Shown piece by piece: positions 1 to 40,321 of a stretch of 40,321 nt of DNA (the stretch's first letter is position 1; each line of letters opens with the position of its first letter). The notes under the pieces are model-generated. The model had not been told where the DNA came from. It saw only the letters and a program-made list of their open reading frames with translations, and made no database searches. Location: assembly GCA_947447625.1 (NCBI GenBank), contig CANFKS010000027.1, positions 1-40,321 on the forward strand, in the 5' to 3' direction. A program made the position numbers and the translations under genes. The stretch comes from Rhodospirillales bacterium. GTDB lineage: Bacteria > Pseudomonadota > Alphaproteobacteria > Acetobacterales > Acetobacteraceae.

Positions 1-1
1 C

Positions 2-1336
2 CTCGCCCCCCTGTTCACCCCGCACTGGGCCATCATTCCCAACCTGGCGATCGACCTCGTCGGCCCGCCGCTTCTGCGCCTGCTCCCCGTGCATGTCGCC
101 GGCCGCCTGATCCTCGCCGCCCTCCTCCTGCTTCCCTTCGCCGGCGTCATCGCGCTCAACCGCGCCCTGTTCGGCCGTGTCCAACCCTGGGCACTGGCCA
201 GCGCCCTCGTCATCCCCTCGGGCGCCTTCCTCCTCGGCTTCCTGAACTTCATCGCCGGAACGGGCGCCGCCCTGCTGCTCGCCGCCTTCTGGATCGCCCA
301 CCGCCCACGCCACCCCCGCGCCACGCTCCTCCTCGCCAGCCTCGCCTCCATCGCCCTCTTTTTCTGCCATCTGATGGGCTCCGTCTTCGCCCTCATTCTC
401 ATCCTCACCCACGAAGCCCGCTCCCCCCGCACCTACCTCGCCACCACCCCCCTCATTCTCATCCCCGCGCTCCTCTATCTCTCCGCCCCCCTCAACACCC
501 TCCCCGCCGCCGCCGAATACCTGCCTTTGGCCCAGAAACTCGCCCAACTCCTCACCCCCGTCACCGCCTACAACCTGCCCCTCGACATCCTGACCGCCGC
601 CGCCGTCGCCGTCTTCCTCCTCGGCTGCGCCCTCACGAGGCGCCTCGACACCCCCCCCGGCATCCGCCTCGCCCTCCTCGCCTGCGCCTCCCTCTACGCT
701 GCCGCCCCCTACGCCTTCAAAGGCACCCAATCCCTCGACACCCGCTTCCTCGCCATGTTCGCCCTCATTGTCTTTGCCGGCACCCGCCCCCACACCATCC
801 CGGCCCCCATCCCCCTCGCCACGGCCTTCATCGCCCTCTTCCTCGCCCGAACCACCCTCCTCGCCACCGCCTGGCACCTCCACAACACCGACCTGGCCAA
901 TCTCCGCACCGCCATCGCCCCCCTCACCCAAACCGACAAAACCTACCTCGCCTCCGTCTCCCCCGCCGAAGCCCCCGCATACTGGTCCACCGCCCCCCTG
1001 CCCCGCCGCCTCTCCAACACCATCCGCACCGACACCCACCTGCCCGCCCTCATCCTCATCGAACGCCACGCCTTCTGGCCCCTCCTCTTCGACGACCCCA
1101 CCCAACAGCCCATCCTGCTCACCCCCCCATACCAATCCCTCGCCGACCAGAACGGCGGCCTCGTCGATCACCTCGCCCTGCGCCCCGCTACCCTCTGCGG
1201 CTATACCCACCTCCTCCTGCTCACCGCGGCCGCCGACCCCGGCTTCTCCCGCCCCTACCTCGCCCCCATCACCACCACCGAAACCGCCGCCCTGTTCCGC
1301 ATCCGGCCTCACCTGATTCCCTGCACAACCCCATGA
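2..1336 (+). CDS. Integral membrane protein, GT-C-like topology, 5' end outside window
   Basis: The reading frame is open from the left edge, so the gene starts upstream; an internal GTG at 89 is not a credible start. The visible 444 residues hold about eight to ten hydrophobic segments (rich in Leu/Ala) in the first two thirds, then a more polar C-terminal domain of about 150 residues with no motif I can name. The layout, a multi-spanning N-terminal part plus a soluble C-terminal tail, resembles GT-C-fold polyprenyl-linked glycosyltransferases, but I see no diagnostic acidic motif, so the function is unassigned. Third positions are dominated by C, unlike the genes after 6.4 kb. No other gene follows on the same strand until 2170. 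Confidence 0.6.
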   Translation, partial: LAPLFTPHWAIIPNLAIDLVGPPLLRLLPVHVAGRLILAALLLLPFAGVIALNRALFGRVQPWALASALVIPSGAFLLGFLNFIAGTGAALLLAAFWIAHRPRHPRATLLLASLASIALFFCHLMGSVFALILILTHEARSPRTYLATTPLILIPALLYLSAPLNTLPAAAEYLPLAQKLAQLLTPVTAYNLPLDILTAAAVAVFLLGCALTRRLDTPPGIRLALLACASLYAAAPYAFKGTQSLDTRFLAMFALIVFAGTRPHTIPAPIPLATAFIALFLARTTLLATAWHLHNTDLANLRTAIAPLTQTDKTYLASVSPAEAPAYWSTAPLPRRLSNTIRTDTHLPALILIERHAFWPLLFDDPTQQPILLTPPYQSLADQNGGLVDHLALRPATLCGYTHLLLLTAAADPGFSRPYLAPITTTETAALFRIRPHLIPCTTP

Positions 1337-1389
1337 AGCCAGCAAGCAAGGCTCCGCCGGCCAAGGGGCTCGCCCCTTGGAACCCATCC

Positions 1390-2070
1390 TTATTTTGAAG
1401 CAGGCTGCTGCGCCCTCTCGCTCAGCACCGTCCATGCCCGCTCGAACGCCTCGGCCATCTGCTCCGCCGGCACCGCACCCGAGAACAGCACATGGTTCAT
1501 CATCACAAAACTCGGCACGCCATTGATCCCGGCCGAGCGCGCCATCGCATCGCGCGCCGTCACGATCTCCAACCCCTCGTCCGAAGCCAGCATCGCCGCC
1601 ACCCGCTCGGCCGCCAGCCCGGCCGCTGCGCCGATTTCGCCCAGCACCGCAGCGTCGCCGATATCCTTGCCCTCGCTGAAATACCCGCGGAACAACCCAT
1701 CCACCACCGCATCCTGCACCCCCTCCTCGCCGGCCAGCCAAATCAGGCGATGCGCCGCAATCGTATTCGGCGTCCGGCGCATGAGGCCCGAACGCATCTC
1801 GATCCCCACCGCCGCCCCCGCCTCGGCCACACGCGCATCGATCTGGCGCATCTTCTCCTCGGAGCCGAACTTCGCCAGCCGATAGGCCGCCCGCTCCACC
1901 CCCTCGGCCGGCATCTCCGGATTGAGTTGATACGGATGCCAATGCACCTCGAAGTTCAAACCCTGCTCCGCCAGCATCGGCAGCGCCAGTTCCAACTGCC
2001 TCTTGCCGATATAGCACCAGGGGCAAATCGCATCCGAGATGACATCAATCCGACCCGTCACGCTGTCCAT
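1390..2070 (-). CDS. DsbA family oxidoreductase (FrnE-like)
   Basis: 226 residues. The N-terminus carries a thioredoxin-fold strand followed by a CPWC active site at residues 16-19 in an SDxxCPWCY context, typical of FrnE/2-hydroxychromene isomerase-like members of the DsbA family. A helical insert (about 60-150) and the cis-proline region GVPSFV near residue 185 follow. No signal peptide is visible, so a cytoplasmic thiol-disulfide oxidoreductase is likely (inference). The frame stays open far upstream, but the ATG at 2070 is preceded by a strong GGAAGGGCAGG ribosome site and the family begins here. It is divergent from the GrdB-like gene at 2170, with about 100 nt of shared promoter space. 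Confidence 0.85.
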   Translation of the reverse strand: MDSVTGRIDVISDAICPWCYIGKRQLELALPMLAEQGLNFEVHWHPYQLNPEMPAEGVERAAYRLAKFGSEEKMRQIDARVAEAGAAVGIEMRSGLMRRTPNTIAAHRLIWLAGEEGVQDAVVDGLFRGYFSEGKDIGDAAVLGEIGAAAGLAAERVAAMLASDEGLEIVTARDAMARSAGINGVPSFVMMNHVLFSGAVPAEQMAEAFERAWTVLSERAQQPASK

Positions 2071-2169
2071 GATCCTGCCCTTCCAAATTCTCTCCCCCGA
2101 TATAGCCCCCGCCCGCACAAATGCTACACTCCCCCAAAACATCCACCACCAAACGTCCGGAGACCGGCC

Positions 2170-3105
2170 ATGACCGATGACATAGACACCGCCATGGGTT
2201 TCGCCCCCGACCACGACTCCCCCATCCCCTTCATGGCCCGCACCCGGGCCTATTACAAAGCCATCGGCTACACGACACCCTACCGCTGGGCGCACCACCT
2301 CGCCGCTCCTTTCACCGCGCTCGCCAAACCCCTCCCCCAATCCCGCATCGCCATCATCACCACCGCCGCCCCCTACCAGCCCGACAAAGGCGACCAGGGT
2401 CCCGGCGCCGCCTACAACGGCAGCGCCAAATTCTACCAGGTCTACAGCCAGTCCACCGCCGAACCGACCGACACCCGCATCTCCCATATCGGCTACGACC
2501 GCAAACACACCACCGCGACCGACCAGAACGCCTGGTTCCCCCTCCCCGCCCTCCTGCGCGCCGCCGCCGCCGGGCGCATCGGCGCAGTTGGCCCCCGCTT
2601 CTTCGGCGCGCCCACCAACCGCTCGCACCGCGTCACCATCGAAACCGACGCCCCCGAAATCCTCGCCCGCTGCCAGGCCGACCGCATCGACGCCGCGATC
2701 GTCATCCCCAACTGCCCCGTCTGCCACCAGACCGGCAGCCTCGTCGCCCGCCATCTTGAAGCCGGCGGCATCCCCACCATCGTGATGGGCACCGCAAAAG
2801 ACATCGTCGAACACAGCGCCGTGCCCCGCTTCCTGTTCAGTGACTTTCCCCTCGGCAACGCCGCCGGCCGCCCGCATGACATCCCCTCCCAGGACGCCAC
2901 GCTCGAACTCGCCCTCAAACTCCTCGAATCCGCCATCGCCCCGCAAACCACCGTGCAAAACCCGCTCCGCTGGAACGCCGACGGGCTCTGGAAAAACGAT
3001 TACCTCAACCTCGAACAGATCGGCACCGAGGAACTCGCCCGCCGGCGCGCCGAATTCGACCGCGAAAAGGAAAAGGCCCGCCTCAACCGCGTGGTCGCCG
3101 CCTGA
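2170..3105 (+). CDS. GrdB-like glycine/sarcosine/betaine/D-proline reductase family protein, Cys form
   Basis: 311 residues. The C-terminal half resembles the GRDB family: after a strand ending in VIPN comes CPVC (Cys182, Cys185), then the helix, AGGIPTIVMGT and FPLGNAAGRP segments. In clostridial GrdB the equivalent position has selenocysteine spaced as U-x-x-C; here both positions are cysteine and no in-frame TGA occurs, so this is a Cys homologue (alignment from memory, inference). The usual PrdA/GrdE-type pyruvoyl partner is not in the window, so the clostridial reaction cannot be assumed. The stop overlaps the start of the CaiB/BaiF gene (TGATG), implying translational coupling and one pathway. 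ATG 2170 was chosen because the family begins near it; the longer open frame upstream overlaps the DsbA gene on the other strand. Confidence 0.7.
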   Translation: MTDDIDTAMGFAPDHDSPIPFMARTRAYYKAIGYTTPYRWAHHLAAPFTALAKPLPQSRIAIITTAAPYQPDKGDQGPGAAYNGSAKFYQVYSQSTAEPTDTRISHIGYDRKHTTATDQNAWFPLPALLRAAAAGRIGAVGPRFFGAPTNRSHRVTIETDAPEILARCQADRIDAAIVIPNCPVCHQTGSLVARHLEAGGIPTIVMGTAKDIVEHSAVPRFLFSDFPLGNAAGRPHDIPSQDATLELALKLLESAIAPQTTVQNPLRWNADGLWKNDYLNLEQIGTEELARRRAEFDREKEKARLNRVVAA

Positions 3106-4298
3106 TGAGCCGTCCTTTCCACGGGGTCAAAATCCTCGACTTCACCCAGGTTCTCGCCGGCCCCTACGCCACGTTCCAACTCGGCCTGCTCGGCGCCGAC
3201 ATCATCAAGGTCGAACGCCGCCAGGGCGAGGATGCCCGCCGCACCCCGCTGTCGCGCGACTGGGCCGAGCGCGGCCTCGCGTCAGGCTGGCAAGCCATCA
3301 ACGGCAACAAACGCAGCCTGACGCTTGACCTGCAAAAACCCGAAGCCCAGGCCATCATCCGCAAACTCGCCGCCACGGCCGACGTCGTCGTCGAAAACTT
3401 CCGCCCCGGCGTGATGGACCGCCTCGGCCTCGGCTACGAAAGCCTCGCGGCGCTCAACCCCACCCTGATCTATTGCGCCATCTCCGGCTTCGGCCAAACC
3501 GGCCCCGACCGCGAGGAAGCCGGCTATGACGGCAAGATCCAGGCGATGTCGGGCATCATGTCCATCACCGGGGACCCCGCCACCGGCCCGATGCGTGCCG
3601 GCTTCGCGGTGTGCGATGTGCTCACCGGCATGACCGCGGCCTTTGCCATTTCGTCCGCCCTCTTCCAGCGCACCCACACGCAAAAAGGCCAGTTCGTCGA
3701 CGTCTCGATGCTTGAGGCGAGCCTCGCCTTCCTGTCCGGCCCCGTCGCCGATTGGACCGTTGCCGGCCATAAACAATACCAGTCCGGCAACCAGGCCGTC
3801 AGCCGCCGCCCCACCGCCAATCTGTTCAAGGCGCAGGACAGCCACATCCTCCTCGCCGTCAACAGCGAGAAACAATACCAGTGCCTGATGACGGCACTCG
3901 GCCTGCAAGCCAGCTTCGATGATCCCCGCTTCAAGGACTGGTTCACCCGCCTCGAACACGAAGCCGCGCTGCGCGCCCTCATCGAAGACCAGCTCGCCCC
4001 CCGCCCCGCCAAGGACTGGGAACCCATCCTCAACGCCGCCGGCGCCCCCGCCGCCTCGATCTGGCGCATCGAGGACATCATCGAACACCCGCAGATCCAG
4101 GCCCGCAACGTCCTGCAAACCGTCGAGACACCGCACGGCGCGCTGCGCTTCATGGGCAGCGGCTTCCACCTCGCCCATGGCGGCGGAACCTACGACACCG
4201 CCGCCCCCCTGCTCGGCCAACACACCACCGCCATCCTGGCCGAACTCGGCTTCAGCGATGCCGAAATCACGTCGTTGCAATCCAGCGACGTGATTTAG
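3105..4298 (+). CDS. CaiB/BaiF family (class III) CoA-transferase
   Basis: 397 residues, normal for the family. The N-terminal LDFTQVLAGP and GADIIKVE blocks, the VENFRPG motif (about 96-102) and the ISGFGQTGP segment (126-134) are family hallmarks. Asp171 in FAVCDVLTGM matches the catalytic aspartate that forms the acyl anhydride in formyl-CoA transferase (Asp169). The enzyme would move CoA between carboxylic acids in the cytoplasm; the substrate cannot be read from sequence. The ATG shares its A with the TGA of the GrdB-like gene, so the two are coupled. The last codons form one arm of a hairpin at 4264-4296. Confidence 0.92.
   Translation: MSRPFHGVKILDFTQVLAGPYATFQLGLLGADIIKVERRQGEDARRTPLSRDWAERGLASGWQAINGNKRSLTLDLQKPEAQAIIRKLAATADVVVENFRPGVMDRLGLGYESLAALNPTLIYCAISGFGQTGPDREEAGYDGKIQAMSGIMSITGDPATGPMRAGFAVCDVLTGMTAAFAISSALFQRTHTQKGQFVDVSMLEASLAFLSGPVADWTVAGHKQYQSGNQAVSRRPTANLFKAQDSHILLAVNSEKQYQCLMTALGLQASFDDPRFKDWFTRLEHEAALRALIEDQLAPRPAKDWEPILNAAGAPAASIWRIEDIIEHPQIQARNVLQTVETPHGALRFMGSGFHLAHGGGTYDTAAPLLGQHTTAILAELGFSDAEITSLQSSDVI
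4264..4296. terminator. Hairpin at the convergent CaiB / BenE gene ends
   Basis: Perfect 11-bp inverted repeat (AAATCACGTCG / CGACGTGATTT) with an 11-nt loop. It overlaps the CaiB/BaiF stop codon and lies just past the end of the minus-strand BenE gene. Both arms end in an A/T triplet, so it could act on either strand, but there is no long T tract. Terminator role is inferred from position and symmetry. Confidence 0.5.
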
Positions 4299-4307
4299 AC
4301 CACCCCC

Positions 4308-5480
4308 CTACCCCGCCCGGCGCGATCGCCCCAACAGGTGAATGGCGCCGCCGGCCAGCAGCCCCCAGAACGCCCCGCCGATCCCGAACCAGCTCACCCC
4401 GGTGGCCGCGACCAGAAAGGTGATCACCGCCGGTTCGCGTTCGGCAGGGTCCGCCACCGCGCCCATCAAAGCCCCCGCGAAGGAGCCGAGCAGCGCGAGA
4501 CCGGCCACGGCTTCGATCAGCAGCGGCGGTGCGGCGGCGATGAATGCCGTCGCCGCCCCGGCGAACAGGCCGATCACCATGTAGCCGATCCCGGTGACGA
4601 TCACCGCGCAATAGCGCCGCGCCGGATCGGGATGGGAATCGGTGCCCGAGGTGATCGCCGCCGTGATCGCCGCGAGATTGACGGCGATGCTGCCGAACGG
4701 GGTGGCCAGCAGCGAAAAAATCCCGGTCGCGGTGAACAGCCGGCTCGCATTGGGGTGATACCCGTTGAGATTCAGGATCGCGGTGCCCGGGATGTTCTGC
4801 GATGCCATGGTGACGATGAACAGCGGAATCGCCAGCCCGATCGTGGCCGACAACGAGAACACCGGCGGCGTGAACACCACGACAGGCCACAGCGCCGCCG
4901 CATGCAGCGCCGAGAGATCGGCGGTGAATCCGATCAACCCCGCCGCCACCAGCACCGCCGCCGGCACCGCCATCAGCCGGTTGATCCGCGCCACGATCGC
5001 CCAGGTCACCACGATCGCCAGCCCCAGCACCGGCGTTCCCGCCACCGCGCGCACCGGCGCGAGGCACAGCGGCAGCAGCACCCCGGCCAGCATCGCGCTT
5101 GCGATCGGCTTCGGAATCGCCGCCACCGCGCGCCCGAGCGGCTTGAACTGTCCGGCCAGAACGAGCAGCACCGCGCAGATCATGAAGGCGCCCACCGCTC
5201 CCGCGAACCCGCCAGGCGCCACGCTCGACCCCGCCAGCAGTGCCGCGCCGGGCGTCGACCAGGCGATCGAAATCGGCAGTTTGGTCCAGGCGCTGATCGC
5301 CAGGCTCGCGACCCCCATCGCCACCGTGACAGCGAGCAACCCCGAAGCCGCCTGTTCCGGTGTTGCGCCAACCGCGGTCAGGCCCCTGATGATGACCGCG
5401 AACGTGCTGCCGAAACCGACAAAACATGCGAGCAGCCCCGCCGCCACGGCCGAGGCCGAGAAATCCGCGCGCAGGCTCAT
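4308..5480 (-). CDS. benE: BenE family benzoate/H+ symporter-like membrane transporter
   Basis: About 390 residues, nearly all hydrophobic, with roughly 11-12 membrane segments. The N-terminal FVGFGSTFAVIIRGL, the ISIAWSTPGAALLA motif, and the VTMASQNIPG segment are characteristic of the BenE family, inner-membrane proton symporters described for benzoate. No benzoate catabolic genes are nearby, so the substrate is open. ATG at 5480 is preferred; an in-frame GTG at 5492 would add four residues. Neither has a good ribosome site of its own, but a 17-codon ORF with a strong site ends in a 4-nt ATGA overlap with this ATG (see 5477-5530). It converges with the CaiB/BaiF gene. Confidence 0.85.
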   Translation of the reverse strand: MSLRADFSASAVAAGLLACFVGFGSTFAVIIRGLTAVGATPEQAASGLLAVTVAMGVASLAISAWTKLPISIAWSTPGAALLAGSSVAPGGFAGAVGAFMICAVLLVLAGQFKPLGRAVAAIPKPIASAMLAGVLLPLCLAPVRAVAGTPVLGLAIVVTWAIVARINRLMAVPAAVLVAAGLIGFTADLSALHAAALWPVVVFTPPVFSLSATIGLAIPLFIVTMASQNIPGTAILNLNGYHPNASRLFTATGIFSLLATPFGSIAVNLAAITAAITSGTDSHPDPARRYCAVIVTGIGYMVIGLFAGAATAFIAAAPPLLIEAVAGLALLGSFAGALMGAVADPAEREPAVITFLVAATGVSWFGIGGAFWGLLAGGAIHLLGRSRRAG

Positions 5481-5530
5481 CGGACGCACCACAAATGCTG
5501 CACCCGATGACTTGGCTTGAGGGTATCCAT
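5477..5530 (-). CDS. Possible 17-codon leader ORF coupled to benE
   Basis: On the minus strand a GAGGAG ribosome site lies 6 nt before an ATG that opens the short peptide MDTLKPSHRVQHLWCVR. Its TGA overlaps the benE ATG as ATGA. benE itself lacks a good ribosome site, so translation may enter through this leader. The peptide resembles no family I know. It could instead be chance within the SDR-benE spacer. Confidence 0.35.
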   Translation of the reverse strand: MDTLKPSHRVQHLWCVR

Positions 5531-5568
5531 GGCGGTCTCCTCGCAGGGTTGGCTCCGGATTTGACGGA

Positions 5569-6330
5569 TTATTCGGCGCTGGGCAAGGCGGGCTTGCCCT
5601 GGACCCGCGCCATCAGGGCCACGATCGGCGTCACCAGCGCGAGGCTCCGCGCGATCGCGCCCATCCACCAGGGAAAGATGATCCGCCGCTTATGGCGGGG
5701 CAAGGCGCGCAGGATGATCGCTGCTGCCTGGTCGGCGTCCATCAGGCCTGGCATTTTGTAGGGATTGGCCGCCGTCATCGGTGTGCGGATGAAGCCGGGG
5801 CAGATCGAAACCAGGTGAATCCCGCGCTGCGCCGCGGCTGGTGCGGAGGCGACGGCCCAGGCGTCGATGGCGGATTTGCTGGCACCATAAGCCGGGGCGC
5901 CCGGCGTGGGGATGAACGCCGCGACCGAGGCGACCACCGCGACGGTGCCGCCCGGGGCCATGGTTTCGAGCGCGGGGAAGGCGGTGTTGAGGGCGCCGTC
6001 GAGGTTGGTGGCGAAAATGGCGCGCGCCTGTTCGGCGGTTTCGCCGGTGCCGATGCCCGCGCCGCCGGAAATGCCGGCATTGGCGATGACGAGATCGAGC
6101 GGTGCGGCGGCGGCGATCCAGACGGCGGTGGCGGCGGCGTCGGTCACGTCGATCCGCGCGGTATGCACCGCAGCACCTTTGGCGCGGCAAGCGATCGCGG
6201 CGCGTTCGAGGCGCGTTGCGTCGCGGCCGCCGAGATGCAGGGTGACGCCAGGCGCTGCGAGAGCTTCGGCAAGCGCGCGGCCGATGCCGGAGGAGGCGCC
6301 GGTGATCAGGGCTGAGTTGTATAGGGTCAT
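5569..6330 (-). CDS. Short-chain dehydrogenase/reductase (SDR)
   Basis: 253 residues, a classical SDR. The cofactor loop TGASSGIG is at 10-17, NAG at 84-86, and the catalytic Ser135, Tyr148 and Lys152 (YxxxK) are all present. The loop after strand 2 has an Arg (GGRD, about 34-37), which favours NADPH (inference). The C-terminus (about 205-253) has a hydrophobic stretch with FPWWMG, seen in membrane-associated SDRs that act on lipids or hydrophobic alcohols. It is upstream of, and codirectional with, benE, separated by about 90 nt. The substrate cannot be stated. Confidence 0.88.
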   Translation of the reverse strand: MTLYNSALITGASSGIGRALAEALAAPGVTLHLGGRDATRLERAAIACRAKGAAVHTARIDVTDAAATAVWIAAAAPLDLVIANAGISGGAGIGTGETAEQARAIFATNLDGALNTAFPALETMAPGGTVAVVASVAAFIPTPGAPAYGASKSAIDAWAVASAPAAAQRGIHLVSICPGFIRTPMTAANPYKMPGLMDADQAAAIILRALPRHKRRIIFPWWMGAIARSLALVTPIVALMARVQGKPALPSAE

Positions 6331-6383
6331 GTTTCGAGGTTAGCAGGGCGGTGGTATCGTTCGCCACCCGTTGCAGGAATTTC

Positions 6384-7280
6384 ATGATGCCCGCGCCGCT
6401 GATGTCGATGACCGGATTTTCGCGCTGCGAGGGGATCGCGGAGGGGATGAGCTGGGCCTGGGAACTGCGCAGCGTCAACGGAAGGGGGCTCGAATTGCGG
6501 TTCCGCCTGCCCGGCGGTTTCGATGGGCTTGAGGCGGGGCTGAAGGATAGCGCAGGCAAGGTGCTCAAGCGCGGCAACGTGAACGCCAACCTCACCATCA
6601 AGCGCGACGAGGCGGCGCGGCTGGTGGCTGATCCCAAGGCGCTCGGCCAGGTGTTGAAACTGGCGATGGAGATTGCCGCCGAGATCCCCGGCGCCGAACC
6701 GCCGCGGGCCGAGGCGTTGTTGGCGTTGCCCGGCGTGTTGCGCAGCGTCGCGCCCGAACAGGACGAGGCGACGCTGGCAGCGCAGGCCAGCGCCGTGCAG
6801 GCGGGTTTTGCCCAGGCGCTGGCCGGACTCGTCAACGCACGGCAGGGCGAGGGGAACTGGCTGGGCCTTGTGTTGACTGGCCAGCTCGATGAGATCGAGC
6901 GGCTGTGCGCGCGTGCTGCCGAGGAGGCGGCGGGCCAGCCGGCGATGCAGCGGGCGCGGATGTTGGAGGTGATTCGGGGCCTGCTGGCCGAAGTGCCGGG
7001 GCTGCCGGAGGAGCGGATCGCGCAGGAGGTGGCGGTGCTGGCCGGCAAGGCCGATGTGCGCGAGGAGTTGGACCGGCTTGATGCGCATAGTCATGCCGCG
7101 CGGGGTTTGCTGGCCGAGGGGGAGAGTGTCGGACGGCGGCTGGATTTTCTGGTGCAGGAATTCAATCGCGAGGCCAATACGCTGTGCAGCAAATCTGCGA
7201 GTGTGGCATTAACGGCGACGGGGCTGAAGCTGAAGGCCGCGATCGAGCAGTTTCGCGAGCAGGTACAGAACATCGAATGA
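6384..7280 (+). CDS. yicC: YicC/YloC family endoribonuclease
   Basis: 298 residues. The N-terminal SMTGFSR motif and the RSVNGRGLELRFRLP block are the YicC signature; the C-terminal part holds the HSHAARGLL, GRRLDFLVQEFNREANT and SKS blocks that define the family end. YicC proteins are reported endoribonucleases. The open frame reaches a GTG at 6351, but AGGA at 6375 places ATG 6384 (or 6387) at good distance. The stop overlaps the gmk ATG by 4 nt, the standard yicC-gmk pairing in proteobacteria. From here to about 35.8 kb the plus strand becomes clearly G-rich. Confidence 0.93.
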   Translation: MMPAPLMSMTGFSRCEGIAEGMSWAWELRSVNGRGLELRFRLPGGFDGLEAGLKDSAGKVLKRGNVNANLTIKRDEAARLVADPKALGQVLKLAMEIAAEIPGAEPPRAEALLALPGVLRSVAPEQDEATLAAQASAVQAGFAQALAGLVNARQGEGNWLGLVLTGQLDEIERLCARAAEEAAGQPAMQRARMLEVIRGLLAEVPGLPEERIAQEVAVLAGKADVREELDRLDAHSHAARGLLAEGESVGRRLDFLVQEFNREANTLCSKSASVALTATGLKLKAAIEQFREQVQNIE

Positions 7281-7888
7281 GCGATTTGCGCAGAGGCGTT
7301 TGCCTGGTGATTGCCGCCCCTTCGGGGGCAGGGAAATCGACCATCACGCGGCGGTTGCTGGAGAGCGAGCCGGCGCTGAGCCTGTCTGTCAGCGTGACGA
7401 CGCGGGGGCCGCGTGCTGGCGAGGTGGATGGGGTGCATTATCATTTCATCGGCCAGGACCGGTATGACGCGCTGGTTTCGGCTGGCGAATTGCTGGAATG
7501 GGCCGGGGTGTTCGGCAAGTCGTACGGCACGCCGCGGGGGCCGGTGGAGGCCGCGCTGGCGGCGGGGCGGGATGTGGTTTTCGATATCGATTGGCAGGGC
7601 TATCGGCAGATGCGGGCGGCTTTGCCCGAGGATGTCGTGGGGTTGTTCGTGCTGCCGCCGACGGTGGCGGAATTGGAGCGGCGGTTGCGGGGCCGGGGCA
7701 CCGATAGCGAGGCGGTGATCGCGGGGCGGATGGCGGCGGCGCGGGGGGAGATGTCGCATGCGGCGGAGTTTGACTTTGTGTTGGTGAATGACGATTTGGA
7801 GCAGGCGGTGGATGCGGCGCGGTCGGTGCTGGTGGCGGCGCGGTTGGCGGTGCGGCGGCAGGCGGGTTTGTTGGCGCGCTTTACGTGA
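7277..7888 (+). CDS. gmk: Guanylate kinase
   Basis: 203 residues, usual length. The P-loop APSGAGKST is at 14-22, followed by the guanylate-binding segment with SVTTRGPRAGEVDGVHYHF, and by LLEWAGVFGKSYGTP and the DIDWQGYRQM block. It phosphorylates GMP to GDP with ATP in the cytoplasm. The ATG lies in an ATGA overlap with yicC; the longer upstream frame is a shadow of yicC. Its stop overlaps the GTG start of the AEC transporter. Essential gene. Confidence 0.97.
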   Translation: MSDLRRGVCLVIAAPSGAGKSTITRRLLESEPALSLSVSVTTRGPRAGEVDGVHYHFIGQDRYDALVSAGELLEWAGVFGKSYGTPRGPVEAALAAGRDVVFDIDWQGYRQMRAALPEDVVGLFVLPPTVAELERRLRGRGTDSEAVIAGRMAAARGEMSHAAEFDFVLVNDDLEQAVDAARSVLVAARLAVRRQAGLLARFT

Positions 7889-8808
7889 CGGGGTTGTTGG
7901 GGATTATCGGGCCGGTTTTCGGGTTGATCCTGATGGGGGCGGCGGCGGTTCGGTTGAAATGGCTTGAGGTGCCGGCGATCAAGGGCATGAGCGATTTCGT
8001 GTTTTTCGCGGCGATGCCGAGTTTGTTGTTTCTGTCGATCACGACGGCGCCACCGTTGCGGCTGCTGGATGTGGCGGGGAGTTTTTTGGCTGGGGCGGTG
8101 GTGCTGTTTGCGGTGGCGGTGGTGATTGGGCGGCGGTTTTTGGGGTTGCGGCTGGCTTCGGCTTCAATATTCGGGCTCAATGCTGTGTTCGGCAATACGG
8201 TGATGCTTGGGATTCCGATTGTCGATGCGGCGTATGGGCGGGAGGGGGTTGCTAATCTTTTGGCGGTGGTGGTGTTCCATTCGGCGTTTTTGTTGCCGTT
8301 GGCGACGATATTGATCGAGGCGGATACCGGCCGGGGGCAGGGGGTGTTTGGGGTGTTGTGGGCGTCGGTGCCGGGGTTGCTGCGCAATCCGGTGATTGTG
8401 ACGATGCTGGTGGCGTTGAGTTGGCGGTTTTTGGGGGTGCCGGTGCCGGGGGGGATGCAGAGGTTTTTGAGCCTGTTGGGGGGCGCGGGGCCGCCTTTGG
8501 CATTGTTTTGCCTGGGGGCCTCGTTGCCGAAGCCGCAGGGGTGGAGCGATCTGGCCGAGGTGTTGGTGGGGGGGGTGTTCAAGTTGCTGGTGATGCCGGT
8601 GCTGGTGGGGGGGATTGCGTATGCGGTGGGGGTGAGTGGGGTGGCGTTCAAGGTGGTGGTTTTGGCGTCGGCGCTGCCGACGGGGGCGAATGCGTTTATG
8701 CTGGCGCGGCGGTTTTCGACGATGGCGGAGGCTTCGGCGAGCATCGTGGTGGCATCGACGGCGGTTTCGGTAGTGACGCTGGCGGTGTTGCTGAGTTGGC
8801 TTGGATGA
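7885..8808 (+). CDS. AEC family (auxin efflux carrier-like) transporter
   Basis: 307 residues, about ten membrane segments in two halves. The N-terminal GLLGIIGPVFGLILMGAAAVR and the following FVFFAAMPSLLF stretch, and the NAVFGNTVMLGIPIV motif near 110-125, are typical of bacterial AEC proteins (malonate/MdcF-like). The second half has the LPTGANAFMLA motif near 270-280. Inner membrane; substrate probably an organic anion, not determinable. The GTG start overlaps the gmk stop (GTGA), so it is likely co-translated with gmk even though the roles are unrelated. No terminator is visible between it and the convergent gene at 8852. Confidence 0.85.
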   Translation: MTGLLGIIGPVFGLILMGAAAVRLKWLEVPAIKGMSDFVFFAAMPSLLFLSITTAPPLRLLDVAGSFLAGAVVLFAVAVVIGRRFLGLRLASASIFGLNAVFGNTVMLGIPIVDAAYGREGVANLLAVVVFHSAFLLPLATILIEADTGRGQGVFGVLWASVPGLLRNPVIVTMLVALSWRFLGVPVPGGMQRFLSLLGGAGPPLALFCLGASLPKPQGWSDLAEVLVGGVFKLLVMPVLVGGIAYAVGVSGVAFKVVVLASALPTGANAFMLARRFSTMAEASASIVVASTAVSVVTLAVLLSWLG

Positions 8809-8851
8809 TTAACCAACCGGAACAATTTGAGCGTGGGTTGGTGGGGCGGGG

Positions 8852-9412
8852 CTAGAGGTTTCTTGCGAAATGGACGAATCGCAGGCGGGATTTGGCGGGT
8901 TCGGGTTGCGGTTTTGCGGCCGGTGGGGGCGGAGGGGGTTTCGCGGGGCGCGGGGTGTGGCCGATGCCGAGGGCGCGGCGGATGGGGTTCAGCAGGCGTT
9001 GCAGGGTGGGGGCCAAAGCGAGGAGTTCGGCGACTCCGGGTTCGGCGAGGAGGGTTTCGAGGTGCATCCGGGTGAGGGCAGCTTCGTGTTTGAGTTCGCG
9101 GAGCAGCCAGCCGGGGCTGGTGGGCAGGGCCGGACGCAAGGTGTGAGGGCGCGGCGTATAAGGGCGTTGGCGGTTGCGGCGCGGGTCAATGCGCGGGCGT
9201 TTGCCGGCGGCGATGCGGGCCATGGTGGCGCGGATGATGCGGGCGGCGCGGTTGAGGCGGTTGCAGAACAGCGGGGTGAGGGAGGCGAGGCGGGGGTGGC
9301 GGCCGAGGCGCAGCGCGATGAAGCCGATGAGTTGGGTGATGAGCGCGGCAAAGCGGGCCGCGAAGACCGGGGCCAGGAGGCGTGGATCGGGCGGGGTGGC
9401 TGCCGTGGTCAT
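8852..9412 (-). CDS. Hypothetical Ala/Arg/Pro-rich protein
   Basis: 186 residues from ATG 9412 (an in-frame TTG at 9448 is less likely). I do not recognise the family. The first about 45 residues hold a short hydrophobic stretch (FAARFAALITQLIGFIALRL), then a strongly basic segment (residues about 55-100), a helical region near 105-150, a proline run at about 160-166 and a basic C-terminus ending FVHFARNL. No ribosome site is obvious. The upstream region has a perfect 7-bp inverted repeat over the start codon. It is codirectional with maf/PPSR but upstream of neither. Coding is supported by high GC at third positions. Confidence 0.55.
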   Translation of the reverse strand: MTTAATPPDPRLLAPVFAARFAALITQLIGFIALRLGRHPRLASLTPLFCNRLNRAARIIRATMARIAAGKRPRIDPRRNRQRPYTPRPHTLRPALPTSPGWLLRELKHEAALTRMHLETLLAEPGVAELLALAPTLQRLLNPIRRALGIGHTPRPAKPPPPPPAAKPQPEPAKSRLRFVHFARNL

Positions 9413-9432
9413 GTTAGTTTTGATATAACATG
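9410..9432. promoter_or_regulatory. Inverted repeat over the start of the 8852-9412 gene
   Basis: CATGTTA (9410-9416) and TAACATG (9426-9432) are perfect 7-bp arms with a 9-nt A/T-rich spacer, placed across the start codon. Position suggests an operator or a translational hairpin; no binding protein is implied by the sequence. Confidence 0.35.
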
Positions 9433-9478
9433 AGTTAGTTCGGCGCAAGGGTTTTGTAGCGGCTGGATCGGGACGCTG

Positions 9479-10090
9479 TCAGGTGGCGAGCACCTGGTGT
9501 TGCCGGAGGAAGCCGAGGAGGGCGAGGAGGGGGATGCCGAGGATGGCGGCGTGTTCGCCTTCGATACGCTCGAAGAGATGGATGCCGAGGCCTTCGAGAC
9601 GGTAGGCGCCGACGCAGGCGGTGATGTGATCGGCTTCGGCGGCGAGGTAGGTTTCGAGGACGCTGTCGGAGACGTTGCGCATGGTGAGGCGGGGGCGGGC
9701 GACATGGTGCCAGATGCGCTGGCCGTGGCGCAGGCAGACGATGGCGGTGATGAGTTCGTGGGTGCGGCCGCGGAGGTGTTTGAGGTGTCGGGCGGCGTCG
9801 GCCGGGTCGGTGGGTTTGTCGAACCAGATGCCGTCGCAGACCAGGAGCTGGTCGCAGCCGATGACGAGGGCTTCGGGGTTGCGCCGGGCGATGCGTTCGG
9901 CCTTGAGTTCGGCGAGGAGGATGGCGACATCGGCGGGTGCGGCGCCCTCGGCCTGACCGGATTGTTTGATGGCGGCTTCGTCGATGGCGGCGGCCTGGAC
10001 GTCAAATGCGAGGCCAGCGGCGGACAGGACGGCGCGGCGCGCACTGGAGGCGCTGGCGAGGATGAGGCGTGGGGTTGCGGATTGGAGCAT
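9479..10090 (-). CDS. maf: Maf family nucleoside triphosphate pyrophosphatase
   Basis: 203 residues. LILASASSARR (9-19) is the Maf S-x-S-x-R-R phosphate-binding motif; IGCDQ near 77-81 supplies the catalytic Asp, followed by FDKP, the RxHELITA strand and the VGAYRLEGLG signature near 160. Family members hydrolyse non-canonical or modified NTPs such as m7GTP, dTTP or UTP. It lies 6 nt after PPSR on the same strand. In Caulobacter the equivalent pair (RP001-like gene, maf) begins immediately beside the replication origin. Confidence 0.93.
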   Translation of the reverse strand: MLQSATPRLILASASSARRAVLSAAGLAFDVQAAAIDEAAIKQSGQAEGAAPADVAILLAELKAERIARRNPEALVIGCDQLLVCDGIWFDKPTDPADAARHLKHLRGRTHELITAIVCLRHGQRIWHHVARPRLTMRNVSDSVLETYLAAEADHITACVGAYRLEGLGIHLFERIEGEHAAILGIPLLALLGFLRQHQVLAT

Positions 10091-10096
10091 GGGTGA

Positions 10097-10960
10097 TCAG
10101 GCCTGGGGTGCGGCGGTGGATTTGGCGCGGCGGGTTTCCCAGCTTTGCATAAGCTGGACGATTGTGGCGGCGGTTTCCTCGATGGAGCGGCGGGTGACGT
10201 CAATGACGGGCCAGCCGCGGCGGGCGCAGAGGCGTTTGGACCAGAGGATTTCGGCTTTGACGGCATCCTGGTCGACATAGTCGCTGCTGTCATGGCGGGG
10301 GCCGGCGCTGGGGTTGCCGCCGATCATGCGCAGGCGGTTGCGGCGGATGTCGATGAGCGCTTCGGCGTCGATGGACAGGCCGATGACGGGGCAATGGGGG
10401 TTGGCCAGGGCGTCGGGTTCGCCGAGGGCGGGGACGAGGGGGATGTTGGCGGCTTTGATGCCGCGGTTGGCGAGATAAAAGCAGGTGGGGGTTTTGGAGG
10501 AGCGGGAGACGCCGACGAGGATCACGTCGGCTTCGGCGATGCCTGCCTGGGCCTGACCGTCATCATGGGAGAGGACGTAGTGGATGGCGTCGATGCGTTT
10601 GAAGTAATCCTGGTCGAGCACGTATTGGCGGCCGGGGCGGGTGGAAGCGGCGGCGCCGAATTGTTCCTGGAAGAGGGAGAGGACAGGATCCAGCACATGG
10701 ACGACGCTGATGCCGAGGCGCTGGCAGGCGAGTTCGAGTTCGCTGCGCAGGCCTTTTTCCATCAGGGTGGAGAGCACGGGACCGGGTTCGGCTTCGATGC
10801 CGTCGATGACTTTATGGACCTGGAAGCGGGTTCGGATGAGGGACCAGCGATGATAGATGATGCGGGAGTCATCGAACTGGGCAACCGCGGCACGGGCAAC
10901 AGCATTGAGGGTATCGCCGGTGGAATCGGAGACCAGATGAAGATTGATGTTGGGGGACAT
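10097..10960 (-). CDS. PPSR kinase/pyrophosphorylase (DUF299, RP001 homologue)
   Basis: 287 residues. It has the N-terminal [12 protein letters not shown] motif, a P-loop-like GVSRSSKT at 150-157, and C-terminal [13 protein letters not shown] and [11 protein letters not shown] blocks that define the family. Characterised members (PpsR, RP1) regulate PEP synthase or pyruvate-phosphate dikinase by ADP-dependent threonine phosphorylation and Pi-dependent dephosphorylation; the target here is unknown. ATG 10960 was chosen over the longer frame because the family starts at this strand. It is the RP001 homologue that flanks the origin in Caulobacter and Rickettsia, and it is transcribed away from the 10961-11337 segment. 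Confidence 0.93.
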
Positions 10961-11337
10961 GGGCTGAGGATAGCGGGGATAAGTGCGCAATGGCAGCCCC
11001 ACCGGCAGCACCGGGCCGGGCAGCGGGGATAAGTTGTACACAGGCGTCGGCGGGGGATGGAATTTCGACAGGGCCGGCGATTGCGGGGATTTCGGCGAAG
11101 TTTTGTTTTATTTCAATCGTTCGGTCTGTTGTAGAAATGTGGACAAGTCAGTGCATGAAATAGGGATTGCTGTGTACCCCGTTTTCCACAGGCCCTACAT
11201 GCTACCACCACCTTTCTATCGGAATCCTCTCTACCGAGTGGGGGGCGATTTCGGGTGCTTCGGCGTTGGGCGGGATGAGCGCTTCTATCGGGGGGCATCC
11301 CGTTCTAAGAGGGGGCTCGAATGGAGCGATCGGGACC
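10961..11337. other. Candidate chromosomal replication origin (oriC)
   Basis: A 377-nt gene-free segment between the divergent PPSR and hemE genes. DnaA-box-like nonamers: TTGTACACA 11034-11042 (+), TTGTCCACA 11138-11146 (minus), TTTTCCACA 11182-11190 (+); the last two differ from TTATCCACA at one base. GCGGGGAT occurs at 10973, 11023 and 11083, spaced 50 and 60 nt (near helical phase); the first two sit in an identical 13-bp AGCGGGGATAAGT. Its complement ATCCCCGC recalls the weak W-boxes of Caulobacter. An AT-rich stretch, 11098-11117 (17 of 20 A/T), could be the unwinding element. One GANTC site is at 11222-11226. No CtrA-type TTAA-N7-TTAA was found. The location matches the Caulobacter and Rickettsia origins. 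hemE promoter elements must also lie here. Confidence 0.65.
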
Positions 11338-12360
11338 ATGGCGAAGCGGATCGAGAGAGTGCTGGCGGGAGAAGCGATCTGGCCGCCGCCGGCGTGGTTG
11401 ATGCGCCAGGCTGGGCGGTATTTGCCGGAATATCGGGCAATCCGGGCGACGGCGGGGGATTTTGTGACGCTGGCGACGACGCCGGCGATGGCGGCGGAGG
11501 TGACGCTGCAGCCGGTGCGGCGGTATGGGATGGATGCGGCGATTTTGTTCAGCGATATCCTGATGGTGCCGTGGGCGCTGGGGCAGGGGTTGTCGTTCAA
11601 GGCGGGGGAGGGCCCGGTGCTGCCACCGATAAGAGATGCTCAGGGGTTGGCGGGGCTCGACATTCGGCGCGTTCCAGGCGCGATCACGCCGATTTTGGAG
11701 GCGGTTCGGCTGGTGAAGGCGGGGGTGGGCGATGCGACGTTGATCGGGTTTGCGGGCAGTCCGTTCACGGTGGCGTGCTACATGGTGGAGGGGGGCGGAT
11801 CAAAGGATTTCGCTGCTGTTCGGGGGTTGGCTTATGCGGACCCGGCGTTGTTCGGGGCGCTGATGGATTTGCTGGTGGAGACGACGATCCTCTATCTGAA
11901 GGCGCAGATCGATGCCGGCGCCGAGGTGGTGATGGTGTTTGATACATGGGCGGGGATGTTGCCGCCGCGGCAGTTCAGGATGCATGTGATCGAGCCGACG
12001 CGGCGGATTGTCAGCGCTGTGAAGGCCGCGCATCCGGGGGTTCGGGTGGTTGGATTTCCGCGGATGGCGGGGATGTTGTTGGGCGAATATGCGGCGGCGA
12101 CCGGGGTGGATGGGGTTGGCGTGGATACGGCGGCCGATCTTGGGGCGGCGCGGGGGTTGGTGGCGGGGGGTATCGCTTTGCAGGGCAATCTCGATCCGTT
12201 GTTGCTGGTGGCGGGGGGGGCTGCGATGGAGGACGAGGCGCGGGGGCTTTGCGAGGCGCTGCGGGGGACGCCGCATATTTTCAATTTGGGGCATGGGATT
12301 GTGCCGCAGACATCGCCGGATCATGTGGGGGCGTTGTTGGCGGCGGTGCGAGGTGGTTGA
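11338..12360 (+). CDS. hemE: Uroporphyrinogen III decarboxylase
   Basis: 340 residues, normal length. PPAWLMRQAGRYLPEYR (17-33) holds the two substrate-binding arginines Arg23 and Arg27; FSDIL (71-75) holds the catalytic Asp73. GFAGSPFTVACYMVEGGGSK and the NLGHGI block near the C-terminus are also diagnostic. It decarboxylates uroporphyrinogen III to coproporphyrinogen III in the cytoplasm. The frame is open to 11167, but homologues begin at the KRIERVLAGE segment, so ATG 11338 is used. hemH follows after 19 nt; first gene of the heme operon. Confidence 0.97.
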   Translation: MAKRIERVLAGEAIWPPPAWLMRQAGRYLPEYRAIRATAGDFVTLATTPAMAAEVTLQPVRRYGMDAAILFSDILMVPWALGQGLSFKAGEGPVLPPIRDAQGLAGLDIRRVPGAITPILEAVRLVKAGVGDATLIGFAGSPFTVACYMVEGGGSKDFAAVRGLAYADPALFGALMDLLVETTILYLKAQIDAGAEVVMVFDTWAGMLPPRQFRMHVIEPTRRIVSAVKAAHPGVRVVGFPRMAGMLLGEYAAATGVDGVGVDTAADLGAARGLVAGGIALQGNLDPLLLVAGGAAMEDEARGLCEALRGTPHIFNLGHGIVPQTSPDHVGALLAAVRGG

Positions 12361-12379
12361 TCTGGCGGGGGATGGGGCC

Positions 12380-13450
12380 ATGTCTGCGGTCATGCGCAAA
12401 CCGAAGATTGCTGTTGTTTTGTTCAACCTCGGCGGGCCGGACCGGATGGAGTCCGTCAAGCCGTTTCTGCTCAACCTGTTTCGCGACCCGGCGATTTTGC
12501 GGGTGCCGTTTTTTGTGCGGCCGCTTTTGGCGCGGATTATTGCCCGGGCGCGGGTGAAGCCGGCGCAGGAGAATTATGCGTTGTTGGGCGGGAAGTCGCC
12601 GTTGTTGGAGTTGACGCGCGCGCAGGGGGTGGCGCTGGAGGCGGCGTTGCCGGAGGTGGAGGCGCGGGCGTTTGTGGCGATGCGGTATTGGCATCCGTTC
12701 AGCGAGAAGACGGCGCGGGAGGTGCGGGATTGGGATCCGGATGAGGTGGTGCTGTTGCCGCTGTATCCGCAGTATTCGACGACGACGACGGGGAGTTCGC
12801 TGACGGCCTGGCGGGAGGCGGCGGCGAAGATTGGGCTGATGAAGAAGGTGACTTCGATTTGCTGTTATCATGATGATGCGGCGTATTTGGGGGCGATGGC
12901 GGGCTTGGTGAGCCGGGCTTATGGGGCGGCGATGGCGGAATTGGATGGGGCGGTGCCGTTGCGGGTGTTGTTTTCGGCGCATGGGTTGCCGGAGGTGATT
13001 ATCGCGCAGGGGGATCCGTATCAGTATCAGATTGAGCGGACGGTGGCGGGGGTGATTGCTGTGTTGGGGTTGCCGGGGTTGGATACGGCGGTTTGTTATC
13101 AGTCGCGCGCGACGCCGCAGAAATGGATTGGGCCGTCGACGGAGGAGGAGTTGGAGCGGGCGGCGCGGGACAAGGTGGCGGTGCTAGTGGTGCCGATTGC
13201 GTTTGTTTCGGAGCATTCCGAGACGTTGGTGGAGTTGGATGTGGAGTATCGGGAATTCGCGCATGAGAAGGGGGTTCCGGGGTATTTCCGGGCGCCGGCG
13301 GCAAATTCGGATGGGGCGTTTATTGAGGCTTTGGCTGGGTTGGTGCGTCGGGCGTTGGTGGAGGGGCCGGGATTGTGTCGGGGGGGGGCGGGTTCGGTGT
13401 GTCCGGGGAAGCACAAGGATTGTCCGCAGTGTGTGGCGGGGGCGGCATGA
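12380..13450 (+). CDS. hemH: Ferrochelatase with C-terminal Cys cluster
   Basis: 356 residues. NLGGPD near the N-terminus, LPLYPQYS (127-133), the metal-site His201 in FSAHGLP and Glu281 in SEHSETLVELDVEY are the ferrochelatase hallmarks. It inserts Fe2+ into protoporphyrin IX. The last 25 residues hold Cys333, 341, 348 and 351; related C-terminal cysteines ligate a [2Fe-2S] cluster in Caulobacter and some other bacterial ferrochelatases (known), so a cluster is likely here (inference). ATG 12380 begins after hemE; the TGA overlaps the ATG of the HAD gene by ATGA. Confidence 0.96.
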   Translation: MSAVMRKPKIAVVLFNLGGPDRMESVKPFLLNLFRDPAILRVPFFVRPLLARIIARARVKPAQENYALLGGKSPLLELTRAQGVALEAALPEVEARAFVAMRYWHPFSEKTAREVRDWDPDEVVLLPLYPQYSTTTTGSSLTAWREAAAKIGLMKKVTSICCYHDDAAYLGAMAGLVSRAYGAAMAELDGAVPLRVLFSAHGLPEVIIAQGDPYQYQIERTVAGVIAVLGLPGLDTAVCYQSRATPQKWIGPSTEEELERAARDKVAVLVVPIAFVSEHSETLVELDVEYREFAHEKGVPGYFRAPAANSDGAFIEALAGLVRRALVEGPGLCRGGAGSVCPGKHKDCPQCVAGAA

Positions 13451-14136
13451 CGGCGCGCGAGGTTTTGGGTGCGCGGGGGGCGCCGATCGGGTTGGTGATT
13501 TTCGATTGCGATGGGGTGTTGGTGGATAGTGAACCGGTGGCCAATCGGGTGGTGGCGGAGTTTGTGACGGCGGCGGGTTGGGCGATGACGGCTGAGGCGT
13601 GTGAGGAGCGGTTTATCGGGCTTAATCTGGAGGCGATGGTGCCGGTGATCGAGGCCGCGTTGGGGCGGGGGTTGCCGGGGGATTGGGTGATGCGGCTGAC
13701 GGAGCGGTTGGTGACGGTGCTTGGGGTTGAGTCGGTGCCGATTGCGGGGGCGATTGGGGCGTTGAAGGGGGTTACGGGATTGGGGTTGCCGTGGCGGGTG
13801 GCGTCGAATTCGTCGCATCAGGAGATGGGGGCGAAATTCTCGTGTATCGGGATTGCGGATCTGGTGGCGGGACGGGTGCATTCGTATACCGATGTGGCGC
13901 ATGGCAAGCCGGCGCCGGATTTGTTTTTGGCGGCAGCGGCGGCGGAAGGGATCGGGCCGGCTGGGTGTGTGGTGATCGAGGATAGTGCGACCGGAGCGCG
14001 GGCAGCGGCGGCGGCTGGGATGTTGTGTTTGGGGTATGCGCCGCGGGGCGATGGGGCGCGGTTGCGTTCGGAGGGTGCTTATGTGTTCAGCGATATGGGC
14101 GAATTGCCTGAGCTTCTTGCGGTGACCCACCGATGA
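13447..14136 (+). CDS. HAD-superfamily phosphatase (beta-PGM/Gph-like) within the heme operon
   Basis: 229 residues. Motif I FDCDGVLVDSE has nucleophile Asp20 and acid/base Asp22; motif II is VASNSS, motif III the Lys of HGKPAPD, and motif IV VIEDSATG. A helical cap sits between motifs I and II, so it belongs to the phosphoglycolate phosphatase / beta-phosphoglucomutase branch acting on small phosphometabolites. The start and stop both make ATGA overlaps, with hemH and hemJ respectively, so it is translationally tied to late heme synthesis. A heme-related role is not known for this family; it may be housekeeping. Confidence 0.88.
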   Translation: MTAREVLGARGAPIGLVIFDCDGVLVDSEPVANRVVAEFVTAAGWAMTAEACEERFIGLNLEAMVPVIEAALGRGLPGDWVMRLTERLVTVLGVESVPIAGAIGALKGVTGLGLPWRVASNSSHQEMGAKFSCIGIADLVAGRVHSYTDVAHGKPAPDLFLAAAAAEGIGPAGCVVIEDSATGARAAAAAGMLCLGYAPRGDGARLRSEGAYVFSDMGELPELLAVTHR

Positions 14137-14585
14137 CGTGGTCCTGGTTGGCGGATTTGTATTTGTGGATCAAGGCGTTTCATGTGATTGCCATGATCGC
14201 CTGGATGGCCGGGATGTTTTATCTGCCGCGGTTGTTTGTGTATCACTGCCAGGTTCAGCGTGGTTCAGCCGAGAGTGAGCGGTTGAAGGTTATGGAGCGG
14301 CGGTTGCTGAAGCAGATTATCAATCCGGCGATGATTGCGACCTGGGTGTTTGGTGTTTTGTTGGTGATGACGCCGGGGGTTGTGGATTATTCGAGTTTTT
14401 GGTTTCCGGTGAAGGTCCTGGCGGTGTTGGGGATGAGTGGGGTGCATGGGGCGATGATCGGGTGGCGGCTTGGGTTTATGGAGGACCGGAATCGGCGGAG
14501 CCATCGGTATTATCGGGTGGCGAATGAGGTGCCGACGGTGTTGATGTTCGTCATTGTGATCATGGTGATTGTGAAGCCGTTTTGA
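14133..14585 (+). CDS. hemJ: Protoporphyrinogen IX oxidase HemJ
   Basis: 150 residues with four membrane helices. WIKAFHVIAMIAWMAGMFYLPRLFVYH near the N-terminus carries His17; Lys94 lies in the WFPVKVLAVLG segment. A conserved His and Lys at these places are needed in characterised HemJ proteins. HemJ replaces HemY/HemG and oxidises protoporphyrinogen IX in the inner membrane, which gives ferrochelatase its substrate; so hemH and hemJ are consecutive functions in one operon. The start overlaps the HAD gene stop. It converges with the diguanylate cyclase gene with only 22 nt between them. Confidence 0.93.
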   Translation: MTWSWLADLYLWIKAFHVIAMIAWMAGMFYLPRLFVYHCQVQRGSAESERLKVMERRLLKQIINPAMIATWVFGVLLVMTPGVVDYSSFWFPVKVLAVLGMSGVHGAMIGWRLGFMEDRNRRSHRYYRVANEVPTVLMFVIVIMVIVKPF

Positions 14586-14607
14586 TGGGGTGATGTGGCG
14601 GGCATGG

Positions 14608-16503
14608 TCATCCGGCGGGTAGGGGGTTGGTGGTTTTGCTGATATTCCAGGTGTTGCGGCCGGCCTGCTTGGATCGGTAGAGCGCCATATCGGCGTTGCG
14701 CATCAGGATGTCCGGCTTGAAGCCATGGTCCGGGAAGAGAGCGATACCGATCGAGAGGCCGATGCGGACACGAAGGGCATCGATATCGTAAGGTTCGACA
14801 ACGACGCGGAGCAGGCGATTGGCCAGGATTGTCGCGGCTTCAGCCGTCTCGATGTCCTGGGCGATGATGCAGAATTCGTCGCCGCCCATGCGTGCAACGG
14901 CGTCGCCATCGCGGACAGTCGCTATCAGGCGGGAGGCAACGGCTTGTAGGAGATGGTCCCCGACCGGGTGACCGTGGGTGTCGTTGACGTTTTTGAAGTG
15001 ATCGAGGTCGAGGTAGAGCAGGGCGAACTTGCCATCGATCGGGGCGTGTGTGGCGACGGCTTCATTGAGACGGTCATTGAAGCGGACGCGGTTGAGAAGC
15101 CGGGTGAGACCATCGTAATGCGCGAGGTCGCGGACACGTTCCTCGGATCGCTTGCGCTCGGTGATGTCGGTGTAGGTGCGGACGATGCTACCATCGACCA
15201 GGGGCACGCTGCGGACCTCGATGACCATGCCGCAGGGACGTTCGCGTTCGTAAGTTTGCGGCATCGAGAGCAGGCCGCCCGCTTGAATTCGCCCGCGGAG
15301 ACGGGAGTCAGTGACGGCGAATTCGTCTTTGCCTCGTTGATGGTTGAGCACATCCTGGAATAAAGGCCGGCTTGCCATCATCTCCGGGGGCAGATCGAGC
15401 ATCGCGATGACACGATGATTGCAGACCAGTACATGGCCATCTGCGCTGATCATCATCAAGCCTTGATCCATATGCTCGAGTGTGATTTGCAGAACGTGCG
15501 ATTCTTCCTCGAGTTTGAGCTTGAGTGTCTCAAGTTCATGGGCACGTTCGGTTTCGTCGGTATGGGCTTGTTCGATGGCGCGCAGTTGGAGCATCAGTGC
15601 GACGCCGAGGAGGATTGCGCATAATGAGGCTGCTGCGGCTCCCAGCGAGAGCATGATGGCTTGGCAGCGCCATGTGATGAGGACGGCCTCGGTAGAGATG
15701 CTGACGTCAATGACGGCGGGGTATTTGCGGACTGGATGGACGGAAACAAATTGTTCGCTGTCATTGAGGGTGTCTTTTGAGGTGTAGGTTCCGCCGCCGG
15801 CCGCAACCTGGTGATACCAGGGGGAGGATTGCGGCATTTCCGAGCCGAGAAGGGACTGGATTAGAGGGTATTGGGTGAGCAGGACACCGTCGCGGCGCAG
15901 AAGGGTGATACTGAAGGCCCCTGGCAGGCTGATATCGCGATAGAAGGCATCGAAGTATTCAAGATGCATGGACGCCATGACAACGCCGTTGAAGCTGCCA
16001 TCTTGTGCATTGATGCGGCGTGCTATGAAGATGGCGCGTTTTCCGCTGCCGCGTGTGATTGTAGGGCGACTCATGAACAGTTCGTCTTCTGGATTATCGC
16101 GGAGATGGCTGAGGTCGTCGCGGTCGAATCTGTGGATTTGGGATGTTGGGTGTTGGTGGGATGTGCTGACGACCTGGCCGTTGGGACCAAGGACCATGAA
16201 GGCTTCAACCTGGGGGGTTTGTGCTGCGTAGGATGCGAGGAGATTGTGCGAGGGGAAGCTGGCGTCCAAGCGTTGACGGATTTGCTGCAGGACCAGGTCG
16301 ATCGACTGGATGCTTCGGGCAGTGTGTTCGGCGAGGACGATGCCGAGGTTGGCGGTGTTACGGGCCGCATCGTTCATGGCGTCGCGATATAATTCTCGGA
16401 TGACGAGGCCGACGGCACCGAGCATGCAGAGGAGCATGGCGGCTCCGAGGAGGAAAAGCCGTCGTGACGTCTGGCGTTGGGATACAGACTGGGATCGGCT
16501 CAT
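14608..16503 (-). CDS. Membrane diguanylate cyclase (CACHE-PAS-GGDEF)
   Basis: 631 residues from ATG 16503. TM1 at about 14-38; a periplasmic double-CACHE-like sensor at about 40-285; TM2 near 290-315; a coiled segment around 318-345; a PAS-like domain with the LEHMDQGLMMISADGHVLVCNHR start at about 347-455; and a GGDEF domain from about 465. The GGDEF motif begins at residue 540 and is intact, with an RxxD inhibitory site at 531-534, exactly five residues before it, so c-di-GMP synthesis with product inhibition is expected. No EAL domain. The signal sensed is unknown. It sits on the minus strand between hemJ and rho. Confidence 0.9.
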   Translation of the reverse strand: MSRSQSVSQRQTSRRLFLLGAAMLLCMLGAVGLVIRELYRDAMNDAARNTANLGIVLAEHTARSIQSIDLVLQQIRQRLDASFPSHNLLASYAAQTPQVEAFMVLGPNGQVVSTSHQHPTSQIHRFDRDDLSHLRDNPEDELFMSRPTITRGSGKRAIFIARRINAQDGSFNGVVMASMHLEYFDAFYRDISLPGAFSITLLRRDGVLLTQYPLIQSLLGSEMPQSSPWYHQVAAGGGTYTSKDTLNDSEQFVSVHPVRKYPAVIDVSISTEAVLITWRCQAIMLSLGAAAASLCAILLGVALMLQLRAIEQAHTDETERAHELETLKLKLEEESHVLQITLEHMDQGLMMISADGHVLVCNHRVIAMLDLPPEMMASRPLFQDVLNHQRGKDEFAVTDSRLRGRIQAGGLLSMPQTYERERPCGMVIEVRSVPLVDGSIVRTYTDITERKRSEERVRDLAHYDGLTRLLNRVRFNDRLNEAVATHAPIDGKFALLYLDLDHFKNVNDTHGHPVGDHLLQAVASRLIATVRDGDAVARMGGDEFCIIAQDIETAEAATILANRLLRVVVEPYDIDALRVRIGLSIGIALFPDHGFKPDILMRNADMALYRSKQAGRNTWNISKTTNPLPAG

Positions 16504-16830
16504 GCTGTTGGGTTGCCTTTGGTCCGCGTGTGCTGGGATGAGGCATCCTGTCTGATGGGTATTACCAAAAGATGAACGCATTGCCGTGTTGACGCGGCGC
16601 ATTGTGGTGCCTAGGCTATGTCTACCGATGGTTCGCCAATCCTTGTGCGGACGGTCGTGCACATCCTCCCTTCCCTTTCGGGACAGTGCCGCGGATCTGG
16701 AACCGCTGATCCAATTTTGGATCGTGCCTTCCCGGACCGGCAAACGAGCAATTCTTTCTCTTTTAGCTCGAACCTGCCCCATTCCCCCCTGACCGGCCGC
16801 TGATGGCGCCGGCATGTTCGAGGCGACCGC
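16504..16830. promoter_or_regulatory. Divergent promoter region with the long rho leader
   Basis: 327 nt between the diguanylate cyclase and rho. A good sigma-70-type promoter for rho is visible: TTGACG at 16589-16594, 17-nt spacer, TAGGCT at 16612-16617. It would leave a leader of about 200 nt before the rho ATG. The leader contains a small hairpin (GATCCA / TGGATC around 16710-16725) and a C/T-rich stretch near 16660-16680 and 16765-16790, compatible with Rho autoregulation at rut-like C-rich RNA (inference). No clear promoter is seen for the minus-strand gene. Confidence 0.5.
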
Positions 16831-18105
16831 ATGCATCTGGCCGATCTCAAGGCAAAACCTCCGGCGGAGCTCCTGAGCTTTGCTGAATCGCTCAACATCG
16901 AGAACGCTTCAAGCCTGCGCAAGCAGGATATGATGGTGAGCATTCTCAAGACGTTGGCGGAGAATGAAACGGCGATTTATGGCGAAGGCACGCTGGAAAT
17001 CCTGCCTGACGGGTTCGGCTATCTGCGCAGTGCGGACAGCAATTATCTACCGGGGCCGGACGATATCTACATCTCACCATCCCAGGTGCGGCGGTTTGCG
17101 CTGCGCACGGGTGACACGGTGGAAGGGCAGATTCGGGCGCCGAAGGATGGCGAGCGATATTTCGCCATGTTCAAGGTCAACACGATCAACTTCGAGCCGC
17201 CTGATGCGGTGAAGCATCGGATCAACTTCGACAATTTGACGCCGCTTTACCCGGAGCGGCGGTTGAAGATGGAAATGGAGAATTTCCAATCGGTTGCGAA
17301 GGGTCCGACGAAGGATCTGACGCCGCGGGTGATTGATTTGATCGCGCCGATCGGGATGGGGCAGCGCGCGTTGATCGTGGCGCCGCCGCGGACCGGCAAG
17401 ACGGTGATGTTGCAGAATATCGCAACGGCGATTTCGAACAACCATCCCGAAGTGTTTCTGATGGTGCTGCTGATCGATGAGCGGCCCGAGGAAGTGACGG
17501 ACATGGCGCGCACGGTGAAGGGCGAGGTTGTGGCCTCGACATTCGATGAGCCGGCGACGCGGCATGTGCAGGTGACGGAGATGGTGCTGGAGAAGGCGAA
17601 GCGCCTGGTCGAGCACAAGCGCGATGTGGTGATCCTGTTGGATTCGATCACGCGTCTGGCGCGGGCCTACAATACGGTTGTGCCCTCGTCGGGCAAGGTT
17701 TTGACGGGCGGTGTGGATGCCAATGCGTTGCAGCGGCCGAAGCGGTTTTTTGGTGCGGCGCGTAATATCGAGGAAGGCGGGTCGTTGACGATTATCGCGA
17801 CGGCGCTGATAGATACGGGCAGCCGGATGGATGAGGTGATTTTCGAAGAGTTCAAGGGAACCGGCAACTCGGAAATCATTCTGGATCGCAAGCTTTCGGA
17901 CAAGCGGACGTTCCCGGCGATCGACATCACGAAATCGGGCACGCGCAAGGAAGAGTTGCTGGTGGATCGTGGGACGCTGTCGAAAATGTGGGTTTTGCGG
18001 CGGATTCTCAATCCGATGGGACCCATGGATTCGATGGATTTCCTGCTCGACAAGCTCAAATACAGCAAGACGAACCAGGATTTCTTCGACGCGATGAATA
18101 CCTGA
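16831..18105 (+). CDS. rho: Transcription termination factor Rho
   Basis: 424 residues, close to E. coli Rho. The N-terminal helical domain [21 protein letters not shown] is followed by the cold-shock-like RNA-binding fold with DGFGYLRS (60-67) and [18 protein letters not shown]. The Walker A loop PPRTGKT is at 185-191, then the [13 protein letters not shown] segment and the [28 protein letters not shown]-loop region. Hexameric ATP-driven RNA helicase that ends transcription. Monocistronic by appearance, with its own promoter and a strong intrinsic terminator after it. Rho near hemE is typical of alphaproteobacterial origin regions. Confidence 0.98.
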
Positions 18106-18155
18106 GTGCGGATTTTCGCTGGCGGTTAAGTCGCGATTCATCTTTTTCGGCAAAG

Positions 18156-18188
18156 ATCCCTCCCGTTGATGCGGGAGGGATTTTTGTT
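18156..18188 (+). terminator. Intrinsic terminator after rho
   Basis: Perfect 10-bp stem ATCCCTCCCG / CGGGAGGGAT (18156-18165 and 18172-18181) with a 6-nt loop, followed by TTTTGTT. It begins 50 nt after the rho stop. Confidence 0.9.
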
Positions 18189-18227
18189 AGAGCGGGGTAT
18201 CGGTGTTGTGCGTTGCGGCAAGAGTGC

Positions 18228-18256
18228 TTGCAGGCATAAAGATATCCTTATATAGC
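18228..18256 (+). promoter_or_regulatory. ahcY promoter with palindromic operator in the spacer
   Basis: TTGCAG (18228-18233), 17-nt spacer, TATAGC (18251-18256). The spacer and -10 contain the near-perfect palindrome ATAAAGATATCCTTAT (18236-18251), a classic site for a repressor that blocks RNA polymerase. ahcY in other proteobacteria is controlled by SAH-sensing ArsR-type repressors such as SahR; a similar regulator is inferred, not shown. A strong AGGAG ribosome site precedes the ATG at 18282. Confidence 0.55.
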
Positions 18257-18281
18257 CGCCGCCGAAACGCAGGAGTGCGAC

Positions 18282-19571
18282 ATGGCCGACTACAAGGTTA
18301 AAGACTTCTCTCTTGCCGCCTGGGGCGCCAAGGAAATCTCGATGGCCGAAGACGAGATGCCGGGGTTGATGGCCTGTCGCGCGGAGTATGGGGCGAGCAA
18401 GCCGTTGAGTGGGGCGCGAATCGTGGGTTGTCTGCATATGACGATTCAGACTGCGGTGCTGATCCAGACGCTTGAAGCGCTGGGGGCGACGGTGCGGTGG
18501 TCATCGTGCAATATTTTCTCGACGCAGGACCATGCGGCGGCGGCGGTTGCCGCGGCGGGGACGCCGGTTTTTGCTTGGAAGGGCATGAACGAGGAGGAGT
18601 TCTGGTGGTGCATCGAGCAGACGGTGCGCGGACCGGATGGTTGGACGCCGAACCTGATTCTGGACGACGGCGGCGATGTGACGCAGTTGTTGCATGACAA
18701 GTATCCAGATATGTTGAATGATATCAAGGGATTGTCGGAAGAGACGACGACGGGCGTGCATCGGTTGTGGGAGATGGCCAAGGCGGGGACGCTGAAGGTA
18801 CCGGCGATCAATGTGAATGACAGCGTGACCAAGTCGAAGTTCGACAATCTGTATGGCTGCCGGGAGTCCTTGGTGGATGCGATCCGTCGTGGCACCGATG
18901 TGATGATGGCGGGCAAGGTTGCGGTGGTGAACGGGTTTGGCGACGTGGGGAAGGGTTCGGCGGCCTCGCTGCGCCAGGCGGGTTGCCGGGTGATGGTGAC
19001 GGAAGTCGATCCGATCTGCGCGTTGCAGGCGGCGATGGAGGGGTATCAGGTCGTCACGATGGACGATGCGGCGTCGCATGCGGATATTTTTGTGACAGCG
19101 ACGGGGAATGTCGATGTGATCACGCTCGATCACATGAGGGCGATGAAGCACCGGGCGATCGTTTGCAATATCGGGCATTTCGATAGCGAGATTCAGATCG
19201 ACGCGCTGCGCAACTATACGTGGGACAACGTGAAGCCGCAGGTTGATGAGGTGGTGTTCCCTGACGGCAAGCGGTTGATTGTGCTGTCCGAGGGGCGGTT
19301 GGTGAACCTTGGCAATGCGACGGGGCATCCGTCGTTCGTGATGTCGGCGAGCTTTACCAACCAGGTTCTGGCGCAGATCGAGCTTTGGACGGCGCCGGCT
19401 GGGAAATATGCCAATGAAGTCTATACGCTGCCGAAGCATCTCGATGAGAAGGTTGCGGCGCTGCATCTGGCGAAAGTGGGGGCGACGTTGACGAAGCTGA
19501 GCCCGAAGCAGGCCGAGTATATCGGCATGCCGGTTTCGGGGCCGTTCAAGCACGACCTTTACCGGTACTAA
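18282..19571 (+). CDS. ahcY: Adenosylhomocysteinase (S-adenosyl-L-homocysteine hydrolase)
   Basis: 429 residues, the short bacterial form close to 430. NAD-binding loop [10 protein letters not shown] at 218-227; substrate-site segments [18 protein letters not shown] (52-69), [15 protein letters not shown], and the C-terminal [22 protein letters not shown] and KHDLYRY ends. It splits SAH to adenosine and homocysteine using bound NAD, clearing the inhibitor of all SAM-dependent methyltransferases, including the PmtA-like enzyme at 27283. Its last base is the first base of a hairpin repeat. Confidence 0.98.
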
Positions 19572-19615
19572 GCCTGATCGGGATTTTTGGCGATTCCGCC
19601 AAAAATCATCAGGCT
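19571..19615. repeat. Type I intergenic hairpin repeat after ahcY
   Basis: Outer arms AGCCTGAT / ATCAGGCT and a perfect 11-bp inner stem GATTTTTGGCG / CGCCAAAAATC around an ATTC loop. It starts at the last base of the ahcY stop codon. Same family as the second half of the modules at 22468, 26254, 35765 and 37644. Contains one GANTC site across the loop. Confidence 0.8.
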
Positions 19616-19649
19616 CTGGGCCGAGGCTGCTCACCCCATGGTGGTGAAT

Positions 19650-19681
19650 AAGGCGGGGAACGTTGGTTCTCCGCCTTTTTG
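19650..19681 (+). terminator. Intrinsic terminator downstream of ahcY
   Basis: AAGGCGG (19650-19656) pairs with CCGCCTT (19671-19677); inner GAAC/GTTC pairing with one G-T wobble extends the stem to 12 pairs around a GTTG loop. A T run follows. It lies 80 nt after the ahcY stop, beyond the type I hairpin, so ahcY has two tandem 3' hairpins. Confidence 0.85.
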
Positions 19682-19784
19682 CGTTCAGGGGCTGCGTGGC
19701 GGGCAGCGGATCGTGCCGATGGCGAGGGATTGGTTTTAGGTTACCCTTAACACGGTGTCAGGGTGTCATAGGGCGGGGGCGTGG

Positions 19785-20252
19785 TCATGGTTTTGGGGTC
19801 GTGTGCATGTGGTGCATGGCGGGGCCAGAGGCACCGGCTGCGCCGACGGTGACGGTGGCGGTGAGGGGTGGGGCTTTGGCGAAGGTGAGGGTGACGGGGA
19901 AGGTGTCACCGGGTTTGAGTTGTTTTTTGAGGTCCATCAGCATGATGTGCAGGCCACCGGGCTTGAATTCGACGGGTTGACCGGGGTTGAGGTCAATGCC
20001 GTCGATGGGCAGCATTTTCATCACACCGTTTTCGTTGACGGTGCGGTGGATTTCGGCGGTAGCGGCGACGGGGGTGCTGGCGCTCAGCAGGCGGTCGGGC
20101 GTGCTGCGGTCGGTCAGGGTGAAGAAAAGGCCGCCGGCGCGGGCGTTGGGGGCGGTGGCGCGGGCCCAGGGGGTGGTGACTTCGATGGGCGGGGTTTGGG
20201 CGAAGGCCGGGGTGGCGGCGAGGATGGCGAAAGCCAGAAGGGTGCAGCGCAT
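19785..20252 (-). CDS. Periplasmic copper chaperone PCu(A)C
   Basis: 155 residues with a clear signal peptide (1-18, cleavage after AFA). The copper motif H-x10-M-x21-H-x-M is matched exactly by His69, Met80, His102 and Met104. The C-terminus adds an extra MHHMH metal-binding tail (about 146-150). PCuAC proteins deliver Cu(I) to the CuA centre of cytochrome c oxidase subunit II or to Sco/Cox11 pathways in the periplasm; the aa3 oxidase cluster lies 8 kb away in this window. No Sco gene is next to it. It converges with ahcY across the terminator pair. Confidence 0.93.
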   Translation of the reverse strand: MRCTLLAFAILAATPAFAQTPPIEVTTPWARATAPNARAGGLFFTLTDRSTPDRLLSASTPVAATAEIHRTVNENGVMKMLPIDGIDLNPGQPVEFKPGGLHIMLMDLKKQLKPGDTFPVTLTFAKAPPLTATVTVGAAGASGPAMHHMHTTPKP

Positions 20253-20405
20253 CGTGTTCTCCTGTCCGGGGCGGTTCCGGGCGTTGGGTCACGCTGTAGC
20301 ATTGGAGGAAGCAGGTGGGGAGTGCGTCGGATTGTTGTGCAAGACCCCTTGCGGGGGGGGGCATGGGGTGGTTCGTTTATGTTTTCTCGTGAAGGACCAT
20401 GCGCC

Positions 20406-21707
20406 ATGACACCATCTGCACCGACTGCCCGCGAGCAGGAGCTTCGTAGCATTGCCCACCGTGTGTTGCCGGGTGGGGGATTCGGCAATGTCACCACCGA
20501 TGTGGTGTTGCATTCGGGCAAAGCGGGGCGGGTGTGGGATGTGAGCGGCAACGAGTATGTGGATTACCTGCTGGGGTCGGGGCCGATGTTTATCGGCCAT
20601 TGCCATCCCGAGGTGACGGAAGCTGTGCAGCAGCAATTGACGCGGGGGACCACTTTTTTCGCGAATAACGAGTATGGCATCCTGCTTGCCGAGGCGATCG
20701 TGGATGCGGTGCCGTGCGCGGACCAGGTGCGGTTCTGTTCGTCGGGGACGGAGGCGGATGCCTATGCGATGCGGCTGGTGCGGGCGTATCGGGGGCGGGA
20801 GAAGATCCTGAAGTTCGAGGGCGGGTATCATGGCATGTCGGATTGGGGACTGCTGAGCCTTGCGCCGAAGTCGCTCGCCAATTTCCCGCAGGCGGTGCCG
20901 GATACGCCCGGGATTCCGCGTTCGGTGCAGAACGAGGTGGTGGTGGCGCCGTATAACGATATCGACACGGCGGTGCGGATGATACGCGAGTATGCGGATG
21001 AGTTGGCCGGGGTGATTGCCGAGCCGTTCCAGCGTTTGATTCCGCCGGTGCCGGGGTTCCTGGAGGCGTTGCGCGAGGTGACGGCCGAGCTGGGGATTCC
21101 GTTGATATTCGATGAGGTGGTGACCGGGTTCCGCTTTGCCTATGGCGGGGCGCAGGAGCATTACGGGGTGGTGCCGGACATCTGCACGATGGGCAAGATC
21201 ATTGGCGGCGGGTTTCCGCTGTCGGCGATCGCGGGGAAGGCGGAGTTCATGGCGCTGTTCGATCGGGAGCGGGCGGGCGAGAATTTCATGACGCAGATCG
21301 GCACGCTGTCGGGCAATCCGGTGGCAGCGCTGGCAGGGCTCAAGACGCTGGAGGTGTTGCGCCAGCCCGGGCAGTATGAGCGGGCCTATGCAACGGGGCG
21401 GGCGCTGATGGATGGCATGACGGCGATGCTGGACGATGCCGGGATCGTGGGCCAGGTGTTGGGGCATCCGGTGATGTTCGACGTGATTTTTGCGACCGGT
21501 GACCTGCGGGATTATCGCAGCGTGGCGAAGGGCGACGCGGCGGTGCAGCGGCGGTTCAACACGGTGCTGCGTGAGCACGGCGTCTTCAAGAGCGATGGGA
21601 AATACTACATCTCGACCGCGCATACCGAGGCTGACGTCAAGCAGACGCTGGATGGGTTTGCGGCGGCGGTGGCTGCGGAGAAGCGGCTGCGGAAAAACGC
21701 GGCCTGA
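20406..21707 (+). CDS. Class III PLP aminotransferase, GSA-aminomutase-like
   Basis: 433 residues. Fold-type I class III features: GSGPMFIGHCHPEV near 57-70, CSSGTEADAYAMRLVRAY (111-128), YHG at 141-143, Asp236 in FDEVVTGFR and the Schiff-base Lys264 in MGKIIGGGFP. Closest in style to glutamate-1-semialdehyde 2,1-aminomutase, but alphaproteobacteria normally make 5-aminolevulinate by the C4 ALA synthase route, so a heme role is doubtful and a transaminase or aminomutase for another substrate is more likely. The frame is open back to 19755; ATG 20406 is where homology starts. tRNA-Ala follows on the other strand. Confidence 0.85.
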   Translation: MTPSAPTAREQELRSIAHRVLPGGGFGNVTTDVVLHSGKAGRVWDVSGNEYVDYLLGSGPMFIGHCHPEVTEAVQQQLTRGTTFFANNEYGILLAEAIVDAVPCADQVRFCSSGTEADAYAMRLVRAYRGREKILKFEGGYHGMSDWGLLSLAPKSLANFPQAVPDTPGIPRSVQNEVVVAPYNDIDTAVRMIREYADELAGVIAEPFQRLIPPVPGFLEALREVTAELGIPLIFDEVVTGFRFAYGGAQEHYGVVPDICTMGKIIGGGFPLSAIAGKAEFMALFDRERAGENFMTQIGTLSGNPVAALAGLKTLEVLRQPGQYERAYATGRALMDGMTAMLDDAGIVGQVLGHPVMFDVIFATGDLRDYRSVAKGDAAVQRRFNTVLREHGVFKSDGKYYISTAHTEADVKQTLDGFAAAVAAEKRLRKNAA

Positions 21708-21731
21708 TCGGGTGATGCTGGGAGGGGGGGA

Positions 21732-21807
21732 TGGTGGAGCCAAGCGGGATCGAACCGCTGACCTCCTGAATGCCATTCAGGCGCTCTCCCAGCTGAGCTA
21801 TGGCCCC
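21732..21807 (-). tRNA. tRNA-Ala (anticodon GGC)
   Basis: 76 nt on the minus strand. The acceptor stem GGGGCCA / TGGCTCC pairs with one G-T; the D arm TAGCTCAGCTGGGAGAGC, the anticodon stem CTGAA / TTCAG around TGGCATT with anticodon GGC, and the T arm GCGGTTCGATCCCGC all fit. The CCA end is encoded. Confidence 0.97.
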
Positions 21808-21893
21808 ACACATCGTCACTCCGCCTTGGGCAGCGGGTGGGGGCGTATAACCCCCGTGTGCCCAGGCATCAAGGCCAGAAATGAAAGCCGGGC

Positions 21894-22385
21894 ATGAAAT
21901 CCGATGCATGGCTCCCGACCGATGAGCGGGTGGCTGCGAGTGGGTTGGCGGTGTTGGTCGAATGGCTGCGGGCGAGCGGGTGGATGGCGGCGGCGGAGCC
22001 GGCCTCGGTCCTGCAGTGGGCGCGGGGTCGGGGGGGGGAATTCGATGCGGCGATGACCGCGTTCATGGGGTGGGAGGATCTGGGGCCGCGGATTGCACAG
22101 TGGCGCGGAGCGCGGGAGGCGGTGGTGATGTATCGCGGGGGGGAGCGGCGGGCCTGGACATATGAACAGGTGCCGCAGGAGATCATCGATACGCTGGGGC
22201 GGGCCGATGCGGTTGGGCTGGCCGTGTTTCATGTGCTGGAGTGCGATGTCCATCCGGATGATCGGGTGGTGTGGACGGGGGGTTCGGATGATCCGTTGCC
22301 GCTTGGAGCGCTTTATGTGGGGGCGACGGTGATTTTTGCGGCCGATCCTGGTGTGGCCACAGCGGAGGGGGCGCGGGTTTTGTAG
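21894..22385 (+). CDS. Hypothetical protein resembling an acyl-CoA synthetase N-terminus
   Basis: 163 residues. No complete domain is recognised. The start (WLPTDERVAASGLAVLVEWLRASGW) recalls the N-terminal domain of acetoacetyl-CoA/acetyl-CoA synthetases, and the later GGERRAWTYEQVPQEI, HPDDRVVW and PLGALYVGATVIFAADP segments recall the first part of the AMP-forming domain (tyr-before-GVGPGDRVA, then the LGA-x-x pattern). The catalytic P-loop, A5 and A8 motifs are all absent. It may be a remnant or a derived stand-alone protein; frame and codon use are intact. Succinyl-CoA:3-ketoacid transferase genes lie next door on the other strand. Confidence 0.55.
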   Translation: MKSDAWLPTDERVAASGLAVLVEWLRASGWMAAAEPASVLQWARGRGGEFDAAMTAFMGWEDLGPRIAQWRGAREAVVMYRGGERRAWTYEQVPQEIIDTLGRADAVGLAVFHVLECDVHPDDRVVWTGGSDDPLPLGALYVGATVIFAADPGVATAEGARVL

Positions 22386-22405
22386 GGGGGGCCGAAGCCC
22401 CCCTT
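22384..22405 (+). terminator. GC-rich hairpin at the end of the 21894 gene
   Basis: A G7 run pairs with a C6 run around a CGAA tetraloop, starting on the second base of the stop codon. No T tract follows, so it may act as an mRNA 3' stabiliser rather than a full terminator. Confidence 0.5.
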
Positions 22406-22422
22406 CTGGGCGTGGTTTGCTC

Positions 22423-22573
22423 GCCTGATTCAGACTTTTCGGCGGTTCCGCCAAAAATCATCAGGCTCTAGAGCGGGATGCCTTCTGATAGGCGAAGGCA
22501 TCCCGCTCTAACTCTTTGTTTGATCGCCTGATTCAGATTTTTGGTGATTCCACCAAAAATCATCAGGCTCTAG
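22423..22573. repeat. Array of intergenic repeats: type I, type II, type I
   Basis: First a type I hairpin (22423-22471), then a 106-bp composite module 22468-22573. The type II hairpin has a perfect 16-bp stem, AGAGCGGGATGCCTTC (22470-22485) / GAAGGCATCCCGCTCT (22494-22509). The linker leads to a second type I hairpin (22526-22568), whose inner stem reads GGTG / CACC instead of GGCG / CGCC, a compensatory change. The module ends are inverted: CTAGAGC left, GCTCTAG right. The right CTAG supplies the TAG stop of the minus-strand scoB gene. Confidence 0.85.
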
Positions 22574-23217
22574 GAGAGGGCTGGGCCGAGGAGGAATTCG
22601 GCTTCGGTGTTGGCGCGGATGTCATCGACCGTGACGCCCGGGGCGGTTTCCAGCAGGGTGAGGGCGGTGCCTTTGCGGCCGGTTTTGAAGACGCCGAGGT
22701 CGGTGATGACCATGTCAACGACGCCGGCGCCGGTGAGCGGCAGGGTGCAGGCTTTGAGGAGCTTGGGTTTGCCGCCGGCGGTGTGTTCCATCAGGACGAC
22801 GACGCGTTTGACGCCGGCTACGAGGTCCATGGCGCCGCCCATGCCTTTGACCATTTTGCCGGGGATCATCCAGTTGGCGAGATCGCCGTTTTCGGCGACC
22901 TGGAGGGCGCCGAGGATGGAGATGTTGATGTGGCCGCCGCGGACCATGGCGAAGCTGGCGGCGCTGTCGAAGAAGCTGGTGGTGGGGATCTGGGTGACGG
23001 TTTGTTTGCCGGCGTTGATGAGATCGGCGTCTTCCTCGCCTTCGAAGGGGAAGGGGCCGGTGCCGAGCATGCCGTTTTCGCTGTGAAGCTGGACGGTGAT
23101 GCCGTCGGGGATGTGGTTGGCGACGAGGGTGGGAATGCCGATACCGAGGTTGACGTAGAAGCCGTCGTCGATTTCGCGGGCCGCGCGGGCGGCCATTTCA
23201 TCGCGTGTCCATGCCAT
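22570..23217 (-). CDS. scoB: 3-oxoacid CoA-transferase subunit B
   Basis: 215 residues. [15 protein letters not shown] (23-37) and the catalytic Glu47 in HSENGMLG are diagnostic of the B subunit of succinyl-CoA:3-ketoacid CoA-transferase; [14 protein letters not shown] and [12 protein letters not shown] follow. With subunit A it transfers CoA from succinyl-CoA to acetoacetate (or a related acid) for ketone body or polyhydroxybutyrate-derived carbon use. It is downstream of scoA but separated from it by a 142-nt spacer filled with a 32-bp tandem repeat. A GAAGGA ribosome site precedes the ATG. Its TAG stop comes from the end of a repeat module. Confidence 0.95.
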
Positions 23218-23234
23218 GAAGATTGATCCTTCTG

Positions 23235-23380
23235 TAAGGGGCGCTCGCGTTTCGCTGGCTGTGTTATAAGGGACGCTCGCGCTTCGCTGGCGGTGTTATA
23301 AAGGACGCTCGCGCTTCGCTGGCGGTGTTATAAGGGGCGCTCGCGCTTCGCTGCCGCTGTTATAAGGGGCGCTTGCGGAC
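23235..23380. repeat. 32-bp tandem repeat in the scoA-scoB spacer
   Basis: Four full 32-bp units start at 23235, 23267, 23299 and 23331 with no spacers, and a partial fifth begins at 23363. Units share TAAGGGGCGCTCGCG-CTTCGCTGGCGGTGTTA-like sequence with one to five substitutions. The fifth copy is the 3' end of scoA: its RKRPL codons and TAA stop (read on the minus strand) match the first bases of each unit, so the array probably grew by duplication of the scoA 3' end. Confidence 0.9.
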
Positions 23381-24070
23381 GGTGCGTTGTTCGATGCGTT
23401 TCTCGACGTCGCCGACATGGACGATGCGTTTGACGAAGATGCCGGGGGTGATGATGTGATCGGCATCGATGTCGCCGGGGCGGACGAGGTGTTCGACCTG
23501 GGCGACGGTGACGCGGGCGGCGGTGGCCATCATCGGGTTGAAGTTGCGGGCGGTTTTTCGGTAGACGAGGTTGCCTTCGGTGTCGGCTTTCCAGGCGTGG
23601 ACGAGGGCGAGGTCGGCGACCAGGCCGCGTTCCATGACGTAGAGTTCGCCGTCGAATTCCTGGACGGGCTTGCCTTTGGCGATCTGGGTGCCGACGCCGG
23701 TTTTGGTGAAGAAGGCGGGGATGCCGGCGCCGCCGGCGCGGATGCGTTCGGCGAGGGTGCCTTGCGGGTTGAACTCGATTTCGAGTTCGCCGGCGAGGAA
23801 TTGTTTGGCAAAGGTGGCGTTTTCGCCAACATAGGAGGAGATCATTTTGCGGACCTGGCGGGTTTGCAGCAGGATGCCCAGGCCGCCATCATCGACGCCG
23901 GCGTTGTTGCTGATGCAAATGAGGTCCTTGGCGCCGGATGCGCGGACGGCCTCGATCAGGATCTGGGGGATGCCGCAGAGGCCGAAGCCGCCGGCCATGA
24001 TGGTCATGCCGTTATGCAGCAGGCCGGCGAGGGCCTCCGTCGCATCTGCGTAAACCTTGTTCACCGCCAT
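23360..24070 (-). CDS. scoA: 3-oxoacid CoA-transferase subunit A
   Basis: 236 residues. The N-terminal TIMAGGFGLCGIPQILI motif (23-39), the SNNAGVDDGGLGILL block (54-68) and the NPQGTLAERIRAGGAGIPAFFT segment (101-122) identify the A subunit; homologues have the same length. Partner of scoB, upstream of it on the minus strand. The final codons and stop lie in the edge of the 32-bp tandem array, so the true end could have been altered by repeat growth, though the C-terminus looks normal. Divergent from tatA with about 200 nt between the start codons. Confidence 0.95.
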   Translation of the reverse strand: MAVNKVYADATEALAGLLHNGMTIMAGGFGLCGIPQILIEAVRASGAKDLICISNNAGVDDGGLGILLQTRQVRKMISSYVGENATFAKQFLAGELEIEFNPQGTLAERIRAGGAGIPAFFTKTGVGTQIAKGKPVQEFDGELYVMERGLVADLALVHAWKADTEGNLVYRKTARNFNPMMATAARVTVAQVEHLVRPGDIDADHIITPGIFVKRIVHVGDVEKRIEQRTVRKRPL

Positions 24071-24269
24071 GAAAACCTCCGGGTCAGAATGCGGCGTGAT
24101 GTGCCATCAGACCCGGGCCGAGGCAAGGAAACGTCTATTTGGACTCGCTATGAGGGCCGATCCGGGGTAGGCAGCGCTGGCGCGGAGGGGTGCTTGCAGG
24201 TGCTGCACCGATGGGCCATGTGTTATGAATATGCGCGGCGGGATCGATGTCGCGTCTACGGAGGGATTG

Positions 24270-24515
24270 ATGGGTAGTTTCAGCATCTGGCATTGGCTCA
24301 TACTGCTGGTGGTTGTGATGTTGCTGTTCGGCGGCAACAAGGTCAGCGGCCTGATGGGTGACTTCGCGAAGGGCATCAAGTCCTTCAAGAAGAACATGGC
24401 CGACGATAATGATGTGTCGATGGAAGCCAGCGCGGAGAAGCCGACGGGCAACATCAGCGGTCCGGCCGGCGCGAAGCCGACCCCGACACCGACCGGCACC
24501 GCCCATCCGGGCTGA
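24270..24515 (+). CDS. tatA: Sec-independent translocase subunit TatA
   Basis: 81 residues. Single N-terminal membrane helix (about 6-21) followed by the [24 protein letters not shown] amphipathic helix, with FGxxK-x-x-x-L-x-x-D-x-G typical of TatA, and a Pro/Thr-rich tail. It oligomerises to form the protein-conducting part of the twin-arginine translocase. ATG 24270 is preceded by GGAGGGATTG; the in-frame ATG at 24225 would add unlikely residues. TatB and TatC are not adjacent, so the gene is split from its complex. Confidence 0.93.
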
Positions 24516-24533
24516 GCCGGCTTCGAACGCGCG

Positions 24534-25229
24534 ATGGGCACTCTGCCGCCGGCCGCGGTGCTGATTGATGTTGAAGGCACTGCGTTGCCGCATGATTTCG
24601 TGGCCACGGTGTTGCGGCCATTCTCGTCTGCGCACTTGCTGGAATTTGTCGCGGCGAACCGGGATGAACCGGCGGTGTTGAAAGCGGTGCGGCTGATTGT
24701 GGAGACGGTGCCGGGTCAGGCGCCGGAAGAGACCCTGGCGCATTGGCTGGTGCGGGATTTTCCAGCCGCGGCGTTGCACAGCCTCCAGGCGCTTCTGTGG
24801 CGGGCGGCGCTCGACGACGGGCGGCTCGATGATCCGATATTTGCCGATGTCGGGCCGGCGCTGCGGCGCTGGGCGGGCGCGGGGATCCGGCTGGCGGCGT
24901 ATTCGGCGGACTCGGCGGCACTGCAAAAACTGTTGTTTGCGCATGGGCCGGGCGGCGACCTGAGCGGGTTGTTCCGGGGGTTTTTCGATACGCGGCTTGG
25001 GATGAAGGCGGAGCCCGAGAGTTTTTCGCGGCTGGCAATTGCTTTGGCGGTGCCGCCGTTCGAGGTGGTCTATGTTTCGGCAATCGAGGCTGATCTCGAT
25101 GCCGCGGCTGCGGCCGGGATGCGGACGTGCCAGGTGGTGCGCGATGGCTCGGCTGTTTCGGAGCGCCATCCGGTGGCGGTGAATTTTCCGGGGGCGGCGG
25201 CGCTGGTGGGATTGCCTGCGGTTGCTTGA
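24534..25229 (+). CDS. mtnC: MtnC-like acireductone synthase (HAD), motif IV altered
   Basis: 231 residues. IDVEGT (11-16) has nucleophile Asp12 and the family's Glu14; YSADSAALQKLLF matches motif II; GFFDTRLGMKAEPESF has Lys158. The whole order resembles enolase-phosphatase E1 of the methionine salvage pathway, which converts a diketo phosphate to acireductone. In motif IV the usual S-D-x-x-x-E-L-D-A-A reads SAIEADLDAA, so the first metal-binding Asp is Ala183 and Glu is Asp. Activity may be weakened or changed (inference). The start is 18 nt after tatA; no other methionine salvage gene is present, though ahcY is nearby. Confidence 0.78.
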   Translation: MGTLPPAAVLIDVEGTALPHDFVATVLRPFSSAHLLEFVAANRDEPAVLKAVRLIVETVPGQAPEETLAHWLVRDFPAAALHSLQALLWRAALDDGRLDDPIFADVGPALRRWAGAGIRLAAYSADSAALQKLLFAHGPGGDLSGLFRGFFDTRLGMKAEPESFSRLAIALAVPPFEVVYVSAIEADLDAAAAAGMRTCQVVRDGSAVSERHPVAVNFPGAAALVGLPAVA

Positions 25230-25306
25230 TCGGACCGGCGGCGTGACTGTTCGATGAAATTGACCTCGTGCCGTCAGGGTATCGTGGTTCTGCAATGGAG
25301 CATGAG

Positions 25307-26257
25307 ATGGCCATCCATCGTATTCCCGCGACCCCGGACACCGTGCGTTGGGGGGTGTTCGACGCGGCTATTCCGCCGGTGCTGACGATCAATTCGGGGG
25401 AGACGGTGATTCTGGAGTGTGTCTCGGGCGGGCCGGATACGTTGCCGCCGGCGGCGCTGGGAATGACGGTTCCACAGGCCTTGCATGCGATCCACGCGCG
25501 GGTGCCGCGGGGGCCTGGGCATATCATCACCGGGCCGGTGGCGGTGTTGGGGGCTGAGCCTGGCGATATGCTCGAAGTGAAGATCGAGGCGATCGAGTTT
25601 GGCACGGATTGGGGGTTTTGCGGGTTTCGTCCGTTGTCGGGGACGATCCCGGAGGATTTCCCCGAGCGGTTCCTGACCCATATTCCGATCGATCGGGCGC
25701 GGAACACGTGCCGGTTGTCGTATGGGGTTGAGCTGCCGCTGGCGCCGTTTTTCGGGGTGATGGGGGTGGCGCCGCGGGCGAATTACGGGACGATATCGAC
25801 GGTGCAGCCGCGCGAACATGGCGGCAATCTCGACAACAAGGAGATCGGGGTTGGGGCAACCCTGTTTCTGCCGGTGTTGGCCAAGGGGGCGCTGTTCAGC
25901 GCGGGGGATGGCCATGGGGTCCAGGGGGATGGCGAGGTTTGCATCAATGCGCTGGAGACGTGTTTGACCGGAACGTTCACGTTGACGTTGCACAAGGCGG
26001 TGGGGTCGGAGCCGGTGCTGAAATATCCGCGCGGCGAGACGGCGACGCATTATGTGTCGATGGGGATGAACGAGGATCTCGATATCGCGATGAAGACAGC
26101 GTTGCGGGAGATGATTGCGTTCATTTGTGTGCGGTCGAACTTGTCGCGGCAGGAGGCTTATCAGTTCTGTTCGCTGGCGGTCGATTTCCGGGTGACGCAG
26201 ACCGTGAATGGGGAGAAGGGGGTTCACGGGATGTTGAAGAAGGGGTTGTTGTTCTAG
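25307..26257 (+). CDS. Acetamidase/formamidase family amidohydrolase
   Basis: 316 residues. The family blocks are TINSGETVILECVSGG, GHIITGPVAVLGAEPGDMLEVKI, PRANYGT, GGNLDNKEIGVGATLFLPVLAKGALFSAGDGHGVQGDGEVCINALET and the C-terminal AVDFRVTQTVNGEKGVHGML. Members hydrolyse short amides such as formamide or acetamide; substrate here not determinable. ATG 25307 has GGAG 6 nt before it, better than ATG 25295 or GTG 25268. The TAG stop is made by the left end (CTAGAGC) of a repeat module, so the module fixes the C-terminus. Confidence 0.9.
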   Translation: MAIHRIPATPDTVRWGVFDAAIPPVLTINSGETVILECVSGGPDTLPPAALGMTVPQALHAIHARVPRGPGHIITGPVAVLGAEPGDMLEVKIEAIEFGTDWGFCGFRPLSGTIPEDFPERFLTHIPIDRARNTCRLSYGVELPLAPFFGVMGVAPRANYGTISTVQPREHGGNLDNKEIGVGATLFLPVLAKGALFSAGDGHGVQGDGEVCINALETCLTGTFTLTLHKAVGSEPVLKYPRGETATHYVSMGMNEDLDIAMKTALREMIAFICVRSNLSRQEAYQFCSLAVDFRVTQTVNGEKGVHGMLKKGLLF

Positions 26258-26359
26258 AGCGGGATGCCTTCTGACAGGCGAAGGTATCCCGCTCTAACTC
26301 TTTGTTTGATAGCGTGATTCAGGCTTTTGGCGATTCTGCCAGAAATCATCGGGTTCTAG
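26254..26359. repeat. Composite intergenic repeat module (II + I), degenerate right half
   Basis: Left end CTAGAGC contains the amidase TAG stop. The type II hairpin (26256-26295) has one changed pair (GGTATCC against GGATGCC). The type I half (about 26312-26355) is decayed: GCGTGAT, CGGGTTCTAG. Both GATTC sites are kept, at 26316-26320 and in the loop. Confidence 0.75.
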
Positions 26360-26397
26360 GGATGGCCCCATAGGCGTGGTGGTTGCGAAAATCGAGG

Positions 26398-26505
26398 GTA
26401 TCCACAAGATATCGGGATCGGAGCCGAGGTTTTCCACAACTTATTGTATAAACCAGCCCTCCATGGATTGACCCGTCTTTAGTATTCGCTACCATATGTG
26501 GTAGC
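26398..26505 (+). promoter_or_regulatory. gcrA promoter: two DnaA-box-like sites, -35/-10, palindrome
   Basis: GTATCCACA (26398-26406) and TTTTCCACA (26430-26438) each differ from TTATCCACA at one base; the second is identical to a nonamer in the candidate oriC. TTGACC (26468-26473), 16-nt spacer, TACCAT (26490-26495) forms a promoter. The -10 lies inside the perfect palindrome GCTACCATATGTGGTAGC (26488-26505), a likely operator. In Caulobacter DnaA activates gcrA (known); the same logic is inferred here. Confidence 0.6.
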
Positions 26506-26528
26506 AGAGATGAGATGGGAGCTACGTT

Positions 26529-27059
26529 ATGGAGTGGACCGAAGAGACGATCGAGCGGCTGCGTGCGTTGTGGGCCGAAGGGCTTTCGACCGCGGAGATC
26601 GGGCGTCGGATGGGGATCTCCAAGAACGCAGTCGTGGGCAAGGCGCATCGCCTGAACTTGCCTGCGCGCCCGTCCCCAATCCGTCGCGATGGTCCGGGTT
26701 CGCCCGCTCGGGCGCCGGCTCCGCGTCGGATTGTCGGATCAACGCTCCCGCCGCTTGCGGCTGCTGCCGAGCCGGTGGTTCAGGTGGTTGTTGCGCCGGC
26801 GATGGGGCCGGCGGCAGTTCCGGTGATGCCGCGCCCTGTGGTGCGCGAGCCTGAGGTGGTGGTCAAGGTGGCGCCGCTGCGGGCGGTGAGTCAGCCGCGG
26901 ATGGGGCGTTCGGCGGCGTGCTGCTGGCCGATTGGCGAGCCGGGGACGAAGAGCTTCCGCTTTTGTGATGCCACGGCATCGGCCGGGAAGCCCTATTGCT
27001 CCGAGCATTCCCAGATTGCTTATGTGAAGGTTCGGGATCGGCGCGAAGACGCCGCCTGA
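26529..27059 (+). CDS. gcrA: GcrA cell-cycle regulator
   Basis: 176 residues. The N-terminal MEWTEETIERLRALWAEGLS and the HTH segment AEIGRRMGISKNAVVGKAHRL (22-42) are the GcrA DNA-binding domain; a Pro/Ala/Val-rich linker (about 45-125) and the C-terminal sigma-70-binding part with CCWPIGEPG, FRFC and KPYCSEH-x5-Y follow. GcrA binds RNA polymerase sigma-70 and activates promoters with CcrM-methylated GANTC sites; it is confined to alphaproteobacteria. The ATG lies 5 nt after a weak GGGAGC site. Confidence 0.95.
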   Translation: MEWTEETIERLRALWAEGLSTAEIGRRMGISKNAVVGKAHRLNLPARPSPIRRDGPGSPARAPAPRRIVGSTLPPLAAAAEPVVQVVVAPAMGPAAVPVMPRPVVREPEVVVKVAPLRAVSQPRMGRSAACCWPIGEPGTKSFRFCDATASAGKPYCSEHSQIAYVKVRDRREDAA

Positions 27060-27213
27060 GCGCTGGTTTCGGTTTGGCTGCGGGCCGTCGTCGATGCGTG
27101 GGTGAAAACCGGCGCCTGGATGGCGGCTTCGTTATTTTCGGGGGGCAGAACGTGCGGGCTGGCACCAGCAATCTCTTGCAAGAATAGGGTTCCTCCCCTC
27201 CCAGACGTGACAA

Positions 27214-27232
27214 TCTGGTGCTAATCATTATC
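27214..27232 (+). promoter_or_regulatory. Weak Fur-box-like sequence before the PmtA-like gene
   Basis: The 19-mer matches the classical Fur consensus at 14 positions, all of them in the right half (TAATCATTATC is perfect) and few in the left. It is 51 nt before the ATG. A half-site match of this size can be chance, and alphaproteobacterial Fur/Irr sites differ. Confidence 0.25.
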
Positions 27233-27282
27233 GTGTTGTCGCCGCCGGCGGTTCCGAGCGGTGGAACAGGAGAACGACGGGC

Positions 27283-27936
27283 ATGATGAGCGAAGTCGCC
27301 CAGACGCGTCGCCGTGCCGGGCTTGATGCCGAGGCGGTGCGCGTTGCGTATCGCAGATGGGCAAGCGTCTATGATTTTGTATTTGGGGGGATTTCCGGCT
27401 GGGGGCGGCGGCGCGCCGCAGCGGAGGTGAACCGTTTGCCGGGCACGCGCGTGTTGGAGGTGGGGGTTGGAACGGGGCTTGCGTTGCCGATCTATGCGCC
27501 GGAGAAGCGGGTGACGGGGATCGATCTTTCGGCGGATATGCTCGATCTCGCGCGGGCGCGGGTGCGGGCCGATGGGCTGCAGAATGTCGAGGGCCTGCAT
27601 GAGATGGACGCGGAGCAGACGAGCTTCGCGGAGGGGAGCTTCGACATCGCAGTGGCGATGTTTGTCGCCTCGGTGGTGCCGGATCCGCATCGGCTGCTGG
27701 CGGAGATGCGGCGTGTGGTGCGGCCGGGCGGGCATATCCTGTTCGTCAACCATTCTGCGGCTGAGCGTGGGCCTCGCTGGTGGGTGGAGCGGGCGATGGC
27801 GCCTGCGTCGCGGGCGTTGGGGTGGCATCCGGATTTTTCGTTCCGCACCCTGCTGGCGCCGGGCGACATGGCGCGCGCCCGGTTCACCCCGGTTCCGCCG
27901 CTGGGTTTCTTCACGCTGGTAAGATTGTCGAATTAG
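27283..27936 (+). CDS. pmtA: SAM-dependent methyltransferase, PmtA-like (phosphatidylethanolamine N-methyltransferase)
   Basis: 217 residues. VRVAYRRWASVYDFVFGGISGWGRR near the N-terminus and the SAM motif LEVGVGTGLALPIY (58-71) match Rhodobacter-type PmtA, a peripheral enzyme that methylates phosphatidylethanolamine towards phosphatidylcholine. GIDLSADML follows the next strand. UbiE/COQ5-like ubiquinone methyltransferases are the main alternative, so the substrate is a best guess. Two adjacent ATGs (27283, 27286) are possible; AGGAGAACG precedes. SAH formed is cleared by ahcY. Confidence 0.8.
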   Translation: MMSEVAQTRRRAGLDAEAVRVAYRRWASVYDFVFGGISGWGRRRAAAEVNRLPGTRVLEVGVGTGLALPIYAPEKRVTGIDLSADMLDLARARVRADGLQNVEGLHEMDAEQTSFAEGSFDIAVAMFVASVVPDPHRLLAEMRRVVRPGGHILFVNHSAAERGPRWWVERAMAPASRALGWHPDFSFRTLLAPGDMARARFTPVPPLGFFTLVRLSN

Positions 27937-28035
27937 ACGGTATTTCCGCTGCGGCCCTTGATCTCGGCGTAAGGGTCTTGTAGCCCATGGGACTGCAACG
28001 CGGGGTGCATGCCGTCCCCGCGGCTTATCAGCGGG

Positions 28036-28917
28036 ATGGATCAGCCGATGCACGCACTCCGGCGGTTTTTCGCCATACTTCTTACGTCCGTCATGGGTGT
28101 CACGCTCGCCGTGCCCGCCCTGGCGCAGGCGCCACGCAATTGGCAGCTCGGCATGCAAGATGCAGCCAGCCCGGTCGCGGAGCGTTTGCAGAGCCTGCAT
28201 GATCTGGTGTTCTGGATCATCACTGTCATTACGATCTTTGTTGCGGGGCTCCTCATCTATGTGATGTGGCGCTTCAATTCGAAGCGCAATCCGGTGGCGT
28301 CGAACTTCTCGCACCATACGGGGCTTGAGATTGCCTGGACCGCCATTCCGGTGCTGATCCTGGTTGTGATTGCCATTCCGAGCTTCCGCCTGGTTTTTTT
28401 CGAGGACCGGACGCAGAATGCGGACATGACGATCAAGGTTACGGGTCATCAGTGGTATTGGGAATATTCCTACCCGGATAGCGGAAACCTCAACTTCCGC
28501 TCCGATTATATCCGTGACGAGGACCTGAAGCCTGGCATGAAGCGGCTGCTCGAGGTGGACAATCCCCTGGTGCTGCCGATTGGCAAGAATGTTCGGATTT
28601 TGACCACCAGCGCCGATGTGATCCATAGCTTCTTCATTCCGTCGCTCGGTGTGCAGCGCTATTCGATCCCGGGCCGCACCATCGAGACCTGGGTGCGGAT
28701 CGACAAGGCCGGGACGTTCTATGGCCAGTGCAACCAGATCTGCGGCACCAACCACAGCTACATGCCGATTGCGGTTGTTGGCGTGCCGCCGGCCGAGTTC
28801 CAGGCTTGGGAAAAGACCGCCAAGGTGAAGTTCGCTGCTGGCGAGCCGATCCCGGCGCCTGCTCTTGCGCCGAGCGCAGAGCACACCACTATTCGCGTTG
28901 CCCAGGTCCAGCCCTGA
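28036..28917 (+). CDS. coxB: Cytochrome c oxidase subunit II
   Basis: 293 residues. Signal peptide about 1-30 (AVPALAQA), two membrane helices (about 55-78 and 97-120), then a cupredoxin domain. CuA ligands His197, Cys232, Cys236, His240 and Met243 are all present; the spacer is CNQIC where CSELC is usual, so Gln replaces the Glu that binds through its backbone carbonyl. The domain takes electrons from cytochrome c in the periplasm. Starts at 28009 or 28048 are in frame; 28036 gives the best signal peptide. A weak TTGATC-17-TAGCCC promoter ends near 27986. Confidence 0.95.
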
Positions 28918-28946
28918 TCTTCGATCAGAGCACGCAGGAGACGAAG

Positions 28947-30548
28947 ATGACCGCTACATCTGATCACGCCCATGACGGGCATGACCATCACGACCACAAG
29001 CCGGGCTTCTTTGTCCGCTGGTTCTGCTCGACGAACCACAAGGACATCGGCACGCTCTATCTGATTTTTGCCATCATTGGCGGGCTGACCGGCGGTGCGC
29101 TGTCGATCATGATGCGCGCGCAGCTGATGCATCCGGACTCGCATATATTTGCCAGCGGGCAGCATTGGAACGCGGTGATCACGTCGCATGGCCTGCTGAT
29201 GATCTTCTTCTCGGTGATGCCGGCATTGATCGGCGGGTTCGGCAACTGGTTCGTGCCGATCATGATCGGCGCGCCGGATATGGCGTTTCCGCGCCTGAAC
29301 AACATCAGCTTCTGGCTGCTGCCGCCAGCCTATGTGCTGATCCTGGCCGGGCAGATGGTTGGCGATGGTGCCGGGCCGGGCTGGACGCTGTATCCGCCGC
29401 TGTCGAACTCGACCTTCCAGTCGGGTCCTGCGGCTGATTTTGTGCTGTTTGCACTGCATCTGGCCGGTATTTCGTCGCTGCTGGGCGCGATCAACTTCAT
29501 CACGACGATCTTCAACATGCGCGCGCCGGGCATGACTCTGCATCGTATGCCGCTGTTCGTTTGGTCGATGCTGGTGACGGCGTTCCTGCTGTTGCTCTCG
29601 GTGCCGGTGCTGGCGGGTGCGATCACGATGTTGATCACGGACCGCAATTTCGGCACGGCGTTCTTCAACCCTGAGGGTGGCGGTGATCCGGTGCTGTTCC
29701 AGCACCTGTTCTGGTTCTTCGGCCATCCCGAAGTCTACATCATGATTCTGCCTGGCTTTGGCATTGTCAGCCACATCATCGCGACCTTCTCGAAGAAGCC
29801 GATCTTTGGCTATCTCGGGATGGCCTACGCGATGGTTGCCATTGGCGTGGTGGGCTTCGTGGTGTGGGCGCATCACATGTATATCTCTGGCATGGATGTC
29901 GACACGCGCGCCTACTTCATGGCGGCGACGATGATCATCGCGGTGCCTACGGGCATCAAGATCTTCTCGTGGATTGCGACGATGTGGGGCGGCTCGATCG
30001 ACATGGAAGTGCCGATGATGTGGGCGCTTGGTTTCATCTTCTTGTTCACGGTTGGCGGTGTGACCGGCGTGGTGCTGTCCAATGCCGGTATCGATCAGGC
30101 GTTGCACAATACGTATTATGTGGTTGCGCACTTCCACTACGTGCTGTCGCTCGGCGCGGTGTTCTCGATGTTTGCCGGTTTCTACTACTGGATCGGCAAG
30201 ATGTCGGGCCATCAGTATCCGAACGGGCTGGCGAAGGCGCATTTCTGGGTGACGTTCATCGCCGTGAACGTGACGTTCTTTCCGCAGCATTTCCTCGGGC
30301 TTGCTGGCATGCCGCGCCGTTATGTGGATTATCCGGCGGCGTTCGAAGGCTGGAACAAGGTTTCGTCCTACGGGGCGTTCCTGGGCGGCATTTCGATGCT
30401 GATGTTTCTGGTGATCTGCTTCCTCACGTTCTCCTCGAAGAAGAAGCTGGCCGACAATTACTGGGGCGAAGGCGCCACCACGCTTGAGTGGACGCTGACC
30501 TCCCCGCCGGCCTTCCATAACTTCGAGGAACTGCCGCGTCTGAAGTAG
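28947..30548 (+). CDS. coxA: Cytochrome c oxidase subunit I (aa3 type)
   Basis: 533 residues, twelve membrane helices. Heme a ligand His81, CuB ligands His260, His309 and His310, the His260-x3-Tyr264 cross-link motif GHPEVY with Glu262 of the D channel, and heme ligands His395/His397 in AHFHYV. This is the A1 class of proton-pumping oxidase. The N-terminus has seven His in the first 17 residues, a metal-binding-looking tail also common in this group. AGGAGACGAAG precedes the ATG 30 nt after coxB. Confidence 0.98.
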
Positions 30549-30589
30549 GATATGATGACTGACCCGAACCAGGTGGGCCACGGGCAAGA

Positions 30590-30614
30590 CAGGGAGGGCA
30601 TCCAGCCCTCCCTG
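30590..30614 (+). repeat. Hairpin between coxA and ctaB
   Basis: A perfect 10-bp stem, CAGGGAGGGC (30590-30599) / GCCCTCCCTG (30605-30614), with an ATCCA loop, 42 nt after the coxA stop. No T tract follows. It may reduce read-through into ctaB or mark an RNA 3' end, adjusting the amount of subunit I to its assembly factors (inference). Confidence 0.6.
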
Positions 30615-30650
30615 GCTTCCGTTTCAGCGGCCGCCATCCAGGGACCGCAC

Positions 30651-31553
30651 ATGGCCTCAGAGGAGGCGTTTTCGTCGGCCGGGGATTGGTTGGCGCTGCT
30701 GAAGCCGCGGGTGATGACGCTTGTGGTGTTCACAGGGTGGATCGGATTGGTGGTGGCGCCGGGCCATATTCATCCCGTGCTCGCCTTCACCGCGATCCTG
30801 TGCATCGCGGTTGCCGCAGGGGCGGCGGGTGCGATCAACATGTGGTATGACCGCGATATAGACGCCATCATGCGCCGGACAGCGGGACGGCCGATTCCGG
30901 CCGGGCGGATCGGGGCAAGCGAGGCGCTGGGGTATGGGATCACGCTGTCGGCGTTTGCCGTGGTGGTGATGGCGCTGGCGACGAATGCGATGGCGGCGGC
31001 GGTGTTGGCGTTTTCGATCTTTTTCTATGTGTTCATCTACACGATGTGGCTGAAGCGGCGGACGCCGCAGAACATCGTGATCGGGGGGGCTGCGGGCGCC
31101 TTTCCGCCGGTGATCGGGTGGGTCGCGGTGACGGGTGGGTTCGACCTGATGCCGGTGTTGCTGTTCACGATCGTGTTTTTCTGGACGCCGCCGCATTTCT
31201 GGTCGCTGTCGCTGTTTGCGCATGCGGATTATGCGCGCGCCGGCGTGCCGATGTTGCCTGTTGTGGCTGGGGCGCGGCACACGCGGTGGCAGATCATGCT
31301 TTATACGGTGTTTCTCGTGCCGCTGACCCTGGTGCCTTGGGCGCTGCATCTGACGGGCATGGCATACGGGATTTCGGCCCTGGTGCTGGGGCTTGGGTTC
31401 ATCGTGTGTGCGATCCGTGTGCTGCGGGATCGGCAGGACGCGGTGGGAATTTCGTTGACCAACGACGCGCCGGCGCGCAGTGCGTTCAAATACTCGATTC
31501 TCTATCTTTTCGTGCTCTTCGCAGCCCTGGCGGTGGACTATCATGTCGGTTGA
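30651..31553 (+). CDS. ctaB: Protoheme IX farnesyltransferase (heme O synthase)
   Basis: 300 residues from ATG 30651, about nine helices. [16 protein letters not shown] near the start and [23 protein letters not shown], with the Asp-rich prenyl-diphosphate motif, identify heme O synthase; [11 protein letters not shown] is in the second half. It farnesylates heme B for the aa3 oxidase. An upstream in-frame ATG at 30552 would add 33 residues that contain the hairpin at 30590-30614; 30651 has AGGGA in front and fits the family length. Its stop overlaps the start of the 57-residue gene. Confidence 0.95.
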
Positions 31554-31716
31554 ACCCCTCGAATTACTCTCGCCGATGTCTCGGGCGGATTCCGCCAAGG
31601 TCGCGGTGCGGCGGCGTGGCCGGAACTGGGCGTTGTTGGCGGTGTTGTTTGCGCTGTGTGGGCTGTTCTATGCGATCACCCTGGTCAAGATCGGCCAGGG
31701 CACGCTGAAGTTCTGA
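31543..31716 (+). CDS. Small single-pass protein of the cox cluster
   Basis: 57 residues, starting inside the last codons of ctaB (11-nt overlap). A basic stretch (VAVRRRGRN) is followed by one membrane helix ([24 protein letters not shown]). Small proteins with one helix often lie between ctaB and ctaG in alphaproteobacteria and are thought to help oxidase assembly; I know no tested function. An internal ATG at 31576 is an alternative start. It is followed 3 nt later by ctaG. Confidence 0.75.
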
Positions 31717-31719
31717 GCG

Positions 31720-32328
31720 ATGGCGCAGCGGAGCAATGGCGCGGTGGCACTTGGCCTGGTCGGCGTTATCGCCGGGATGGGGGGCCTCGCGTTTGCTTCG
31801 GTGCCGCTCTATCGGATGTTTTGTGCGGCGACCGGCTATGGCGGCACGCCACAGATCGGGCCGCAGGCTGGCCCGGGGGCGACCGATATATTCATCACCG
31901 TGCAGTTCAACGCGGATGTGAATGGCGGGATGCCGTGGCGTTTTGAACCGGTGCAGCGCAAAATGCGGGTTGCGTTGGGTGACGAGCATCCGGCGTTCTA
32001 TGAGGCGCGCAATCTGGCGAGCACGCCGGTGACCGGCGTGTCGACGTATAACGTCACGCCCGAGAAGGCGGCGCAGTATTTCCACAAGACGCAGTGCTTC
32101 TGCTTCAATCAGCAGACGATTGCGGCGGGGGGCGAGGCGCAGTTTCCGCTGAGCTTCTGGGTCGATCCCGCGATTGCTACCGACCCGCATACCAGGGACG
32201 TGACGACGATCACTTTGTCGTACACGTTTTTTCGCAGCCTCGAGGATGCCAACCGAACCGGCGCCCTCGCAAAAGCCGGGCCGCACATCGGAAGCACCGA
32301 TGCGCAAGGCCCGATTGCCACACCTTGA
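31720..32328 (+). CDS. ctaG: Cytochrome c oxidase assembly protein CtaG (Cox11)
   Basis: 202 residues. One N-terminal membrane helix, then VPLYRMFCAATGYGGTP, the Cu-binding CFCF at 126-129 (Cys126, Cys128) with PEKAAQYFHKTQ before it, and the TLSYTFF end. Cox11 delivers copper to the CuB site of subunit I. It works with PCuAC/Sco-type donors; a PCuAC gene is at 19785. Confidence 0.96.
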   Translation: MAQRSNGAVALGLVGVIAGMGGLAFASVPLYRMFCAATGYGGTPQIGPQAGPGATDIFITVQFNADVNGGMPWRFEPVQRKMRVALGDEHPAFYEARNLASTPVTGVSTYNVTPEKAAQYFHKTQCFCFNQQTIAAGGEAQFPLSFWVDPAIATDPHTRDVTTITLSYTFFRSLEDANRTGALAKAGPHIGSTDAQGPIATP

Positions 32329-32379
32329 AATAACGCGCGAATTGATGATGATGCGCCCACTCCAACGAACGGATCCGGC

Positions 32380-33231
32380 ATGAGCAGCGACAATCACGGC
32401 GGTGAGACTTACGTCCCCTCCGGCCTCAAGCATCCCTATCACCTCGTCGACCCGAGCCCTTGGCCGCTTACGGGCGCAATGGGCGGCGCCCTCACGCTGT
32501 TCGGCATCGTGATTGCGGCGCACTTCAAAAACTATCTTCCGTTGACGGCGGGGCTGGTGATCGTGCTGTTCACCATGTTCATGTGGTGGCGCGACATTCT
32601 GAAGGAAAGCGCTGCTCCGGGACTGCACACGGTGATCGTGCGCCTCGGCCTGCGCTACGGGATGATCATGTTCATCGCCTCCGAGGTGATGTTTTTTGTG
32701 GCGTTCTTCTGGGCGTATTTTCACTTTTCGCTGATGCCCGAGCATGTGCTGGGCACGGATACGCCGATGTGGCCGCCCAAGGGCGTGCTGACGTTCGATC
32801 CGTGGAACCTGCCGTTCCTGAACACCATGATCCTGCTGCTGTCCGGCACGACGGTGACGTGGGCGCATCATTCGCTGATCGAGGGCAACCGCAAGAGCCT
32901 GGTGACCGGGCTGGCGCTCACGGTGGCGCTGGGTCTGTTGTTCACGACCTGCCAGGCGATCGAGTATAGCCACGCGCCGTTCACGTTCTCGGGCGGGGGG
33001 ATCTACTCGTCGGTGTTCTTTCTCGCGACGGGGTTCCATGGTTTCCATGTGATCATCGGGACCTGTTTTCTCGCGGTTTGTCTGTTCCGTTCGATGGCGG
33101 GCGGGATGACGGCGCAGCGCCATTTCGGCCTCGAAGCCGCGGCCTGGTATTGGCATTTTGTGGACGTGGTGTGGCTGTTCCTGTTCATCTGCATCTACTG
33201 GCTTGGCCACGGCGTGATTGCTGCCGAGTGA
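32380..33231 (+). CDS. coxC: Cytochrome c oxidase subunit III
   Basis: 283 residues, seven membrane helices. HPYHLVDPSPWPLTGA is the subunit III start; EVMFFVAFFWAYFH (near 101-114), GTTVTWAHHSLI and GFHGFHVIIGT are conserved. It stabilises the proton-uptake side of subunit I. It lies 51 nt after ctaG with a weak GGATCC site. DUF983 begins 10 nt after its stop. Confidence 0.97.
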   Translation: MSSDNHGGETYVPSGLKHPYHLVDPSPWPLTGAMGGALTLFGIVIAAHFKNYLPLTAGLVIVLFTMFMWWRDILKESAAPGLHTVIVRLGLRYGMIMFIASEVMFFVAFFWAYFHFSLMPEHVLGTDTPMWPPKGVLTFDPWNLPFLNTMILLLSGTTVTWAHHSLIEGNRKSLVTGLALTVALGLLFTTCQAIEYSHAPFTFSGGGIYSSVFFLATGFHGFHVIIGTCFLAVCLFRSMAGGMTAQRHFGLEAAAWYWHFVDVVWLFLFICIYWLGHGVIAAE

Positions 33232-33241
33232 TAGCGTTCGC

Positions 33242-33604
33242 GTGATCCCTCCCGTTCCGCCACCTTGGTGGCTTGCGGCTCTGAACGGCTCCTGTCCGCG
33301 ATGCGGGCGGGGCCGTTTGTTTTCGGGGCTCTTGAAAATCCGTGCGCGGTGCGGCGTGTGCGACCTCGATTTGTCTGCGGTGGATAGTGGCGACGGGCCG
33401 GCGAGCCTTGCGGTGTTTGTCGTGGGAGCCATCGTGGTGGGGCTCGCGTTCTGGGTGGAATTCCGATTCGACCCGCCGGGCTGGGTGCATGTGATGCTGT
33501 GGCCGCCGATCACGGTGGGGCTCACGGTGGGGTTGATGAGACCGCTGAAGGCGGCGCTGGTCGCGGTGCAGTTCCAGCACAGGCAGCGGGAAATGGGCCT
33601 CTGA
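33242..33604 (+). CDS. DUF983 zinc-ribbon membrane protein
   Basis: 120 residues from a GTG at 33242 (a TTG at 33218 would overlap coxC). CPRCGRGRLFSGLL and CGVCDLDLS form two CxxC pairs that could bind a metal; two membrane helices follow (about 50-70 and 78-98). DUF983 genes almost always sit in alphaproteobacterial cox clusters, so an assembly role is inferred. The stop is 5 nt before SURF1. Confidence 0.85.
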   Translation: MIPPVPPPWWLAALNGSCPRCGRGRLFSGLLKIRARCGVCDLDLSAVDSGDGPASLAVFVVGAIVVGLAFWVEFRFDPPGWVHVMLWPPITVGLTVGLMRPLKAALVAVQFQHRQREMGL

Positions 33605-33609
33605 CGCCG

Positions 33610-34281
33610 ATGCAGCGCTTGTTGGTGCCGGGGCTGAGCACGGTGGCGATGCTGGCTGCGCTGCTGTTCCTGGGGGGGTGGCAGGTTCAGCGCGGGGCGT
33701 GGAAGCGGGCTGTGTTGGCGGAGATCGCAGTGGCGGAGGCGTTGCCGGCAGTGCGGATGCCGGTGGCGCCGGCGTTGTTTACCAAGGTCAAGGTTGAGGG
33801 TGTGCTGCGCTATGACCGGGCCGGGCTGTATGGGGCCGAGGGGCGCGATATCGCGGGGCGTCCGGTGATGGGGGCGCAGTTGCTGGTGCCGCTTGAGCGG
33901 CCGGGGTTTGCCCCGTTGCTGGTGCTGCTCGGCTGGGTGCCGGCGATGCCTGGGGATGGTTTGCCGCGTACCGCGGTGATCGAGGGGTATGTGCGGGCGC
34001 CGGATGTGGCCGGGATGTTCTCGGCTTCGGACGATGCGGCGGGGCGGCGGTTCTATACGCTGGATCCGGGGGCGATTGGACTGGCTCTGGGAATTGCGGG
34101 GCCAGCGCCGATGATCCTGGTGGCTCTGGGGCCAGTGGCGCTGCCGCCGCTGCCGGATCCGGCGCATACGCTGCCGCGGCCGTCCAATAACCATCTGTTC
34201 TATGCCATCACCTGGTTCGGTTTGGCCGCCGGGTTGGTGGGTGTGTTTCTCGTTTATGCTCGCAAGGTTCTTCGCTCATGA
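33610..34281 (+). CDS. SURF1 family oxidase assembly protein
   Basis: 223 residues with membrane helices near each end. LGGWQVQRGAWKRAVL at the start, LGWVPAM in the middle, and the NNHLFYAITWFGLA motif near 195-208 define SURF1 (Shy1). SURF1 helps insert heme a into subunit I. The family's first helix is followed by a periplasmic loop. The TGA overlaps the ATG of the carboxypeptidase gene (ATGA). Confidence 0.94.
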   Translation: MQRLLVPGLSTVAMLAALLFLGGWQVQRGAWKRAVLAEIAVAEALPAVRMPVAPALFTKVKVEGVLRYDRAGLYGAEGRDIAGRPVMGAQLLVPLERPGFAPLLVLLGWVPAMPGDGLPRTAVIEGYVRAPDVAGMFSASDDAAGRRFYTLDPGAIGLALGIAGPAPMILVALGPVALPPLPDPAHTLPRPSNNHLFYAITWFGLAAGLVGVFLVYARKVLRS

Positions 34282-35768
34282 ATGCAGCTTATGATCGTCT
34301 GACTGCCCGGTTTGCCCGCATGGCGACCATCAACGAGGCGGCCGCCGTGTTGGGGTGGGATGCGGCGACGATGATGCCGGCGGGGGGCGGGGCTGCGCGG
34401 GGGGATCAACTGGCGGTGCTGGCGGGCCTGGCGCATGCGCAGTTGACGGCGCCCGAGACGGCGGAGGATCTCGCGACGGCGGAGGCTGGCGAGCAGGCGC
34501 TGGATGAATGGAATTCGGCCAATCTGCGGTTGATGCGGCATGCGCATACCCGGGCGGGCGCCGTGCCAGCCGATCTGGTGGAGGCGCAGGCGCGGGCGAA
34601 TTCCTCGTGCGAGAAAATCTGGCGCGAGGCACGCCGGACCGGGGATTTCGCCATGGTGCGGGATGCGCTGGCGCGCGTGATCGGGCTGGTGCGGGAGCAG
34701 GCGGCGGCGTTGGCGCCGGTATTGGGGTTGTCGCCTTATGACTCGCTGATGGATGGGTATCAGCGCGGGATTGGGGCAGCGGATGTGGCGCCGGTGTTTG
34801 CGGCGTATGAGGTGTTTTTGCGCGATGCGTTGCCGCGCGCAGAGGCATTGCAGGCGGCGCGGCCGGCGCCGGTTCGTCCGGTGGGGCCGTTTGCGGCAGC
34901 GGCGCAGGAGGCGTTGTGCCGGCGGATGAGTGGGCGGGCGGGGTTGGAGGCGGAGCATTCGCGGCTCGATCGCTCGACCCATCCGTTTTGCGGCGGCACG
35001 CCGACGGATGTGCGGATCACGACGCGGTATGACGAGAACGATTTCGCGCAGTCTCTGATGGGCGTGATGCATGAGACCGGACATGCGCTGTATGAGCGTG
35101 GGTTGCCGGCGGCGTTTGCGCGGCAGCCCGTGGGCGAGGCGGCGGGGATGGCGGCGCATGAAAGCCAGTCGTTGATCATCGAGATGCAGGCATGTCGGTC
35201 TGAGCCGTATCTGGCGGCGATGGCGGTGGAGTTGGCAGCGAGTTTTGGGGCTGATGCGGCGTATGAGGGCGCCAATCTGGCGCGATTGTTGCGGCGAGTA
35301 GGGCGGGGGTTCATCCGGGTGGATGCGGACGAGATGACGTATCCGGCGCATGTGATCCTGCGGTTCCGGCTGGAGCAGGCGCTGGTCAGTGGTGATCTGG
35401 TGGTGGCGGATTTGCCTGGGGCGTGGAACGACGGGATGCGGGCGCTGCTGGGCGTGACGCCGCCGAGCGATACGGTGGGGTGTTTGCAGGATATCCATTG
35501 GTATGATGGCGCTGTGGGGTATTTCCCGAGCTATACGCTGGGGGCAATGGCGGCGGCGCAGTTGATGGCGGCGGCGCGGCGGGCGTTGCCCGACCTCGAT
35601 GCGGCGCTGGGGCAGGCGGATTTGACGCCGCTGGTTGGCTGGTTGCGTAGGCATGTGCATGGCATGGCGAGCCGGCACGGGTTCAATGATTTGCTGCGGG
35701 CAGCGACGGGTAAGCCGCTCGATCCGGCCGACTTTACGGCGCATTTGACGGTGCGGTATCTGACTTAG
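34278..35768 (+). CDS. M32 family carboxypeptidase (Taq-like)
   Basis: 496 residues, normal length. HETGH (265-269) holds the two zinc His and catalytic Glu266; Glu295 in HESQS is the third ligand. GTPTDVRITTRYDENDF, and the C-terminal ENDs with DIHWYDGAVGYFPSYTLGAM, are family blocks. Cytoplasmic metallocarboxypeptidase that removes C-terminal residues. It starts in a 4-nt overlap with SURF1, so it is co-translated with the oxidase assembly genes, likely by chance of operon growth. Its TAG stop lies in the left end of a repeat module. Confidence 0.95.
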   Translation: MNAAYDRLTARFARMATINEAAAVLGWDAATMMPAGGGAARGDQLAVLAGLAHAQLTAPETAEDLATAEAGEQALDEWNSANLRLMRHAHTRAGAVPADLVEAQARANSSCEKIWREARRTGDFAMVRDALARVIGLVREQAAALAPVLGLSPYDSLMDGYQRGIGAADVAPVFAAYEVFLRDALPRAEALQAARPAPVRPVGPFAAAAQEALCRRMSGRAGLEAEHSRLDRSTHPFCGGTPTDVRITTRYDENDFAQSLMGVMHETGHALYERGLPAAFARQPVGEAAGMAAHESQSLIIEMQACRSEPYLAAMAVELAASFGADAAYEGANLARLLRRVGRGFIRVDADEMTYPAHVILRFRLEQALVSGDLVVADLPGAWNDGMRALLGVTPPSDTVGCLQDIHWYDGAVGYFPSYTLGAMAAAQLMAAARRALPDLDAALGQADLTPLVGWLRRHVHGMASRHGFNDLLRAATGKPLDPADFTAHLTVRYLT

Positions 35769-35870
35769 ACAGGGATGGCTTCTGATAGCCGAAGGCATCC
35801 CGCTCTGGGTCTCTGTTTGGTCGCCTGAGTCAGATTTTCGGCGATTCCGCCAAAAATCATCAGGCTCCAG
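35765..35870. repeat. Composite intergenic repeat module (II + I)
   Basis: Starts TTAGACA, which gives the M32 gene its TAG. Type II (35767-35806) has a decayed left arm (AGACAGGGATGGCTTC). Type I (35823-35866) is intact inside (CGGCGATTCCGCC). The usual GATTC at the left is GAGTC here (35827-35831), which is still GANTC. The right end is GCTCCAG. A short AGCGTG / CACGCT hairpin follows at 35871-35885. Confidence 0.75.
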
Positions 35871-36041
35871 AGCGTGCTTCACGCTGCCGGTGAGGGATCC
35901 GCACGTGGCGATGGATACCGTCGCGTGGTCATGGAAGCCAGATCAATCGCAGGGCCGCAGCCTTTATTCTCCGTTGTGTCTGCCAACGCCTTGCGCTCAC
36001 CCCGTTTGCCCGTCCAATGTGGCGTCAACAGGGGAGACGGG

Positions 36042-36797
36042 ATGGACGCCAAGCCGGGGCTCGACGTAGCCGGGGTCACGTTGTGCTACAGCACATCGGA
36101 CCAGATTGTGACTGCGACGTATCGGGTCAGTTTTCAGGTCGCGCCGGGGGATCGATTTATTCTGCTCGGCCCTTCCGGCTGTGGGAAATCCAGTCTTCTG
36201 AAGGCGGTTGGAGGCTACATGGCTCCGGTTGAGGGCCATATTGCGTTGAATGGCCGCGAGGTTCGCAAGCCGGGCCCGGATCGCATGATGGTGTTCCAGG
36301 AGTTCGATCAGTTGCTCCCTTGGAAAACGGTGAAGCAGAACATCATGTTTCCGATGCTGGCGAGCAGGAAGTATTCCCGCGTCGAGGCGGCGGACCGGGC
36401 GGATCTCTATATCGAGAAGGTCAATCTGACCCGCGCTCGGGACAGCCATCCGCACACCTTGTCCGGCGGCATGAAGCAGCGGGTGGCGATCGCCCGCGGC
36501 ATGGCGATGGAGCCTGACATCCTCCTGATGGATGAGCCTTTCGCCGCGCTTGACAGCCTGACGCGCGGGCAGATGCAGGACGAATTGCTGTCGTTGTGGG
36601 AAGAGACGAAATGCACGCTGCTGTTCGTGACGCATTCGATCAGCGAGGCCATCAAGATAGGCAATCGCATCCTGCTGTTGTCGGCCCATCCCGGCCGGGT
36701 CCGCGCCGAGATCAACCAGGTTGCCGGGCGGGGCAAGGCGCTGGAGGCCGAGATCTACAGCCTGCTGTTTGGCTCGGAGTCCGGCCATGACGAATGA
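36042..36797 (+). CDS. NitT/TauT-family ABC transporter ATPase
   Basis: 251 residues. Walker A GPSGCGKS at 43-50, Q-loop Gln86, signature LSGGMKQR at 140-147, Walker B ILLMDEP (160-166) and the D-loop, then the switch His in TLLFVTHS. The SsuB/TauB type has a KPGPDRMMVFQE segment near 77-87, present here. It powers import of an anionic or sulfonated small molecule. GGGGAGACGGG precedes ATG 36042; the frame extends upstream without homology. It overlaps the permease start by 11 nt. The 173 nt before it (after the repeat module) hold nothing else recognisable. Confidence 0.94.
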   Translation: MDAKPGLDVAGVTLCYSTSDQIVTATYRVSFQVAPGDRFILLGPSGCGKSSLLKAVGGYMAPVEGHIALNGREVRKPGPDRMMVFQEFDQLLPWKTVKQNIMFPMLASRKYSRVEAADRADLYIEKVNLTRARDSHPHTLSGGMKQRVAIARGMAMEPDILLMDEPFAALDSLTRGQMQDELLSLWEETKCTLLFVTHSISEAIKIGNRILLLSAHPGRVRAEINQVAGRGKALEAEIYSLLFGSESGHDE

Positions 36798-37641
36798 CAT
36801 CATTCACGATATCGACCATGCCGCACCGATCGAAATCGTTGATCGCCCGGTGCCGTTGGCCCGCCGGTTGTATGCCAACCCGTCGTTGCGCCGGCTCGGC
36901 GTGGTCGTGCTGCTCGGTGTGATCTGGCAGGCATATGGCGTAATCCTCGACAATCCGCTGCTGTTTCCCCGCCTGTCCGACACGTTGGTGGCACTGGGCG
37001 AGGGGGTGATGAGCGGCGAAATCCCCAAAAAGGTGCTGATATCGTTGCGGGTGCTGCTGATGGGTTACGGGCTGGGCATCTTTGCCGCCGGGGTATTGAC
37101 CGCGCTGGCGGCCACTTCGCGCTTCGGCTCCTCGCTGCTTGAGACATTGACGGCGATGCTGAACCCGCTGCCTTCCATTGCTCTGCTGCCGTTGGCGATG
37201 TTGTGGTTCGGCCTGGGCGAGGCGAGCCTGATCTTCGTCCTGCTCCATGCCGTCACATGGGTGGTGGCGATGAACACCCATTCGGGCTTCCTGTCGGTAT
37301 CGCAGACGTTGCGCATGGTGGGACGCAATTATGGGCTTTCGTTGCCCGGCTACGTGTTTCGCATTCTCGTTCCGGCGGCGTTTCCATCGATCCTGTCCGG
37401 CCTTAAAATCGGTTGGGCCTTCGCCTGGCGCACCCTGGTCGCGGCCGAACTGGTGTTTGGTGCTGCTTCGGGCAAGGGGGGGCTGGGCTGGTATATTTTC
37501 GAGAATAAGAACGAGCTTGAGATCGCCAACGTCTTCGCCGGCCTGCTCACCGTCATTGCCATCGGCCTGATTGTGGACAGCCTGGTGTTCGGCCGCATCG
37601 AGAAACACACGCTGCGCCGTTGGGGCATGCAGGCGCATTGA
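36787..37641 (+). CDS. NitT/TauT-family ABC transporter permease
   Basis: 284 residues, about six membrane helices. LLGVIWQAYGVILDNPLLFPRLSDTL near the N-terminus, then the BPD transport segment, with SLLETLTAMLNPLPSIALLPLAMLWFGLGEASLIF and the EAA-like loop GRNYGLSLPGYVFRILVPAAFPSILSGLKIGWAFAWRTLVAAE, typical of SsuC/TauC. Inner membrane. The ATG at 36787 is 11 nt inside the ATPase end. Its stop is followed after two bases by a repeat module that separates it from the binding-protein gene. Confidence 0.93.
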   Translation: MTNDIIHDIDHAAPIEIVDRPVPLARRLYANPSLRRLGVVVLLGVIWQAYGVILDNPLLFPRLSDTLVALGEGVMSGEIPKKVLISLRVLLMGYGLGIFAAGVLTALAATSRFGSSLLETLTAMLNPLPSIALLPLAMLWFGLGEASLIFVLLHAVTWVVAMNTHSGFLSVSQTLRMVGRNYGLSLPGYVFRILVPAAFPSILSGLKIGWAFAWRTLVAAELVFGAASGKGGLGWYIFENKNELEIANVFAGLLTVIAIGLIVDSLVFGRIEKHTLRRWGMQAH

Positions 37642-37643
37642 CG

Positions 37644-37749
37644 TTAGAGCCGGATGCCTTCTGACAGGCGAAGGCATCCGGTTCTAACGCTTTGTTTGAT
37701 CGCCTGATTCAGACTTTCGGCGATTCCGCCAAAAATTATCAGGCTCTAG
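37644..37749. repeat. Composite intergenic repeat module inside the ABC transporter operon
   Basis: TTAGAGCCGGATGCCTTC (left arm of type II) pairs with GAAGGCATCCGGTTCTAA; compared with other copies a G-C pair has become C-G, a compensatory change. Type I (37702-37744) keeps both GATTC sites. Right end GCTCTAG. It lies between permease and binding protein, so the last gene can be expressed separately. Confidence 0.8.
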
Positions 37750-37768
37750 AAACAGGGAGAAACCAACA

Positions 37769-38764
37769 ATGAAGATTTTTATCGGGGCCGCGTTGGCGGC
37801 ACTGCTGTGGGTGGCGCCGCTGCGGGCTGAAGTCAGCGAAATCCGCTTCGCCCAGCAGTTCAGCATGGGCTATCTGCAATTCAACGTCATGTCGCATCAG
37901 AAGCTGCTGGAGAAGCATGCCGCGGCGCTCGGCGTGCCGGACCTCAAGGTCTCTTTTCGGGTCTTCAATGGCCCCGACAATATGAATGACGCTCTGCTCG
38001 CCAAAGCCGTCGATGTGGTCTCCGGCGGCGTTCCCGGCCTCGTGACCCTGTGGGCCAAGACTGCCGGCACGGCGCAGGAGGTGCGGGGCATCTCCGCCAT
38101 GGGCCGCTCGCCGATCCTGCTCAACACGCGTGATCCGAAAGTGAAATCCATCAAGGATCTCGGCCCCGGCAACAAGATCGCCCTGCCCGCCGTGAAGGTC
38201 GCGATTCAGGCCATCATCCTGGAGATGGCCGCCGCCAGGGAATGGGGCGACAAGAATTACGACAAGCTCGACGAGCTCACCATGTCACTCTCGCCCCCCG
38301 ACACCACGACCGGCCTCCTCACCGGCGGCGCCAGCTTCGACAGTGGCTTCACCATCCCGCCCTACCAGAACCAACAGCTCAAGAACCCCGCCGTTCACAC
38401 CATCCTCGACTCGACGGAACTGCTGGGCGACGCGACAACCACGGTGTGCTGGACCTCGAAAGCCTTCCATGACGAAAACCCCAAGGTCTATCAGGCGCTG
38501 GTCCTCGCGCTGAAGGAGGCTTCCGAAATCGTGATGAAAAATCCCCGCCTCGCCGTCACTTATTATCTGGAAGACGTGAAATCCAAGATGACGATCGACG
38601 AGGTCACCGAAATCATCTCCGATCCGCGCTTCAGCTATGAGGTGACACCACGCAAGACGAAGTTCTATGCGGACTTCATGCATCGTGTCGGCAAAATCAA
38701 GCGCACCCCGGCTTCCTGGAAGGACATGTATTTCGCGGAAATCCACGACCTCAACGGCGGCTGA
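37769..38764 (+). CDS. Periplasmic substrate-binding protein, NitT/TauT type
   Basis: 331 residues with a signal peptide (1-20, cut after LRA). The mature part has two-lobe features: FAQQFSMGYLQFNVMSHQKLLEKHAAALG, the ALLAKAVDVVSGGVPGLVTLWAKT segment and the IKDLGPGNKIALP motif near 122-135 of the SsuA/TauA/ThiY fold (cluster like NMT1). The ligand is unknown. Codon use returns to even G and C at third positions, unlike 6.4-35.8 kb. AGGGAGAAACC precedes the ATG. Confidence 0.93.
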   Translation: MKIFIGAALAALLWVAPLRAEVSEIRFAQQFSMGYLQFNVMSHQKLLEKHAAALGVPDLKVSFRVFNGPDNMNDALLAKAVDVVSGGVPGLVTLWAKTAGTAQEVRGISAMGRSPILLNTRDPKVKSIKDLGPGNKIALPAVKVAIQAIILEMAAAREWGDKNYDKLDELTMSLSPPDTTTGLLTGGASFDSGFTIPPYQNQQLKNPAVHTILDSTELLGDATTTVCWTSKAFHDENPKVYQALVLALKEASEIVMKNPRLAVTYYLEDVKSKMTIDEVTEIISDPRFSYEVTPRKTKFYADFMHRVGKIKRTPASWKDMYFAEIHDLNGG

Positions 38765-38772
38765 TCCTGATT

Positions 38773-38841
38773 TGGGGCATGATACCGGCGGAAGAAGACA
38801 CCATCATGCCCCATACCCTTCTTTGATCACTTGATTCAGAC
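38773..38841. repeat. Divergent relative of the intergenic repeat
   Basis: An 11-bp stem TGGGGCATGAT (38773-38783) / ATCATGCCCCA (38803-38813), then TTTGATCACTTGATTCAGA, which is close to the linker of the other modules and keeps GATTC. The type I half is lost. It starts 8 nt after the binding-protein stop. Confidence 0.5.
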
Positions 38842-38887
38842 CCGCAGTGATTTACCTTCAGTCATCATGCGCTATGGAGACACGATC

Positions 38888-39703
38888 ATGACGACTGAAC
38901 CTGGCTCCGCCCCTGCGCATCTCGCTTCCACGGTCCTGCTGTTGCGGGATGGTGCGGAGGGGCTCGAAGTCTTTATGGTCGTGCGCAACTACGCGATCGA
39001 CTTTGCCTCTGGTGCCCTCGTCTTCCCCGGCGGCAGGGTCGACCCCGCCGATCACGGTTTGGCCGCAGACCGGCGCCGCTGCCCGCCCCCCACGCTGCAT
39101 CATGTGACCGACCTCGTCACCAAGGTTGCTGCCATCCGTGAAACGTTCGAGGAATGTGGCATCCTCCTCACCCGCCCGCATGGCTCGCCCGATCTGGTCT
39201 CGGCGCCGCGTCTCGCCGGTATCGAGACGCGGCACCGCGCCCGCCTGGCCAAGGGCGAAATCACACTGGCCGAAGTCGCCGCCGCGGAGGATCTGATCCT
39301 CGCACCCGACCTGCTGGTCCCCTTCGCTCACTGGATCACGCCTGCGGCGATGCCCAAGCGGTTCGACACCCATTTCTTCCTGGCCGCCGCGCCCGCCGAT
39401 CAGACTGCCATGCATGATGGCCACGAATCAGTCGATTCGGTCTGGATCACGCCGGCCCGTGCCCTCGCCGGCGTCGCGGCTGGCACCTACAAGATGGTAT
39501 TTGCCACCCATCTCAACATCGTGAAACTGGCGCGTTGGGCCAGCACCGCGGCGGCAATCGACACGGCTCGCCGGACCCGCGTCGTGACGGTCGAACCCGA
39601 TATTCTCAAGCGCCCTGACGGCTCCCGCCGCCTGCGCATACCGGCCGAGGCCGATTATGGCGGCACCGAATTTGACCCCGACTTGCCCTCGGCGACGCCC
39701 TGA
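38888..39703 (+). CDS. NUDIX hydrolase, NUDT19-like
   Basis: 271 residues. GALVFPGGRVDPAD (42-55) and AAIRETFEECGILL (81-94) form a Nudix box with the usual G-x5-E spacing stretched by a 30-residue insert, the pattern of the mammalian NUDT19/RP2 group (CoA diphosphatases). The C-terminal half is longer than a minimal Nudix domain. Substrate is likely a nucleoside-diphosphate derivative such as CoA esters (inference). GGAG 8 nt upstream supports ATG 38888. Confidence 0.85.
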   Translation: MTTEPGSAPAHLASTVLLLRDGAEGLEVFMVVRNYAIDFASGALVFPGGRVDPADHGLAADRRRCPPPTLHHVTDLVTKVAAIRETFEECGILLTRPHGSPDLVSAPRLAGIETRHRARLAKGEITLAEVAAAEDLILAPDLLVPFAHWITPAAMPKRFDTHFFLAAAPADQTAMHDGHESVDSVWITPARALAGVAAGTYKMVFATHLNIVKLARWASTAAAIDTARRTRVVTVEPDILKRPDGSRRLRIPAEADYGGTEFDPDLPSATP

Positions 39704-40105
39704 CGCGGCAACCGCAGGGTAAAACAGAACAAAGGCTGCACTGCTCACAGCGAACCAAGCCCACAACAGATTGAGGTGACGGCTCTACGCTGCCGAGTTC
39801 AGGGCGCGGGCAGTCACCTCGGGCTCGTGGTTGATGACCTGCGGATAGGCCATGGTGGGCCGATCTAGACTGCGACGGACTTGTTCCCTGTTCCCAGTCT
39901 TGCCGCGTTGACACTGGAATATGGTAACGCGAGGCAAACGCAGCCTGACAGGGCCGAGGCTTGTTGCGCACAAAACGCACCGGTGGTGTACCCTGACGTC
40001 TGGACTTTGGTTTATAGCCTGTCCTTCGGGATGCCCGCCCGTGCTGGTGGCACGGACGGGCAAGTCGGGCATCAAGGTGCTCCAACGACCAAGAAGGAAC
40101 ATTCA
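39704..40105. other. 402-nt stretch with no recognised gene; hairpin at 40033-40061
   Basis: No gene is recognised. A strong hairpin at 40033-40061 pairs GCCCGCCCGTGC with GCACGGACGGGC (one mismatch) around TGGTG. On the minus strand a frame from 40102 to 39785 ends in MAYPQVINHEPEVTARALNSAA with good codon use, perhaps the tail of a decayed gene. The stretch may be the left non-coding end of the element that continues past the window edge. Confidence 0.4.
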
Positions 40106-40213
40106 ATGTCCGGGCCGAACGATACGACGATCGCCACCGATTGCGCAACCCTCCGTGCCAACACCGATGAGACATCGACCCCCCGGAAGTTTACCCTTGA
40201 GGGCTACAGGTAA
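40106..40213 (+). CDS. Possible 35-codon ORF before the transposase-like frame
   Basis: Starts with ATG at 40106, 7 nt after AAGGAA, and stops at TAA 40211-40213. It overlaps the transposase-like ORF in another frame and has no similarity I know. It may be a cut-down gene or an untranslated region. Confidence 0.25.
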   Translation: MSGPNDTTIATDCATLRANTDETSTPRKFTLEGYR

Positions 40214-40321
40214 AACATCGAAATGGTCATGCCCCGCACGACAGCCCGAACTCCCGGACCGGCCGCGCCGCCGACGGACATTTACCGCGGCCGACAAGCT
40301 CCGGATCCTGGCCGAAGTCGA
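40167..40321 (+). CDS. Partial insertion-sequence transposase (IS3-like OrfA N-terminus)
   Basis: The frame from about 40107 is open to the window end. The last residues, RRRTFTAADKLRILAEVD, match the start of the helix-turn-helix of IS3-type OrfA proteins (RRRF-x-AEYKLRIL-x-E-A-D). The start is unclear; ATG 40167 is in frame. The rest lies outside the window, so the family is tentative. Confidence 0.5.
   Translation, partial: MRHRPPGSLPLRATGKTSKWSCPARQPELPDRPRRRRTFTAADKLRILAEV

Follow-up and report, generated by a model that had tools for sequence, protein, structure and literature searches.

A candidate chromosomal origin of replication with a conserved, one-way array of predicted weak DnaA sites between PPSR and hemE in a Rhodospirillales bacterium

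The 377-nt gap between the divergent genes PPSR (minus strand) and hemE (plus strand) very probably represents a chromosomal origin of replication of the alphaproteobacterial PPSR-hemE kind, as judged from the sequence of the window (the whole 40,321-nt stretch of contig CANFKS010000027.1 that was analysed) and of its relatives. This reading, which had been proposed in an earlier note on the same DNA, is supported by the position of the gap, its DnaA boxes, the conservation of sites and of their spacing, an inverted box pair that is unique in the assembly and a sign change of mean GC skew in four near-closed relatives. It is further supported by the absence of TTATCCCC from loci in which PPSR was not found beside hemE. 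In type this origin is an already known one, with a form specific to the family.

Pfam searches identified the neighbours of the gap as maf, PPSR, hemE, hemH, a HAD hydrolase, a UPF0093 (hemJ-like) protein and rho (Table 1). The identities of PPSR, maf, hemE, hemH and rho, which had been named as conserved neighbours of the Caulobacter and Rickettsia origins, were thereby confirmed, and the gap is indeed bordered by the start codons of two divergent genes at 10960 and 11338. It has a GC content of 58 percent, and no known RNA was detected in it by Rfam at the gathering score. The closest named matches of hemE, among the best 80 of 522 loci that were kept, belong to Limobrevibacterium gyesilva and to metagenome assemblies of Rhodospirillales and Acetobacteraceae, so that the bacterium probably belongs to the Acetobacteraceae. 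The hemE gene of the window is only 65-67 percent identical to that of same-genus species (L226-L229), for which PPSR reaches 82-90 percent, and it is nearer to the hemE of Limobrevibacterium (L002, 74 percent) than to that of its own genus. Replacement or faster change of this gene is possible. The genes left of maf (an AEC transporter, gmk, yicC and an SDR gene, 5569-8808) were unmatched in the stretches fetched from the same genus, three of which (L227-L229) extend 5.9-9.5 kb past maf and one (L226) under 1 kb; a rearrangement may therefore sit between 8808 and 9479.

Table 1 Features of the candidate origin and its borders, in window coordinates.
Feature	Position	Strand	Basis or remark
Candidate oriC, divergent intergenic gap	10961-11337		Position, boxes, conservation, inverted pair, 50-nt pair
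PPSR, kinase/pyrophosphorylase	10097-10960	-	PF03618, E 5.5e-84; start codon borders the gap
hemE, uroporphyrinogen decarboxylase	11338-12360	+	PF01208, E 6.4e-114
CTATCCTCA, weak box-like nonamer abutting W-type box 1	10965-10973	-	2 mismatches to TTATCCACA; column conservation
TTATCCCCG, W-type box 1 (first GCGGGGATAA copy)	10974-10982	-	Alignment, spacing, family scan
TTATCCCCG, W-type box 2	11024-11032	-	50 nt from box 1; alignment, spacing, family scan
TTGTACACA, DnaA-box-like	11034-11042	+	Near-box; poorly conserved in relatives
Third GCGGGGAT copy, TCCCC core on minus strand	11083-11090	-	60 nt from second copy
85 percent A/T stretch, 20 nt	11098-11117		Composition; adjoins IHF-like sequence at ~11109-11121
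TTGTCCACA, strong-type DnaA box	11138-11146	-	Near-box; strongly conserved in relatives
TGTACCCCG, the window's version of GGGGTACCCCG, a conserved island between the strong boxes	11173-11181		Alignment
TTTTCCACA, strong-type DnaA box	11182-11190	+	Near-box; opposes the 11138 box; conserved GG directly after
CTACCACCACC, DnaA-trio-like run	11202-11212	+	11 nt past right box; trio definition from PMC8287927
Candidate duplex-unwinding stretch	11213-11240		Judged from position; relatives are A/T-rich here, the window less
GAATC, sole GANTC in the gap	11222-11226		Motif scan

Three near-boxes, defined as matches to TTATNCACA with at most one mismatch, are present in the gap at 11034, 11138 and 11182, as had been described, and this count was reached by none of 500 dinucleotide shuffles. 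Nevertheless, three near-boxes by themselves, though rare, do not single out the gap, because clusters of at least three within 377 nt occur three times in 1,006,537 sampled bases of the genome, namely in the gap, at window position 14164 and in contig C16. The cluster at 14164-14540 is located in the hemJ-like gene about 3 kb from the gap and comprises TGATCCACA, TGATACACA and TAATCCACA, all on the minus strand; TGATCCACA corresponds to the G-box described for Caulobacter. It could be argued from the two further clusters that replication in fact starts at dnaA or at a different group of DnaA boxes, but we consider this extremely unlikely, as roughly 17 kb around dnaA (contig C12) hold only four scattered near-boxes and the skew of near-closed relatives changes near PPSR-hemE (see below). 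The inverted pair formed by the two strong-type boxes (TGTGGAYAA N25-54 TCCACAGG) gave a single match in the 4.28-Mb assembly and a reversed-pattern control gave none.

On the PPSR side of the gap, GCGGGGAT occurs at 10973, 11023 and 11083 and thus at the previously noticed steps of 50 and 60 nt, with three copies again reached by 0 of 500 shuffles, and AGCGGGGATAAGT is present twice (10972 and 11022). The earlier note had found these repeats in no known consensus. This could not be upheld, since on the opposite strand they read TTATCCCCG with the core TCCCCG, one base off the core TCCCCA of the Caulobacter W-box (PMC4285127). Similarly, GCGGGGATAA reads TTATCCCCGC on the opposite strand, a DnaA-box TTAT half followed by TCCCC. 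Because of the one-base difference in the core we refer to the sites as W-type and not as W-boxes; exact TCCCCA is absent from the gap. In Caulobacter, W-boxes are bound very weakly by DnaA (PMC4285127) and depend on cooperation with stronger boxes (PMC4468827). Furthermore, the Roseomonas loci L068 and L070 carry a standard box, TGTGGATAAC, near the equivalent place when compared by eye. This, together with the resemblance to W-boxes, suggests that the array is likely to consist of weak DnaA sites. Several relatives (L003, L014, L047 and others) have a 9-nt tandem as their first element (GAGGATAAC GGGGATAAC GGGGA), in which box-like nonamers abut each other. A role of the repeat as a genome-wide regulator motif was rejected, as the 7 copies of GCGGGGATAA in this genome do not exceed the 8 of a control.

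Next, we compared the gap with those of relatives. PPSR was located beside hemE in 62 of the 80 fetched hemE loci, and the two genes are separated by about 291-363 nt in 61 of these and by 1241 nt in L049. The alignment contained 61 gaps and the window (62 rows, all different) and left out L049, due to the distance of its PPSR gene, and L001, which is the window's own sequence. Conserved islands (GAGGATAgCGGGGATAA, GCGGGGATAA, TGTGGACAA, GGGGTACCCCg and TCCACAGGCCC) stand out from the otherwise variable gaps. Among the 62 aligned gaps, GGGGATAA was found in 46, TGTGGAYRA in 51 and TCCACAG in 42, with totals of 75, 60 and 45 compared to shuffled means of 0.4, 1.2 and 1.1, respectively. All 75 copies of GGGGATAA point one way and none the other. 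The spacings of GGGGAY pile up at 50 (34 cases), 51 (7), 60/61 (15), 110/111 (13), 41 (11) and 9 nt (15), so that the comparison across relatives suggested earlier showed the 50/60-nt steps to be conserved. The same comparison had been suggested for the nonamers and gave a divided result, with conservation of the boxes at 11138 and 11182 and poor conservation of TTGTACACA at 11034. Sequence comparison thus shows that the inverted strong-type pair and the one-way TTATCCCC-type array at 50/60-nt steps are conserved.

Across 200 family genomes, the pattern CGGGGATAA N40-45 GGGGATAA gave 23 matches in 22 genomes (reversed control 0). Of these matches, 21 were located 14-93 nt from a PPSR match, 15 at a spacing of 50 and 6 at 51 nt; the two not counted as beside PPSR lie elsewhere (G163:C398) or in a contig for which the place of PPSR was not listed (G019:C138). 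The exact 50-nt pair therefore marks the locus, yet it is a minority trait. The PPSR-hemE locus itself is not universal in the family, as PPSR was undetected in 55 of 299 family genomes searched. At the class level, 20 PPSR-hemE gaps chosen by hand from 95 genomes with a PPSR match contained TCCACA in 18, ATCCCC in all 20 and TTATCCCC in 15 cases on either strand, with TTATCCCC in both directions.

The repeats might instead belong to the promoter of PPSR or hemE or be bound by a regulator of these genes, with the DnaA boxes regulating transcription. Only 5-22 nt separate the first repeat from the start codon of PPSR, the right box is found upstream of hemE, and a role of DnaA as a transcription factor is known (PMC7198777). 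PPSR was missing from the stretch in 18 of the 80 hemE loci (L009, L016, L021-L025, L027, L032, L034-L038, L041, L044, L056 and L081), and none of these carries GGGGATAA, TTATCCCC, TGTGGAYAA or TTDTCCACA within up to 700 nt upstream of hemE (414 nt in L009); one TCCACAGG was present in L081 and GGTACC in five loci. PPSR was sought in 11 of these genomes and found in nine, and neither TTATCCCC nor TTDTCCACA was detected on either strand of the nine PPSR stretches (L279 with only 283 nt). The shorter TATCCCC persists near PPSR in three of them (L280, L284 and L285), which would be in line with a promoter element, although on the strand opposite to the direction of the array. L282 has GGGGAT, and L280, L282 and L285 have one TCCACA each. 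The array thus tracks the linked gap and not either promoter. As, in addition, the inverted box pair is single in the assembly and the mean skew of the four near-closed relatives changes sign across the gap, we consider a purely transcriptional role very unlikely. The origin of the 18 genomes without PPSR in the hemE stretch is probably located elsewhere.

Regarding the other elements of the candidate origin, the 85 percent A/T stretch pointed out earlier is real but only 20 nt long, and the best value over 40 nt in the gap is 70 percent. It is probably not the melting region, because the A/T-rich stretch of relatives sits right of the 11182 box. The adjoining IHF-like sequence shows, by eye, two mismatches to the IHF consensus; TCA....TTG, likewise read by eye, is common in relatives and the window differs from it at two places. 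The right box is kept in 54 of 62 gaps, and in these it is followed by C-rich columns with a rough three-base rhythm (by eye) and then by about 20-25 A/T-rich nucleotides. DnaA-trios repeat 3'-GAT-5' next to a DnaA box, and the published spacer peak is 10-13 bp (PMC8287927). The layout right of the 11182 box fits a spacer, a trio-like run and a putative unwinding region, with an A/T content of only 51 percent at 11196-11240 of the window. The GANTC site of the earlier note was recovered once, at 11222. Relatives' gaps contain on average 2.8 such sites (172 in 62) compared to about 1.2 after shuffling, and because of this shuffled average the single site of the window says little. CtrA gating (TTAAN7TTAA) was rejected: the gap is without the half-site TTAA and is therefore not classed as a CtrA-gated origin. 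No parS-like site was found in the window at up to three mismatches to the consensus.

Based on this arrangement, DnaA may bind the strong pair (11138/11182) first and then fill the weak array cooperatively on one helix face, while IHF or a similar protein would bend the DNA between the strong pair and the array. DnaA could then extend from the 11182 box onto the trio-like run and the A/T-rich stretch on the hemE side, melt this stretch and subsequently load the helicase.

The candidate origin resembles Cori of Caulobacter crescentus, which lies between CC0001/COG1806 and hemE (PMC1914354) and contains two opposed stronger boxes together with several weak TCCCC-type boxes (PMC4285127, PMC10797057). 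It differs from Cori in lacking the CtrA half-site TTAA, in its strong boxes, which are TTGTCCACA and TTTTCCACA and not TGATCCACA, and in its weak boxes, which have a TTAT half, a CCCCG end and 50/60-nt steps. Origins by hemE have also been predicted from boundary genes and boxes in Rickettsia prowazekii and in Wolbachia/Ehrlichia; these predictions additionally use CtrA sites, IHF sites and raised A/T (PMC1914354), whereas the gap described here has 58 percent GC and no CtrA half-site. Compared to the basal unwinding system, the trio-like run starts 11 nt past the right box, but it is CTA/CCA-like and not a clean 3'-GAT-5' repeat, and the boxes form an inverted pair while the commonest published layout is tandem (PMC8287927). 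According to a review, weak DnaA sites of the W-box type have been identified in no bacterium other than Caulobacter (PMC10797057). No origin study of Acetobacteraceae was present among the literature matches listed, which were mainly open literature. E. coli has low-affinity DnaA sites of other types.

GC skew gave a different picture in this genome and in relatives. In the window, the local sign change is located at about 5.5 kb and not at the gap. Local skew was rejected as an origin test, with 13 upward and 12 downward changes past +-0.12 in 1.0 Mb, and the cumulative skew, which the earlier note had put first among the tests, cannot decide in this genome due to the many sign changes. Near-closed relatives were sampled in 20-kb pieces, two as single contigs (G045, G291) and two as their largest contigs (G062, G143; of the 6.48 Mb of G143, the part past 4.12 Mb had just two sampling points), leaving out G100, which was sampled in its first 20 kb only. 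PPSR adjoins hemE in all four, and the mean GC skew was positive right and negative left of the gap in each of them (one-sided p 0.013, 0.040, 0.006 and 0.0001). The best-fit origin was off the gap by 0.3, 17.9, 5.9 and 4.5 percent of the chromosome, and 0, 6, 10 and 14 of 200 positions, respectively, fitted better than the gap. The gaps of G045 and G291 contain neither GGGGAYAA nor TTRTCCCC. Among 62 short loci, the right flank had the higher skew in 44.

The skew of this genome forms strong domains of alternating sign that are nearly independent of gene direction, in the window as well as in the sampled contigs. In the window, 1-kb values range from -0.50 to +0.46, and the four-fold sites of maf and PPSR (minus strand) and of AEC and hemE (plus strand) all show a plus-strand skew of 0.78-0.88. 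In a sample of 1,006,537 bases of the 4.28-Mb assembly with 682 crudely called genes, plus-strand four-fold skew had a standard deviation of 0.424, and neighbouring genes agreed with 0.814 when in the same and 0.606 when in opposite direction. Gene direction was rejected as the cause (correlation -0.012 for 335 and -0.145 for 682 genes from a crude ORF caller). Sign changes are about 5-50 kb apart in six contigs, and a rise in skew takes up less sequence than a fall (median 3.5 kb vs 10.8 kb, p 0.017; 13 upward and 12 downward events). Skew increments are skewed upward in the 1.0 Mb sampled (p 0.009-0.036 by lag), an asymmetry that was not significant in the first 490 kb alone (p 0.095-0.148). 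Four-fold C:G spans 0.757:0.150 to 0.135:0.780, whereas A and T hardly differ from each other, which is unlike plain cytosine deamination. The 5-kb rms skew is 0.160 here and 0.034-0.041 in samples of the four near-closed relatives, in which the mosaic was not seen. It varies within the genus, with 0.18 in G208 and 0.13 in G020 (nine pieces each), 0.08 in G111 (seven) and 0.04 in G165 (three). Inversions are thought less likely as its cause because many transitions are gradual; possible sources include effects of assembly or binning, an unusual mutational process, earlier rearrangements and many replication starts. The mosaic was not reported in the literature matches listed, mainly open literature.

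The combination of a fast rise (3.5 kb) and a slow fall (10.8 kb) is the basis for reading the domains as many replication starts, a shape that can be likened to the N-domains of human chromosomes. Strand asymmetry in the genus would then be broken into dozens of origin-like domains by replication or a replication-like synthesis from many sites, with the ancestral oriC intact at PPSR-hemE, which we regard as an unlikely, speculative scenario. A related and likewise unlikely idea is that the gap is an ancestral origin now dormant or in partial use, and that the genus starts replication elsewhere too, perhaps at many places; it overlaps with our reading, as by descent the locus would remain an origin. 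Both the mosaic with its many sign changes and the position of the gap away from a sign change speak for dormancy. Cyanobacteria with irregular skew, some of which retain dnaA, start replication at several sites and do not need DnaA (PMC7198777), but the skew described here is strong and organised in domains, and the origin-like locus is intact. Boxes and spacings are preserved, the DnaA C-terminal domain is encoded in a 509-aa open frame of the genome, and four-fold sites show no polarisation of A and T to match that of G and C, all of which argues against dormancy. Exact DnaA boxes near upward changes numbered 0 in 92 kb, which is weak evidence as about 1.7 are expected from the background rate.

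A chromosomal origin at PPSR-hemE remains the preferred reading. Against it stand the missing local skew switch, the imprecise fits in relatives, the restriction of the exact 50-nt pair to 22 of 200 family genomes, the lack of a CtrA half-site and of a parS-like site, the less A/T-rich unwinding stretch, the two relatives without array motifs and the family genomes in which PPSR was not found. If the reading holds, the one-way TTATCCCC array at 50/60-nt steps in many Acetobacteraceae would be nature's own experiment on the part that weak sites and helical phasing play in ordering DnaA loading, in a setting without the CtrA sites used in Caulobacter. A skew that breaks the single-origin pattern would weaken a standard method of finding origins, and the process behind it, mutational or replicative, may be a novel one.
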